49,654 bases of DNA from Prevotella sp. (lineage in GTDB: Bacteria; Bacteroidota; Bacteroidia; Bacteroidales; Bacteroidaceae): NCBI GenBank assembly GCA_017467535.1, contig JAFUST010000048.1, forward strand, positions 1-49,654. Reading direction: 5' to 3'. The position numbers and the translations under genes were made by a program. The notes beneath the pieces were generated by a model. It ran no database searches and was not told the origin of the DNA. It was given only the letters and a program-made list of their open reading frames with translations. How positions within the stretch are numbered: position 1 is the stretch's first letter; each line of letters opens with the position of its first letter. Positions 1-49,654 of the stretch are shown here, in pieces.

Positions 1-138
1 CGATCCGTGGTCGGAGATGTGCTGTGCCAGTCGGCGGGTGTTCATGGTCTCGATGCTCTTCACGCGGGCGTACCACTTGCCGTAGGCGGTAGACTCGGCG
101 TTGTTGTTGCGGTTCACTTGATACAGGATTCTTGCCAT
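1..138 (-). CDS. HU-like DNA-binding protein, N-terminal part (cut by window edge)
   Basis: The first 46 codons of a gene reading off the left edge. The start is the ATG at 138-136, and the product begins MARILYQVNRNNN and continues with YGKWYARV, then IETMNTRRLAQHIS. This resembles the Bacteroidetes HU-like family, in which a short strand region is followed by an 'xxxWYAR' segment and a helix containing LAxxIS. Such proteins bind DNA without strong sequence specificity and help bend it; in Bacteroidetes they are often found beside VirE/DUF3987 genes, as here. The gene diverges from the WYL regulator and shares its repeat-rich intergenic region. The C-terminal DNA-binding arm lies outside the window, so the family call rests on the N terminus only. 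Confidence 0.7.
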   Translation of the reverse strand, partial: MARILYQVNRNNNAESTAYGKWYARVKSIETMNTRRLAQHISDHGS

Positions 139-187
139 AATTGTTTGTTGTTGTGTGTGTTTTAGATGGTTATTAATGTTAACGGTG

Positions 188-219
188 CAAAGGTACGACA
201 TTTTTCGTGCGCTTCCAAA
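188..219 (-). promoter_or_regulatory. Bacteroidetes-type promoter of the HU-like gene
   Basis: On the minus strand TACCTTTG (195-188) matches the -7 consensus TAnnTTTG, and TTTGG (219-215) lies 19 bases upstream as the -33 element. It sits about 50 bases ahead of the HU-like ATG. Confidence 0.7.
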
Positions 220-329
220 TTCCGGGGCCCGATTTGGGCCGATTTTCAGCACAAACCGCGCGAATTGGGCGGAAACGTCATTTTCGGGGCCCGATGACGG
301 CGTTTCGGGGGTCGGGAGCAGCCGCCTCG

Positions 330-475
330 ATGACAGATGACAGATGACAGTTTTCTGAAAGTGCAGGGAGTATAGAGGGTTAGTATTATATATATTTATA
401 AATATATATAATACTAATCTTAATGTGCGCACCGATTTTCAATAACTGTCATCTGTCATAACTGTCATCTGTCAT
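330..475. repeat. Nested inverted repeats: heptamer arms around a perfect 38-bp palindrome
   Basis: The left arm (330-352) is a tandem of ATGACAG followed by TT. The right arm (444-475) is two adjacent copies of AACTGTCATCTGTCAT, the reverse complement of 337-352. Between them 380-417 is a perfect 38-bp palindrome, almost all A/T, with half-site TTAGTATTATATATATTTA and no loop. The 20 bases 333-352 recur identically in direct orientation at 5754-5773, at the 3' end of the VirE/DUF3987 gene, so the copies bracket about 5.4 kb. It could be an operator for the divergent HU/WYL genes, a replication or processing site, or a recombination site; the sequence cannot decide. Confidence 0.85.
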
Positions 476-532
476 GGCGGAGGGGGTGAAAATTTTTATG
501 CCGCATGATGAGGGGATGAGCGAAAAAAAGTG

Positions 533-540
533 TATCTTTG
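533..540 (+). promoter_or_regulatory. -7 element of the WYL regulator gene
   Basis: TATCTTTG matches TAnnTTTG and is followed by CAG, 36 bases ahead of the ATG. No clear -33 TTTG is seen at the expected spacing, which could mean activator dependence or a weak promoter. Confidence 0.55.
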
Positions 541-576
541 CAGACTGGAAAAAACACTAAAGAGGAGAGACAGACT

Positions 577-1458
577 ATGTACCAGAGCAACAGCATCAGG
601 CAGTGCCTGTGGGTGATGGCGGCCGTGAGGGAGAGAGGACGCATCACGCTCAGGGAACTGGGGGAGAAATGGGTGGCCGACGGGATGGGCAACACGCTGC
701 ACCGGTCGGCCTTCAACCGGTGCCGGGACAAGATATTCCAGATGTTCGGGCTGATGATTGAGTGCGACGAGCAGCACCGCTACTACGTGGCTAACCCGCA
801 GGAGATGGACGAGCGGTCGATTGAGAGTTGGCTGCTCTCGACGATGACGGTGAACACGGCGCTGGCCGACAGCGCGCAGGTGAAGGAGCGCATCGTGCTG
901 GAGAGCGTGCCGGAGGGCGAGCAGTATCTGCCGCTGATCATCCGCGCCATCAAGCACAACCGGCGGCTGCACCTGCGCTACCAGCGCTTCGGCTGCGAGG
1001 TGACGGAGAAGACGGTGGAGCCCTACGTGCTGAAGTTGTGGGGCCGGCGGTGGTATCTGCTGGTCTTCACGGGCCGCCACATGGCCACTTACTCGCTGGA
1101 CCGGCTGCTCTCGCTGGAGATGACGGAGGAGACGTTCCGCATGCCGGCGGACTTCTCGGCGGAGCAGTACTTCGGCGAGTTCTACGGCGTGCTGACGGAC
1201 GAGACGGTGCCGCTGGAGGACGTGGTGGTGAGGGCCTACGGGAAGACGGCCCACTATCTGCGCACGCTGCCGCTGCACCCGTCGCAGCGCGTGGTGGAGG
1301 CTACGGAGGAGTGGACGGACTACGGGCTCAGGCTGCGGCCTACGGCCGACTTCGTGGGCGAACTGCTGAAGTACGACGATGGCGTGGAGGTGCTGCAGCC
1401 GGCGTCGCTGAGGCTTAAAATCTGTGAAAAACTCGACCTAATGGTGAATAGATATTAA
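577..1458 (+). CDS. WYL-domain transcriptional regulator
   Basis: A 293-residue protein with an N-terminal DNA-binding region (about residues 6-65, with TLRELGEKW as a likely recognition-helix area) and a WYL domain (about 117-190). The literal tripeptide W-Y-L is at about 159-161, followed by a basic TYSLDR segment. WYL regulators sense ligands, often nucleic acid or nucleotides, and are frequently found beside phage-defence or mobile-element genes. The ATG at 577 is preferred over the upstream alternative start because AGAGGAGAGA lies just before it. It diverges from the HU-like gene and heads the accessory block, so it probably controls the cassette; that is inference. A hairpin follows the stop. 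Confidence 0.85.
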   Translation: MYQSNSIRQCLWVMAAVRERGRITLRELGEKWVADGMGNTLHRSAFNRCRDKIFQMFGLMIECDEQHRYYVANPQEMDERSIESWLLSTMTVNTALADSAQVKERIVLESVPEGEQYLPLIIRAIKHNRRLHLRYQRFGCEVTEKTVEPYVLKLWGRRWYLLVFTGRHMATYSLDRLLSLEMTEETFRMPADFSAEQYFGEFYGVLTDETVPLEDVVVRAYGKTAHYLRTLPLHPSQRVVEATEEWTDYGLRLRPTADFVGELLKYDDGVEVLQPASLRLKICEKLDLMVNRY

Positions 1459-1463
1459 ATCTT

Positions 1464-1497
1464 CAGGGGGTGTCCACGGTTTTTGGTACACCCCCTG
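1464..1497 (+). terminator. 10-bp GC hairpin after the WYL gene, just ahead of a promoter
   Basis: CAGGGGGTGT (1464-1473) pairs perfectly with ACACCCCCTG (1488-1497) across a 14-nt loop containing a T5 run. There is no U-tract after the stem; TATATTTG (1501-1508), a -7 element, begins 3 bases later. It may end WYL transcription or work as an operator over the next promoter. A similar hairpin-then-promoter arrangement occurs at 2381-2430. Confidence 0.55.
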
Positions 1498-1500
1498 TCG

Positions 1501-1508
1501 TATATTTG
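1501..1508 (+). promoter_or_regulatory. -7 element for the small membrane peptide / 194-residue protein unit
   Basis: TATATTTG followed by CA, with no coding sequence until 1579. The possible -33 TTTG (1482-1485) is in the loop of the preceding hairpin with a spacing shorter than usual. The leader holds CTCGAAAA (1511-1518), complementary to TTTTCGAG (1563-1570), a possible 5'-UTR stem close to the ATG. Confidence 0.5.
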
Positions 1509-1578
1509 CACTCGAAAAGAATCTGAGAACTAATTTTGTTGTTTAACTTTTTAATTTTTAAATTTTCGAGTGAAGAAT

Positions 1579-1719
1579 ATGGAGAACTATGTATCTTTGA
1601 CGATTGCCCTGGCCTGCTTCTCGGGGCTGTGGCTGGCGGTGGCCTGTGCGGCCGACTGCCTGGGAGTGAGGATTGCCCGCTGGCTGGACGCCACGGTGGC
1701 CGGCACGGTGGACGAGTGA
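1579..1719 (+). CDS. Small single-span membrane peptide (46 residues)
   Basis: A short frame from ATG 1579 to TGA 1717-1719. It starts MENYVSLTIALACF and continues through a hydrophobic stretch up to about residue 25 (L, W, A, V, C rich), then a short tail with R31, R34, W35, D37 and a final VDE. That fits one inner-membrane helix; Cys 13, 23 and 27 are in or near it. It has its own upstream -7 element, and the next gene starts 44 bases later with a good ribosome-binding site, so the two are probably co-transcribed. Small membrane peptides in phage-derived cassettes can be holin-like or toxin-like, but nothing here proves either. Coding potential rests on context, composition and position. 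Confidence 0.5.
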   Translation: MENYVSLTIALACFSGLWLAVACAADCLGVRIARWLDATVAGTVDE

Positions 1720-1762
1720 ATGAAGAAACACACAAAAAGAAAAGTAAAGGAGACAGAGAACG

Positions 1763-2347
1763 ATGAAAGAAGCAGACAAGATGCTGAAACGCTCGCTGCG
1801 CCAGTTTCGCCGCCGCCAGAAGCGCCTGCTGCAGCACGTGGAGCGACTGGAGCGGCTGCTGGCCGTGAGGCCTACGGAGATTCACAACCACTTTGAGGCG
1901 GGCAGCAGCGCGCAGGTCTTCAACGGCCGCGCCGCGGGACGCTTCCGCCGCCGCCGCGAGAATCATGAAAACACGAAAGACGCTGCGATGCCCGCCTGCA
2001 CGCAGGGGCAGCAGCCGCAGAGCCCGCAGTCTCAGCAGGGCCCGCAGCCGCAGCAGCCCACCACGGCACTGCTGGTGGAGCGCGTGGCGCGGGTGCGGGA
2101 GTACTTCTGGGCCGACAGCGCGATGGCGGTCATCTTCTGCGCCTGCCGCGACTGCTACGGCTATCCTGACAACATGAGCCGCTTCGAGCGGGAGTTCGGC
2201 TGCACGGAGGGGCTGCTCTCGGGCACGCTGCGCAACAATCCCTACATGCGCCTGCCCGTCGGCCGATGGCAGCAGGCGGGGGCCAAGCCACGCGCGCTGC
2301 GACTGCTGGAGGCCTACCGGCGGGCGGTGGAAACCTGCGGAGAGTAG
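1763..2347 (+). CDS. Unrecognised 194-residue protein with basic coiled coil and C-terminal domain
   Basis: AAAGGAGACA precedes ATG 1763. Residues 1-35 are strongly basic and heptad-like (KRSLRQFRRRQKRLLQHVERL), suggesting a nucleic-acid-binding helix or coiled coil. Residues 40-55 contain IHNHFEAGSSAQVFNG, then an arginine-rich run (60-66), a Gln/Pro linker (82-100), and a folded-looking domain 101-194 with aromatic and Cys residues (CACRDCYGYP) ending LLEAYRRAV. I do not recognise the family. Its place between the membrane peptide and the Rha-type regulator makes it part of the same accessory unit; a DNA-associated role is inference from the basic N terminus. It is followed by a hairpin and a new promoter. 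Confidence 0.75.
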   Translation: MKEADKMLKRSLRQFRRRQKRLLQHVERLERLLAVRPTEIHNHFEAGSSAQVFNGRAAGRFRRRRENHENTKDAAMPACTQGQQPQSPQSQQGPQPQQPTTALLVERVARVREYFWADSAMAVIFCACRDCYGYPDNMSRFEREFGCTEGLLSGTLRNNPYMRLPVGRWQQAGAKPRALRLLEAYRRAVETCGE

Positions 2348-2380
2348 CAGGAAAACCTGCAGAACCTACAGAAAAACCTA

Positions 2381-2430
2381 CGGGGGTGCATGTAACTATT
2401 TCATGCATCCCCGTTTTGTGCTTACCTTTG
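2381..2430 (+). promoter_or_regulatory. 12-bp hairpin followed by -7 promoter element for the Rha-like gene
   Basis: CGGGGGTGCATG (2381-2392) pairs with CATGCATCCCCG (2402-2413), one G-U pair, 9-nt loop, followed by TTTTG: a passable terminator for the 194-residue gene. The -7 element TACCTTTG follows at 2423-2430. The remaining leader to 2617 is about 190 nt, purine rich (GAGAGA runs), and contains only a 14-codon frame (ATG 2484) that I cannot support as a gene. Confidence 0.6.
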
Positions 2431-2617
2431 CACCGTCGACGAGAGAGAAGTCGGCGGGCGGTCTTTGACATGATGACACACACATGAAACCCGAGAGAGA
2501 GAGAAACGGAGAGAGATCCGGCGGCTGAGGCCTGAAAGAGAAAATGGTCTGATGCCGTGAAAGACACACATTCTACAAACTTAATTATTCACCTATAAAA
2601 AAACACACTGAATTATC

Positions 2618-3334
2618 ATGGAAACAACAACAATAGCATTGGTAAACACACAGACTACTGACAACATCGGCGAGGGCACTGACGCTCAGCAGCGCATGAC
2701 TTCGCTGGAGATTGCCGAACTCTGCGGCAAACAACATAACGACGTGATGAAAGCCATCCGAAAGATGGAACCTGCATGGGCAAGAATAAACCAGGGAAAT
2801 TTTTCCCTCGTTGAATACCGCGACAAGAAAGGCGAACTCCGACCCTGCTACTCGCTGACGAAGACGGAGACGCTCTACATAGCCACCAAGTTCTGCGACG
2901 AGGCGCGCGCCCGGCTGGTGCTGCGCTGGGAGGTGCTGGAGCGCGAGCGCATGGAGGGCCTCGTGGCCGCCGCCAGGCAGCGGGCCGCACTGCCCTCGCC
3001 CCAGGAGATCGTGAGGCTGGCCGACGGCATAGTGGGCGCGGCGCTGCGCGAGATGAACGCCTCGGCCCACGACACGCTGACGGCCACGCAGGTGGCCAAG
3101 ACGTTCAACATGACGGTGATGAACTTCAACCTGGTGCTGCGCGACATGGGCATACAGTACCGCCACGGCGGCCGCTGGTGTCTGAGCCAGGACTTGGCGG
3201 GGCGCGGACTGACGGAGGTGCGCACCCACGTGAGTTACTCGCTGCGCGGGGAGAAGAAGATCCGCTCCTACATGACGTGGACGATGCGCGGCCTGCACTA
3301 TCTGAACGCCAAGTTGGGCTACCCCAACTTCTGA
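2618..3334 (+). CDS. Rha/KilAC phage-type regulatory protein
   Basis: A 238-residue protein with two phage-regulator modules. Residues 25-112 match the pRha pattern: a helix-turn-helix start MTSLEIAELCGKQHNDVMKA, then SYSLTKTET-type strand residues and an ARLVLRW helix. Residues about 150-237 look like the KilAC/ANT antirepressor C-terminal domain (TATQVAKTFNMTVMNFN, then GRWCLS and YLNAKLG). Rha interferes with lysogeny control in temperate phages, and KilAC domains are found in antirepressors. Spacing to the next gene is 38 bases, so the two are likely one unit. This gene is the clearest sign that the block descends from a phage or phage-like element. Confidence 0.85.
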   Translation: METTTIALVNTQTTDNIGEGTDAQQRMTSLEIAELCGKQHNDVMKAIRKMEPAWARINQGNFSLVEYRDKKGELRPCYSLTKTETLYIATKFCDEARARLVLRWEVLERERMEGLVAAARQRAALPSPQEIVRLADGIVGAALREMNASAHDTLTATQVAKTFNMTVMNFNLVLRDMGIQYRHGGRWCLSQDLAGRGLTEVRTHVSYSLRGEKKIRSYMTWTMRGLHYLNAKLGYPNF

Positions 3335-3372
3335 GATTTTTCCCTTCAACAAAAAGAAAAACGAGATATACC

Positions 3373-5808
3373 ATGAGCGTACACACAATCTACCTGAAGG
3401 ACGGGGTGAAGATGATGCGCCCCGTCACGACGAGAGAGGACTATCTGGCCCTGCGCGACTCTGCCGAGCAGCGCGACACGGTGAAGGCCGTGCGCAGCGG
3501 ACGGCACGAACTGAAGCGGCGGCTGGTGCAGATGAACTACTCCTGCCTGCCCAACCAGGACGGCACGCTGCGCGGCGCCCGTACGGCCAGCACCACCGTG
3601 GGCATGGACATAGACCACATAGGCTCCGCGGAGCAGATGGCGGCCGTGAGGGAGCGCATACTGGAGCGCCGTGAGGCCCTGGGCCTGCTGATGCTGGAGC
3701 GGAGCGCGCGCGGCGAGGGCTACCACCTGGTGTTCCGCCGCCGCCCGGAACTGAGTCAGGAGGAGAACCTGCGCTGGGCCAGTCAGTTGCTGGAGGTGGA
3801 GTATGACGCGGGTGCGAAGGACATCACGCGTGTCTTCTTCACCACCACCGCCAGTGCCGATGATCTGCTGTGGCTGGAGGATGAGGTGTTTGAGACCACC
3901 CAGACCACAAACCCCAAGCCCCCCAAGACCCCCAAGACCCCCAAGACTCTCCCCCAACCCCTCCCTGTAAGGGAGGGGAGTGGTCAGACTCAAGTGCAGA
4001 CCGAAGCGCAGACCGAAGCCCAAGAACTATCTACTCCCCTCCCTCACAGGGAGGGGCCGGGGGAGAGTCTCTTCCCTCACAGGGAGGGGCCGGGGGAGAG
4101 TCTCTTCCCTCACAGGGAGGGGCCGGGGGAGAGTCTGGAGGGTCGTGAGATGGCGGAGCGTGCCTTTTTTAAGGGCATCCCCTACTCCTCCATCATCGCC
4201 GAATACTGGCAGCGCACGGGGGGCGAACCCTCGGAGGGCGAACGCAACACCAGACTGCACCAGTTGGCCGCCAACCTGAGGGCCATCTGCGACGACTCTG
4301 AGGCCTGGCTGCTGCGGCTGATGCCACGCTACGGACTGAACGAACAGGAGATGCGCGCCATCATCCACTCGGCCTGCAAGGAGCCTACGCGCGGGTCGCG
4401 GCTGATGACGGACATCGTTAACTCCCTGTCCCCTAAGTTAGGGGACTACAGGGGTCTGAACAGGGGCTTGAACGAGGGCAAAGGGCCGGACGCTTGTTCA
4501 GACCCCCAACCCCCTAACTTAGGGGGCTATGGGGGCTTGCCAGAGATGCCCAGCCGACTGCCAAAGGTGGTGGCGCTGCTGCTCTCGAAGACGCCGGAGA
4601 TCTACCGCCCGGCGGTGGCCCACGCCATCTTCCCGCCGCTGGGGGCCCATCTGTGGCGCGTGCGCTTCCGCTACATCGACAACGTGATGCACGAGGCCAC
4701 CTTCATGAACGTGCTGATGGCCGGCACCGGCGCGGGCAAGGACTGCATCACGCAGCCCATCAACCGCATCATGGCCGACATCCGCCTGCGCGACGCCGAG
4801 AACCTGCGCCGCGAGGCCGAATGGAAGAAGGAGATGAACACGCGCGGGGCCAACAAGGACAAGCGCCAGCGCCCCGAGGGACTCATCATACAGGAGGTGG
4901 ACCCGGACATGACCAACCCCGCCTTCGTGATGCGCATGGCCGAGGCCGACGAGCACTTCCTCTACACGAAGATGAACGAGATAGACCAGTTCGACGCCCT
5001 GCGCGGCTCGGCCCGCGGCGCGCAGCAGTTCCAGATCATGTGCCTGGCCTTCGACCCCGACAACCGCTACGGACAGACGCGCGTGGGCACGCAGAGCGTC
5101 ACCGAGAAGGTGTGCATCCGCTTCAACTGGAACGCCTCCACCACCATCCAGAAGGGGCAGCGATATTTTTCACGCGTGCTGACCGACGGCCCCATCTCGC
5201 GCATCAACTTCTGCACCATCCCCGAGCGGGAGATTGGGGCCGACATGCCCGTCTACGGCACCTACGACGCCCAGTTCGACGAGGCCCTGCGCCCCTACAT
5301 CGAGCGGCTGACGCGGGCCACGGGCGTGGTGGACTGTCCGCAGGCCTTCCGGCTGGCCCGGCGGCTGAGGGACGAGTGCGCCGAGTTTGCACGCCTGTCG
5401 CAGTCGAGGGTCTACGAGAACCTCTCGTTCCGCGCCTGCGTCATAGCGTGGCTGAAGGCCTGCGTGCTCTACATCCTGAACGACTACCGCTGGGGCCGCG
5501 AGATAGAGGACTTCACGCGCTGGAGCCTGCAGTACGACCTGCGCTGCAAGATGACGTTCTTCGGCGAGGCCATCGAGAATGCCAACCGCCAGTCTGACGA
5601 CCGCGGCCCCCATCGCGGCCCGCGCAATCTGCTGGAGTTGCTGCCCGAGCGGTTCAGCGTGCACGATGCCGACCTGGTGCGCCAGGCCAACGGCATGGAC
5701 ACGCGCGGCACGCGCAACATGCTCTCGCAGTGGCTGCACCGGGGCTACGTCTTACAGATGACAGATGACAGTTATTTTGAAAAGGTTAAAAAGGACATTG
5801 AACATTGA
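3373..5808 (+). CDS. VirE_N / DUF3987 primase-helicase-like protein with repeat-built linkers
   Basis: An 811-residue protein; the start is ATG 3373, since the longer upstream frame overlaps the Rha gene. Residues 1-175 are the VirE N-terminal (BT4734-like) domain, with GMDIDH (D79, D81), GYH (His118) and KD (Asp150) spaced like the three motifs of archaeo-eukaryotic primases. Residues 258-345 form a primase-C-terminal-like helical region. Residues 392-811 are DUF3987-like, with a P-loop AGTGAGKD (450-457) in which Asp replaces the usual Ser/Thr. The linkers 178-257 and 350-391 are translated DNA palindromes (see repeats). The last codons run into a heptamer repeat that supplies the TGA stop. 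It probably primes or unwinds the cassette's DNA; this is inferred. Confidence 0.85.
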   Translation: MSVHTIYLKDGVKMMRPVTTREDYLALRDSAEQRDTVKAVRSGRHELKRRLVQMNYSCLPNQDGTLRGARTASTTVGMDIDHIGSAEQMAAVRERILERREALGLLMLERSARGEGYHLVFRRRPELSQEENLRWASQLLEVEYDAGAKDITRVFFTTTASADDLLWLEDEVFETTQTTNPKPPKTPKTPKTLPQPLPVREGSGQTQVQTEAQTEAQELSTPLPHREGPGESLFPHREGPGESLFPHREGPGESLEGREMAERAFFKGIPYSSIIAEYWQRTGGEPSEGERNTRLHQLAANLRAICDDSEAWLLRLMPRYGLNEQEMRAIIHSACKEPTRGSRLMTDIVNSLSPKLGDYRGLNRGLNEGKGPDACSDPQPPNLGGYGGLPEMPSRLPKVVALLLSKTPEIYRPAVAHAIFPPLGAHLWRVRFRYIDNVMHEATFMNVLMAGTGAGKDCITQPINRIMADIRLRDAENLRREAEWKKEMNTRGANKDKRQRPEGLIIQEVDPDMTNPAFVMRMAEADEHFLYTKMNEIDQFDALRGSARGAQQFQIMCLAFDPDNRYGQTRVGTQSVTEKVCIRFNWNASTTIQKGQRYFSRVLTDGPISRINFCTIPEREIGADMPVYGTYDAQFDEALRPYIERLTRATGVVDCPQAFRLARRLRDECAEFARLSQSRVYENLSFRACVIAWLKACVLYILNDYRWGREIEDFTRWSLQYDLRCKMTFFGEAIENANRQSDDRGPHRGPRNLLELLPERFSVHDADLVRQANGMDTRGTRNMLSQWLHRGYVLQMTDDSYFEKVKKDIEH
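3912..3950 (+). repeat. 9-bp tandem repeat encoding Pro-Lys-Thr
   Basis: Copies of CCCCAAGAC in frame give PKTPKTPKT in the linker after the VirE_N domain of the primase-like protein. A short, variable, proline-rich hinge is the likely effect. Confidence 0.7.
3945..4136. repeat. Palindromic element: 35-bp inverted copies plus 33-bp tandem units, in frame
   Basis: The 35 bases 3945-3979 are nearly the exact reverse complement of 4035-4069, with a 55-bp spacer. The right copy is extended as three tandem 33-bp units (4041-4073, 4074-4106, 4107-4136), each containing CCCTCACAGGG and AGGGGCCGGGGGAGAG. Because 33 is divisible by three, each unit adds PHREGPGESLF without breaking the frame. A relative of the same GC-rich palindrome lies at 22953-22982 inside another gene. 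Confidence 0.9.
4424..4535. repeat. Second palindromic element inside the primase gene
   Basis: The left arm (4424-4462) contains CCCCTAAGTTAGGGG and GGGTCTGAACA; the right arm (4495-4535) contains TGTTCAGACCC and CCCCCTAACTTAGGGGG. The arms are imperfect reverse complements around a spacer of about 32 bases. It is translated in frame as a Gly/Pro/Asn-rich linker (about residues 350-391) between the helical region and the P-loop domain. Confidence 0.85.
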
Positions 5809-5889
5809 ACATTGAACATTGAACATTGAAGATTGAACATTGAAGATTGAACATTGAACATTTTTTTCATTGAACATTCAACATTGAAG
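5754..5889. repeat. Heptamer repeats over the primase stop codon and the DUF5675 leader
   Basis: Bases 5754-5773 are identical to 333-352 (ACAGATG-type heptamers) and are translated in frame. From 5797 to 5889 follows a run of ATTGAAC or ATTGAAG units, broken once by ATTTTTTTC. The second unit provides the TGA stop (5806-5808), and the run ends 6 bases before the next ATG at 5896. A change in copy number would alter the leader of the DUF5675 gene and could alter the primase C terminus. Confidence 0.9.
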
Positions 5890-5895
5890 ATTATC

Positions 5896-6354
5896 ATGGA
5901 ACTGATACTGACAAGAATAGCAAAGCGCAAGGCCTACACCATCGGTAGGCTTTGCATACGCGAGGAGGTGGTCGACGAATACTCTACAGGCACGGCCGAC
6001 CGCTACCTGTGCGACACACTGGAACCCACGTGGCGCGACTACGCCCACGGGGCCTACAAAGTGAAGGGAAAAAGCGCCATACCCGAGGGCCGCTATGCCG
6101 TGGTCATCTCGTGGTCGCCCAAGTTTCAGTCGTGGCTGCCCATCCTGCTGGGCGGGCCCGACTTCAACCGGCAGTGGCAGGGCGTGCGCATCCATGCCGG
6201 CAACACGCCGCAGGACACGCAGGGGTGCATCCTGGTGGGCAAGAACCGCGTGGTCGGCCAAGTGCTCGACTCGCGCCTGTGGCTGCACCGCCTGAAGCAG
6301 AAAATCGCGGAGGCCAAGGACAGGGGCGAGGCCGTGTGGCTCACCGTCAGGTGA
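5896..6354 (+). CDS. DUF5675-family protein (L,D-transpeptidase-like motif)
   Basis: A 152-residue protein; ATG 5896 follows the heptamer run, and the upstream extension is repeat-encoded, so I reject it. The core motif is RIHAGNTPQDTQGCILVG (His100, Cys111), reminiscent of the H...GC catalytic motif of YkuD-type L,D-transpeptidases and typical of the DUF5675 family, which is common in Bacteroidetes prophages and cassettes. PEGRY and the tight GGPDFN turn before it also fit. It may cleave or cross-link peptidoglycan as an endolysin-like enzyme. No signal peptide is visible, so export would need a partner such as the 46-residue membrane peptide upstream; that link is speculative. Confidence 0.8.
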   Translation: MELILTRIAKRKAYTIGRLCIREEVVDEYSTGTADRYLCDTLEPTWRDYAHGAYKVKGKSAIPEGRYAVVISWSPKFQSWLPILLGGPDFNRQWQGVRIHAGNTPQDTQGCILVGKNRVVGQVLDSRLWLHRLKQKIAEAKDRGEAVWLTVR

Positions 6355-6410
6355 CGCTCCCCACACGGGCCTCCACTCACTCACGCCGTCGCCCCTGTGT
6401 CAGGCCGGTC

Positions 6411-7145
6411 TTACTCTCCCTCCTCGGGCTTCATATTAGTATAGACGGTCTGCACGTCGTCGAAGTCCTCCAGTTTCTCCACCATCTTGTCGATGGCCTC
6501 GCGCTGCTCGGGGGTGACGTCCTTCAGGTCGTTGGGTATGCGGGTGAACTCGGCACCGGTCACCTCGTAGCCCTCGGCCTCCAGGTGCTTCTGGATGGCG
6601 CTGAACGACGAGGGGTCGCCGTAGATGGTCACCTCGCCCGTCTCCTCGTCCTCGTCGTACTCATCCTCCACGCCGAAGTCGATCAGGTCGAGAATCATCT
6701 CGTCCATGTCCAGTCCGTCCTTCTTCTTGAAGGTGAACACGGCCTTGTGGTCGAAGAGGAACGAGAGGGAGCCCTGCGTGCCGAGGTTGCCGTTGAACTT
6801 GTTGAACACGGAGCGCACGTCGCCCACGGTGCGGGTGGTGTTGTCGGTCAGCGTCTCCACGAAGATGGCCACGCCGTGGGGGCCGTAGCCCTCGTAGGTC
6901 ACCTCCTTGTAGTCGGCATGATCCTTGCCCAGTGCGTTCTTGATGGCGCGCTCGATGTTGTCCTTCGGCATGTTCTCGCGCTTGGCGTTGGCGATGCAGG
7001 CGCGCAGTGCGGGGTTCATGTCGGGCTCTGGTCCGCCAGCCTTCACGGCGATGGCGATCTGCTTGCCGATCTTGGTGAATGTCTTGGCCATGTGGCCCCA
7101 TCTCTTCAGTTTCGTTGCTTTACGATATTCAAATGCTCTTCCCAT
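6411..7145 (-). CDS. yebC: YebC/PmpR-family protein
   Basis: A 244-residue, full-length member of the YebC family. It begins MGRAFEYRKATKLKRWGHMAKTF and contains the conserved MPKDNIERAIK and the EGYGPHGVA signature. YebC-family proteins have been described as DNA-binding regulators and, more recently, as translation factors that relieve ribosome stalling. It lies 102 bases downstream of pheT on the same strand and may be read through from it; the gap carries AATAACC heptamers (7166-7179) but no clear promoter. The convergent end with the DUF5675 gene (56 bases) marks the border between accessory and core DNA. Confidence 0.95.
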   Translation of the reverse strand: MGRAFEYRKATKLKRWGHMAKTFTKIGKQIAIAVKAGGPEPDMNPALRACIANAKRENMPKDNIERAIKNALGKDHADYKEVTYEGYGPHGVAIFVETLTDNTTRTVGDVRSVFNKFNGNLGTQGSLSFLFDHKAVFTFKKKDGLDMDEMILDLIDFGVEDEYDEDEETGEVTIYGDPSSFSAIQKHLEAEGYEVTGAEFTRIPNDLKDVTPEQREAIDKMVEKLEDFDDVQTVYTNMKPEEGE

Positions 7146-7247
7146 TGGTACAATAAACGTTAAACAATAACCAATAACCGTTATTTCTCCGGCTCCTTGG
7201 CTTTTTTGATGATATTAATTAATGTTGCTGAAATCTTACCATTGTCA

Positions 7248-9701
7248 TCAGCGCAGTTGAGCGCCTAGTTTAGCGGTCAACTGAGCGATGAGTTTCTGCA
7301 TGATGGCGTCAATCTGCTTGTCGTTCATCGTCTTCTCCGTGTCCTGCAGGATGAAGTTGACGGCATACGACTTCTTGCCCTCGGGCAGGTTACGGCCCTC
7401 GTAGACATCGAAGAGTTCCACGCGCTGCAGCAGTTTCTTCTCCGTCTGACGGGCTATCTGCTCAATCTGGGCAAACTCCACGCCCTGGTCTACCAGCAGG
7501 GCCAGGTCGCGGCTGACGGCGGGATGCTTGGAGATCTCGGTGTAGAGCACCTCGTTCTTCCGCGTGGCCTTCATCAGTTGAGTCCAGTTCAGTTCGGCGA
7601 AGTAGACGGGCTGGGCGAGGTCGAACTGCTTGAGCAGTTTCTTCGTCAGGATGCCCATCTCGACGAGCACCTTGCCGCCGCGCGTCTCTATCTGCATGCC
7701 GGCGGAGAAGATGGGGTTGTCCGACTTCTTGGTGACGGTGGCCCCCTGCTTCAGTCCGATGCGGCTCAGGATGTTCTGCACGTAGGCGGAGAGTTCATAG
7801 TAGGTGCCGTCCTCGTCGGGGTGAGCCCACGAGCCCTCCACGCGCTTGCCCGTCACCCAGAGGCCCATCATGTTCTCCTCCTTGTAGGCCTGCATGGGGT
7901 TCTCGGGGTCGTGACGCTCGGGCGAGAAGTGGTAGATGTTGCCGAACTCGAAGAAGCGCAGGTTGGCGTTGCGGCGCTTCACGTTGTGCTCCACGCTCTC
8001 CAGTCCGCCGTAGAGCAGCGTCTGGCGCATCACGCCCAGGTCGGCCGACAGCGGGTTCATGATCCGCACCACGGTGTCCAGTTTGTCGTCGTAGTACGAC
8101 GACTTACTCAGCGAATTGTTGAGTATCTCGTTGAAGCCCGCGCCCACCAGTTGCTCCGACACCAGGTTCTGCAGTTTGTGCTTGCGGTCTTCCTCGCCCT
8201 TGATGACGAGGCTCGACTTGAGTTGCGTGGGAATCTCCACGTTGTTGTAGCCGTAGATGCGCAGGATGTCCTCCACCACGTCGCACGGACGGGTCACGTC
8301 CACGCGGTAGGCCGGCACCTGCAGCAGCAGGCCCTCGGCGGTCTCGCTGATCACCTGCATCTCCAGCGACTGGCAGATGCGCTTGATGACCTCGACGGGG
8401 ATGACCTTGCCGATCAGGGAGTTCACGTAGTCATACTTCAGGTCCACGCGGGCATCCTCTATCGGCTCGGGATAGACGTCGCAGATGTCCATCGAGATCT
8501 TGCCTCCGGCCAGTTCGCGGCAGAGCAGGGCAGCCTGCTGCAGGGCGTAGATGGTGCCGTTGGGGTCGATGCCGCGCTCGAAGCGGAACGAGGCGTCGGT
8601 GGACAGGCCGTGGCGGCGGGCCGACTTGCGGATCCACGTGGGGTGGAAGTAGGCCGACTCGAGCACCACGTTGCGCGTGGTCTCGTAGGTGCCGCTGCCC
8701 TTGCCGCCGAAGACGCCGGCAATGCACATGGGCTCCTCCACGTTGCAGATGGCCAGGTCGCGGTCTGACAGCCGGTGCTCCACGCCGTCCAGCGTCTGGA
8801 AGGGCGTGCCGTCTGGCATCGTGCGCACCACTATCTTGTGGCCCTTCACCATGTCGGCGTCGAAGCAGTGCAGGGGCTGTCCGTAGGCCATCATCACATA
8901 GTTGGTGATGTCCACGATGTTGTTGATCGGGCGCAGGCCGATGGTGGTCAACTTCTGCTTCAGCCAGTCGGGGCTCTCCTTCACCTGGCAGTCCGTGATG
9001 CTCACGCAGGCGTAGCGGCGGCAAGCCTCGCGGTTCTCTATCTCCACCTCGATGGGCAGGTCGTGGTTGTCCACGCTGAAAGCCTCGGTGCCGGGGCGGT
9101 GCAGGGCGGTCTGATAGCCGTTCTCGCGCAGCCAGGCATAGAGGTCGCGCGCCACGCCCCAGTGCGACAGGGCATCGGCACGGTTAGCCGTGATGTCCAC
9201 CTCGATGAGCCAGTCGCTCTCCAGGTGGTAGTACTCGGCGGCAGGGGTGCCCACCACCGCATCCTCCGGCAGGACGATGATGCCGTCGTGGCTGGTGCCC
9301 ACGCCTATCTCGTCCTCGGCACAGATCATGCCGCACGACTCCACGCCGCGCAGTTTCGACTTCTTGATGACAAACTCCTGATCACCATCGTAGAGCACGC
9401 AGCCCAGGTCGGCCACGATCACCTTCTGTCCGGCAGCCACGTTGGGCGCGCCGCACACGATCTGCGAAGGCTCGCCGCCCCGTCCCAGGTCGACGGTGGT
9501 CACGTGCAGATGGTCGCTGTTGGGGTGCATCTCGCACGTGAGCACCTGGCCCACGTAGAGACCCTTCAGTCCACCACGGATGGACTGTACTTCTTCCAGA
9601 GCGTCCACTTCGAGTCCCGTCGAGGTCAGCGCATCGCAGACCTGCTGGGGTGAAAGGTCGAAGTCAACGTACTCCTTCAGCCACTTATATGAAATGTTCA
9701 T
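7248..9701 (-). CDS. pheT: Phenylalanine-tRNA ligase beta subunit
   Basis: An 817-residue protein, the usual length for bacterial PheT. It starts MNISYKWLKEYVDFD, followed by an EMAP-type tRNA-binding domain (about 40-150, with SDHLHVTTVDLG), the B3/B4 editing region, a B5 domain (about 400-480), the catalytic-like core (about 490-690), and the C-terminal anticodon-binding FDX-ACB domain (about 725-817, SKHPAVSRDLAL). With PheS it charges tRNA-Phe. pheS is not adjacent, so the subunits are encoded apart, as in many Bacteroidetes. It has its own promoter at 9741-9771. Confidence 0.97.
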   Translation of the reverse strand: MNISYKWLKEYVDFDLSPQQVCDALTSTGLEVDALEEVQSIRGGLKGLYVGQVLTCEMHPNSDHLHVTTVDLGRGGEPSQIVCGAPNVAAGQKVIVADLGCVLYDGDQEFVIKKSKLRGVESCGMICAEDEIGVGTSHDGIIVLPEDAVVGTPAAEYYHLESDWLIEVDITANRADALSHWGVARDLYAWLRENGYQTALHRPGTEAFSVDNHDLPIEVEIENREACRRYACVSITDCQVKESPDWLKQKLTTIGLRPINNIVDITNYVMMAYGQPLHCFDADMVKGHKIVVRTMPDGTPFQTLDGVEHRLSDRDLAICNVEEPMCIAGVFGGKGSGTYETTRNVVLESAYFHPTWIRKSARRHGLSTDASFRFERGIDPNGTIYALQQAALLCRELAGGKISMDICDVYPEPIEDARVDLKYDYVNSLIGKVIPVEVIKRICQSLEMQVISETAEGLLLQVPAYRVDVTRPCDVVEDILRIYGYNNVEIPTQLKSSLVIKGEEDRKHKLQNLVSEQLVGAGFNEILNNSLSKSSYYDDKLDTVVRIMNPLSADLGVMRQTLLYGGLESVEHNVKRRNANLRFFEFGNIYHFSPERHDPENPMQAYKEENMMGLWVTGKRVEGSWAHPDEDGTYYELSAYVQNILSRIGLKQGATVTKKSDNPIFSAGMQIETRGGKVLVEMGILTKKLLKQFDLAQPVYFAELNWTQLMKATRKNEVLYTEISKHPAVSRDLALLVDQGVEFAQIEQIARQTEKKLLQRVELFDVYEGRNLPEGKKSYAVNFILQDTEKTMNDKQIDAIMQKLIAQLTAKLGAQLR

Positions 9702-9740
9702 TCCTTAAAAAAAACTGTTGTTAAAATTCGAATTTGCGTG

Positions 9741-9771
9741 CAAAGGTACAAATAAGTGAGCAAAATGCAAA
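9741..9771 (-). promoter_or_regulatory. pheT promoter
   Basis: Minus-strand TACCTTTG (9748-9741) with TTTG (9771-9768) exactly 19 bases upstream. It lies 40 bases from the pheT ATG. Confidence 0.8.
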
Positions 9772-9878
9772 ATGTTTTCTTCCCTTTTTTTATCCACGCG
9801 CGCATGGGGGCCAGACGGATATTTCCGGCTATAACATCTATTAACAGACATCATGCCGGCTTCTCCCGAAAAAATCCG

Positions 9879-9886
9879 TATCTTTG
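9879..9886 (+). promoter_or_regulatory. -7 element ahead of the GH127 relic
   Basis: TATCTTTG followed by CA, 30 bases before ATG 9917. It is the preserved promoter of a gene that has otherwise been mostly deleted. Confidence 0.55.
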
Positions 9887-9916
9887 CACTTCGTAGAAAA
9901 CCCAAACGACAAGCCA

Positions 9917-10108
9917 ATGACACGCACACTCCTACTCCTCCTGACACTCACCGCCGTGCAGACGATGCACCTGGACGAGCAGGGCAGGCTCTACACACAA
10001 GACCAGACGCTCACGCTGATTCCCTACTACGCCTGGTGTCATCGCGGTTCGGGGAGCATGAGCGTCTGGCTTCCGCAGTCGATCGGCGCCATCGGCACCA
10101 ATCGGTAA
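9917..10108 (+). pseudogene. Relic of a GH127-like glycosidase: signal peptide joined to the C-terminal end
   Basis: A 63-codon frame. Residues 1-16 (MTRTLLLLLTLTAVQT) look like a signal peptide. The rest, including LIPYYAWCHRGSGSMSVWLP, closely matches the C-terminal segment of GH127 (DUF1680) beta-L-arabinofuranosidases, whose usual pattern is IPYYAWxNRGxGxMxVWLP. Full members are about 600-800 residues, so the catalytic barrel is missing between residues 16 and about 30. The simplest reading is an internal, frame-preserving deletion that kept promoter, start and tail. It ends 9 bases from the convergent tyrA stop. It could still be expressed as a small secreted peptide. Confidence 0.7.
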
Positions 10109-10117
10109 GATGCTGGT

Positions 10118-10912
10118 CTATCGCTTGATTTCTATGTCGCGGCGCACGTTGTCGCGTATCTTCTTCAGGTAGTGCTTCATGCCGTCGGCATCCTTGCTGT
10201 CGATGATCTCGAGCAGTTCCTTCAACTCCGTGCGTATCTGGCTCACCTGGTCGTGGGTGTAGGGGTTGAACAGGATTTCCTGCAGCAGGTAGTCGTCCTC
10301 GTTGAGCACGCCCTTGGCTATCTTCATGTGGCGCTTGAAGGTGGTGCCGGGGGCATCCTGGTGCTTCATCACGGCGGCGAAGACGAAGGTGGACACGAAG
10401 GGGATGGACAGCGAGTAGGCCACCGTGCGGTCGTGCTCCTCGAAGGTGTACTCGTAGATGTTGAGCCCCAGTTTCTGGTAGAGGTCCTTGAAGAAGATGC
10501 GGCCCATGTAGTCGCCCTCGCTGATGATGATGGCGTTCTCCTCGGAGAGTTGCTGCAGGTTGGCAAACGTGGGGCCGAACATGGGGTGAGTGGACACGTA
10601 GCGGCGGCCCGACTGCTCGTAGAACTCCCTGAGGTCGGTCTTCACGCTGGCAATGTCGCTGATGATGCAGTCCTGCGGCAGATAGGGCATCACCTCCTGG
10701 AAGACGGGGATGGTGTACTTCAGCGTGACGGCATTGATGAGCAGTTCGGGACGGAAGTCGCGAATCTCCTCCAGTTCGGTGAACCGCTGGCAGTTGTAGG
10801 TGAACCGCATGCGTCGCGGGTCTTTCTCGAAGACGGCCACCTCGTGGTCGAAACTGAGCAGGTCGATGAAGAACGACCCCATCTTGCCTGCGCCTAATAC
10901 TAATATCTTCAT
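10118..10912 (-). CDS. tyrA: Prephenate dehydrogenase-like protein
   Basis: A 264-residue protein with an N-terminal Rossmann motif VLGAGKMGSFF, an acidic strand end (FEKD), and the prephenate/arogenate dehydrogenase pattern DIASVK...STHPMFGPT. It oxidises and decarboxylates prephenate to 4-hydroxyphenylpyruvate, the tyrosine branch. It is the last gene of the aromatic operon, starting 5 bases after the DAHP synthase stop, so it should share control by the leader upstream of pheA. No separate ACT or mutase domain is seen; the mutase is fused to the DAHP synthase instead. Confidence 0.92.
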   Translation of the reverse strand: MKILVLGAGKMGSFFIDLLSFDHEVAVFEKDPRRMRFTYNCQRFTELEEIRDFRPELLINAVTLKYTIPVFQEVMPYLPQDCIISDIASVKTDLREFYEQSGRRYVSTHPMFGPTFANLQQLSEENAIIISEGDYMGRIFFKDLYQKLGLNIYEYTFEEHDRTVAYSLSIPFVSTFVFAAVMKHQDAPGTTFKRHMKIAKGVLNEDDYLLQEILFNPYTHDQVSQIRTELKELLEIIDSKDADGMKHYLKKIRDNVRRDIEIKR

Positions 10913-10917
10913 ATCCT

Positions 10918-11982
10918 CTATTTGTTCACAATCTCAATCTGCTGCCTCACGCTCTCCTCGTGGATGCTCTCGAAGACCTTGGCCACAAACTCCGGCGACA
11001 TGCCCGTCAGCGAGCCCTGCACGCCGCGCTTCTCCAGAATCTCGTTGTAGCGCGAGGTCTGCAGCACGGTCATGTTGTGCTCCTTCTTGTAGTTGCCAAT
11101 CTCGCGGCACACGCTCATGCGGCGCGCCAGCAAGTCCATCAGTTGGTTGTCCAGTTCGTCAATCTGCTTGCGCAGTTGCTGGATGCTCTCGGTGGTCACG
11201 TGCTCGTCGCGGATGACAAGCAGCGAGAGGATGTAGTCGAGCACCTCGGGCGTCACCTGCTGCTTGGCATCGCTCCAAGCCTTGTCGGGGTCGCAGTGGC
11301 TCTCCACGATCAGCCCGTCGAAGCCCAGGTCCATGGCCTGCTGGCAGAGCGGGGCGATGAGTTCGCGACGGCCGCCGATGTGGCTGGGATCGCAGATGAT
11401 GGGCAGATCAGGAATGCGGCGGTGCAGTTCGATGGGAATCTGCCACATCGGCGCGTTGCGGTATATCTTCTGCTCAAAACTGGAGAAGCCGCGGTGGATG
11501 GCTCCCAGACGCTTGATGCCTGCCTGGTTCAGACGCTGCAGGGCACCGATCCAGAGTTCCAGGTCGGGGTTGACGGGATTCTTCACGAAGACGGGGATGT
11601 CCACGCCCTTCAGCGAGTCGGCCAGGGCCTGCATGGCAAAGGGGTTGGCCGTAGTGCGGGCGCCCACCCACAGGATGTCCATGTCGTACTTCATGGCCAG
11701 TTCCACGTGCTCCGGCGTGGCCACCTCGGTGGAGATCAGCATGTGGGTCTCCTCCTTCACCTGCTTCATCCAGGGCAGGGCCTTCTCGCCGTTGCCCTCG
11801 AAGCCGCCGGGCTTGGTGCGCGGCTTCCACACACCGGCACGGAAGTTGTGGCAGCCCTTCATGGCCAGTTCGCGGGCGGTCTTCATCACTTGCTCCTCGG
11901 TCTCGGCACTGCAGGGGCCTGCAATGACGAAGGGGCGTTCATTGTCACTCGGAAGATTCAGTTTCTCTAGTTCCAGTTCCAT
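10918..11982 (-). CDS. aroF: Bifunctional DAHP synthase / chorismate mutase
   Basis: A 354-residue protein. Residues about 1-255 are a type I-beta 3-deoxy-D-arabino-heptulosonate 7-phosphate synthase (FVIAGPCSAET, GVWKPRTKPGGFEG, IHRGFSSFE, ICDPSHIGGRR). Residues about 265-354 are an AroQ-type chorismate mutase (LRKQIDELDNQLMDLLARRM, with YNEI). It joins the first step of the shikimate pathway to the first step of the Phe/Tyr branch, an arrangement known in Bacteroidetes, where the mutase part can mediate feedback control. It overlaps the upstream aminotransferase gene by 16 bases. The symbol is generic for the activity. Confidence 0.93.
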   Translation of the reverse strand: MELELEKLNLPSDNERPFVIAGPCSAETEEQVMKTARELAMKGCHNFRAGVWKPRTKPGGFEGNGEKALPWMKQVKEETHMLISTEVATPEHVELAMKYDMDILWVGARTTANPFAMQALADSLKGVDIPVFVKNPVNPDLELWIGALQRLNQAGIKRLGAIHRGFSSFEQKIYRNAPMWQIPIELHRRIPDLPIICDPSHIGGRRELIAPLCQQAMDLGFDGLIVESHCDPDKAWSDAKQQVTPEVLDYILSLLVIRDEHVTTESIQQLRKQIDELDNQLMDLLARRMSVCREIGNYKKEHNMTVLQTSRYNEILEKRGVQGSLTGMSPEFVAKVFESIHEESVRQQIEIVNK

Positions 11983-13148
11983 AGTCTTATATTGTCTTTT
12001 TTGATTCTTTCCAATGCCTCTTGTATCTTCTCCTCCTTGGCACAGAGGGAGATGCGGATGTAGCGCTCGCCGTTGGAGCCGAAGATGAAGCCCGGGGTGA
12101 TGAAGACGCGGGCCTCGTGGAGCACACGCTCGGTGAGGTCTTCCACATTCTTATATCTGTCGGGTATCTTGCCCCAGAGGAACATGCCCACCTGACTCGG
12201 GTCGTAGGTGCAGCCCAGCACGTCCATGATCTGCTCGGCATAGCGGCGGCGGCGGCGGTAGGTCTCGATGTTGGCTTCGCGGTGCCACTCGTCGCTGTTC
12301 CGGTAGGCCTCGGCGGCAGCCAACTGGATGCCGCGGAAGGTGCCGCTCTCGATGTTGGACTGCACCTTGAGAATCCACTGGATGAACTGGGCGTTCGAGG
12401 CGCAGAGACCGACACGCCAACCGGGCATATTGTGGCTCTTCGACATCGAGTTGAACTCGATGCAGCAGTCCTTGGCCCCGGGCACCTGCAGGATGCTCAG
12501 ATGCTCCTCGCTGAGGATGAAGGAATAGGGATTGTCGTTCACCACCACGATGTTGTGCTCGCGGGCGAAGGCCACCAGCCGCTCGTAGGTCTCACGGCGG
12601 GCACGGCCACCGGTGGGCATATTGGGATAGTTGGTCCACATGAGTTTGACGCGGGAGAGGTCCATGCGCTCCAGTTCGTCGAAGTCGGGCTGACAGCCGT
12701 TGTCCTCGCACAGATTGTAGTTCACGATTTTGGCACCGAGGATCTTCGAGAGCGAGGTGTAGGTGGGGTAGCCGGGATTGGGCACGAGCACCTCATCGCC
12801 CGGATTGACGAAGGCGAGGGTGACGTGCAGGATGCCCTCCTTCGAACCGATGAGCGGCAGCACTTCGGTCTTGGGGTCGAGGTCCACGTCATACCAGCGC
12901 TTGTAGAAGCCGGTCATCGCCTCGCGCAGTTCGGGCGTGCCCTGAGTAGGCTGATAGCCGTGAGCACCGGGCTGGCGGGCCACCTCGCACAGTTTGTCGA
13001 TGGTCTGTTCCGAGGGCGGCATGTCGGGACTGCCGATGGCCAACGAGATGATGTCCTTGCCCTCGGCGTTGAGTTGCGCCACCTCCTTCAGTTTGCGGCT
13101 GAAGTAGTATTCCTGTACTAAATTTAGTCTGTCTGCTGGTTGTATCAT
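11967..13148 (-). CDS. PLP-dependent class I/II aminotransferase in the aromatic operon
   Basis: A 393-residue fold-type I aminotransferase. ATG 13148 is chosen over a TTG three codons upstream that lies inside a heptamer repeat. Visible features are SLAIGSPDMPP, the NYPNMPTG loop, NDNPY (the cofactor-ring Asp/Tyr area), and SMSKSHNMPGWRVG with the Schiff-base Lys at about 237. Its position between pheA and the DAHP synthase suggests it converts phenylpyruvate and 4-hydroxyphenylpyruvate to Phe and Tyr. By sequence alone it could also be another aspartate- or diaminopimelate-type aminotransferase. Confidence 0.88.
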   Translation of the reverse strand: MIQPADRLNLVQEYYFSRKLKEVAQLNAEGKDIISLAIGSPDMPPSEQTIDKLCEVARQPGAHGYQPTQGTPELREAMTGFYKRWYDVDLDPKTEVLPLIGSKEGILHVTLAFVNPGDEVLVPNPGYPTYTSLSKILGAKIVNYNLCEDNGCQPDFDELERMDLSRVKLMWTNYPNMPTGGRARRETYERLVAFAREHNIVVVNDNPYSFILSEEHLSILQVPGAKDCCIEFNSMSKSHNMPGWRVGLCASNAQFIQWILKVQSNIESGTFRGIQLAAAEAYRNSDEWHREANIETYRRRRRYAEQIMDVLGCTYDPSQVGMFLWGKIPDRYKNVEDLTERVLHEARVFITPGFIFGSNGERYIRISLCAKEEKIQEALERIKKDNIRLWNWN

Positions 13149-13149
13149 A

Positions 13150-13180
13150 ATTCTCAATTCTCAATTTTCAATTCTCAATT
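13150..13180. repeat. ATTCTCA heptamer repeat between pheA and the aminotransferase gene
   Basis: Four units of ATTCTCA (the third ATTTTCA), on the coding strand TGAGAAT. They fill the 26-base gap and run over the pheA stop end and the aminotransferase start region. Confidence 0.85.
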
Positions 13181-14005
13181 CGCCCTGTATTCTCCTAAGA
13201 TTTTCAAGTCACGTGTCAGGGGGATGATGGCATCGATGGCCTGGCGGTAGCGGGTCAGGTCGTTGTAGGTCACGTCGACATAGAACAGGTACTCCCACTC
13301 CTTGCCGATGATGGGCAGCGACTGGATCTTCGTCAGGTTGATCTTGTAGAACGAGAGGATAGCCAGAACGGCCGAGAGCGAACCCTCCTCGTGGGGCAGG
13401 GCAAAGACGATGCTGGCCTTGTCGGTCTCGACGAGCGGACGCAGGAGGTCGGCCTTCTGGGGCATGGAGCACACCAGGAAGCGGGTGTAGTTGTGCTTGT
13501 TGTCCTCGATGCCGTCTTCCAGCACCTTCAGGCCATAGAGGCGGGCGGCCTCGGCGTGGCAGATGGCTGCCCAGCCGTGGTGCTGGCCCTCGGCAATCAT
13601 CTTGGCCGAACCGGCCGTGTCGTCGGCCTCCACGATGCGCAACTCCGGGTGGTGCTCCAGGTAGTGGCGGGTCTGCATGAGGGCCACGGGATGGGAGTGC
13701 ACCTCGGTGAGCGTCGACCAGTCGTCGTCGGGCAGACAGCAGATGCAGTGGGTGATGTGCAGTTTGTGCTCGCCCACCACGGTGGTGCCGCTGTCGCGCA
13801 GCAACTCGTAGTTGTGGAGCAGGCTGCCGGCGATGGTGTTCTCGATGGCGGCCATGCCGATGACGGTGGGATCCTGCTGGATGCTCTCATAGACCTGCTC
13901 GAAGGTGCTGCAGCAGATGAGTTGCAACTGCTCGCCCTGGAAGTACTGGTGGGCGGCAATGTCGTGGAACGACCCTATCTCGCCCTGTATGGCTATTCGC
14001 TTCAT
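13175..14005 (-). CDS. pheA: Prephenate dehydratase with ACT domain
   Basis: A 276-residue protein beginning MKRIAIQGEIGSFHD. Residues about 3-180 are the periplasmic-binding-like dehydratase domain (IENTIAGSL, and NYTRFLV, which holds the catalytic TRF motif); residues about 195-270 are an ACT domain (GSLSAVLAILSFYKINLTKIQSLP) that usually binds Phe for feedback inhibition. It makes phenylpyruvate from prephenate. ATG 14005 with AAAGG upstream fits the family start. An in-frame upstream ATG at 14068 would translate straight through the terminator hairpin and is less likely. It is the first structural gene after the Tyr/Phe-rich leader. Confidence 0.94.
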   Translation of the reverse strand: MKRIAIQGEIGSFHDIAAHQYFQGEQLQLICCSTFEQVYESIQQDPTVIGMAAIENTIAGSLLHNYELLRDSGTTVVGEHKLHITHCICCLPDDDWSTLTEVHSHPVALMQTRHYLEHHPELRIVEADDTAGSAKMIAEGQHHGWAAICHAEAARLYGLKVLEDGIEDNKHNYTRFLVCSMPQKADLLRPLVETDKASIVFALPHEEGSLSAVLAILSFYKINLTKIQSLPIIGKEWEYLFYVDVTYNDLTRYRQAIDAIIPLTRDLKILGEYRAN

Positions 14006-14021
14006 ATTCCTTTGTTCATTT

Positions 14022-14104
14022 AAAAGCCCCACTTTCACTCTCTGGTGAAGCGGGGCCTTATGTTTCATATCCTTCTGAAATCTAAACGCGACTTCCCGCT
14101 TCAC
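14022..14104 (-). promoter_or_regulatory. Attenuator: terminator and competing antiterminator upstream of pheA
   Basis: Minus-strand reading. Terminator: GCCCCGCTTCAC (14056-14045) pairs with GTGAAAGTGGGGC (14038-14026), with one G-U pair and one bulged A, loop CAGAGA, followed by TTTT (14025-14022). Antiterminator: GTGAAGCGGG (14104-14095), inside the leader-peptide codons, is a perfect 10-bp complement of CCCGCTTCAC (14054-14045), the terminator's 5' arm, so the two structures exclude each other. A ribosome stalled upstream on Tyr/Phe codons would leave 14104-14095 free to block termination. A ribosome reaching the stop codon (14084-14082) would cover it and let the terminator form. Confidence 0.88.
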
Positions 14105-14156
14105 AATGGCTTGCAAAGTAAAAGTAGAAGTAAAAATATGCGTTCAGACCTGTCAT
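14082..14156 (-). CDS. Aromatic leader peptide with four Tyr-Phe pairs
   Basis: A 24-codon frame from ATG 14156 to TAG 14084-14082, about 30 bases downstream of the promoter. After MTGLNA come eight alternating codons read as YFYFYFYF (TAT TTT TAC TTC TAC TTT TAC TTT), then ASHCEAGSRV. The run is the classic sign of a leader peptide whose translation measures charged tRNA-Tyr and tRNA-Phe. The final codons contain the antiterminator strand, and the stop sits ahead of the terminator. The downstream operon makes exactly these two amino acids. The gene is too short for usual gene finders; no leader symbol is assigned because the family is not named in this group. Confidence 0.88.
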   Translation of the reverse strand: MTGLNAYFYFYFYFASHCEAGSRV

Positions 14157-14185
14157 TTTTTCTTTCGTTTTGTTATTTTCGGCTG

Positions 14186-14217
14186 CAAAAGTATAACAAT
14201 TCTTTGAAATACGCAAA
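14186..14217 (-). promoter_or_regulatory. Promoter of the pheA-aminotransferase-DAHP synthase-tyrA operon
   Basis: Minus-strand TACTTTTG (14193-14186) matches TAnnTTTG, with TTTG (14217-14214) 20 bases upstream. It places the transcript start near 14180, giving a leader of about 175 nt before pheA that contains the leader peptide and attenuator. Confidence 0.78.
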
Positions 14218-14261
14218 TAAAATGGAAGAAATTTTCATATTTTATTTTTCCGTCACTAAGA

Positions 14262-14293
14262 TTTGGCCGTTTCGGAAATAATGCTTACCTTTG
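14262..14293 (+). promoter_or_regulatory. Promoter of the FHA/zinc-ribbon gene
   Basis: TTTG (14262-14265), a 20-base spacer, then TACCTTTG (14286-14293) followed by CAG. It lies 41 bases before ATG 14335. Confidence 0.8.
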
Positions 14294-14334
14294 CAGGTCA
14301 GAAAAATAATCTCTACACATTATTAATATATAGT

Positions 14335-15336
14335 ATGAACATACCTGCAAGAATTCTCGACGTCAAGTGTATAGAATGCGGCAAGCACTTCGAGGCTTCC
14401 ACCCATAAGCGCATGGGCCTGATCAAGGTGGTGTGCACCCACTGCAATGCCGCCCAGGAGTATATGGTGAAGCCTCCCAAGGTGGGTGCCCCGAGCGACG
14501 AGCCAGTGGACAAGTTCCACACGCAGATGCCTGTTCGCGTGCTGGGCAAGGTGACCTTGCAAGGCGACAAGTATGTCATCGAGAACAGGGCGAAGATTGG
14601 CAAGCCCACCAGTTTCATCTGTCCGAAGTGCAACAAGCCCATCGCCATCAAGCCGGAGCAGCCGGGTGTGCAGGCCATCACCTGTAAGGACTGCAATGCC
14701 AAGGTCTACATCACGGCCTACGATGCCGAGCAGGAGGAGCGCCTCAAGCAGGAGCAGGAACGCCAGCGCCAGCAGCAGGAGCGGATTCGACAGCAGCAGG
14801 AGGATCAGCGCCGACAGCAGGAGCAGGACCGCATTCGCCAGCAGCAGGAGCAGGAAGAACTGCGCCGGCAGCAGGAACTGCAGAACCAACAGCAACAACA
14901 GGAGGAGGAGCATCCCCACCAATATAATTATATCGAAATCCCCGACCCCGAGCCGGAGGCCGAGGCAACGCCGTCAGCCGAAACCGTGGTCACGCCCCGC
15001 AAGCGCAGAGTCACCAACGGCGAACTGCAGTGGGGAGGCGGTTTCATGAGCAGTGCCAACAAGATCAGGCTGCTGGACGGCTCGACGCTCATTGGCAGGA
15101 AAGACCCCAACACGCCCTCCGACATCCAGTTCATCGACCCCGAGATGAGCCGTCGCTCTGTGCAGATTGACGCAGAACCGAGGAACGGTGTGATGACATT
15201 CACGCTGACGGTGCTGAAAGACCTGAACCCCGTGCTGGTGAATGGCCGGCGGGTGCCGCAGGGCATGAGCGTGCTGCTCAAGAGTGGCGTGAAAATCAAG
15301 ATGGGCCAGACCACGCTCACCTTCAAGTTGGTCTGA
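14335..15336 (+). CDS. Zinc-ribbon, Gln-rich coiled-coil, FHA-domain protein
   Basis: A 333-residue protein. The N terminus has two zinc-ribbon-like units (CIECG...CTHC at about 12-42 and CPKC...CKDC at about 98-122). Residues about 136-195 are a Gln/Arg/Glu repeat (RQQQE units) that should form a long coiled coil. The C terminus (about 238-333) is an FHA domain with the LIGRKDPNTPSDIQF and MSRRSVQI pattern, a phosphothreonine-binding fold. No signal peptide or membrane span is seen, so a cytoplasmic phospho-dependent scaffold is likely. The start is ATG 14335, as the upstream extension lies over the promoter. No kinase gene is adjacent. Confidence 0.85.
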   Translation: MNIPARILDVKCIECGKHFEASTHKRMGLIKVVCTHCNAAQEYMVKPPKVGAPSDEPVDKFHTQMPVRVLGKVTLQGDKYVIENRAKIGKPTSFICPKCNKPIAIKPEQPGVQAITCKDCNAKVYITAYDAEQEERLKQEQERQRQQQERIRQQQEDQRRQQEQDRIRQQQEQEELRRQQELQNQQQQQEEEHPHQYNYIEIPDPEPEAEATPSAETVVTPRKRRVTNGELQWGGGFMSSANKIRLLDGSTLIGRKDPNTPSDIQFIDPEMSRRSVQIDAEPRNGVMTFTLTVLKDLNPVLVNGRRVPQGMSVLLKSGVKIKMGQTTLTFKLV

Positions 15337-15371
15337 CCCGCCAGGTCTAAGTCTCCCTCGAGAAGAAAAAA

Positions 15372-16250
15372 TCAGAGCCCGAAGGGATTGAGGATGGTAT
15401 AGGCTTTCTTTACTTTTTCCTCAATCCCTTCGGCTGAATATTCTCCGCTGACATCGGCCAGCGCATTGGGATTGAGTTCCAGCACTTTCTGCATATCCTC
15501 TTCGGCCCCCTGCTTGTCGCCGCGGTCGTACCTGATTTTGCCGCGCTCGCCGTAGGCATCCATCTGGAAGGGGTTGAGGTCTATCACCTTATTATATATA
15601 TTGATGGCGGCATCGTCGTCGCCCTTGGCGTGCATCAGCCGGGCAGCCTGCAGCAGCACGTCCTCCTCGTCGGTGGTGTGAGCCAGCAGCCAGTCCACGT
15701 CTTCGCCTGCCCCCTTCAGGTCACCCATTCTCATGAGCACCTTCGAGCGCAGCAATCGGGCATCGGCCAGGCTTTCGTCCGTGGCGATGGCCTTGGTCAG
15801 CCGGGCAATGGTGCCGACGAGGTCGCCCTGTCCCAGTGCGGCCTGTGCCAACTGATAGTTGGCCATGGCATGGTCGGGGGCGACGGCAAGTGCCTGCTCG
15901 CAGATAGCCTGCATCTCGGGATAGTCCTCAAGCATATAGGCCACATGGGCAGCCTGCATCAGCACTGGCACATTGTCTGGGGCAGCAGCAGTCATCACCT
16001 TCAGTTCTGCCAAGGCATCTTCCAGTCGGCCCTGCCGTATCAGGGTCTGCTGCAGATAGTCGTGCGTCTCCAGGTCGTCGTGAATCTTCAGCGCCTCGCG
16101 GAAGCACTTTTCGGCATACTCCACCTGATTCATGCGCAGAGCCTTCACACCATCGTATTTCAACAGGTCGAAGTTCTTGTCTTCGGCACTTCTTTTTGCC
16201 TCTTCGGTGTTGTCCTCTTCACCTCCGAACAATGATTTCCAAAATCCCAT
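15372..16250 (-). CDS. Tetratricopeptide-repeat protein
   Basis: A 292-residue protein beginning MGFWKSLFGGEEDN; the upstream extension is unlike a protein and crosses promoter boxes, so I reject it. From about residue 35 to 270 it consists of TPR helices, for example GVKALRMNQVEYAEKCFREALKI and INIYNKVIDLNPFQMDAYGERG. TPRs are protein-interaction scaffolds. There is no signal peptide, so it is probably cytoplasmic. It ends 35 bases from the convergent FHA gene, also a scaffold type; a shared pathway is possible but unproven. Confidence 0.85.
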   Translation of the reverse strand: MGFWKSLFGGEEDNTEEAKRSAEDKNFDLLKYDGVKALRMNQVEYAEKCFREALKIHDDLETHDYLQQTLIRQGRLEDALAELKVMTAAAPDNVPVLMQAAHVAYMLEDYPEMQAICEQALAVAPDHAMANYQLAQAALGQGDLVGTIARLTKAIATDESLADARLLRSKVLMRMGDLKGAGEDVDWLLAHTTDEEDVLLQAARLMHAKGDDDAAINIYNKVIDLNPFQMDAYGERGKIRYDRGDKQGAEEDMQKVLELNPNALADVSGEYSAEGIEEKVKKAYTILNPFGL

Positions 16251-16277
16251 AATGATAGAAAGATTAAAATTTTGTGG

Positions 16278-16398
16278 AAAAGATACGAAAAAAGAATTAA
16301 TTTTCGTATCTTTGCCGATTAAAATCGGCGAAGATACTCCGTCTCTGCAAAAAAAAGAATGAATTCTTTTGTTTTGCTCTCGACTTTTCGTATCTTTG
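16278..16398. promoter_or_regulatory. Divergent TPR/tatA region with three TTTTCGTATCTTT boxes
   Basis: The plus strand has TTTTCGTATCTTTGC twice, with -7 elements at 16307-16314 and 16391-16398; the second has TTTG at 16368-16371, 19 bases upstream, and should serve tatA. The minus strand has the similar TTTCGTATCTTTTC around 16290-16277, probably serving the TPR gene. The first plus copy is also half of a 15-bp inverted repeat (16306-16320 with 16323-16337, one G-U pair, 2-nt loop), so a hairpin or operator covers that promoter. Confidence 0.65.
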
Positions 16399-16423
16399 CA
16401 ACCGAGATTTAAATCTATTTTGT

Positions 16424-16615
16424 ATGCTGGGACTAAGAACATTACTGTTATTCGGCCTTCAAGGTCAAGAAATCCTGCTGATAGCCCTGGTGGTGCTGCT
16501 GCTCTTCGGCGGGGCCAAGATCCCCGAACTGATGCGCGGTCTGGGCAAGGGCGTGAAGAGTTTCAAGGACGGGATGAAGGAGGTGGACGACGAAGTGAAG
16601 AAGGATGAGAAGTGA
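16424..16615 (+). CDS. tatA: Twin-arginine translocase subunit TatA/E
   Basis: A 63-residue protein with a short hydrophobic helix (about 8-28, [14 protein letters not shown]), the FGG hinge followed by [20 protein letters not shown], the standard TatA amphipathic helix, and an acidic tail. It oligomerises to form the passage for folded proteins. It overlaps tatC by 11 bases. With tatC it makes a minimal Tat system, directly upstream of a gene for a Tat-signal protein. Confidence 0.93.
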
Positions 16616-17372
16616 GCCGGCCACGTTTTGGGACCACCTCGATGTGCTGCGCTGGGCCATCCTGCGCTCCCTGGGTGTTGCGGTGGCCTTCGGCGTGGTG
16701 GCCTTCTGCCTGAAGGACACGCTGTTTGCCGTGGTGCTGGCACCGCGCACCAGCGACTTCGTCACCTTCCGGCTGATGGGCACCGACGCCTTCAGCATCC
16801 ACCTGATGAACACGGGGCTGACGGAGCAGTTCATGACCCACATGCGGGTGGCGATGTACGCCGGACTGCTGTGCGCCGCACCCTATATCATCTACGAGTT
16901 GTTCCGCTTCGTCTCGCCCGGGCTCTACGCCAACGAGCGGCGGGCAGGCCTCTGGCTGGTATCGGCGGGCTACGTGATGTTCATGCTGGGCACGCTGCTC
17001 AACTACCTCGTCATCTTCCCCCTCACGGTCAGGTTTTTGGGCACCTATCAGGTGAGCCCCGACGTGGCGAACATGCTGACGCTCCAGTCCTATGTCGACA
17101 CCCTCGTGTCGATGAGCCTGGTGATGGGTGTCATCTTCGAACTTCCCGTCGTGTGTGCCATTCTGGGAAAAATGGGACTCATCGACGGCCGCCTCATGTC
17201 GCGCTACCGCCGCCATGCCGTGGTGGCCATTCTGGTGGTGGCCGCCATCATCACCCCCACGGGCGACGCCTTCACGCTGTGCATCGTCTCGCTGCCCATC
17301 TGGCTGCTCTACGAATTGAGCATCCTCATCGTTAAAGTGGTAAATAACACAAAAGAAACAAAGATATGCTAA
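16605..17372 (+). CDS. tatC: Twin-arginine translocase subunit TatC
   Basis: A 255-residue polytopic membrane protein. The N-terminal [10 protein letters not shown] corresponds to the family's HLxELR region, and six hydrophobic segments follow, with [20 protein letters not shown] as the conserved cytoplasmic/periplasmic loop signature. TatC recognises the RR signal peptide. ATG 16605 lies inside the end of tatA. The stop overlaps the start of the polyferredoxin gene by 7 bases, so the three genes are translationally coupled. Confidence 0.94.
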
Positions 17373-18850
17373 AGAAAGTCAGAATCACATTGGCCACAGT
17401 CTTCTTCCTGGGACTGACGCTGCTCTTCCTCGACTTCACCGGCACCCTCCACGTCTGGCTGGGGTGGATGGCCAAGACGCAGGCGCTGGAAGCCGCGCTG
17501 GCACTCAACGTGGTCGTCATCGCGGTACTCGCCGTGCTGACGCTCATCATGGGGCGCATCTACTGCTCCGTCATCTGCCCCCTCGGCGTGATGCAGGACC
17601 TGTTCGGCTGGTTGGGGAAGAAAGCCAAGAAGAACCGCTACACCTACTCCAAGGAGATGCGCTGGCTGCGCTACACCATGCTCGGTCTGCTGGTCGGGGC
17701 CCTGCTGGCCGGCGTCGGGTCGGTGGTTCAACTGCTGGCCCCCTACAGTGCCTTCGGCCGCATCATGACCATGATCTTCCAGCCCCTCTACCAACTGTGC
17801 AACAATGCCCTGGCCTCGGTGGCCGAGTCGATGGACAGTTACGCCTTCTACAGCGTTGACGTGTGGCTGAAGTCGGCCCCCGTGCTCATCGTGGCCGTGC
17901 TCACCCTGGTACTCCTGGCCGTGCTGGCCTGGCGCAACGGCCGCACCTACTGCAACACCATCTGCCCCGTGGGCACGGCGCTGTCGTTCCTCGCCCGCTT
18001 CTCGTTTCTAAAGATCCGGTTCGATGCCGACAAGTGCCGCTCGTGCTCGCTCTGCACCAAGAACTGCAAGGCCTCGTGCATCGACTTCCGCAGCCACACC
18101 GTCGACTACTCGCGCTGCGTGGTGTGCGGCGACTGCCTCGAGGCCTGCCACTTCGGCGCCCTCGCCTATGCCGCCCCGACGGCTAAGCAAAAGGCCCCCG
18201 CAGCCCCTGCCGAGAAACCCGCCGACCCCGCCAAGCGCGCCTTCCTCGTCACCGCCGCCCTCGCCACGACGGCCGCCCTGGCCCAGGAGGCCAAGCACGT
18301 GGACGGCGGACTGGCCGACATCGTAGAAAAGAAAGCCCCCGAACGCATGACACCCCTGACGCCGCCGGGCTCCCTCTCGGCCAAGAATATGGCCACCCGC
18401 TGCACGGGCTGCCAACTCTGTGTGTCGGAGTGCCCCAACGGCGTGCTGCGGCCCGGCACCGACCTGCTCAGCCTGATGCAGCCCACCATGAGTTACGAGC
18501 GGGGCTACTGCCGCCCCGAGTGCACCCGCTGCTCCGCCGTCTGCCCCGCCGGCGCCATCCGTCCCGTCGATGCCGAAGAGAAGTCGAGCATCCAGATAGG
18601 CCACGCCGTGGTGTCAGCCGCCCACTGCCTGTCGGCCACCGGCGAAGCCGAGTGCGGCAACTGTGCCCGCCACTGTCCCGCCGGAGCCATCACGATGGTG
18701 CCCTCCGATCCCGACGACGATCTGTCGCCCGCCGTGCCTGCCGTCAACGAGGCAGCCTGCATCGGCTGCGGAGCCTGCGAGTATCTCTGCCCCGTCAGAC
18801 CCCTGTCGGCCATCCGCGTCGAGGGCCACGAGACCCACAAACATATCTAA
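17366..18850 (+). CDS. Membrane polyferredoxin (NapH/CcoG-like 4Fe-4S protein)
   Basis: A 494-residue protein with an N-terminal membrane half (helices at about 8-30, 48-66, 105-125, 165-190) carrying two cytoplasmic YCxxxCPxG motifs (YCSVICPLG near 66 and YCNTICPVG near 195). A series of ferredoxin clusters follows: CRSCSLCTKNC, CVVCGDCLEAC, CTGCQLCVSEC, CTRCSAVC, CGNCARHC and CIGCGACEYLC. It should carry electrons between the membrane and a periplasmic or cytoplasmic partner. The Ala/Pro-rich stretch with KRAFLVTAALATTAALA (about 290-312) is another possible span. The next gene, a Tat-exported iron-sulfur reductase, is the natural partner. Confidence 0.85.
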   Translation: MLKKVRITLATVFFLGLTLLFLDFTGTLHVWLGWMAKTQALEAALALNVVVIAVLAVLTLIMGRIYCSVICPLGVMQDLFGWLGKKAKKNRYTYSKEMRWLRYTMLGLLVGALLAGVGSVVQLLAPYSAFGRIMTMIFQPLYQLCNNALASVAESMDSYAFYSVDVWLKSAPVLIVAVLTLVLLAVLAWRNGRTYCNTICPVGTALSFLARFSFLKIRFDADKCRSCSLCTKNCKASCIDFRSHTVDYSRCVVCGDCLEACHFGALAYAAPTAKQKAPAAPAEKPADPAKRAFLVTAALATTAALAQEAKHVDGGLADIVEKKAPERMTPLTPPGSLSAKNMATRCTGCQLCVSECPNGVLRPGTDLLSLMQPTMSYERGYCRPECTRCSAVCPAGAIRPVDAEEKSSIQIGHAVVSAAHCLSATGEAECGNCARHCPAGAITMVPSDPDDDLSPAVPAVNEAACIGCGACEYLCPVRPLSAIRVEGHETHKHI

Positions 18851-18873
18851 CACAACACCCACCACGAAACGAC

Positions 18874-20253
18874 ATGAAACAAGACATATCCCGCCGCACC
18901 TTCCTCAAATATCTGGGACTCGGCTCCGCCGCCACCCTCGCCGCCTGCGCCGGCAGGAAGAACGACAGCGAGCCCGACAGCCTGACCGAACCGCCCGTAG
19001 GCCAGATGACCTACCGCACCACGCCCTCCACCGGCGACCGCGTGTCGCTGCTTGGCTACGGCATGATGCGCCTGCCCACGCTGCCCGACAGCAACGAGTT
19101 CGACCAGGAGATGATCAACCGTCAGGTGGACTACGCTCTAGAGCACGGTCTGAACTACTTCGACACGTCGCCCGTCTACTGCCGCGGCCTCTCCGAGCGC
19201 TGCACCGGCATCGCCCTCAGTCGCCACAAGCGCGAGGACTACTTCGTGGCCACCAAACTGTCCAACTTCGGACAGGAGATGCAGACCCGAGAGGCCAGCA
19301 TCCAGATGTACCACAACTCGATGAAGGAACTCCAGGTCGACTACATCGACTACTACTTGCTCCACAGCATCGGCGGTGGCGGCATGGAGGCCTTCAACCA
19401 GCGCTACCTGCGCAACGGCATGCTCGACTTCCTGCTCGAAGAGCGAGCCGCGGGGCGCATCCGCAACCTGGGCTTCTCCTATCATGGCGACATCGAGGTG
19501 TTCGACACTCTGCTCTCCTGGCACGACCGCTGCCGGTGGGACTTCGTGCAGATCCAGTTGAACTACCTCGACTGGACCTACGCCAACGAGATCAACCAGC
19601 GCAACACCGACGCCTCCTATCTCTACGACGAACTGACCAAGCGCGGCATCCCCGCCGTCATCATGGAGCCCCTGCTGGGCGGCCGACTGGTGAAAGACCT
19701 GCCCGAATACGCCATCGATCAGATGAAGCGGCGCGACCCCTCGAAGTCCGTCGCCTCGTGGGCCTTCCGTTATGCCGGCACCCCGGAGAACGTGCTCACC
19801 GTGCTCAGCGGCATGACCTATATGGAGCACCTCAAGGACAACCTGCTCTCCTACTGCCCCCTCATGCCCCTCACCGAGGAGGAGCAGCGCTTCCTCGACA
19901 CCGACATCGCCCGCCAGATGATGGAGATGCCCACTATACCCTGCAACAACTGCCAGTACTGCATGCCCTGTCCCTATGGCATCGACATCCCTGCCAACTT
20001 CCTGCACTACAACAAGTGGGTGGTGGAGCAGAGCCTGCCCGACGACAAGGGCGACCCGCAGTACAGGAAGAACCGCCGCAACTACCTCATCAGCCTCGAC
20101 CGCACCATAGAGCGCAACCGCCAGCCCGACCACTGCATCATGTGCAACCACTGCATCGAGGTGAAGAACTGTCCGCAGAAGATCCGCATCCCCCAGGAAA
20201 TTAAGCGCATAGCCGACCTGGTGGAGGAGTTGAAAGTTAAAAGTGAAGAGTGA
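18874..20253 (+). CDS. Tat-signal aldo/keto reductase with C-terminal ferredoxin-like clusters
   Basis: A 459-residue protein. The N terminus SRRTFLKYLGLG is a twin-arginine signal, and LAAC at 22-25 is a possible lipobox. Residues about 48-340 are the aldo/keto reductase barrel, with NYFDTSPVYC (Asp, Tyr), VATKLS (Lys) and YYLLHS (His) as the catalytic tetrad areas. The C terminus has CNNCQYCMPCPYGIDIP and CIMCNHCIEVKNCP, ferredoxin-like clusters. Folded cofactor-bearing proteins of this kind need Tat export, and tatAC lie in the same operon. The physiological substrate is unknown. The last residues KVKSEE are encoded by an AGTGAAG heptamer repeat that runs into the next gene's start. Confidence 0.88.
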   Translation: MKQDISRRTFLKYLGLGSAATLAACAGRKNDSEPDSLTEPPVGQMTYRTTPSTGDRVSLLGYGMMRLPTLPDSNEFDQEMINRQVDYALEHGLNYFDTSPVYCRGLSERCTGIALSRHKREDYFVATKLSNFGQEMQTREASIQMYHNSMKELQVDYIDYYLLHSIGGGGMEAFNQRYLRNGMLDFLLEERAAGRIRNLGFSYHGDIEVFDTLLSWHDRCRWDFVQIQLNYLDWTYANEINQRNTDASYLYDELTKRGIPAVIMEPLLGGRLVKDLPEYAIDQMKRRDPSKSVASWAFRYAGTPENVLTVLSGMTYMEHLKDNLLSYCPLMPLTEEEQRFLDTDIARQMMEMPTIPCNNCQYCMPCPYGIDIPANFLHYNKWVVEQSLPDDKGDPQYRKNRRNYLISLDRTIERNRQPDHCIMCNHCIEVKNCPQKIRIPQEIKRIADLVEELKVKSEE

Positions 20254-20260
20254 AGAATGA
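20242..20260. repeat. AGTGAAG heptamers over a stop-start junction
   Basis: AGTGAAG AGTGAAG AATGAA covers the reductase stop (20251-20253) and the next ATG (20257). The same motif occurs in the P1B ATPase 3' end, the 30.2-kb inverted repeat and the GH35 gene. Confidence 0.8.
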
Positions 20261-20961
20261 AACACTATACCGACATCTTCATCGACTTCGACGACACGCT
20301 CTACGACACCCACGGCAATGCCGTGATTGCCCTCGGCGAGGTGTTCAGCCACTTCCGTCTGGAGCGCTATTTCGACGACCCCGAGGTGTTCTACGACGAC
20401 TACTGGCGCACCAACATCGACCTCTGGAGCCGCTATGCCCAGGGCCAGATCACCCGCGACTTCCTCATCGTCGAGCGCTTCCGCCACCCGCTGAGCCTCG
20501 GCCGCGGACTGCAGGTCACCGAGGCCTTCTGCCTGCAGGTGAGCGACGTCTTTCTCGACCACTGCTCCGACAAGCCCGGAGTGGTCGACGGCGCCCACGA
20601 ACTGATGGCCCACCTGCGCCGCCAGGGCTACCGCATCCACATGGCCAGCAACGGCTTCCACGAGGTGCAGTACCGGAAACTCGAGGCCTGCGGACTGCGC
20701 CGCCATTTCGACACCATCATCCTCAGCGAAGACGCCGGCGCCAACAAGCCCTCGCCCCAGTTCTTCGCCTACGCCCTCTCCGTCGCCGGCGCCAGGCCAA
20801 AAAGCAGCGTGATGATCGGCGACAACTACGCTACCGACATTGTCGGCGCCCGCCAGGCCGGCCTCGACACCATCTACTTCAACCACTACCCCGCCTACCC
20901 CGCCCCCGGGCCCGTCACCCACGAGGTCGCCTCGCTACGGGAGATCATTCCGCTGACTTAA
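20257..20961 (+). CDS. HAD-superfamily phosphatase, YjjG-like nucleotidase
   Basis: A 234-residue protein with HAD motif I DFDDTLYD at about 10-17, a helical cap, motif II MASNG, motif III Lys in GANKPSPQ, and motif [12 protein letters not shown]. Length and motif context fit the YjjG / noncanonical pyrimidine nucleotidase subfamily, which removes phosphate from nucleotides. ATG 20257 is 3 bases after the reductase stop, so it is probably the last gene of the tatAC operon by position only. It ends 17 bases from the convergent outer-membrane gene. Confidence 0.87.
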
Positions 20962-20978
20962 ATTGCCCTTGCGCTCAA

Positions 20979-23807
20979 CTATTTCTTTTTGGGTTTCTGA
21001 CTGAATCGGTAACTGGCGGTGAGCATGGCATATCGGCGCATGGAGTTGGTCCAGGTCTCGGTGCGGCCCTGGGCGTTGATGCTGTAGCGGAGGCTGGAGA
21101 CCTGGCCAAGCAGGTCGTAGCCACGGAGTTTCAGCACCCAGCGGCCTTGATGGAACGACTTGGTGAGCGAGGCATCCCAATAGAGGCGATTATCGTTCAT
21201 CTCTGCGTCGGCATAGCCTCGGTGGGAGTTCATGGTCAGGTCGGTGTCGATGGTGAACTGCCACGGCAGTTTGTACGAGCCGTTGATGCCATAGGAGAAG
21301 TCCCAGATGTCTGTGGGCTGCTGGCCGACAGTGATGTTGCGATGGATGTTACGATAGTTCACCTCGCCACGCAGCCACAGAGTGAGGTTCTGCTTCTGAT
21401 AGCGGATGTTGGGCTTGTAGCGGACGAAGAAGTTGCCGACTCTGCTTAATTCCGACGAGGTGCTGCCTGTGGTGAGGGCCAGGCCTGTGCTCTTGTTGTA
21501 GCGCAGGGTCACCTCGTTGGTGATGTGGAAAAGTTTCTGGCGGCCGAGGGCGCGGGTCCAGTTCGCTGTGGTGCTCAGGTTCCAGTTGCCACTGCCAATG
21601 TTTTCGGGGCGGTAGGTGCGGATACCCGTTGTCAGGTCGTAGGTATAGCCCTGCGTGCGCTGGTTGTGGATGATGCTGCCGCCGATGCTGACGCGGATGG
21701 TCTGGTCGATGCTGTCGCGGCGCACGTTATAGTTAAGGCTCCAGTTGTGCTGCACCTGCATTTTCAGGTCAGGATTGCCCAGATAGATGTTTAGCGGGTC
21801 GCTGGTGATGGGGCGGTCGATGAGGTCGGTGACCGAGGGTGTCGATGGATAGAGGTAGTACTGGCCCCACAGTTCCTGCTTGTTGTTCATAATGTAGAAA
21901 TACACATTCGGTTGGAAGAGCGTATAGTGGCGGGTCAGGTCGGTGGACAGCGGCTGGCTGTCATAACGCATGCGCTGCCGCTGAAAGTTGATGCTAAACG
22001 AAGGACCTGCGTACATGCTATAGCCCTTGAACTGTTTGTTAAAACTGAAGTCCAGCGAGGCACGGCGGTCGAGTGTCCGTGTGCGCTGCTCGTAACTGTT
22101 CTGCTGGTCGAACAGATAGTCCACACTATCGCGCAGATATTCGTGGCGGTTGGCTCGGTTGTCGCTGGTGGCGATGCCCACCCGGGGGGTGATGTCTATA
22201 TTTTCCGTCAACTGGTATCGGTACGACAGATCCGCAGAATAACTGTAGTCGTGACCAGGCGAGTGGGTGTAGCGGTCGCGGTGGTCGGTAGTGCCCGTCT
22301 TGTGGTAGTCGTAGTGGTTCAGGCTCCATGAGTCAGGGTTGTACTGGCGGCTGAAGTTCCCTTGTACGGAGAGTGAGATGGCATCGCCCGTGGCCAGTTT
22401 GCGGGTCAGATAGGCATAGCCCCGACCGCCGAAACGGTCGTTCTTGCTGCGCGAGCGGTACCACGAACTGTTGACGCTGTCTGTCATCACGGCATCGGCT
22501 GTGGTCAGGTTCCATCCCTCACTCTCAGTCCGCCTGCGGTCGTAGGACAGTTGTAAGTCTGAGTACAGGCGCCACTTCTCTTCCCATGCTGCCCGCAGTG
22601 TGTTCCTCATGTTCAGGTTGGTGGGCTTCGAGCGGCTGGTGCCCTGCGACAGTCCGAAGGTGCTGGCATCGCTCATGTAGGTCTCGCTCTGCTGGCGTGT
22701 CTCGGTCTGGTCATCTTGCCATGAGGCCTCCACCTCCGTAGAGTTGGTCAAGCGGTTCTCCGGGGCCTGATATACGAATTGCCCGCCCACCTGGCGGAAG
22801 TGACGGTCGCCCGACTGGTTGCTACGCTCGCTGTAGTTGCTGCGGTCGCCGTTGTACTCTATCGTCTCGTTGATGTTGTTCAGTCCACCAAAGAGCACGG
22901 CCCTCGTGCGGTCGCTGAAGCGCAGCCCGAAGCCTTTCAGCTTGTAGCGCCACTCCCCTCCTTCGGAGGGGCCGGGGGAGGCCCCTGCTTCAAGGTTTGC
23001 CGAGCCTCCTATGCTGTATTCCCGTTTCAGCACTACGTCCATCGTGTATTCCTTTTTGTCCTCGTCGGTGATGCCGAGGAACTTGTTCTCTTCCGTCTGC
23101 TTGTTGTACACTTGAATGTTCTTCACCGTGAAATAAGGCAGATTGTCGAGCATCACCTTGTTCTTACCCTTGAAGAAGTCGGCACCGTTCAGCGTCAGGT
23201 TGTCTATCTTCTTGCCATTGACGAAGATTTCGCCCTCGTCGGTCAGTTCCACGCCCGGCAACTGGCGGATGAGTCCGTCGAGCATCGATCCTTCGGGCAC
23301 GTTGAAGGCATCGGCATTGTAGACCAGCGTGTCGCCCTTCCACACCATTTTTACACGGGTGGCCTTCACCACTACCTCGCCCAACTCGCCGCCCTCAAAG
23401 TGGCTAGCACGAGCGGCCTTCTTCAGATAGATGGTCGGTATGTTTACGTCTTGCAGCCGTCGGCTCACCCGTTTCTGTGTGTAGGGAGCGAAGGCTGTCT
23501 CGTAGTTGGGGTGTTCCACCTTGATGATATAGTCCTGTGGTTCGCGGCTGATCTGAAAGTAATAGCGCGAAGTGGCGTTGCCGCGTCCCACGCCAGAGAT
23601 CCACGTGTGACTATCGTAAACGCGTGTGGTGTCCACCACCATGGAGTCCGTCCGCATCAGCGTGACGAAGGCATCCTTTACGGCGGCCTTGGTAAATGCG
23701 TCGGCCACGCTTCCTACGATGTAGAGCGAGTCTTTACTGTTCTGAGCCTGCACTGTAAGTGCAAAAAGACTGAGAAGAAAGGTTGTGATGATGATTCGTT
23801 TGTTCAT
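20979..23807 (-). CDS. Outer-membrane beta-barrel protein, TonB-receptor-like
   Basis: A 942-residue protein. MNKRIIITTFLLSLFALTVQAQ is a signal peptide; residues about 28-125 form a carboxypeptidase-like regulatory fold, and about 130-270 resemble a plug (GELGEVVVKATRVK, LIRQLPGVELTDEGEIFVNGKKIDNLTLNG). The rest is a 14-16-strand-type barrel with many aromatic strand ends. The last residues are YRFSQKPKKK. It fits the OMP_b-brl_3 / TonB-dependent group, but no clear TonB box was found. A palindromic repeat (22953-22982) is translated inside it as part of ASPGPSEGGEW. It is downstream of BlaI, the M56 peptidase and a lipoprotein on the same strand, 106 bases after the last. Confidence 0.85.
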   Translation of the reverse strand: MNKRIIITTFLLSLFALTVQAQNSKDSLYIVGSVADAFTKAAVKDAFVTLMRTDSMVVDTTRVYDSHTWISGVGRGNATSRYYFQISREPQDYIIKVEHPNYETAFAPYTQKRVSRRLQDVNIPTIYLKKAARASHFEGGELGEVVVKATRVKMVWKGDTLVYNADAFNVPEGSMLDGLIRQLPGVELTDEGEIFVNGKKIDNLTLNGADFFKGKNKVMLDNLPYFTVKNIQVYNKQTEENKFLGITDEDKKEYTMDVVLKREYSIGGSANLEAGASPGPSEGGEWRYKLKGFGLRFSDRTRAVLFGGLNNINETIEYNGDRSNYSERSNQSGDRHFRQVGGQFVYQAPENRLTNSTEVEASWQDDQTETRQQSETYMSDASTFGLSQGTSRSKPTNLNMRNTLRAAWEEKWRLYSDLQLSYDRRRTESEGWNLTTADAVMTDSVNSSWYRSRSKNDRFGGRGYAYLTRKLATGDAISLSVQGNFSRQYNPDSWSLNHYDYHKTGTTDHRDRYTHSPGHDYSYSADLSYRYQLTENIDITPRVGIATSDNRANRHEYLRDSVDYLFDQQNSYEQRTRTLDRRASLDFSFNKQFKGYSMYAGPSFSINFQRQRMRYDSQPLSTDLTRHYTLFQPNVYFYIMNNKQELWGQYYLYPSTPSVTDLIDRPITSDPLNIYLGNPDLKMQVQHNWSLNYNVRRDSIDQTIRVSIGGSIIHNQRTQGYTYDLTTGIRTYRPENIGSGNWNLSTTANWTRALGRQKLFHITNEVTLRYNKSTGLALTTGSTSSELSRVGNFFVRYKPNIRYQKQNLTLWLRGEVNYRNIHRNITVGQQPTDIWDFSYGINGSYKLPWQFTIDTDLTMNSHRGYADAEMNDNRLYWDASLTKSFHQGRWVLKLRGYDLLGQVSSLRYSINAQGRTETWTNSMRRYAMLTASYRFSQKPKKK
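22953..22982. repeat. GC palindrome inserted in frame in the outer-membrane barrel gene
   Basis: CTCCCCTCC, TTCGG and GAGGGGCCGGGGGAGG form a palindrome of the same family as the one in the primase gene (3945-4136). It is translated in frame as a Gly/Pro/Ser/Glu insert and is expected to sit in a loop after a conserved plug-barrel segment. Confidence 0.75.
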
Positions 23808-23827
23808 TCTATTTCTAACTTTAAGAA

Positions 23828-23855
23828 CTGGAGGGTGCTTCCCAGCGGCCTCCAG
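23828..23855 (-). terminator. Weak hairpin between the lipoprotein and outer-membrane genes
   Basis: CTGGAGG pairs with CCTCCAG across about 14 bases in the 106-base gap. No U-run follows on the minus strand, so it may be a processing stem or partial terminator rather than a full stop. Confidence 0.3.
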
Positions 23856-23913
23856 GGTCCCGGGTGTCATGAAAAAAAGATTACTTATAATTAACTAATT
23901 GGAGTTTTCTGCG

Positions 23914-24564
23914 TCAGCGGATGATGCGCGGATGCTTCTGCTTCGCCTCCTTTTCCTGCTTCTTGGGGTGAGGGCGCAGGTCGTCGAGGTTATAGACCTT
24001 GGAGAGGCTGCCCGTGCCGCTCATCCAGCGGCGCGGCTCGGCGCTGGCCTCATAGATCTGCACGCGCTTCACCGACAGCGGCAGCGGCGGATACTTGGCC
24101 ACGAGGCGGATGGTCTCGCCCTTCTGTCCGTAAATCCAGAAGCACTGGTCCAGGGGGAAGTGCTCGTGGCCCTGCACCACGTAGCGGTCGCCCGTGTCGG
24201 CATCGATGATGGCCGAGCCCGAGGTCTGGCGGAAGAACCACCAGTCCTGATAGTCGGGCACGTGGTAGTCGTAGCACAGATAGGTGGCATCCTTGCAGCG
24301 GTAGAGCGTCGTCCGGGTCGTCTGCACGCTGCCATCGTCCTCTATCAGTCGCACGCCCTCGCCCTGTGGGGCTGTCTGTATGTGTGAGAAGGCGGCAAAC
24401 GAGCGGTCGTCGTGCAGGTCGTAGTTGGGCCAGGCGGGACGCTCCAGCACGGGTTGTTTGTTCTCGGGGTGCTCGTCGTAAGTGGCGAGACTTGCGGTGT
24501 GGCAACTGGCAAGCAAAGCCGTGGCGGCCACCATATACATATATTTAAAACTCTGTCTGGTCAT
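23914..24564 (-). CDS. Lipoprotein of unknown function
   Basis: A 216-residue protein; ATG 24564 is preferred over a TTG three codons upstream. MTRQSFKYMYMVAATALLASC ends in the lipobox LASC, giving a lipid-anchored protein. The body is acidic-aromatic with DWWFFRQTSGSAIIDADTGDRYVVQGHEHFP and ends in a Lys-rich tail. The phrase IIDADTGDRYVVQG resembles AIVDERTGDKYVCRA in the C-terminal half of the adjacent M56 protein, so the two probably share a domain fold. It starts 13 bases after the M56 stop. Function unknown. Confidence 0.75.
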   Translation of the reverse strand: MTRQSFKYMYMVAATALLASCHTASLATYDEHPENKQPVLERPAWPNYDLHDDRSFAAFSHIQTAPQGEGVRLIEDDGSVQTTRTTLYRCKDATYLCYDYHVPDYQDWWFFRQTSGSAIIDADTGDRYVVQGHEHFPLDQCFWIYGQKGETIRLVAKYPPLPLSVKRVQIYEASAEPRRWMSGTGSLSKVYNLDDLRPHPKKQEKEAKQKHPRIIR

Positions 24565-24577
24565 AATGCTCAATAAC

Positions 24578-26497
24578 TTAATTTGTAATCACTCTGCCCT
24601 TGCGGGGAATTTCGTTCAGGTCGAAAGTTTGGGAATTGTTTCCATCGCTTTTTACAGAACCAAAATGCGCCTCCTTCACGTTCTTGTCTAATGGCGGGAA
24701 TACAAGGCAGACCTGATAGATGCCGATGGTATCTATTCCATAACGGTCGTCTACCTTGTATGGGGCATATTCGTCTTTGACATACTTGAAATAGTCGTAG
24801 TCAGTGGCGCGACACACGTATTTGTCGCCAGTCCGTTCGTCGACAATAGCCATGTCGGCGTAGAGGTTGTAGTTGAGTTGCCTCCATGCATCTATTTGCG
24901 GTTTTCCTTTATATCCTGTGTACATGAAGATGCGCGTTTCTTTCTTAGTGCGCTCAATGGCAGCAGGGGTATAGGTGAAAAAGAGATCGAGGCTGCGCTT
25001 GGTGAGCACGCTGTCGGTGGGGAGCATCATCGGGTCAACGCGCTTCTCGTCGTAGTGGCGCACGGTCGACGAGACGGGCTGCAGGTAGCGGATGTAGTAG
25101 CCCGTGCGGTCCTTGCGCGTCTCGGCATTGAGGGTGATGTTGAAGGCGTAGGGGTCGGCCGTGTTCTGCTGAAACAGGTGTTCATCCGTCTGCTGACTCT
25201 CGCGGTTGAGAATGGTGGCGCGGGCTATGCGCACGGTGTCGTTGTTCAGGTTGGGCTGGAAGTGGCCGATGTAGGTGCCGTCGGCAATCTTGCGGGCACC
25301 CACGGCCTGCATCGTGCTGTCGAGGAGTTCGGCGGCACTCTTCACGCCGGGCGCTTCAGCCAGGTCGAAGCCCGACTCTGCCAAGTCGGCCATGACCAGG
25401 TTGGCGTCTGTCATCACCTGTACGGTGTCTTTCGCTTCTACCATAGTGGGCTGCAAGGTGGGTTCTGGCTCTGCCTGTTCTGTTTTTGCAGGTTCGCCGT
25501 TGTTCCATGTAGCGGTAGCCACATATTTGGTGACTTCCTGTTCTACTTTCTCTTCAATCTCGCTGAGGGCTTGCGGACGGGCAAAGGCCACGATGGCCAG
25601 CACACTCAGCGGCAGGAGATAGGCAGCCTTCAGGGCCACCCATCGTCGGGATGGTTTGCGGTACATCATTTTGAATCTTCGTTTAATTGGACTTTGATTG
25701 AATGCGTTCACCACAGGCTGCAGTCCCGTGCTGGTTGCTTTCTTTATTAATAACTTCTGATATTCTTCGTCATTGATACCACTCTGTATTACGCGGCGGT
25801 CTGCCTGATACTCATGCACGTCGCGCAGGTCTTGGCGCAGCATCCACGCAAAGGGCAGGAACCACAGCATGCGGCATGTGAACTCGCATAGCAGCATGTC
25901 CCAAGAGTGGCCCAGGCGGATGTGTGCCAGTTCGTGCCTGATGATGGCACGTGTATGTATGTCCGTGGGGTTGAGAATGACCCATCGCATCCAACTGCAT
26001 GGTGCCTTTACACTGGGATTGGTCACAACGTGAACATGGCTCGGTACGCCGTCTATCTTTATTCTGTTGCTCCTGTGAATCATTAGCAACAATGCGGCCA
26101 TCTGCCAGAAATAGCGCAGCCAGCAGATAATGAGACCTGCAAGATAGATGGCGACGGCTATGAGTATGTAGGCATTCGCTTCTTCGCTGATGGGAAGCAC
26201 ATCATGGGTTACGCCATTGTCTGGATTCTCAATGGTTATACGTCTGACATCCTCGCTAAGAGGGTTCTGGGCATGCGTTATCTGATACTCTATCATCTCG
26301 CGCCCCTGCGTCACGATGTTCGCCTCTTTGGTGCTGACCTGAACAAAGGGCAGCACCATGCTGGCGATGAGCACGAATAGCAGCACGAGGCGGTTGATGC
26401 CATGCAGCGTCTCGCGCTTCATGAAGAGTCCGAAGAGTGAGTAGAGGAGCGTCAGACAGACGGCCCAGCGGATGATATAGATGATGAATGCCGCCAT
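24578..26497 (-). CDS. M56 (BlaR1-like) membrane metallopeptidase with an unusual sensor domain
   Basis: A 639-residue protein. N-terminal helices (about 4-24, 36-54, 108-140) flank the M56 catalytic part with IIRHELAHIRLGHSWD (HExxH at 188-192). A membrane segment (about 290-312) is followed by an extracytoplasmic C-terminal half of about 320 residues that lacks the SxxK/KTG motifs of BlaR1's penicillin-binding sensor and instead carries a domain similar to the lipoprotein downstream. M56 proteins cleave a BlaI-type repressor when a signal is sensed; the BlaI gene is immediately upstream. The signal is therefore unlikely to be a beta-lactam. ATG 26497 is 3 bases after the blaI stop. Confidence 0.9.
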   Translation of the reverse strand: MAAFIIYIIRWAVCLTLLYSLFGLFMKRETLHGINRLVLLFVLIASMVLPFVQVSTKEANIVTQGREMIEYQITHAQNPLSEDVRRITIENPDNGVTHDVLPISEEANAYILIAVAIYLAGLIICWLRYFWQMAALLLMIHRSNRIKIDGVPSHVHVVTNPSVKAPCSWMRWVILNPTDIHTRAIIRHELAHIRLGHSWDMLLCEFTCRMLWFLPFAWMLRQDLRDVHEYQADRRVIQSGINDEEYQKLLIKKATSTGLQPVVNAFNQSPIKRRFKMMYRKPSRRWVALKAAYLLPLSVLAIVAFARPQALSEIEEKVEQEVTKYVATATWNNGEPAKTEQAEPEPTLQPTMVEAKDTVQVMTDANLVMADLAESGFDLAEAPGVKSAAELLDSTMQAVGARKIADGTYIGHFQPNLNNDTVRIARATILNRESQQTDEHLFQQNTADPYAFNITLNAETRKDRTGYYIRYLQPVSSTVRHYDEKRVDPMMLPTDSVLTKRSLDLFFTYTPAAIERTKKETRIFMYTGYKGKPQIDAWRQLNYNLYADMAIVDERTGDKYVCRATDYDYFKYVKDEYAPYKVDDRYGIDTIGIYQVCLVFPPLDKNVKEAHFGSVKSDGNNSQTFDLNEIPRKGRVITN

Positions 26498-26500
26498 ACG

Positions 26501-26860
26501 CTACGATTGCTTTTTCAGTTCGTTCAAAAAATCAAGCAGTTCCTGCTCACTCACTTTCTCTTCGGCCACCAGCGACGACACCAGTTCCATATAGGAGTGC
26601 TTGAAATAGTGGTCAACGAAACCGCCAAGTTTGGTGCGGCCGTAGTCTTCCTGCTTCACTGTCGGGAAATAGATGAAGCCACGGCCTTGCGGACGATGGC
26701 TCACGTAGCCCTTGCGCTCCAGCGACTGTACCATCGTGGCGATGGTGTTCACGTGGGGCTGCGGCTCCGGATAGCGTGCCACGATATCCTTTGGCGCACA
26801 CTCACCCAGTTGCCACATCAGTTCCAATACTTCTTCTTCTCTACCTGTAAGTTTCTGCAT
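26501..26860 (-). CDS. BlaI/MecI/CopY-family repressor
   Basis: A 119-residue protein with the winged-helix pattern LTGREEEVLELMWQLGECAPKDI, VNTIATMVQSLERKGYV, and the C-terminal dimer helix ending LLDFLNELKK. The linker region around VKQEDYGRT is where M56 peptidases usually cut. It should repress the operon blaI - M56 - lipoprotein - outer-membrane barrel from the promoter at 26893-26924. Confidence 0.93.
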   Translation of the reverse strand: MQKLTGREEEVLELMWQLGECAPKDIVARYPEPQPHVNTIATMVQSLERKGYVSHRPQGRGFIYFPTVKQEDYGRTKLGGFVDHYFKHSYMELVSSLVAEEKVSEQELLDFLNELKKQS

Positions 26861-26892
26861 ACCGTTCTAACGATTTTTTTAGTTCAACGGTG

Positions 26893-26924
26893 CAAAGATA
26901 GGCTTTTTCCTGTTTACTTCCAAA
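26893..26924 (-). promoter_or_regulatory. Promoter of the BlaI/M56 operon
   Basis: Minus-strand TATCTTTG (26900-26893) and TTTG (26924-26921), spacer 20. The BlaI operator would be expected to overlap it, but I cannot identify a clear palindrome. Confidence 0.75.
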
Positions 26925-27007
26925 TCCTCTCCCCCTCTTTTAACCTATTTTTTTAGTTGAATCAGCAGAAACCGCGGTCGGGCTTTCGCTAATTCGGAAA
27001 TTATGAC

Positions 27008-27015
27008 TATCTTTG
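27008..27015 (+). promoter_or_regulatory. -7 element of serB
   Basis: TATCTTTG followed by CAG, 45 bases before the ATG at 27060. The -33 region (TTTCG near 26984) is weak. Confidence 0.6.
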
Positions 27016-27059
27016 CAGCCTAAAACAGAAACAGAACCAAAAACAGAAGAAGAAAAGAC

Positions 27060-28304
27060 ATGGAGGAAGTGACGACACGCATGGAGCAGATTCTGGTACG
27101 CATCACGGGACAGGACCGACCGGGACTGACGGCGGCCGTGATGGCGCTGCTGGCTAAACACAACGCGCAGATCCTGGACATAGGACAGGCGGACATCCAC
27201 TCGACGCTCTCGCTGGGCATCCTCTTCCGCATGGAGGAGGCGCACGCGGGCCAGGTGATGAAGGAACTGCTGTTCAAGGCGACGGAGATGGGGGTGAACA
27301 TCGGCTTCTCGCCCATCGGCGACGATGAGTATGAGGAATGGGTGGGCCAGCAGGGCAAAAACCGCTACATACTGATGGTGATGGGGCGACAACTGGAGGC
27401 GCGACAGATAGGGGCGGCCACGGCCATCATTGCCGAACAGGGGTTCAACATCGACGGCATCGTGAGACTGACGGGCCGCAAGAGCATCCGCAACCCGGCC
27501 AAGCACGTGAGGGCGTGCATAGAGTTCTCGCTGCGCGGCGAGCCGCGCGACCGTCAGGAGATGCAGGCGAACTTCCTGCGACTGTCGGCGGAGATGGAGA
27601 TTGACTTCTCGTTTCAGCGCGACGATATGTTCCGGCGCATGCGCCGACTGATCTGCTTCGACATGGACTCGACGCTGATTCAGACGGAGTGCATAGACGA
27701 ACTGGCGGAGCGCAACGGCGTGGGGGCCGAGGTGAGGGCCATCACGGAGAGCGCCATGAGGGGCGAGATGGACTTCAAGGAGAGTTTTGCCCGCCGCGTG
27801 GCGCTGCTCAAAGGTCTCGACGTGAGCGTGATGCAGGACATTGCCGACCACCTGCCCATCACCGAGGGGGTGGACCGCCTGATGGCGGTGCTGAAGCGCT
27901 GCGGCTACAAGATCGCCATTCTGAGCGGCGGGTTCACCTTCTTCGGCGAGCATCTGCAGCGCAAGTACGGCATAGACTATGTGTATGCCAACGAACTGGA
28001 GGTGGGCGACGATGGCAAACTGACGGGGCGCTACGTGGGCGAAATAGTGGACGGGCACCGCAAGGCGGAACTGCTGCGGCTGATAGCGCAGGTGGAGCGG
28101 GTGAACCTGGCGCAGACGATTGCCGTGGGCGACGGGGCCAACGACCTGCCGATGATCAGCGAGGCGGGTCTGGGCATCGCCTTCCACGCCAAGCCGCGCG
28201 TGGTGGCCAACGCCAAGCAGAGCATCAACACGGTGGGACTGGACGGGGTGCTCTACTTCCTGGGGTTCAAGGACTCGTACCTGGGCGAACAGGGGAAACT
28301 GTAA
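27060..28304 (+). CDS. serB: Phosphoserine phosphatase with two N-terminal ACT-like domains
   Basis: A 414-residue protein. Residues about 8-85 and 100-185 are ACT-like (ILVRITGQDRPGLTAAVMALLAKH and YILMVMGRQLEARQIGAATAII). The catalytic HAD part (about 195-414) has CFDMDSTLIQTECIDELA (motif I), LSGGFTFF (motif II) and VGDGANDLPMI (motif IV). It removes phosphate from phosphoserine, the last step of serine synthesis, and the ACT domains suggest ligand control. The next gene, a P-type ATPase, starts 20 bases later and is probably co-transcribed. Confidence 0.94.
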   Translation: MEEVTTRMEQILVRITGQDRPGLTAAVMALLAKHNAQILDIGQADIHSTLSLGILFRMEEAHAGQVMKELLFKATEMGVNIGFSPIGDDEYEEWVGQQGKNRYILMVMGRQLEARQIGAATAIIAEQGFNIDGIVRLTGRKSIRNPAKHVRACIEFSLRGEPRDRQEMQANFLRLSAEMEIDFSFQRDDMFRRMRRLICFDMDSTLIQTECIDELAERNGVGAEVRAITESAMRGEMDFKESFARRVALLKGLDVSVMQDIADHLPITEGVDRLMAVLKRCGYKIAILSGGFTFFGEHLQRKYGIDYVYANELEVGDDGKLTGRYVGEIVDGHRKAELLRLIAQVERVNLAQTIAVGDGANDLPMISEAGLGIAFHAKPRVVANAKQSINTVGLDGVLYFLGFKDSYLGEQGKL

Positions 28305-28324
28305 GACAGACATACACACACAGA

Positions 28325-30220
28325 ATGACGGAAAAGAAGACGATAGCGGTGCTGGGCATGATGTGCGCGGCCTGCGCGGCCAACGTGGAGCGGCGGCTGG
28401 CGGCTCAAGAGGGGGTTGTGGAGGCCTGCGTCAACCTGCCCAGCCGCACGGTGAGGGTGGAGTATGACCCGCAGCGCATCTCGCTGGAGCAGATGAAGGG
28501 GGCGGTGGCGGCCATCGGCTACGACATGGTCATCGAGGAGGACCGCAACGTGGAGGCCATCGAGCGGCGGGCGCACAGGCGGCTGCTCTGGCGCACCGTA
28601 GCGGCATGGGGGCTGGCGGCGGGGGTGATGTTCGTCACCATGATGCAGGATTGGCTCGGGCTCAGTGCCGGCCATGCCAATCAGGTGGCGCTCATCCTGG
28701 CGCTCGTGGCCCTCGGCTACTGCGGACGGCCGTTCTACGCCTCGGCGCTCAGGCAACTGCGCCACGCCTCGGCCAACATGGACACGCTCGTGGCGCTGTC
28801 GACGGCCATCACGTTCGCCTTCTCGGTGTTCAACACCTTCTGGGGCGATGCCTACTGGCTGCCACGGGGACTGGAGAACCACACCTACTTTGATGCCTCG
28901 ACGATGATCATTGCCTTCGTGCTGACGGGCCGGCTACTGGAGGAGCGGGCACGGCGCGGCACAGCGGCGGCCGTGCGGGCGCTGATGGGGTTGCAGCCGA
29001 AGGTGGCGCATCAGGTGGACGGCGACGGCGGCGTCAACGACATTCCCATAGCGGCTGTGCAACGGGGCGACGGGCTCGAGGTGCGTGCTGGGGAGAAGAT
29101 TCCCGTGGACGGCGTGGTGGTGGCCAGCGCAGCAGGCGTCACCGTAGACGAGAGCATGATGACGGGCGAGAGCATCCCCGCCGACAAATCGGAAGGCATG
29201 CGGGTGCTGGCGGGCACCATCGTGCTCAAAGGGCCCCTGCGGATGAGGGCGGAGGCCGTGGGGCGCGACACGGTGCTCGCCGCCATGATCCGCACGGTGC
29301 AGGAGGCGCAGGGGTCGAAGGCACCGGTGCAGCGGGTGGTGGACCGCGTGGCGCTCATCTTTGTGCCGGCGGTGGTGGTTCTGTCGCTCGTCACCTTCGG
29401 ACTGTGGCTCCTCATTGGCGGCAGCGAGATGCTGCCCCGGGCCATCCTCTCGGCCGTCAGCGTGCTGGTCATTGCCTGTCCCTGCGCCATGGGGCTGGCC
29501 ACGCCCACGGCGCTGATGGTGGGCATGGGCAGGGCGGCGGAGAAGCAGATACTGATCAAGGACGCGGCGGCGCTGGAGCAGTTGCGGCGGGTGGATGCGC
29601 TGGTGATTGACAAGACGGGCACGCTGACGATGACCGACGGCCAGGGGCGGGAGGCACTGGCGCCCCATGCTGCCCAGGCCATGGACACGCTGCAGGGGCA
29701 GGGGGTGGAGGTCTGCCTGATGAGCGGCGACACCGACGAGCGGGTGGCCCGCGTGGCCCGCGAGGCCCACATCGCCCGCTACCACTCGAGGGCCTTGCCT
29801 CAGGACAAGGAGGCGCTGGTGCGACGGCTACAGGCCGAGGGGCGGCACGTGGCGATGGTGGGCGACGGCATCAACGACTCGCAGGCGCTGGCCGTGGCCG
29901 ACGTGAGCATTGCCATGGGCCGCGGCACCGACGTGGCCATGGACGTGGCGCAGGTGACGCTGATGACCACCGACCTGCGACGGCTGCCGGAGGCCATCGC
30001 CCTGTCGCGCCGCACCGTGGCCATGATCCGCCAGAATCTCTTCTGGGCGTTCGTCTACAATCTGGTGTGCATCCCGTTGGCCGCGGGCGTGCCTTATCTC
30101 TTCGGCCACCAATGGCAGATCACGCCCATATGGGCCTCGGCCCTCATGGCGTTCTCGAGCGTCAGCGTGGTGCTCAACAGCCTCCGCCTGCGATTCCGGA
30201 AAGTGAAGAGTGAAGAGTGA
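28325..30220 (+). CDS. Copper-type P1B ATPase apparently lacking the nucleotide-binding domain
   Basis: A 631-residue protein. One heavy-metal domain at residues 5-70 carries GMMCAAC (CxxC 14-17); membrane helices follow, then the actuator domain with TGES (280-283), CPC (385-387) in the metal-binding helix, the phosphorylation site DKTGTLT (429-435), and GDGIND (513-518). Only about 31 residues separate DKTGTLT from MSGD (466-469), where copper ATPases normally have over 100 residues making up the N domain with its His-Pro (SEHPL) motif; no HP motif is present. All P-domain and transport motifs look intact. It may be a lineage-specific compact form or an in-frame deletion. It ends in the heptamer-encoded KVKSEE. 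Confidence 0.88.
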   Translation: MTEKKTIAVLGMMCAACAANVERRLAAQEGVVEACVNLPSRTVRVEYDPQRISLEQMKGAVAAIGYDMVIEEDRNVEAIERRAHRRLLWRTVAAWGLAAGVMFVTMMQDWLGLSAGHANQVALILALVALGYCGRPFYASALRQLRHASANMDTLVALSTAITFAFSVFNTFWGDAYWLPRGLENHTYFDASTMIIAFVLTGRLLEERARRGTAAAVRALMGLQPKVAHQVDGDGGVNDIPIAAVQRGDGLEVRAGEKIPVDGVVVASAAGVTVDESMMTGESIPADKSEGMRVLAGTIVLKGPLRMRAEAVGRDTVLAAMIRTVQEAQGSKAPVQRVVDRVALIFVPAVVVLSLVTFGLWLLIGGSEMLPRAILSAVSVLVIACPCAMGLATPTALMVGMGRAAEKQILIKDAAALEQLRRVDALVIDKTGTLTMTDGQGREALAPHAAQAMDTLQGQGVEVCLMSGDTDERVARVAREAHIARYHSRALPQDKEALVRRLQAEGRHVAMVGDGINDSQALAVADVSIAMGRGTDVAMDVAQVTLMTTDLRRLPEAIALSRRTVAMIRQNLFWAFVYNLVCIPLAAGVPYLFGHQWQITPIWASALMAFSSVSVVLNSLRLRFRKVKSEE

Positions 30221-30313
30221 AGAATTTCTTGCCAAGCAAGCGACCAGGGGTCGAGCGGCTACCGCCGAAGTTGGGAGACCGGTAGGAAATTCTTCATTCT
30301 TCACTCTTCACTT
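30201..30313. repeat. 28-bp inverted repeat of AGTGAAG heptamers around a 57-bp GC spacer
   Basis: Bases 30201-30228 and 30286-30313 are reverse complements with one mismatch. The left arm encodes the end of the P1B ATPase, and the right arm ends 15 bases before the penicillin-binding gene's stop. The spacer contains further short complementarities (GACC...GGTC). It may serve as a bidirectional terminator between the convergent genes, or be a small non-autonomous element. Confidence 0.85.
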
Positions 30314-30328
30314 AAAAAGGCGTATCGC

Positions 30329-31468
30329 TTAGGGTTTGTCTTTTAAAGCACGGTTTTCTTTTTCAAAAAGGGTGACGGCACTGAGGTGCCGGGCCCGCTG
30401 CTCGCCGGCACGGGAGAGTTGGCCCTTCAGGTACATCTCTATGATCAGGGCGGCCATCGGCGCGGCCATGTCGGCACCGAAGCCGCCATGCTCCACGTAG
30501 ACGCTCACGGCTATCTTCGGCTCGACCATCGGGGCGAAGCCGATGAACACGGAGTGGTCGCGACCAGGATTTTCCACCGTGCCCGTCTTGCCGCAGATGG
30601 GGTAAGTGGTGCGGATGCCAACGGCCGTGCCCTGCTCCACGGCCCGGTGCATGCCCTCGACGACGGGCGGATAGGCCTCGGCCTTCACCTTCGTGCTGCG
30701 CTTGGTCAGATAGCGGGGGTTGGCCGTCTCTTTGTGGACGTGGGGCACGTAGAACCAACCGCGGTTGGCTATCGTGACGGCCAGGTTGCACAGTTGGAGC
30801 GGGGTGCAGGTGACGTCGCCCTGCCCCATGCCGGCCCACCAGATGGTCTTGCCGTCCCAGCCCTGCGGATAGCGGCGGTTCAGGTAGTCGGCACCGGCCA
30901 GCAGTCCGCCCTGCTCGCCGCCGATGTCGATGTGCATCGGCCCGCCCAGCCCCATCGACTGCATGTAGGAGCGCCATGTGGTGATGGCCTCCTCACGGGA
31001 GTCGTAGACGAAATCGTCGTTGATCATCGAGGCAAAGGTCATGAGGAACCACGTGTTGCACGACTGGGCCAGCGCGTCCTGCAGGGCCAGTGGCGAGCGG
31101 TGGCGATGGCAGCCCACCCGGATATTGCCGTCGGTGATGCCCTCCTGGCAGTCGACGGTGGTCTCCGGCGTGATGATGCCCTCGGAGAGCAGCGTCAGGG
31201 CCTGCGCCGTCTTGAAGGTGGAACCGGGGGCGAGGGGGCGGCCGATGGCCTGCCGCACATCGGGGCCCTGCGGCGTGTTGGTGGCCAGGCAGAGGATCTG
31301 TCCCGTGGCGGGGTCGATGGCCACGATGCTGCCCGTCTTGCCCCGCAAGAGCCGCTCGCCCAGTTGCTGGAGCAGCGGGCGGAGGGTGAGCGGGCCGTCC
31401 TGCGGCAGTTGCTGGGCCCGCGTGCCGACGGCGAGAAAGAGGGCGAGCAGAAGCAGCAGCGTCTTCAT
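30329..31468 (-). CDS. Secreted penicillin-binding transpeptidase without pedestal domain
   Basis: A 379-residue protein. MKTLLLLLALFLAVGTRAQ is a cleavable signal peptide rather than a lasting anchor. The transpeptidase motifs are STFK (active Ser83, Lys86), SCN (in AQSCNTW) and KTGT (in CGKTGTVENPG). The family's large N-terminal dimerisation domain is missing, so it is much shorter than FtsI or PBP2. It should act on peptidoglycan stem peptides in the periplasm. Its ATG overlaps the C1B peptidase stop by 4 bases, so the genes are coupled. Start chosen at ATG 31468 because the upstream extension lies in the preceding gene. Confidence 0.87.
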   Translation of the reverse strand: MKTLLLLLALFLAVGTRAQQLPQDGPLTLRPLLQQLGERLLRGKTGSIVAIDPATGQILCLATNTPQGPDVRQAIGRPLAPGSTFKTAQALTLLSEGIITPETTVDCQEGITDGNIRVGCHRHRSPLALQDALAQSCNTWFLMTFASMINDDFVYDSREEAITTWRSYMQSMGLGGPMHIDIGGEQGGLLAGADYLNRRYPQGWDGKTIWWAGMGQGDVTCTPLQLCNLAVTIANRGWFYVPHVHKETANPRYLTKRSTKVKAEAYPPVVEGMHRAVEQGTAVGIRTTYPICGKTGTVENPGRDHSVFIGFAPMVEPKIAVSVYVEHGGFGADMAAPMAALIIEMYLKGQLSRAGEQRARHLSAVTLFEKENRALKDKP

Positions 31469-32865
31469 TCGTCGGGCAGGAAGAGGGGATCCTCGGGCAT
31501 CACCATGACGGGCTTGGTCCGATAGGCCTGCATCAGTCGCTCGGGCACGAACGCGTTGGGCACCACCAGGCGGAACATATACTCGCGCAGCCAGCGGTCG
31601 GTCATGATTAGGCAGCCCTGCTGGCCCCACGAGGCTCCCCAGGAGTTCTCCACCTTCCACTTTGTGGCCTTCCCGTCGCCGTCCAGGTCGACGGCCGTCA
31701 GGGTCATGGCGTGGGTCGAGCCGCTGTCGAAAGTCGAGATGCGCTGGGCCTTGTCCATGCCGAACTCGGTGGAGAAGAGCGAGCCGTAGTCGAAGTTCTC
31801 GGTGTCGGCATAGCCGCGCTTGCGGTCGAGCATTTTTCCAACGTCGTAAGAGGAGTAGAGTTTGTGGCCGGCACGCAGGGCGTCGATGGCCATCTGCTCG
31901 ATATCGTCCATTGGCAGATTGAGGTAGCGCCAGTTGTGGCCGTCGTAGGTATGGCGGTCGTACTCCACCTCGTAGGTCTTGTAGTACTCACGGCGCGGGT
32001 CGTTCATCACCATGATGAACGTGCCGTTGATGGGGCCGCCCACCACCTCCTGATAGAACGACTGGGGGGTGTACTCACGGGGCTCGCTGGCTACCCCCTT
32101 CTCGTTCTTGAAGGCATAGGTGAACTTGGTCGGCGGCTCGCCGATGGTGTACTGCAGCATGTGGTAGATTTGGGCCAGCATCTTCGTCTTCTCGGACTGG
32201 ATGGCGGCGGGCTTGCTGCCCTTCGCCACCATGTCGCGCAGGGCAAGGCCGTACTCCCTCAACTTGGAAGACACAAGGGCACGGGCACGCGAGGTGTTGT
32301 CGGTGCTGAACGACTCGGGCATCACCTCCGAGGGCACCAGACCGTATTTCTCGGCCAGGTCGGCCACGCCGCAGAAGGTGCCGCCGTCGCCTATCGGACT
32401 GTGGAAGAAGAACTGCACCCGCTGGTCGTCGATGGGCTTCTGGGCCGTGTCGATGCAGCCCTGCAGCATCAGGTTGGCCTTCTCCAGTTGGTCCCAGAAG
32501 AAGAGATAGGCCTGCGAGAACTCCACCCGCAAGGTGTCGGTACGCAGGGCGAAGTCGCTGCGCAGCACGTTCATGCCACTGAACATCCAGCAGCGTCCGC
32601 TGGACTTCTGGTCGGTGATGGTCTGCTTCTTCGTCTCGATGGAGAAGTGGGTGTCCAGTGCGCCGGCATTCCGATGGTTGCGGGCCAGGTCGTCGATGGC
32701 GTTGGCCGCAATGGCGTTCTGCAGTGCACGGTCTTGTGGCTGCGGCTGGTTTTGCCGCTGAATCTCGCTGAGCATCTGCTGACTGATGCCCCCAGAGGGC
32801 GTCTGGGCCTGTGCGGCAGTGGCCAGGCACAGCGAGAGGAGGAGGATACTGTTTCTCATAACCAT
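31465..32865 (-). CDS. Secreted C1B cysteine peptidase (bleomycin hydrolase / PepC-like)
   Basis: A 466-residue protein with signal peptide MVMRNSILLLSLCLATAAQA; a second ATG at 32859 is equally possible. The catalytic residues are visible: QKSSGRCWMFSG (Gln, Cys92), STHAMTLTAVD (His) and KVENSWG (Asn). C1B enzymes are usually cytoplasmic aminopeptidases, so a signal peptide is a Bacteroidetes feature. The middle matches the bleomycin hydrolase fold (VPSEVMPES, YDVGKML). It lies between an M48 peptidase and a penicillin-binding protein, suggesting an envelope or periplasmic peptide-processing unit. Confidence 0.9.
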   Translation of the reverse strand: MVMRNSILLLSLCLATAAQAQTPSGGISQQMLSEIQRQNQPQPQDRALQNAIAANAIDDLARNHRNAGALDTHFSIETKKQTITDQKSSGRCWMFSGMNVLRSDFALRTDTLRVEFSQAYLFFWDQLEKANLMLQGCIDTAQKPIDDQRVQFFFHSPIGDGGTFCGVADLAEKYGLVPSEVMPESFSTDNTSRARALVSSKLREYGLALRDMVAKGSKPAAIQSEKTKMLAQIYHMLQYTIGEPPTKFTYAFKNEKGVASEPREYTPQSFYQEVVGGPINGTFIMVMNDPRREYYKTYEVEYDRHTYDGHNWRYLNLPMDDIEQMAIDALRAGHKLYSSYDVGKMLDRKRGYADTENFDYGSLFSTEFGMDKAQRISTFDSGSTHAMTLTAVDLDGDGKATKWKVENSWGASWGQQGCLIMTDRWLREYMFRLVVPNAFVPERLMQAYRTKPVMVMPEDPLFLPDE

Positions 32866-32877
32866 TCTGTTGACTGT

Positions 32878-33741
32878 TTATTTCTTCGACGAAATCTTGA
32901 TGGTCTTCGCAGACTTCGCAGGCTGCGAGGTCGTGCGACCCTTATAGTACTTCAGCGCTTCGGGCATCCAGCCCTGTATGTTCTTGATGCGTGTCTCGTC
33001 CGACGGGTGGTCGCTGAAGAGGCTGCTGCTGCCCGTGCCCTGTGCCGCCATGCGCTGCCAGAAGGTGGTGGCCACCTGCGGGTCGTAGCCTGCCATGGCG
33101 GCAAAGATCAGGCCCATGTGGTCGGCTTCGCTCTCCTGCTTCCTCGAGAAACCGGAGGTCCACAGTTGGCCGCCCAGCGACTGCCCCAGGGCAATCAACT
33201 GCTGGGTGCCCTCGCCGACACCGGCCCCTTGCAGCACGGCTCCCACGATGGCCGACCCGTACTGGGCCTTGTACTCGTTGCTCAGTCGCTCCGCCGAGTG
33301 CTTGGCCACGGCATGGGCTATCTCATGACCCAGCACGATGGCCAGCGAGGCCTCGTCCTGCGTCACTGGCAGCAGGCCCTCGTAGACCACGATCTTTCCG
33401 CCGGGCATACACCAGGCATTCACCTGCTTGTCCTGCACCAGATTGAACTCCCAGGCGTAGTTCTGCACCTCAGCCCCCAGACCGTTGGCCGTCAGATACG
33501 ACACCACGGCGTTGGCCAGGTTCTGTCCCACACGCTTCACCATCGCCGTGTTGGCGGCATTGGTCGATGCCTTTGCACTCTGCATGTACTGCTGATACTG
33601 CTGATTGGCCAGCCCCAGCACTTCACCGTCGCTCACCAGCAGCGACTGCTTGCGCCCCGTGATGGGCACGGTCGACGTGGTGCCGCAGCCCACCACCAGG
33701 GCGGCCACCAGCGACATCACGAATAGTTTAATTGCTTTCAT
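32878..33741 (-). CDS. M48-family metallopeptidase lipoprotein
   Basis: A 287-residue protein. MKAIKLFVMSLVAALVVGCG ends in a lipobox (Cys19). The catalytic motif LGHEIAHAVAKHSAERLS contains HExxH, and ESEADHMGLIFAAMAGYDP gives the third zinc ligand. It resembles LoiP/BepA-type outer-membrane quality-control proteases. The C terminus is Lys/Ser rich. It is the first gene of a three-gene operon, with 12 bases to the C1B peptidase. ATG 33741 is chosen; the longer frame begins inside the promoter leader. Confidence 0.92.
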   Translation of the reverse strand: MKAIKLFVMSLVAALVVGCGTTSTVPITGRKQSLLVSDGEVLGLANQQYQQYMQSAKASTNAANTAMVKRVGQNLANAVVSYLTANGLGAEVQNYAWEFNLVQDKQVNAWCMPGGKIVVYEGLLPVTQDEASLAIVLGHEIAHAVAKHSAERLSNEYKAQYGSAIVGAVLQGAGVGEGTQQLIALGQSLGGQLWTSGFSRKQESEADHMGLIFAAMAGYDPQVATTFWQRMAAQGTGSSSLFSDHPSDETRIKNIQGWMPEALKYYKGRTTSQPAKSAKTIKISSKK

Positions 33742-33771
33742 AGATTCTGTTGTTTTATCGTTAATCTGTTG

Positions 33772-33801
33772 CAAAGGTACGAATTATTTCCGAGACTGCA
33801 A
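33772..33801 (-). promoter_or_regulatory. Promoter of the M48-C1B-PBP operon
   Basis: Minus-strand TACCTTTG (33779-33772), with TTG (33801-33799) 19 bases upstream, 30 bases from the M48 ATG. Confidence 0.7.
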
Positions 33802-33810
33802 CAAGAATGC

Positions 33811-33849
33811 ACAAAAATGTGGGGGACCGCCCTCTGGACGATCCCCCAC
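33811..33849 (-). terminator. Intrinsic terminator of the small periplasmic protein gene
   Basis: On the minus strand GTGGGGGA pairs with TCCCCCAC, loop of 15, followed by ATTTTTGTG. It is 38 bases past the stop of the 120-residue gene, close to the next promoter. Confidence 0.75.
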
Positions 33850-33887
33850 TCTACTTACATTTCTTTGTTCTCTCTTTTCCTGTTTTT

Positions 33888-34250
33888 TTACTTCAGACCG
33901 CGGTTCTGCAGCGTCACGTTCAGCAGCAGAAGGTACTTCTTGTACTGCTTCTCGCTCAGCACATAGTGCATATAGCGCACGTCCTTCTTCACGGCCTTGT
34001 CCACCATTTCGGCGCGCTCGTCTTCCTTGGCATAGGCTGCAAGCATCATCTCGTCGCAGAAAGCGCTGTGGATGTCCTGCACCACCTCCATCTGGTCGTT
34101 GGTCAGACCCAGCGTGACGGCCAGTGATCTCATATTGACTGTCATGTCGTAGGTCTCTACGTTGGCCACTGCATTCGTGTTCTCGTTCTCAGCAAACGAC
34201 ATCGTTGTCATTGCGAACATGGCTACAACCATCAAAACAATTTTTTTCAT
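33888..34250 (-). CDS. Small secreted helical protein of unknown function
   Basis: A 120-residue protein with signal peptide MKKIVLMVVAMFAMTTMSFA. The mature part is helical: LAVTLGLTNDQMEVVQDIHSAFCDEM, then AVKKDVRYMHYVLSEKQYKKYLLLLNVTLQNRGL. The LTNDQ and LSEKQYKKY phrases recall the LTxxQ pattern of Spy/CpxP periplasmic chaperone-like proteins, but that is a weak analogy. It has its own promoter (34402-34431), a 145-nt leader and an intrinsic terminator, so it is a single-gene unit. Confidence 0.8.
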   Translation of the reverse strand: MKKIVLMVVAMFAMTTMSFAENENTNAVANVETYDMTVNMRSLAVTLGLTNDQMEVVQDIHSAFCDEMMLAAYAKEDERAEMVDKAVKKDVRYMHYVLSEKQYKKYLLLLNVTLQNRGLK

Positions 34251-34573
34251 ACTCTTTTTTCCTTTCTCTCTTTACTCGGGGCCTGTAGTCTTTGTGTCTG
34301 TTGTTATCCTTTTTTTTATTTATCAATCTTTACCTTAGGCCCCTACCTAAATTAATTAATGTTATCCTTTCGTCTCCAGGTCTTTGTTCCTTTTGACGGT
34401 GCAAAGGTACGATGACTTTTTGATTCGGCAATGGAAAATTCCATGTTGTGTGCGGAAACACCCCGTTTTGTTGACCAAAATCAAAGAATCTGAGGCTAAA
34501 TCTCACTTTTTGTTTCTCTATTCTTGAGATTAATTCGTACCTTTGCATCCCAAATATCAAAACAACCAGCATC
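34251..34573. promoter_or_regulatory. Divergent intergenic region with two promoters
   Basis: No gene is seen in these 323 bases. Leftward promoter: TACCTTTG (34409-34402), TTG (34431-34429), spacer 19, leader about 145 nt with GGGGCCT/AGGCCCC (34278-34284 / 34337-34343) that could pair. Rightward: TACCTTTG (34538-34545) for slyD, with no well-spaced -33. Confidence 0.7.
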
Positions 34574-35155
34574 ATGGACAACAAACAGAACAAATACATC
34601 TCCGTGGCCTACCAACTCTTCACCATCGGAGACAACGGCGAGCGCCACATCGAGGAGCAGACAGAGCAGGGCCGTCCCTTCAAGTTCATCAGCGGCTTCG
34701 GCTTCACTCACGACAACTTTGAGCAGCAGATTGAGAATCTCGAGCCCGGTACCAAGTTCGACTTCACCCTGCAACCCGAGGAGGCTTTCGGCCCCTACTA
34801 CGAGGAGGGCGTTCACAAGATGCCCCGAGAGGAGTTCGAGGTCGACGGCAAGTTCGATGCCGCCCGCATCTACCCTGGTGCCGTCATCACCCTGCTGGGT
34901 GAGGATGACAAGCGCCTCATGGCCCGCGTTGTCAAGGTGGAGGACGACGGCGTAACGCTCGATGCCAACCACCCGCTGGCCGGCAAGGCGCTCCAGTTCA
35001 TTGGCATCGTACTGGAGAACCGCCCCGCCACCACCGAGGAGATTCAGCGTCTGCTCAACCACATGAGCCACGAGTGCGGCGGCTGTGGGGGCTGCTCTGG
35101 CGGTTGCGATGACTGCGACGGCGAAGAGGATGGATGCGGACACTGCCAGCACTAA
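34574..35155 (+). CDS. slyD: SlyD-like FKBP peptidyl-prolyl isomerase
   Basis: A 193-residue protein. Residues about 5-155 form the FKBP fold with inserted flap (ISGFGFTHDNFEQQIENLEPGTKFDF, EEAFGPYYEEGVHKMPREEF, VTLDANHPLAGKALQFI). The C-terminal tail (about 164-193) is rich in Cys, Gly and His (CGGCGGC, CDDC, CGHCQH), the SlyD metal-binding tail used in nickel handling. It catalyses prolyl isomerisation and acts as a chaperone. Next is aroC, 30 bases on, probably in the same transcript. Confidence 0.93.
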   Translation: MDNKQNKYISVAYQLFTIGDNGERHIEEQTEQGRPFKFISGFGFTHDNFEQQIENLEPGTKFDFTLQPEEAFGPYYEEGVHKMPREEFEVDGKFDAARIYPGAVITLLGEDDKRLMARVVKVEDDGVTLDANHPLAGKALQFIGIVLENRPATTEEIQRLLNHMSHECGGCGGCSGGCDDCDGEEDGCGHCQH

Positions 35156-35185
35156 CATCACAAACCAAAGACACAGAAACAACAG

Positions 35186-36280
35186 ATGAGCAACACTATA
35201 GGCACACTTTTCACGCTCACCACCTTCGGCGAGAGCCACGGCCCCGCCATAGGGGGCGTGGTCGATGGTATGCCGGCCGGCATCACCGTTGACATGGACT
35301 TCATACAGAGCGAACTCAACCGCCGCCGACCTGGCCAGAGCCGTCTCACCACCTCCCGACAGGAGCCCGACCAGGTGGAACTGCTCAGTGGCGTCTTCGA
35401 AGGCAAGACCACCGGCTGTCCCATCGGCTTCATCGTGCGCAACCAGAACCAGCACTCGCAGGACTACGAGAATCTGCGCACATTGTTCCGCCCTTCTCAT
35501 GCCGACTTCACATACCATTATAAATATGGTACGCGCGACCACCGAGGTGGAGGCCGATCCTCGGCCCGCATCACCATCAGCCGCGTCGTGGCCGGTGCCT
35601 TGGCCAAACTCGTCCTCCGCCAGCAGGGCATCACCGTCCAAGCCTACACCTCTCAGGTAGGCCCCATTGCCCTCCAACGCGACTACCGGCAGTACGACCT
35701 CTCACTCACCGAGACGAATGCCGTCCGTTGCCCCGACCCTGAAGCAGCCAGCCGCATGGCCGACCTCATCGAGCAGGTCAAGGCTGAGGGCGACACCATC
35801 GGCGGCGTCATCACCTGCGTCATTCAGGGCTGTCCCCCAGGCATCGGCGAGCCCGAGTTCGGCAAACTTCATGCCCAGTTAGGCAGTGCCATGCTCAGCA
35901 TCAATGCCGTCAAGGGCTTCGAATATGGCGAAGGCTTTGCTGGCGTCGCCCAGCGCGGCTCCGAGCAGAACGACCCCTTCGTCTGTTGCCATACCATGGC
36001 AACAAACGAAACGGCCATCACCACCGCCTCCAACCACAGCGGCGGCATACAGGGCGGCATCTCCAACGGACAGGACATCTACTTCCGCGTAGCCTTCAAG
36101 CCCGTAGCCACTCTCCTGCGTGAGCAAGACACCGTCGACCTGCAAGGCAATCCCACCACCTTCACCGCCCGTGGCCGCCACGATCCCTGTGTTTTGCCCC
36201 GTGCTGTCCCCGTGGTCGAAGCCATGACTGCCATGGTCATTTTGGATAATATTTTATGCCAAAAAGCATATATTTTATAG
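35186..36280 (+). CDS. aroC: Chorismate synthase
   Basis: A 364-residue protein of normal length, with [63 protein letters not shown] and [20 protein letters not shown], all family signatures. It converts EPSP to chorismate using reduced FMN, feeding the pheA/tyrA operon 21 kb away. The C-terminal end ([11 protein letters not shown]) and the stop lie in AT-rich DNA. No aromatic-type leader is present before it. Confidence 0.97.
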
Positions 36281-36320
36281 AAAATATTCAGTAACGATAC
36301 AAAAAAAATTACTAAAATCC

Positions 36321-36351
36321 TTTGCAGTTACAATTATTATGCTTAACTTTG
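36321..36351 (+). promoter_or_regulatory. Promoter of a predicted orphan small RNA
   Basis: TTTG (36321-36324), spacer 19, TAACTTTG (36344-36351) followed by CA. It points right, but the next rightward protein gene is over 7 kb away. Confidence 0.7.
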
Positions 36352-36357
36352 CAATCG

Positions 36358-36455
36358 CTATTAAGGGTTTGTGAAAATCCTGATATGCTTTAGTTAAGTC
36401 TAGTTTAGTTTTTGTGTTGGTTGAGGGCTGCCTATTGGCAGCCCTCAAATTTATT
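36358..36455 (+). ncRNA. Predicted small RNA of about 100 nt between aroC and the EamA transporter gene
   Basis: The RNA would run from about 7 bases after the promoter to a hairpin TTGAGGGCTGCC (36421-36432) - TATT - GGCAGCCCTCAA (36437-36448), a perfect 12-bp stem, followed by ATTTATTG. There is no plausible reading frame with a ribosome-binding site inside. The 5' part is unstructured and U/A rich (TTTAGTTAAGTCTAGTTTAG), suited to base-pairing. Alternatively the hairpin ends aroC transcripts and the promoter is chance. No known RNA family is recognised. End points are approximate. Confidence 0.5.
36421..36450 (+). terminator. 12-bp perfect hairpin terminator
   Basis: TTGAGGGCTGCC/GGCAGCCCTCAA, tetraloop TATT, then ATTTATTG on the plus strand. 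It is the strongest hairpin in this gap; it may also act on leftward transcripts less well, because no U-run lies on that side. Confidence 0.7.
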
Positions 36456-36499
36456 GTACAAGAATAGTCCAAATTGCCTGGGATACGCTGTCCAACAAA

Positions 36500-37426
36500 T
36501 CAGTTCTTGCCCTTGTTGATGATGTAGATACCAAGTGCAGCAAGGCCTCCGGCGAGGGCATACTTCACATGGAATGTCTCACCCAGACAGAGACACGAGG
36601 TAACGGCACCCACAATGGGGATCAGCGAGTTGTAGATGGCCACCTTCCCCACAGGGTTGCAACTGAGCAATTTATTGTAAAGCGCAAACCCGATGGCAGA
36701 GATAGCAATGAGCAGCAACAGGCAGACAATGCCGAACGCATTCACATGAGGCAGCGTACCGCCCAGGGCAAGTCCAGGGATGATGAGCAGCAGGCCTCCG
36801 ATGGTGAGACTATAGCCCGTCCCCACAAAGACATCCACCCGACGGCTCAGGCTGCGGGTCATCAGATTAGCACTTGCCCCGCAGATGGCATTGAGGATAA
36901 TCATGCCGTCACCCAGCCATGTGAATTGTCCGCTGTCGGCTCCACCAAGGTTCAACGCAAGTATTCCACCAAATCCGACGGCACAGCCGAGCATCTTCCG
37001 CGTGGTCAGGCGGTCGCTCTTGAAAAAGGCACAGGCCAGTAGCACCACCAGAAATGTGCTTAACGAATTGAGGATGGCCGCCCGCGAACCTTCGCTGTGC
37101 GACATACCGACATAGAAGAAAAAATAGTGCAGCGTGGTGTTCATCAGCGCAAAGGCCAGTATGAAGCACCAGTCGCCTGTTTTGCTGGTCTTGAATGAAC
37201 GTCCACTGCTACAGGCAACAGTCAGCACAATCAGACCGGCTGCAGCAAAGCGGATGCCCGCAAAAAGCATCTTGCTGCCAGTCATGTCTGCCGTGATGCC
37301 AAAAGCGCTGAAGCCCATCTTGATGAGCGGGAATGCCCATCCCCATGCTATTGCAGCCGTCAAGGCAAACACCACCACCCACGCAGGGCGCTGGAATATG
37401 GATGTGCTTGCTGGTTTCATTTTCAT
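36500..37426 (-). CDS. EamA-family (DMT) transporter
   Basis: A 308-residue protein with about ten hydrophobic helices arranged as two EamA halves, for example AWVVVFALTAAIAWGWAFPLIKMGF (first helix with a GW-rich kink) and AAILNSLSTFLVVLLACAFF, repeated in GKVAIYNSLIPIVGAVTSCLCLGE. It ends with IINKGKN at the membrane exit. EamA proteins export amino acids and other metabolites; the substrate cannot be read from the sequence. ATG 37426 is chosen; an alternative two codons in is possible. It starts 31 bases after the stop of the zinc-ribbon membrane gene on the same strand. Confidence 0.9.
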   Translation of the reverse strand: MKMKPASTSIFQRPAWVVVFALTAAIAWGWAFPLIKMGFSAFGITADMTGSKMLFAGIRFAAAGLIVLTVACSSGRSFKTSKTGDWCFILAFALMNTTLHYFFFYVGMSHSEGSRAAILNSLSTFLVVLLACAFFKSDRLTTRKMLGCAVGFGGILALNLGGADSGQFTWLGDGMIILNAICGASANLMTRSLSRRVDVFVGTGYSLTIGGLLLIIPGLALGGTLPHVNAFGIVCLLLLIAISAIGFALYNKLLSCNPVGKVAIYNSLIPIVGAVTSCLCLGETFHVKYALAGGLAALGIYIINKGKN

Positions 37427-37457
37427 TTACACTGGCCTACGGGACACCGGTTCCTGC

Positions 37458-37904
37458 CTACGATGCAAAGATGGCGCCGAAGAGGAAACTGAAGAAGAGC
37501 AGGATGACAAGCGACACGAGGTTGGCCAGCAGAGAGATGATGAATGCTGCCACAGCAAAGCCACGCGGTTTCTTGAACATAGCGAAGAAGCCCAGAATCA
37601 TACTGATGGGGAACAGGAACAGGAAAACCAGGCCCACGCCAACCCATGAGAGTGACACCACGCCGACAAGCCCCACCATCGTCAGCACAAAACTGACGAT
37701 GCCCAGCACGTTCTCTTCCTTCTTGGGAATTATCAGCGGACGGCGATGACGGCGCGGCTGCTCCTGTTGCTGTACGACCACCTCGGGTTCTACATTCACT
37801 ACCGGTGCTGGCTGTGACGCCTCATTGCCCACGTCGGCTCCACACTCGGGACACCACAGGGCATCGTCTTTCACCATAGCCCCGCAATTGCTGCATTTCT
37901 TCAT
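37458..37904 (-). CDS. Zinc-ribbon membrane protein
   Basis: A 148-residue protein starting MKKCSNCGAMVKDDALWCPECGAD, a zinc ribbon (CxxC...CxxC). A Pro/Val/Gln-rich linker and a basic patch (RRHRRP) follow, then two or three membrane helices (about 66-95, 97-118, 122-147). Such proteins are common in Bacteroidetes but have no assigned function. The ribbon should face the cytoplasm. A palindrome covers its promoter (37926-37967), suggesting tight control. Probably co-transcribed with the EamA gene downstream. Confidence 0.82.
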   Translation of the reverse strand: MKKCSNCGAMVKDDALWCPECGADVGNEASQPAPVVNVEPEVVVQQQEQPRRHRRPLIIPKKEENVLGIVSFVLTMVGLVGVVSLSWVGVGLVFLFLFPISMILGFFAMFKKPRGFAVAAFIISLLANLVSLVILLFFSFLFGAIFAS

Positions 37905-37925
37905 ATCTGATTGGTTTCTTTTTTA

Positions 37926-37981
37926 GGGAAATTGTCTATATTCACGGTGCAAATATAGACAATTCCCTCGATATAGCCAAA
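37926..37981 (-). promoter_or_regulatory. Promoter overlapped by a 15-bp palindrome
   Basis: Minus-strand TATATTTG (37957-37950), with TTTG (37981-37978) 20 bases upstream. The inverted repeat GGGA-A-ATTGTCTATAT (37926-37941) / ATATAGACAAT-TCCC (37953-37967) has an 11-bp perfect core, one bulge and an 11-bp centre that holds the expected transcript start. It is a candidate operator, or a 5'-end hairpin of the transcript. Confidence 0.7.
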
Positions 37982-37986
37982 CTTTT

Positions 37987-40875
37987 TCACTTGATTTTCG
38001 GTTTCAGTTCGTCAGGCGAGTCGTTGGTGAACATATTCACCGGCGGTGCCTGCTCAGTAAAGAAGTGGCCGATGGTCTGCTCGTCCAGCGTCAGCGTGGG
38101 CTGGAAATCGTCGCTCTGCATGTAGTCGATGATGGCTCGGCGCATCTGGCGTGCCACGTGGCGGTGCTCCAGGTCGCTCGTGATGTCCATCGTGGTCATG
38201 AGCAGGCGGCCCTTGCCCACACGGGCCTCGATGAGCATGCCCAGTTTGCGCGACACGTGCCAGGTGTCGATGGGCTGTATGGGCGACTGATAGTCCTGGG
38301 GCAGTTCGCGGAGGTTCATCACCTGGGCGCGGTTGAGCAGTTCCCACCAGTTCAGGTTGGCCCAGTCGTCGGTGGGGAATCCGTGACGGAACAGCGGATG
38401 CTGACGGTCGATGTAGGCACCCGTGGTATTTGGCGGACGCATCTTGAACCACGAGGTATTCCAGAAGACGGGCAGATAGGTCTGCTTCACATCGCTGCCC
38501 AGCGTCACGCGTCCGGCAGCCAGCAGCAGCACGGTGCCGCCCTTCTTCAGGGTCTTCAGGGCCTCGGCATCGAGGCTGTCTGCCACCAGGAACTTATCAT
38601 TTATCACTTCTCCCTCATCACTTTCTGCAGGATAGACCCAGAAGTCCCAATGGTTGATGAGGAAGTTGCCCATCGAGACGGCCAGGGTCATCTTGGTAGG
38701 CTCCGTAATGCTGTCCAGGGGTACGCGGATGGTGCCCAGAGGATGGTTCTTGCCCACGGGAACGGTGCCGCTGTAGAGCGTGTCGGCTGCAAAGAGCGTC
38801 AACTCATTGCGCCATATCTGATACGCAGCCTTGCCGTCCACCACGTCGCCATATAGAGCGTTGTACGCTTCCACGGGCACCAGGAGCGTGTCGCGGTTGG
38901 TATAGACGAACTTGGGGAATCGGGCCAGCAGCACCATAGGGTTGCAGAACTCGCGCCACTGCCGGCTGCCCACGTAGCCCTTCTCGCGCCAGAACACGTT
39001 GAGCGGCCCCACGAGTGCCGTGCCCTGTCCGCTGTAGTCGTTCAGGCCCAGCAACTGGAATCCAGTGTAGTCCTTGGTGCGCAAGTTGCGCTCTATCTCG
39101 TATTTGTAGCAGAGCGTCTGCAGACGTCCGCTGGCCATGAGAAATTTCTCTGCCTGTGCCTCCATGCCGTTGTCGCGCAGCAAATCGCGAAAGATTTCCA
39201 GGTTGCGGGCCTTGTAGGCACCAGTGTACTGAGGAATCTCCTTGAAGTCAGGGAAGACGCACCACTGGCCCTGCTCGTGGGCAACGATGGGCGTCTGGTT
39301 GGGCTCGCTGCCCTTATAGTTTCGCGGGAACTCAATCTGGCTATAGTAGTCATCGTCGCTGCCAGGCGCGTGGCGATCCCAGTCCAGGCCGCGGGCACCG
39401 CCCTTCACGTGATATTCCGAACCGCCGTCCCAGGCCCAACCGCCACCAACGGAAGCACCACAGTAGACGCGCGTAGAGTCGTACTCATGCATGGTCTTCA
39501 CCCAATCGTTGCAGTAACTCACCCAGTCGCCCGCAGGCTCGTTGCCGGCAGCCATCATGACGAACGAGGGATGGTGGCCGTAGGTGTCGACGATGCGCTT
39601 CGACTCTTCCAGCAGATACTCATCGATGGCCTGACCGCGACGCAGACGCACTCCATGATTGGGCCACGACGGGCCCTCGGGCTGCAGGTAGATGCCCACA
39701 CGGTCGGCGGCGCAGAAGGCGGCATCGGGCGGACAGTAACTGTGGAAGCGCACGTGGTTAAGGCCGTACTCCTTGCATTTCTTGAAGATGCGCACCCACT
39801 CGTCCTCGTCGGTTGGCGGATAGCCCGTCTCTGGGAACAGGCAGTTCTCCACCGTGCCTCGCAGGAACAGCGGACGGCCGTTGATCAGCATCTGGCGACC
39901 ACGGATGCTGATGTCGCGCAGACCGAACTGCGTCTCGTAGACGGTCTCGCCAGCCCTGACCGTCAGGCGATATAGATTGGGGTGGAACTCATCCCATAGT
40001 TTCATATTCTGACTCAGGAAGAACGACAGTCGCACCTTGCTACCCTCGGCCTCGACGGAACTGCTGTGCAGGGGCCGACGGCCCACCTGACCATCGTGCA
40101 GCGGACGTATGTCGGCACTCACCAGATAGTCGTTCAGGGGGAAGAAGCGGACGCCGTCCACATGATTCTCCAGTTGCACCTCCACGGTCAATACGTTCAC
40201 CGACAGGTCAGGGATGATGCGTACATTGCGGATGTTGAGCCGCTTCCACTGCGCCTGCAGTTCTATGCGGCCTGCGATGCCGTTCCAGTTGCCCTGCGTC
40301 TGGTCGGTCACGCTATGCGAGTCCTGGCCCACGCAGACATTCTCTATGCCGTTGTAGACGCGGATGGCTATCTCGTTGCGCTCGCCAGCCTTCATGTATT
40401 TCGTCACGTCATACTCGTGGGGCACTGATAGCGACATCTGATGGCCCACCTCACGACCGTTCACGAAGACGGTGGTCTCGATGTGCGGACGCTCCAGGAA
40501 GAGCACGATGCGCTGGTCGCTCCAGTCCTTTGGCACGTAGATGGTGCGCCGATACCAAGCGTTGCCCGTGTAGTGACGCTCAGGGGTGAGGAAGAAGGGG
40601 AACTTCATGTTGCCCTCCTGCCGATAGCGCTCCATGTAGGGGTTGAAGTAGTAACTGGAGTCGTAGAGCGACCCCGTCCACTGGGTGTTGACGCTGACGG
40701 GCGTACCCTTGTCGTTGGTCAGCATCGAGCCGGGCAGCATCACGTAGTCGTTGTACTTCGGCTCGTCGCCCATCGAAAACTCCCACATGCCCGACAGGTC
40801 GATGACCTGCTGGGCATGCAGATGGCCTAAGGCAAATAGCCAGCAGCATACAGCAAAACAAAAATATCGCTTCAT
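37987..40875 (-). CDS. Glycoside hydrolase family 2 enzyme
   Basis: A 962-residue protein with signal peptide MKRYFCFAVCCWLFALGHLHAQ. It has the N-terminal jelly-roll sugar-binding domain (about 25-210, with WYRRTIYVPKDW and VFVNGREVGHQ), an Ig-like domain (about 215-330), and a TIM barrel (about 335-600) with RFHSYCPPDAAF and AGNEPAGDW, whose Glu is the usual acid/base. The C-terminal part (about 690-960) is a domain with GRVTLGS and MTTMDITSD. A heptamer-type insert (38593-38624) is translated as SDEGEVINDK. It overlaps the upstream GH35 gene by 4 bases, so the two glycosidases are coupled and probably act on the same galactose-containing glycan. The exact linkage is unknown. Confidence 0.88.
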   Translation of the reverse strand: MKRYFCFAVCCWLFALGHLHAQQVIDLSGMWEFSMGDEPKYNDYVMLPGSMLTNDKGTPVSVNTQWTGSLYDSSYYFNPYMERYRQEGNMKFPFFLTPERHYTGNAWYRRTIYVPKDWSDQRIVLFLERPHIETTVFVNGREVGHQMSLSVPHEYDVTKYMKAGERNEIAIRVYNGIENVCVGQDSHSVTDQTQGNWNGIAGRIELQAQWKRLNIRNVRIIPDLSVNVLTVEVQLENHVDGVRFFPLNDYLVSADIRPLHDGQVGRRPLHSSSVEAEGSKVRLSFFLSQNMKLWDEFHPNLYRLTVRAGETVYETQFGLRDISIRGRQMLINGRPLFLRGTVENCLFPETGYPPTDEDEWVRIFKKCKEYGLNHVRFHSYCPPDAAFCAADRVGIYLQPEGPSWPNHGVRLRRGQAIDEYLLEESKRIVDTYGHHPSFVMMAAGNEPAGDWVSYCNDWVKTMHEYDSTRVYCGASVGGGWAWDGGSEYHVKGGARGLDWDRHAPGSDDDYYSQIEFPRNYKGSEPNQTPIVAHEQGQWCVFPDFKEIPQYTGAYKARNLEIFRDLLRDNGMEAQAEKFLMASGRLQTLCYKYEIERNLRTKDYTGFQLLGLNDYSGQGTALVGPLNVFWREKGYVGSRQWREFCNPMVLLARFPKFVYTNRDTLLVPVEAYNALYGDVVDGKAAYQIWRNELTLFAADTLYSGTVPVGKNHPLGTIRVPLDSITEPTKMTLAVSMGNFLINHWDFWVYPAESDEGEVINDKFLVADSLDAEALKTLKKGGTVLLLAAGRVTLGSDVKQTYLPVFWNTSWFKMRPPNTTGAYIDRQHPLFRHGFPTDDWANLNWWELLNRAQVMNLRELPQDYQSPIQPIDTWHVSRKLGMLIEARVGKGRLLMTTMDITSDLEHRHVARQMRRAIIDYMQSDDFQPTLTLDEQTIGHFFTEQAPPVNMFTNDSPDELKPKIK
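38593..38624. repeat. TGATRAG/GGAGAAG repeat in the GH2 gene
   Basis: On the coding strand AAGTGATGAGGGAGAAGTGA then TAAATGATAAG. The same 14-mer core (TGATRAGGGAGAAG) occurs at 41697-41728 in the GH35 gene. It is translated in frame as SDEGEVINDK here and SDKGEVKSDK there. Confidence 0.85.
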
Positions 40876-43001
40876 AATCCTTCGTGAGTTATTTCAATGT
40901 GTTTCACGCTCTCGCCTACGGTCTTGTCGGCCTCGCGAGGCAGGTAGACGGGTTCATCCTTCTGCATGGGCAGGATGCGCAGTTCCAGTTGCGTGCAGCC
41001 CTCAGGCAGTCGCCACAGCCCGTATAGGAACGGGCGGCCGTACTGGAAGTGGTCGGCTATCAACTTGCCATTGGCATAGAGGCGGGCGCAGTCGCCCTGA
41101 TAGTCAATCGTCAGAAGTGATGGGTGAAAGGCTACGGGTAGGCGACCATCGGTCGGGAATGGAGTGATAAGTGATGAGTCCGCAGGCAACTGGATCTGAT
41201 AGACGGCGGCCTGCTGCCAGTCTTCTTCCGACGGGGCCTCGGCCACCTTGGCCTTGCCCATCTGGATGGTGCGCAGCGTGCCGGCTTCCTTCACCTTCGT
41301 GCAGGAAGCGGTAGCAAACTCTTCACTCTTCACTTTACACTCTTCACTCAAAAAAAGCCGCTCGGCCTCCTGCTGCGTCAGCAGATAGATGTTATTATAA
41401 ATAGGTGTCGACAGGCCCTTTGCCTTCACGTTCTTCAGCGTCTTTCCGCTCTGCAGGGCGATGGTCGTTGAGATGCCCTTCACCTGCATCATATAGACCT
41501 TGCCGTCGCGCTTGGCCACAAGTTGGGCAGTGGCATACTTGATGCCGTCGATATTGACGGGGAAGACGGCAATCGTGCCGGCAGGGATGGTCAGACGGGG
41601 CAACTTCACGCCGCAGGCCTCCAACTGCACATCCTTCTTGGCAGAGAGGTTCTGCAGGCGCTCGTAGTTGTTGATGAAGATGAAGCCGCTCTGACACTTA
41701 TCACTCTTCACTTCTCCCTTATCACTTCTAACTGCCCAGCGCAGGAAACTGTCATCGCCCTTCGCTATAGAAGCCCCCTCGGGGGCAGTAGGGGGGGCTT
41801 TGAACTCGGCCTCCATCGGCGCGAGCGTCTCGCCCCAGTCGTGCATGAAGAGGTGCAGCGGACGCAGACGATAGTACACCTCGTTCCTCTGTCCGAACTC
41901 GCCCAGCGGACACTGGAAGTCGTAGTTCTTCACGGGCAGGTCGTTGTTGGCCGTGCCCAGCGTGCGCTGCGTCTCGTTCAGCGTGATGCCCGTGGTGCTC
42001 TCAGGGTTGGTGCCGCCGTGATACATGTAGTAGCCCAGCAGATTGCTGCCAGAACCCAGTTTCACCACCGCCATCGAGAGGGCATCGTCGGCATAGATGT
42101 AGGGACGGCGATGATAGGCCGTGGCCATGCCGCCGCCCAGTTCGCAGGTGAAGTAGGGATAGTCCTCGTCGCCCTTGTTGATCGTCTCCTCCTGCTTGCC
42201 CAGCAGGTCGGTGCCGATGGCCGTCGACGAGCGGAAGCCCTTGAAGTTGAAGGCCTTATAGTAGTTGCCGGCCGTCTCCTGGATGCTTTTGTCCCAGAAG
42301 CCGTCGGCATAGTCGCCATAGAGGGGCAGCATCTCGCCGAAAGGCACGGGCTTAGAGAGTTCCGGCCAGCCCGTGCGCGTGTAGAAAGGCAGGTCGAAGC
42401 CTATCTGCAGGGCAATACGCTTCAGAGCCATCAGATAGTCGCCCGAGCCGCGATACTCGTTGTCAAACTGACAAGCGATGAGCGGTCCGCCGTCCTTCCA
42501 CTGCAGGCCGATGATCTGCGAATAAATCTGCCGATAGAGTTTCTCGGCATAACCGAGAAACACGGGTTCCTGCGAGCGTAGCCGGCAGCCCTTCGAGAAC
42601 ATCCAGTCGGGTATGCCCCCGTTGCGCACCTCACCGTGACAGAACGGCCCTATGCGCAGCACCACGGGCATCTGCTCCTCCTGGCATATCTGGAGGAAGC
42701 GGCGCAGGTCGCGCTGTCCGTCCCAGCGGAAGATGCCCTCCTGCTCCTCTATATGGTTCCAAAATACATAGGTGGCGATGATGGTCACCCCACCCTCTTT
42801 CATCTTCCTCACCTCCTGCTGCCACTCGTCGGCTGGAATGCGGCTGTAGTGCACCTCGCCCATTACGGGCACCACCCTCTTGCCATCGATGATCAGGCTC
42901 TGGCGGTCCCACTTCACTTCCTGGTTCTCGCGAGCACTGCCTGGTGTCGCCATCATCAGCGCCACACCGCCTGCCAACATCAACTTTGCTAATAGATTCA
43001 T
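40872..43001 (-). CDS. Glycoside hydrolase family 35 beta-galactosidase
   Basis: A 709-residue protein with N-terminal signal sequence (MNLLAKLMLAGGVALMMATPGSA). The GH35 barrel has GEVHYSRIPADEWQQEVRKMKEGG, then QFDNEYRGSGDY (acid/base Glu) and YFTCELGGGM (nucleophile Glu). The C-terminal beta domains follow, ending EITHEGL. Three dispersed repeats are translated inside it: PPTAPEGAS (41771-41800), SDKGEVKSDK (41697-41728) and SEECKVKSEE (41320-41350). It removes terminal beta-galactose. ATG 43001 is selected; the longer frame starts in the promoter. It is followed by the GH2 gene with a 4-base overlap. Confidence 0.92.
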   Translation of the reverse strand: MNLLAKLMLAGGVALMMATPGSARENQEVKWDRQSLIIDGKRVVPVMGEVHYSRIPADEWQQEVRKMKEGGVTIIATYVFWNHIEEQEGIFRWDGQRDLRRFLQICQEEQMPVVLRIGPFCHGEVRNGGIPDWMFSKGCRLRSQEPVFLGYAEKLYRQIYSQIIGLQWKDGGPLIACQFDNEYRGSGDYLMALKRIALQIGFDLPFYTRTGWPELSKPVPFGEMLPLYGDYADGFWDKSIQETAGNYYKAFNFKGFRSSTAIGTDLLGKQEETINKGDEDYPYFTCELGGGMATAYHRRPYIYADDALSMAVVKLGSGSNLLGYYMYHGGTNPESTTGITLNETQRTLGTANNDLPVKNYDFQCPLGEFGQRNEVYYRLRPLHLFMHDWGETLAPMEAEFKAPPTAPEGASIAKGDDSFLRWAVRSDKGEVKSDKCQSGFIFINNYERLQNLSAKKDVQLEACGVKLPRLTIPAGTIAVFPVNIDGIKYATAQLVAKRDGKVYMMQVKGISTTIALQSGKTLKNVKAKGLSTPIYNNIYLLTQQEAERLFLSEECKVKSEEFATASCTKVKEAGTLRTIQMGKAKVAEAPSEEDWQQAAVYQIQLPADSSLITPFPTDGRLPVAFHPSLLTIDYQGDCARLYANGKLIADHFQYGRPFLYGLWRLPEGCTQLELRILPMQKDEPVYLPREADKTVGESVKHIEITHEGL
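41320..41800. repeat. Three in-frame repeat inserts in the GH35 gene
   Basis: 41320-41350 (coding strand TGAAGAG / TGTAAAG heptamers, encoding SEECKVKSEE), 41697-41728 (TGATAAG GGAGAAG heptamers) and 41771-41800 (palindrome AAGCCCCC...GGGGGCTT with an inner CCCCCTCGGGGG, encoding PPTAPEGAS). None breaks the frame. Confidence 0.85.
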
Positions 43002-43030
43002 GCTTTTTCGTAGTTTTGGTTTTCTGAGTG

Positions 43031-43038
43031 CAAAGGTA
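43031..43038 (-). promoter_or_regulatory. -7 element of the GH35-GH2 operon
   Basis: Minus-strand TACCTTTG, 29 bases before the GH35 ATG. No good -33 is seen. Confidence 0.6.
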
Positions 43039-43369
43039 AGCAATTATCAGGACATAAAAGATAGATTATCCCACAAAATTGATGGACAAAGCAAGCAAAA
43101 GCACAAAAGACTGGATCCAGACACCATAGAAGCCTCCAATCGATGGGTTTACAGATGGCAAGAAGTTGTTCTCTCCTATTCATAAATATATGTATGATTT
43201 AATGGGGGTCTTGTGATAAGTGATCATTTAGACCCCAATGATCCAATGATTGAGGATAAGAAATAGAGGCAATTGTTTGGTTATGTCAAGCAAATTGAGT
43301 AATTTTGCAGCGTGATTTGAGTAAAAGTAACAAGAAAATTGAGTAAAACTTCAAAACCAATTTGAGCAA
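43039..43369. other. Gap between GH35 and the DUF4143 ATPase: possible gene scrap, inverted-repeat copy and repeat array
   Basis: No intact gene. From ATG 43082 one frame reads MDKASKSTKDWIQTP, a stop, then KPPIDGFTDGKKLFSPIHKYMYD, which looks like the degraded end of an unknown protein; I give this low weight. GGGGTCT (43205-43211) pairs with AGACCCC (43230-43236). The 32 bases 43213-43244 are an inverted relative of 44629-44664 beyond the ATPase gene. Four TTGAGTAA-type repeats follow at 43295-43369. Confidence 0.5.
43295..43369 (+). promoter_or_regulatory. Four TTGAGTAA repeats at 22-bp spacing before the DUF4143 ATPase gene
   Basis: TTGAGTAA at 43295-43302, 43317-43324 and 43339-43346, then TTGAGCAA at 43362-43369, touching the ATG at 43370. 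Starts are 22, 22 and 23 bases apart, about two helical turns, so all face the same side of the DNA. This is the layout of a cooperative operator or iteron array rather than a simple promoter; no TAnnTTTG element was found between them. Confidence 0.8.
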
Positions 43370-44587
43370 ATGGAATATATTCGCAAGCAGTTCGACACGC
43401 TGAAAGAGCGCATCTTGGAGCCCAGGAAGTTCATGCAGGTGCTGGCAGGACCAAGGCAGGTGGGTAAATCGACACTTGTGGATCAGGTGCTGGCGCAGGT
43501 GGACATTCCTCACGCAGTGGAAGTGGCAGATGCTGTCGATCCGAAGGACAGCGACTGGATTCACCGTGTGTGGGAGGCGGCACGCGCGACGATGATGTTC
43601 AGGGGCATCGGTGAGTATCTGTTGGTGATTGACGAGGTGCAGAAAATTGAGAACTGGAGCGAGGTGGTCAAGAGGGAATGGGATGCGGACACACGCAACC
43701 GAGTGAACCTGAAGGTGGTACTGCTGGGGAGCAGTCGCCTACTGCTGAGAAAGAGCCTGACGGAGTCGCTGGCAGGACGGTATGAACTGATTAGGATGCC
43801 GCACTGGAGCCTGCGGGAGATGCAGGATGCATTTGGGGTGACGCTGGACGAGTATATCTACTTTGGCGGCTATCCTGGTCCCGCACACTTGATCAAAGAT
43901 GAGCGCCGTTGGCGGAAGTACATCAAGGACTCACTGGTGGCTCCAGCCATCGAGAAAGATGTGGTGATGACGTCGAACATCTACAAGCCGGCCCTGATGA
44001 AGCAGTTGTTCGAACTGGGATGTGGCTACTCGGCAGAGATCCTGTCGCTGACGAAGTTGATGGGACAGTTGCAAGACGCAGGGAACGTGACAACGCTGGC
44101 GGGATATCTGGAGATACTGAACCAGTGTGCGCTGTTGACGGCACTGCAAAAGTATGCCAACGACGAAGCGCGGAAGCGTGGTTCAATTCCTAAATATCAG
44201 GTGTATAACAATGCGCTACTAACGGCTTACAAGGGTCGAGGATTCGAGGCAGACAGGACGGACACAAGGGTCTGGGGCCGCTGGGTGGAAAGCGCAGTGG
44301 GGGCACACCTGCTGAGTATGGCAGAGGAACTGGACTACGAGGTGTACTACTGGCGGGAGCCGTCGCGGAAAAAGGATGAGAACGACAAGGACAAAGAGGT
44401 GGATTTCGTTATCGTGCGTGACGGTGAGGTGACTGCTATCGAGGTAAAGAGCGGCAGACGAGGAATGAACTCAGGACTGCCTGCCTTCGTAGAGGCATTT
44501 CATCCGAAACGGTCGTTCATTGTAGGTACGGGCGGCGTGAGCCTGGAGGATTTCCTCGGATGCGAAGTGGAAACACTGATTGGGTAA
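43370..44587 (+). CDS. AAA ATPase with C-terminal DUF4143
   Basis: A 405-residue protein. The N-terminal AAA domain has LAGPRQVGKSTLVDQVL (Walker A), EYLLVIDEVQKI (Walker B) and LLGSSRLLLRKSLTESLAGR (sensor region). The C-terminal DUF4143 has RRWRKYIKDSLVAPAIEKDV and a nuclease-like end with KEVDFVIVRDGEVTAIEVKSGRRG, the D...ExK pattern of restriction-type folds. This is a large, scattered family of unknown role, often found as lone genes. It is bracketed by related inverted repeats (43213-43244 and 44629-44664) and preceded by a 22-bp repeat array, which supports arrival as a separate unit. Confidence 0.9.
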   Translation: MEYIRKQFDTLKERILEPRKFMQVLAGPRQVGKSTLVDQVLAQVDIPHAVEVADAVDPKDSDWIHRVWEAARATMMFRGIGEYLLVIDEVQKIENWSEVVKREWDADTRNRVNLKVVLLGSSRLLLRKSLTESLAGRYELIRMPHWSLREMQDAFGVTLDEYIYFGGYPGPAHLIKDERRWRKYIKDSLVAPAIEKDVVMTSNIYKPALMKQLFELGCGYSAEILSLTKLMGQLQDAGNVTTLAGYLEILNQCALLTALQKYANDEARKRGSIPKYQVYNNALLTAYKGRGFEADRTDTRVWGRWVESAVGAHLLSMAEELDYEVYYWREPSRKKDENDKDKEVDFVIVRDGEVTAIEVKSGRRGMNSGLPAFVEAFHPKRSFIVGTGGVSLEDFLGCEVETLIG

Positions 44588-44903
44588 TTTCTGATACATT
44601 GATTATGCAAATTCGTTGAATCAGAACAAATCAATGGGGGACGATTCTAAATGGTCACTATTCGTGCCATAGATGATCTTTCATTGATAGTAAGCACTGG
44701 CAAAGGTATGAATAAAAACTTATACATCCAAATCTTTTGTCCAAAAAGTAATCATTTAAAATCGCCCCCATTGATCCCATTTATTCTTCTCTTTAATTTG
44801 GAGATTAAAAACAGAATCTGCCCCATTGATTCTTCTGAACACTACAAAAGTATTTGTCACAGATGAATCAAAAGGACAGATTCTAAATACCTTCATTTAT
44901 TTA
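44588..44903. other. Repeat-filled gap downstream of the DUF4143 ATPase
   Basis: No supported gene. Related copies of a unit with core ATCAATGGGG...GATTCTAAATGGTCACT occur at 44629-44664 (plus), 44743-44778 (minus), 44812-44837 (minus, partial) and 44864-44891 (plus, partial). Between the first two lies a minus-strand promoter, TACCTTTG (44708-44701) with TTTG (44732-44729), spacer 20. It drives only an 8-codon frame before running antisense into the ATPase gene, so a lost gene or an antisense transcript is possible. Confidence 0.6.
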
Positions 44904-46763
44904 TCATTGCTTCACCCATTTGGTTGAAACGGTTTTCCCATTCGTAATCACTGACACAGTATATATTCCATTGGGGATTGTGAGGACATCAACTTTGCTG
45001 CGGCCCAGCACAACATCCCCCTCCGTGTATATCCTGCCATTTCTTACATCAGTTATGACATATCGTCCATTATCACTCTTGGAAAGTTCCAATAGGAGAG
45101 AGTTTCCTTCCTTCTTGACATCCAACAAAGGGGTAGAGGCGTTCGTCTCATTTGTAAAGTCAAATACCTTTGCGTCGCCGATGCTCTGCCCTTCATCATT
45201 GATATATGTGAGGCGTATGGTTGAGGGGTATCGCTTATTCATAAATGCAACGATATATCCATCTGACGGATCTGCATAATATGTATAAGGTGTTGGCCAG
45301 TCAGAGTCTGTTTGCTCTACCAAAATCTCCTTGCACCCCTCTGTGTCTTCAAAGCCAATCTCCACATCAATGAATTCGTCTTCCATATCTTGAACTGTCG
45401 ATACAACCTGGGCTCTCCGTAGAAATCGTTGGCTTGAATTGAGAACGACATTACTTGGTGTGTAAGAGTTCAACTGATATTTTGGCTTCTGTGGCGGAAA
45501 ATGATAAAGAGAATGCTGTATTTCATAATTCAAGTACCTACCCCCTACTCCATATGAATAACTAACTTTCATCAGTCGTAAGTAACCATCAACCGTGCGG
45601 GCATAAGTGGAGTCATCAGGACTAAATGAGGCCAAGGAAGTGTATGACTCCCATGAGCCATCTTTCTTAAGGACATATTTGCCAGGTGCTTGCCTTTCTC
45701 TTTTGTCGTAAAGCGTACTGGTTTCCTGTGCTTTAACTGATTTTGTTTTCACTTTGTTCTTTAAGTTGTTACCTGTCGAATTGTTTGCAACGTACGGAAT
45801 TACATTGGCAGTAGAGGCAGAGCTTACATATGTTTCTCCCCCCATACCTGTAACAAGTCCCGTTTCCATCCATCCACATTGGTACAAGACAGATTCAATG
45901 CCTTTGCCAATATATCTGATGGCCGTACCTTTTGCTATGCCTGGTTGCATAGCAAGTGTCTCATTTTCGCTACTGTCTATGACGAAATAACTTAATGAGT
46001 ATTTGGGATTATAGACATCGGGGCAATAGAGAGGCCAATTGGTTTGGCCCATCCCCTCAATATACTTACCATTGCTGACAAGCGATTGATAATTCACGGG
46101 GGCTACGTTATAATCATATCTATATCCGTTCAGAACATAGCGAGTATAGACATTGGGATAGTTCGTCGTTGGAGTAATGTTGGTACCATCGTAGTATACC
46201 TGCATGTAAAGCCCCAATGCCTTTCCAATAGCCTGTATGGCGACTGTAATGAAATCATACTTCAGAGGGCTGATGCGGGTGGCATCCGTATTGTAATCGA
46301 AAGGCATATCGGCATTGAACGTGATGACTGCATCTATACCCGTTTCAAAGTCATTACCATTTGTACATCCCATGTTTACCTGCCACAATCTTTTCTCCAA
46401 GGCCCGTTCTGTACCTGCGCAACTTTCCAGATAGTTTGCTGTGGCAACCGCAAGGGCAGTATTGTCAAGGAGATGCTCCATCCTAACCGAGATGTTGATT
46501 GGATATGCCGTGGGAATCTTTTCCTCCCAAAGCCTGCATGCATAATTAAAGGCATTCCGAATTGTCGGAGTGAAGGCCGTACCCACAAAAGTTGGCTTGA
46601 TGATAGTACCACCAAGCACATCCCGTGTTCCGAGATTCTCCAACACAACGACTTGCGAATTGCTTGATGAAGCATAAATGCCATTTACACCGTATTGGGC
46701 ACTGGCAATCTGGCATGTGAAGCCAGCAAGTAAAATCAATAGACTTCGTTTCATTTTTTCCAT
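44904..46763 (-). CDS. T9SS-exported metallopeptidase-like protein with ablated active site
   Basis: A 619-residue protein with signal peptide (KRSLLILLAGFTCQIASA). The N-terminal half has the layout of secreted zinc peptidases: FNYACRLWEEKIPTAYPI, GIDAVITF, then FITVAIQAIGKALGLY where HEIGHALGL is expected, so His, Glu and His are replaced by Gln, Ala and Lys. A Met-turn-like ETLAMQPG and a QCGW end remain. The C terminus (about 550-619, ending GIYTVSVITNGKTVSTKWVKQ) is a type A T9SS sorting domain. It is probably a catalytically dead surface or secreted binding protein. It starts immediately after the stop of the related upstream gene. Confidence 0.8.
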   Translation of the reverse strand: MEKMKRSLLILLAGFTCQIASAQYGVNGIYASSSNSQVVVLENLGTRDVLGGTIIKPTFVGTAFTPTIRNAFNYACRLWEEKIPTAYPINISVRMEHLLDNTALAVATANYLESCAGTERALEKRLWQVNMGCTNGNDFETGIDAVITFNADMPFDYNTDATRISPLKYDFITVAIQAIGKALGLYMQVYYDGTNITPTTNYPNVYTRYVLNGYRYDYNVAPVNYQSLVSNGKYIEGMGQTNWPLYCPDVYNPKYSLSYFVIDSSENETLAMQPGIAKGTAIRYIGKGIESVLYQCGWMETGLVTGMGGETYVSSASTANVIPYVANNSTGNNLKNKVKTKSVKAQETSTLYDKRERQAPGKYVLKKDGSWESYTSLASFSPDDSTYARTVDGYLRLMKVSYSYGVGGRYLNYEIQHSLYHFPPQKPKYQLNSYTPSNVVLNSSQRFLRRAQVVSTVQDMEDEFIDVEIGFEDTEGCKEILVEQTDSDWPTPYTYYADPSDGYIVAFMNKRYPSTIRLTYINDEGQSIGDAKVFDFTNETNASTPLLDVKKEGNSLLLELSKSDNGRYVITDVRNGRIYTEGDVVLGRSKVDVLTIPNGIYTVSVITNGKTVSTKWVKQ

Positions 46764-49235
46764 TTATTTGATGATGATTTTCTTGGTTATTTTTTCATTT
46801 TCTTTTCTCAGAGTAACAAGGTAGAGACCTTTCGGTAGGTACTCTTGCATAAAAGAGGTATTTCGCCTTGTAGCGCAGATCCGACCGGAAGAGTTTGTTA
46901 TGGAAATCTCGTCAAGAGGCTGTATACCCACAACAACAATCTCTTGGCCGTCGGACTGTATCGTCACATTTATTAGGGAGACTCTATTGATGTCCAATGT
47001 CTGCAAGGCAGGATAGATGGTGTCGCTATTGACAACACCATAGGCATTTGACACCATACAACCGAATCCGCACGTCAGGCTGCCCCAGTCAATCTCACCA
47101 CGAAGGGGCATGGATGTGCCTTCATCGAAAGCAAGCCCCGTTGCCTCCAGCCAAGTGCCAGATGTCGTAAAGAAGTAGCCACCCAAGAAATTTCTCGTGT
47201 CAATCTCTAACTCTGCTACAGGATACGTGTCATTGGTATACTCATCATACACCTCACGGTAGTCCAGCATACGAATAGTAGGCTTCGTTGGGAGCACATC
47301 TACCATCAGAGGATAATAGGCGCATTCCCAAGTTGCATTTTTCCTGCGAACGCTCACTTTGATAAGACCGCTGTAGTAGAGCGTGTTGGTATCCATGTCT
47401 AGTTGACGCTTTAGCATGAAACGAACACCACTGAATTCTTCGGATATGGGTAGCAAGGAGGGCCTTACCATGAACGAGCATTTATCAATGGAACTTCCCA
47501 GATTCTTGCACCAGACATCTCCATTTTTCTTCTCAAGCATGAGTTCCCAAACGAACTCACATCCCTGGCCGTCATCTGTCTGGAAATCAGTAAGGGCAAA
47601 ATCCAGCGAATCACGATCATGGATACAAAGCATTCCAGAGACTGATTCCCCATTGCGTTTTGCCTGAATGTTGGGGATAAATTGGGCTGTTTTATGGGCG
47701 CTAACGCTGTTAGTCTGCAGCGCATTGGTGTTTAGGTAAATAGTTTTCCCATTATCGCCATACTCATTGTGAAGAGTCAGGTAGAGATATGTCTGTCCAT
47801 ACTTGAAGGCATTGCCTATGTGTATGGTTGTCACCCCATCACCAGTAAAAGTGTATGACGAGGACAGTCCGTATTCATTGACAACAGACAGATAGCCCTG
47901 CGTAGTACCCAGATGGTTCAGTTTCAGGTCAAAAGAAAAGAAGTTGGTCTCTGTTGATGTATTGACGTTCAGAATCTCATAACTGATGAGTTCTGGCTTT
48001 AGTTCCAGAAACAGCGGTTTCGTGTACTCTGATGTCGTCCCGTTTTGCGTGACACTACTAACTATACGTCCCTGTAGACAATCATAATCATCGATTGCAT
48101 CACTTATGATATTGGCACTATTTATGGTAAAAGAACTGCCATAACCAGAGGAAATATCTGTATATTGCCCAGTGGAGTTCCTGTAGATCTGATATTTCCA
48201 AGTTGTGCTTTGCGCGGTATTGTCGGCATCGGTCATCTGAAATGTGTGCGACTTATAGGCACTTCCGTATCCCACTTCGTCGACATTACTACCAACAATC
48301 TTCATGCTATGTGGTCTGACCGTCCATCCAATTGCCTCAAGTGCGTCCAGCGTCTCCCTATTAACATCCATCAGCAGGCTCCTATCACCATACGGATAAT
48401 TCATGATGTTGTCATCGACGAGAGAGAAATACTTGGCATCCCTACTGGGTTCGCTGGCTGTGTGATTGCTGTATAAAGCGTATTCTGCAGATGGCAATTT
48501 CAGGGCTAGATTGCCTTTGAGAAATGCCGACAAGGCCGATGAAGTGGCCGTTCTGGCAATATTACCCAAACACACGCCCTGAGAGTTGTATATCAGATTG
48601 TCGAAGTCCGAGGAACAGCGGTTGATAGCAAAACCCAGTTGTCCGTTAACTGTGGTGATGCTACTGCCAAATCCCAGTATATGACCTATATGTCTGAGCA
48701 GTGCCGTGATCAGATTATCGTAACCTCCATCCACATCTTCTGTCCATGAATAGTCCCAGTTGACGTCCGCATTGATAGAGATGCTGTTGTTGACATCCAC
48801 CAGAGAATGCTCTTGACTGTTCAAACTGTATACCCTGCTGTTCCATCTGCCTAATCTGCTGTAGGCAACTTCGGTCTTTATTTCGAGAGCAGGGTCCATA
48901 TCGTATGTGAGGCTGACATTGAATGAAACCTGCTGACTATTTTCGATACACTCCTCCCATACGTCCATAGCCACACGCAGGCACCTCAGCATGCCGTCCC
49001 TCATCTCTTCATCATCCGTGGTGCACTTAGCCTTCATCTTTCCTTTGCGTGAAAGCACGATTATTTCAGCCGGACTCCGCTTCACCCGAACCGGTCTCTT
49101 CGTTTGTCTAGAAGACGATGCATATTGTATGCTGTCGACATAGACCACATACCCTATGGAATCCTCTTCATCTTGACTAAATGCTGACAGATTGCCCAGT
49201 ATGGCCAATAATAATGCAAGTGTAATATGTTTCAT
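46764..49235 (-). CDS. T9SS-exported metallopeptidase-like protein with altered zinc motif
   Basis: An 823-residue protein with signal peptide MKHITLALLLAILGNLSAFS. The N-terminal third resembles the downstream 619-residue protein: VAMDVWEECI, SISINADVNWDYS, then NLITALLRHIGHILGFGSS, where the expected HEIGHILGF has lost its first His and Glu (R-H-I-G-H). NIMNYPYG is a Met-turn and EAIGW a conserved end. The middle is a run of Ig-like domains (about 310-730). The C terminus (about 765-823, GLYLVTLRKENEKITKKIIIK) is a type A T9SS sorting domain. The TAA stop touches the next ATG (46763), so the two are coupled. Confidence 0.8.
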   Translation of the reverse strand: MKHITLALLLAILGNLSAFSQDEEDSIGYVVYVDSIQYASSSRQTKRPVRVKRSPAEIIVLSRKGKMKAKCTTDDEEMRDGMLRCLRVAMDVWEECIENSQQVSFNVSLTYDMDPALEIKTEVAYSRLGRWNSRVYSLNSQEHSLVDVNNSISINADVNWDYSWTEDVDGGYDNLITALLRHIGHILGFGSSITTVNGQLGFAINRCSSDFDNLIYNSQGVCLGNIARTATSSALSAFLKGNLALKLPSAEYALYSNHTASEPSRDAKYFSLVDDNIMNYPYGDRSLLMDVNRETLDALEAIGWTVRPHSMKIVGSNVDEVGYGSAYKSHTFQMTDADNTAQSTTWKYQIYRNSTGQYTDISSGYGSSFTINSANIISDAIDDYDCLQGRIVSSVTQNGTTSEYTKPLFLELKPELISYEILNVNTSTETNFFSFDLKLNHLGTTQGYLSVVNEYGLSSSYTFTGDGVTTIHIGNAFKYGQTYLYLTLHNEYGDNGKTIYLNTNALQTNSVSAHKTAQFIPNIQAKRNGESVSGMLCIHDRDSLDFALTDFQTDDGQGCEFVWELMLEKKNGDVWCKNLGSSIDKCSFMVRPSLLPISEEFSGVRFMLKRQLDMDTNTLYYSGLIKVSVRRKNATWECAYYPLMVDVLPTKPTIRMLDYREVYDEYTNDTYPVAELEIDTRNFLGGYFFTTSGTWLEATGLAFDEGTSMPLRGEIDWGSLTCGFGCMVSNAYGVVNSDTIYPALQTLDINRVSLINVTIQSDGQEIVVVGIQPLDEISITNSSGRICATRRNTSFMQEYLPKGLYLVTLRKENEKITKKIIIK

Positions 49236-49250
49236 TTTTCTGGGGATATT

Positions 49251-49610
49251 CTATAATGTGATGTCACCATAGAAATAAAAGTTGCTGCCATCAGGATAAA
49301 GGCGCAGTTCGTAGTCGCCGGTGAGGGTGGCGGGAAGCGTCACAGTGCTGGTGCCGGCAGGAACAACGGTGCTATAGACCACATCGCCGTCCTCATTTAA
49401 TAAGGTGAGGGTGTAGTCAGGATGGGTATCATGGAAATATACCTGAGAATCATCCAAAATAATGGTCGGAATACGTAAAGGCATTTTCCCATGTCCAGGG
49501 CACAAAGGATAGAGGTCGTAAATACCGACTTTGAAATCTACGGTGACAGGGTCTGCCAAACAGAATCCTCCTACGAGGACAAAGCATAATAACATCATTA
49601 ACTTTTTCAT
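49251..49610 (-). CDS. DUF3244-family secreted protein
   Basis: A 119-residue protein; ATG 49610 gives signal peptide MKKLMMLLCFVLVGGFCLA. The mature part is all-beta: VTVDFKVGIYDLYP, RIPTIILDDSQVYFHD, YTLTLLNEDGDVVYSTVVP and LTGDYELRLYPDGSNFYFYGDITL, the DUF3244 pattern of small Bacteroidetes secreted proteins, some of which accompany peptidases. It is the first gene of the operon with the two peptidase-like T9SS proteins, 15 bases before the next ATG. Confidence 0.85.
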   Translation of the reverse strand: MKKLMMLLCFVLVGGFCLADPVTVDFKVGIYDLYPLCPGHGKMPLRIPTIILDDSQVYFHDTHPDYTLTLLNEDGDVVYSTVVPAGTSTVTLPATLTGDYELRLYPDGSNFYFYGDITL

Positions 49611-49643
49611 TCTTCTATTGCTTTTGGAGGTTGAAATGTGGTG

Positions 49644-49651
49644 CAAAGTTA
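49644..49651 (-). promoter_or_regulatory. -7 element of the DUF3244/T9SS operon
   Basis: Minus-strand TAACTTTG, 34 bases before the DUF3244 ATG; the -33 region is beyond the window edge. Confidence 0.55.
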
Positions 49652-49654
49652 TTC

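Follow-up and report, generated by a model that had tools for sequence, protein, structure and literature searches.

The window (the whole stretch of DNA that was analysed, 49,654 nucleotides, positions 1-49,654 of Prevotella sp. contig JAFUST010000048.1) carries a four-gene operon encoding prephenate dehydratase (pheA), an aminotransferase, a bifunctional DAHP synthase/chorismate mutase (aroF/CM) and prephenate dehydrogenase (tyrA), preceded by a short leader region with the anatomy of an attenuator. All parts of the attenuator and the operon lie on the minus strand (Table 1). The NCBIfam matches of the four genes were clear, yet all stayed under the curated cut-offs; among the matches listed, the closest pheA proteins came from a rumen Prevotella MAG (98% identity). 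The second gene, for which the ORF listing begins at TTG 13157, was taken to start at ATG 13148, and its product is probably the operon's aromatic aminotransferase.

Table 1. Coordinates of the leader elements and operon genes in the window.
Feature	Position	Strand	Details and basis
Promoter, presumed Bacteroidetes type	14186..14217	-	TTTG 14217-14214, 20-nt spacer, TAnnTTTG 14193-14186
Leader ORF, 24 codons, MTGLNAYFYFYFYFASHCEAGSRV then stop	14082..14156	-	translation; predicted, from sequence
Control codons, eight (Tyr-Phe four times; leader codons 7-14)	14115..14138	-	codon table
Candidate protector (1:2) hairpin, overlapping arm 2	14080..14149	-	predicted fold
Arm 2, 5' strand of antiterminator, GTGAAGCGGG, 10 nt	14095..14104	-	exact reverse complement of arm 3
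Arm 3, common to antiterminator and terminator, CCCGCTTCAC	14045..14054	-	exact complement of arm 2
Intrinsic terminator hairpin; its U-tract is short (4 U)	14022..14059	-	hairpin 14059-14023, U-tract to 14022
pheA, prephenate dehydratase	13175..14005	-	NCBIfam PRK11898, E 8.9e-55, below curated cut-off; ATG 14005
Aminotransferase	11967..13148	-	nearest NCBIfam models LL-diaminopimelate aminotransferase-like; best below curated cut-off
aroF/CM, bifunctional DAHP synthase/chorismate mutase	10918..11982	-	both domains matched, scores below curated cut-offs
tyrA, prephenate dehydrogenase	10118..10912	-	E 2.3e-21, below curated cut-off

The TAnnTTTG and TTTG elements upstream of the leader follow what we take to be the Bacteroidetes-type promoter consensus, and the predicted leader ORF is short and contains a run of codons for the amino acids that the operon produces, as in known attenuators. 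The promoter, the 24-codon leader with its eight Tyr/Phe codons and the 10-bp pairing had all been described in the original prediction, and each was confirmed at its position. When the transcript was folded from 14160 to 14058, before arm 3, the structure obtained (-22.5 kcal/mol) had a main hairpin that occupies arm 2; this candidate protector is formed by the pairings 14149-14140/14089-14080, 14125-14120/14096-14091 and 14118-14111/14106-14099. No Rfam family, including the leader, riboswitch and T-box families, matched the whole window at gathering thresholds, and at E values of up to 10 the region 13990-14230 gave three unrelated low-score matches only. Among 2327 ORF starts scanned in the window (ATG, GTG or TTG; 8-60 amino acids), the only two ORFs with at least six Tyr or Phe in eight residues were the leader and its own in-frame extension, and ten Markov-1 resampled windows contained no ATG ORF with eight Tyr/Phe out of eight.

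Conservation was assessed at 190 pheA loci of the family Bacteroidaceae, which consisted of the window, 80 loci from named genomes (the best 80 of 487 relatives), 29 further loci and 80 regions; 128 family genomes gave a match, with 18 left out (G027, G018, the fragmentary G100 and 15 weak matches of at most 29% identity). Since species overlap between the locus sets, the locus counts are not independent, and distinct peptides are therefore given as well. A leader with a Tyr/Phe run was present at 177 of the 190 loci. These leaders comprised 152 distinct peptides, every one of which combined Tyr with Phe in the run, and the two residues made up shares of 0.481 and 0.474 of the run, respectively. 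In 174/177 cases a TAnnTTTG motif lay upstream of the leader ATG at a distance of at most 110 nt (median 28 nt; shuffled control, 9/177); in 115 leaders an exact TTTG was found 17-23 nt further upstream, at a spacing of 20 in 87 of them. The 13 loci without a scored leader included one at a contig end (L113), two in which, by eye, the arms and hairpin were kept and the run altered (L093 and L097), and nine with neither leader nor paired arms. At the thirteenth, L042 (genome G601), the operon was intact and the hairpin kept, the Tyr/Phe run having been lost either by natural deletion or by assembly error.

The position of arm 2 relative to the run was also conserved. Its GCGG motif was missing from 6/177 family leaders; among the other 171, it lay 14-15 nt past the run in 146. 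Over all 171 loci the motif fell in frames 0, 1 and 2 of the leader in 74, 19 and 78 cases; because it is read in all three frames while the spacing is kept, it is conserved as RNA and not as peptide. The stop codon of the leader preceded GCGG at 39/171 loci, the stop in the window being downstream of arm 2. The wide conservation of the ORF would be expected if it encoded a functional small protein, aromatic and perhaps membrane-associated, next to hairpins of no consequence. This explanation is barely conceivable, since the C-terminal part, the stop and the frame of arm 2 vary while the nucleotides of arm 2 persist, and since 152 distinct peptides occur in 177 loci. The spacing from the control codons to arm 2 agrees with the stalling geometry of ribosome-mediated attenuators. 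In terms of the ribosome footprint, on the size of which this argument relies, the fixed distance suggests the need of a stalled ribosome to hide the run and leave arm 2 free.

Outside the family, 52 matches were obtained in the class Bacteroidia, of which the partial G267 and G172 were left out (n = 50). Aromatic-run leaders were found at 35 of these loci and represent 15 families, all but one from outside the Bacteroidales; the other 15 loci had no scored leader at pheA. In all 34 distinct class peptides the run contained Tyr as well as Phe (shares of 0.424 and 0.490), and the arms were unlike those of the family in sequence yet matched each other, for example in L195, L214, L218 and L248. 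The design, which the original prediction had placed in the Bacteroidales, is therefore not confined to that order, and a pheA element has been reported from Flavobacterium psychrophilum (PMC9723704). Trp was present in 10/34 distinct class runs, compared to 3/152 in the family, and these leaders possibly sense all three aromatic amino acids. Trp-bearing runs were seen in L199, L203, L245, L246, L198 and L262 (e.g. TYFWFYP and YFWFYYYYF). Elsewhere in the phylum, none of 20 sampled loci from distant families had a qualifying leader ORF, and the three best-scoring loci outside the class (L261, L263 and L264) did carry a leader. An order-mate (L256, genome G370) has a tandem pair of Tyr/Phe leaders (1445 and 1583, minus strand), both with a terminator-like hairpin downstream, ahead of a piece of a pheA gene at a contig end, a second pheA match lying elsewhere in that genome; this arrangement is possibly a two-step attenuator.

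Among the 80 named family loci, an aminotransferase gene followed pheA in 75/75 of those with a leader. The five without a leader included L007, L035 and L040, in which pheA stood without the other operon genes in the stretch examined, and L044, in which the aminotransferase was on the opposite strand; the fifth was L042. Genomes were also searched with a leader model (R1) built on sequence only, which matched 23/40 genomes and gave at most one strong match in each. Matches of up to 22.8 bits were taken as chance and the 24.6-bit match in G370 as real; single weak matches in G351, G356, G361 and G375 had no Tyr/Phe-rich ORF, except for two in G356, which were AT-rich and were also attributed to chance.

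In contrast to the original prediction, which had tied the attenuator to pheA, the leader model matched directly before the aminotransferase gene (27.6-40.5 bits) in eight of the nine genomes that had no sign of the element at pheA. The aroF/CM gene followed in seven of these eight, the contig of the eighth (L333) ending inside the aminotransferase gene, and tyrA followed within the stretch examined in four. The search found nothing in G598 (L007) or G601 (L042). In L318, L321, L322 and L323, all of one genus, the detached leader and hairpin before the aminotransferase lacked an uninterrupted U-tract, a hint that these copies are controlled in another manner.

In 14 family genomes (10, plus G344, G346, G351 and G358) no pheA match was obtained, and tyrA was also unmatched in 14/14. 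Their aroF/CM genes had no pheA, aminotransferase or tyrA within 1.1-1.5 kb on either side and no leader-like ORF there; the genomes gave no match to the leader model above 20.6 bits. These were among 20 genomes examined around aroF/CM. Of the other six, G019 had a leader (53.1 bits) at a contig end; G045 had aminotransferase-aroF/CM-tyrA without a leader match, its contig ending inside the aminotransferase gene; G022, G039 and G050 had no close aroF/CM; and G364 was 56% complete. The leader is present where the aminotransferase is detached and was not found in genomes that lack the Phe/Tyr branch. The element therefore follows the Phe/Tyr operon and not pheA, whose first place in the operon is usual and not essential; G045 is the one genome that runs counter to this pattern.

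The terminator was examined across the same loci. A finder that demanded more T residues missed 17/177 leaders, including that of the window, and was replaced by calling that is less strict on T; hairpins were then found between the leader and the first gene in 175/177 family leaders (not in L089 and L119) and 35/35 class leaders, with one call (L200) judged wrong by eye. The hairpin that the original prediction had placed before pheA was present in the window (-20 to -22 kcal/mol, varying with the ends chosen), and the U-run assigned to it proved to be weak, below that of most relatives. The tract reads TTTT and then AAAT, and the window terminator was absent from the output of a generic terminator scan of the minus strand; in the family (n = 175), the longest T run was shorter than four in 12 hairpins, four in 18, including the window, and at least five in 145.

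At 175 family loci the gap between hairpin and first gene is small (median 27 nt), and the window has a weak U-tract and L318, L321, L322 and L323 a discontinuous one, as might be the case if the hairpin acted on translation, masking the start region of the first gene until the alternative pairing exposed it. Such control is improbable, because across the family the hairpin-to-gene distance varies between 9 and 157 nt, because the five or more T residues that end 145/175 hairpins are not needed to mask a start site, and because the first gene behind the element may be either pheA or the one for the aminotransferase. Termination of transcription is the reading that we prefer.

The predicted antiterminator and terminator share arm 3 and are mutually exclusive. 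In the family, arm 2 paired with its own arm 3 at a mean of -19.5 kcal/mol, compared to -16.6 for swapped and -9.7 for shuffled partners; the corresponding values for the class outside the family were -14.8, -10.0 and -7.4. A median of 20% of swapped terminators paired equally well in the family (own best in 22/175) and 10% in the class (own best in 8/35); swaps are often as good within the family because its arms are so alike. When one locus was taken from each of 16 families, arm 2 paired with its own terminator at -15.4 kcal/mol versus -10.7 after permutation, and 0/500 permutations were as good as the true pairing in each of 20 draws; in the single draw listed by locus, the own partner ranked first in seven cases and ninth or worse in three. 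The element thus survived comparison with close relatives, in which loss of the leader frame or of the alternative pairing had been named as a sign against it: the leader was kept at most loci, and own partners on average paired better than swapped ones.

Arm pairs were counted at 168 anchored loci, 131 of them distinct, the anchor fixing GCGG:CCGC by construction. Arm position -2 was A-T in 84 and G-C in 31, with 119 paired versus 99 expected (n = 131 distinct); at the other positions pairing was little or no better than expected, with a modest excess at -6 to -3. With the run masked, as it would be by a stalled ribosome, the minimum-energy structure computed for the transcript up to arm 4 contained the antiterminator at 175/175 family and 34/35 class loci; with the run unmasked, it did so at 117/175 and 25/35. 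In the full-length transcript the terminator was favoured even with a stalled (masked) run, so that the model needs co-transcriptional folding, as in classical attenuators.

RNAalifold returned from the leader alignment only a 5-bp helix (-0.58 kcal/mol), a weak consensus that we read as the result of tandem CUUUUAC repeats, which allow several registers, and of a one-nucleotide alignment slip between GUGAAG and GUAAGA types. Synonymous shuffling of the last eight codons changed the energy from -10.0 (real) to -9.3 (shuffled); 86/143 loci were stronger than their own shuffled mean, and the median fraction as strong was 0.39. Because this gain is weak, the protector hairpin is kept as a candidate.

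Computation established the anatomy, conservation, spacing, mutually exclusive pairings and operon association of the element. As the original prediction held, and as both the anatomy and the comparisons support, a ribosome-mediated transcription attenuator very likely controls the Phe/Tyr operon. Stalling, termination, a response to Tyr and to Phe, and transcription-translation coupling at this locus would then be expected. RNA polymerase would start at the TAnnTTTG promoter and a ribosome would translate the leader. If charged tRNA-Tyr or tRNA-Phe were scarce, the ribosome would stall in the YFYFYFYF run and cover both the run and the upstream protector strand; arm 2, some 10-13 nt beyond the run, would stay free and would pair with arm 3 before arm 4 is made, allowing read-through into pheA-aminotransferase-aroF/CM-tyrA. 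If both tRNAs were charged, the ribosome would move on over arm 2, or would leave and let the leader fold on itself; with arm 2 unavailable, arm 3 would pair with arm 4 and transcription would end. A joint Tyr and Phe signal would in this way act simultaneously on pathway entry (DAHP synthase), the chorismate mutase branch point and the two branches.

Such dual sensing fits the sequences. It is possible, though doubtful, that the same attenuator answers to starvation for Phe only (or Tyr only), the other codon being kept for a UUUUAC-like pairing with arm 2. The closest experimental precedent found is the C. glutamicum AroR leader (aroR, upstream of aroF): it contains Phe-Tyr-Phe and, by the available account, responds to Phe while being insensitive to Tyr (Neshat 2014, via PMC11802643). 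Likewise, the last three codons of the family run are near-invariant (TTT in 149, TAC in 168 and TTT in 166 of 175 loci), a strict choice despite the weak effect of synonymous codons on energy. On the other hand, class loci with different arm sequences keep both residues in 34/34 distinct peptides, Tyr and Phe are about equally common in the run in family and class, and the operon serves both branches, tyrA being unmatched in all 14 pheA-less family genomes. Under joint sensing, the element may be an ancestral cis-regulator of the Bacteroidia in which the ribosome reads the Tyr and Phe supply together (and Trp in some clades) and sets the whole aromatic flux, with aminotransferase-aroF/CM-tyrA as its true target; we give this broader proposal an even chance.

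Leader-peptide attenuation itself is a known kind of control. The pheL leader of E. coli is known for Phe codons only and differs from the present leader, in which Tyr and Phe alternate before a four-gene operon with both branches and the pathway entry; the leader families in Rfam gave no match from the window. Like the E. coli pheA attenuator, the element combines a short leader ORF containing end-product codons, a terminator before pheA and an alternative antiterminator; the ribosome-mediated nature of the E. coli system is covered in PMC11802643. The C. glutamicum aroR leader is similar in that Phe-Tyr-Phe precedes an operon with a DAHP synthase gene, and differs, as far as the available description goes, in having Phe-Tyr-Phe only, a response to Phe only and a different phylum. 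For F. psychrophilum, the accessible text reports a structured pheA 5' element common to other Flavobacteriaceae and finds strong indications that amino-acid operons are preceded by leader-peptide attenuators (PMC9723704). The gene, the class and the suspected mechanism are the same, and the element is very probably a flavobacterial version of the Tyr/Phe attenuator; that text gives no peptide, Tyr/Phe pattern, spread past the Flavobacteriaceae or aminotransferase-aroF link.

The uORFC-13-1 motif of Acholeplasma aroF is described in the available portion of its source as having 24 representatives, in Acholeplasma and environmental sequences only, with at least one Phe codon (PMC8632094); it is alike in placing an upstream ORF coding for Phe beside a terminator before DAHP synthase, and differs in that no Tyr/Phe run is described there. 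As excerpted, a 2010 survey knew, ermC aside, of leader-peptide systems in the Proteobacteria and Actinobacteria only, until it added a Firmicutes case of its own (PMC2965389). The available main text of a B. thetaiotaomicron transcriptome study notes that long 5' UTRs can hold short ORFs resembling leader peptides and does not contain the word pheA (PMC7366714). In the one open-access full-text library searched, no description was found of the Tyr/Phe pattern, its extent in the class, its geometry or its attachment to aminotransferase-aroF, which leaves the absence of one unproven. The attenuator survey of Vitreschak et al. (2004, FEMS Microbiology Letters) reportedly mentions Bacteroidetes/Chlorobi.

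To our knowledge, transcription-translation coupling has been little studied in the phylum Bacteroidota. An attenuator that occurs over much of the class with strict geometry offers a direct reporter for such coupling in the phylum and a handle on how the supply of two amino acids could be read by a single ribosome. Within the set of genomes analysed, the element served as a marker for retention of the Phe/Tyr branch.

Other leaders were also observed. Near hisG in an order-mate (L301, genome G366), position 1169 of the minus strand has a leader rich in His, MKLYTSHHGHHHFLQ, accompanied by a terminator-like hairpin; no His-rich leader ORF was found near hisG in the genome of the window (L305) or in L302-L304. 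The genome of the window (L307) has, at position 105 of contig C9, a Trp leader, MKTLFNAWWWRCSRF, and behind it a terminator-like hairpin; at least one other gene separates this leader from the trpE match some 1.4 kb downstream. WWW leaders were also present in L308, L310 and L311. Attenuation may be a general habit in these genomes. Period-7 tandem arrays of the ATTGAAG type were found at the pheA-aminotransferase junction (13149-13181) and at 5795-5892, and also in 5/175 family spacers between run and terminator (L031, L048, L058, L059 and L134; shuffled control, 0). A perfect 33-bp tandem repeat of 2.9 copies (4040-4136) lies within a large ORF (3178-5808).
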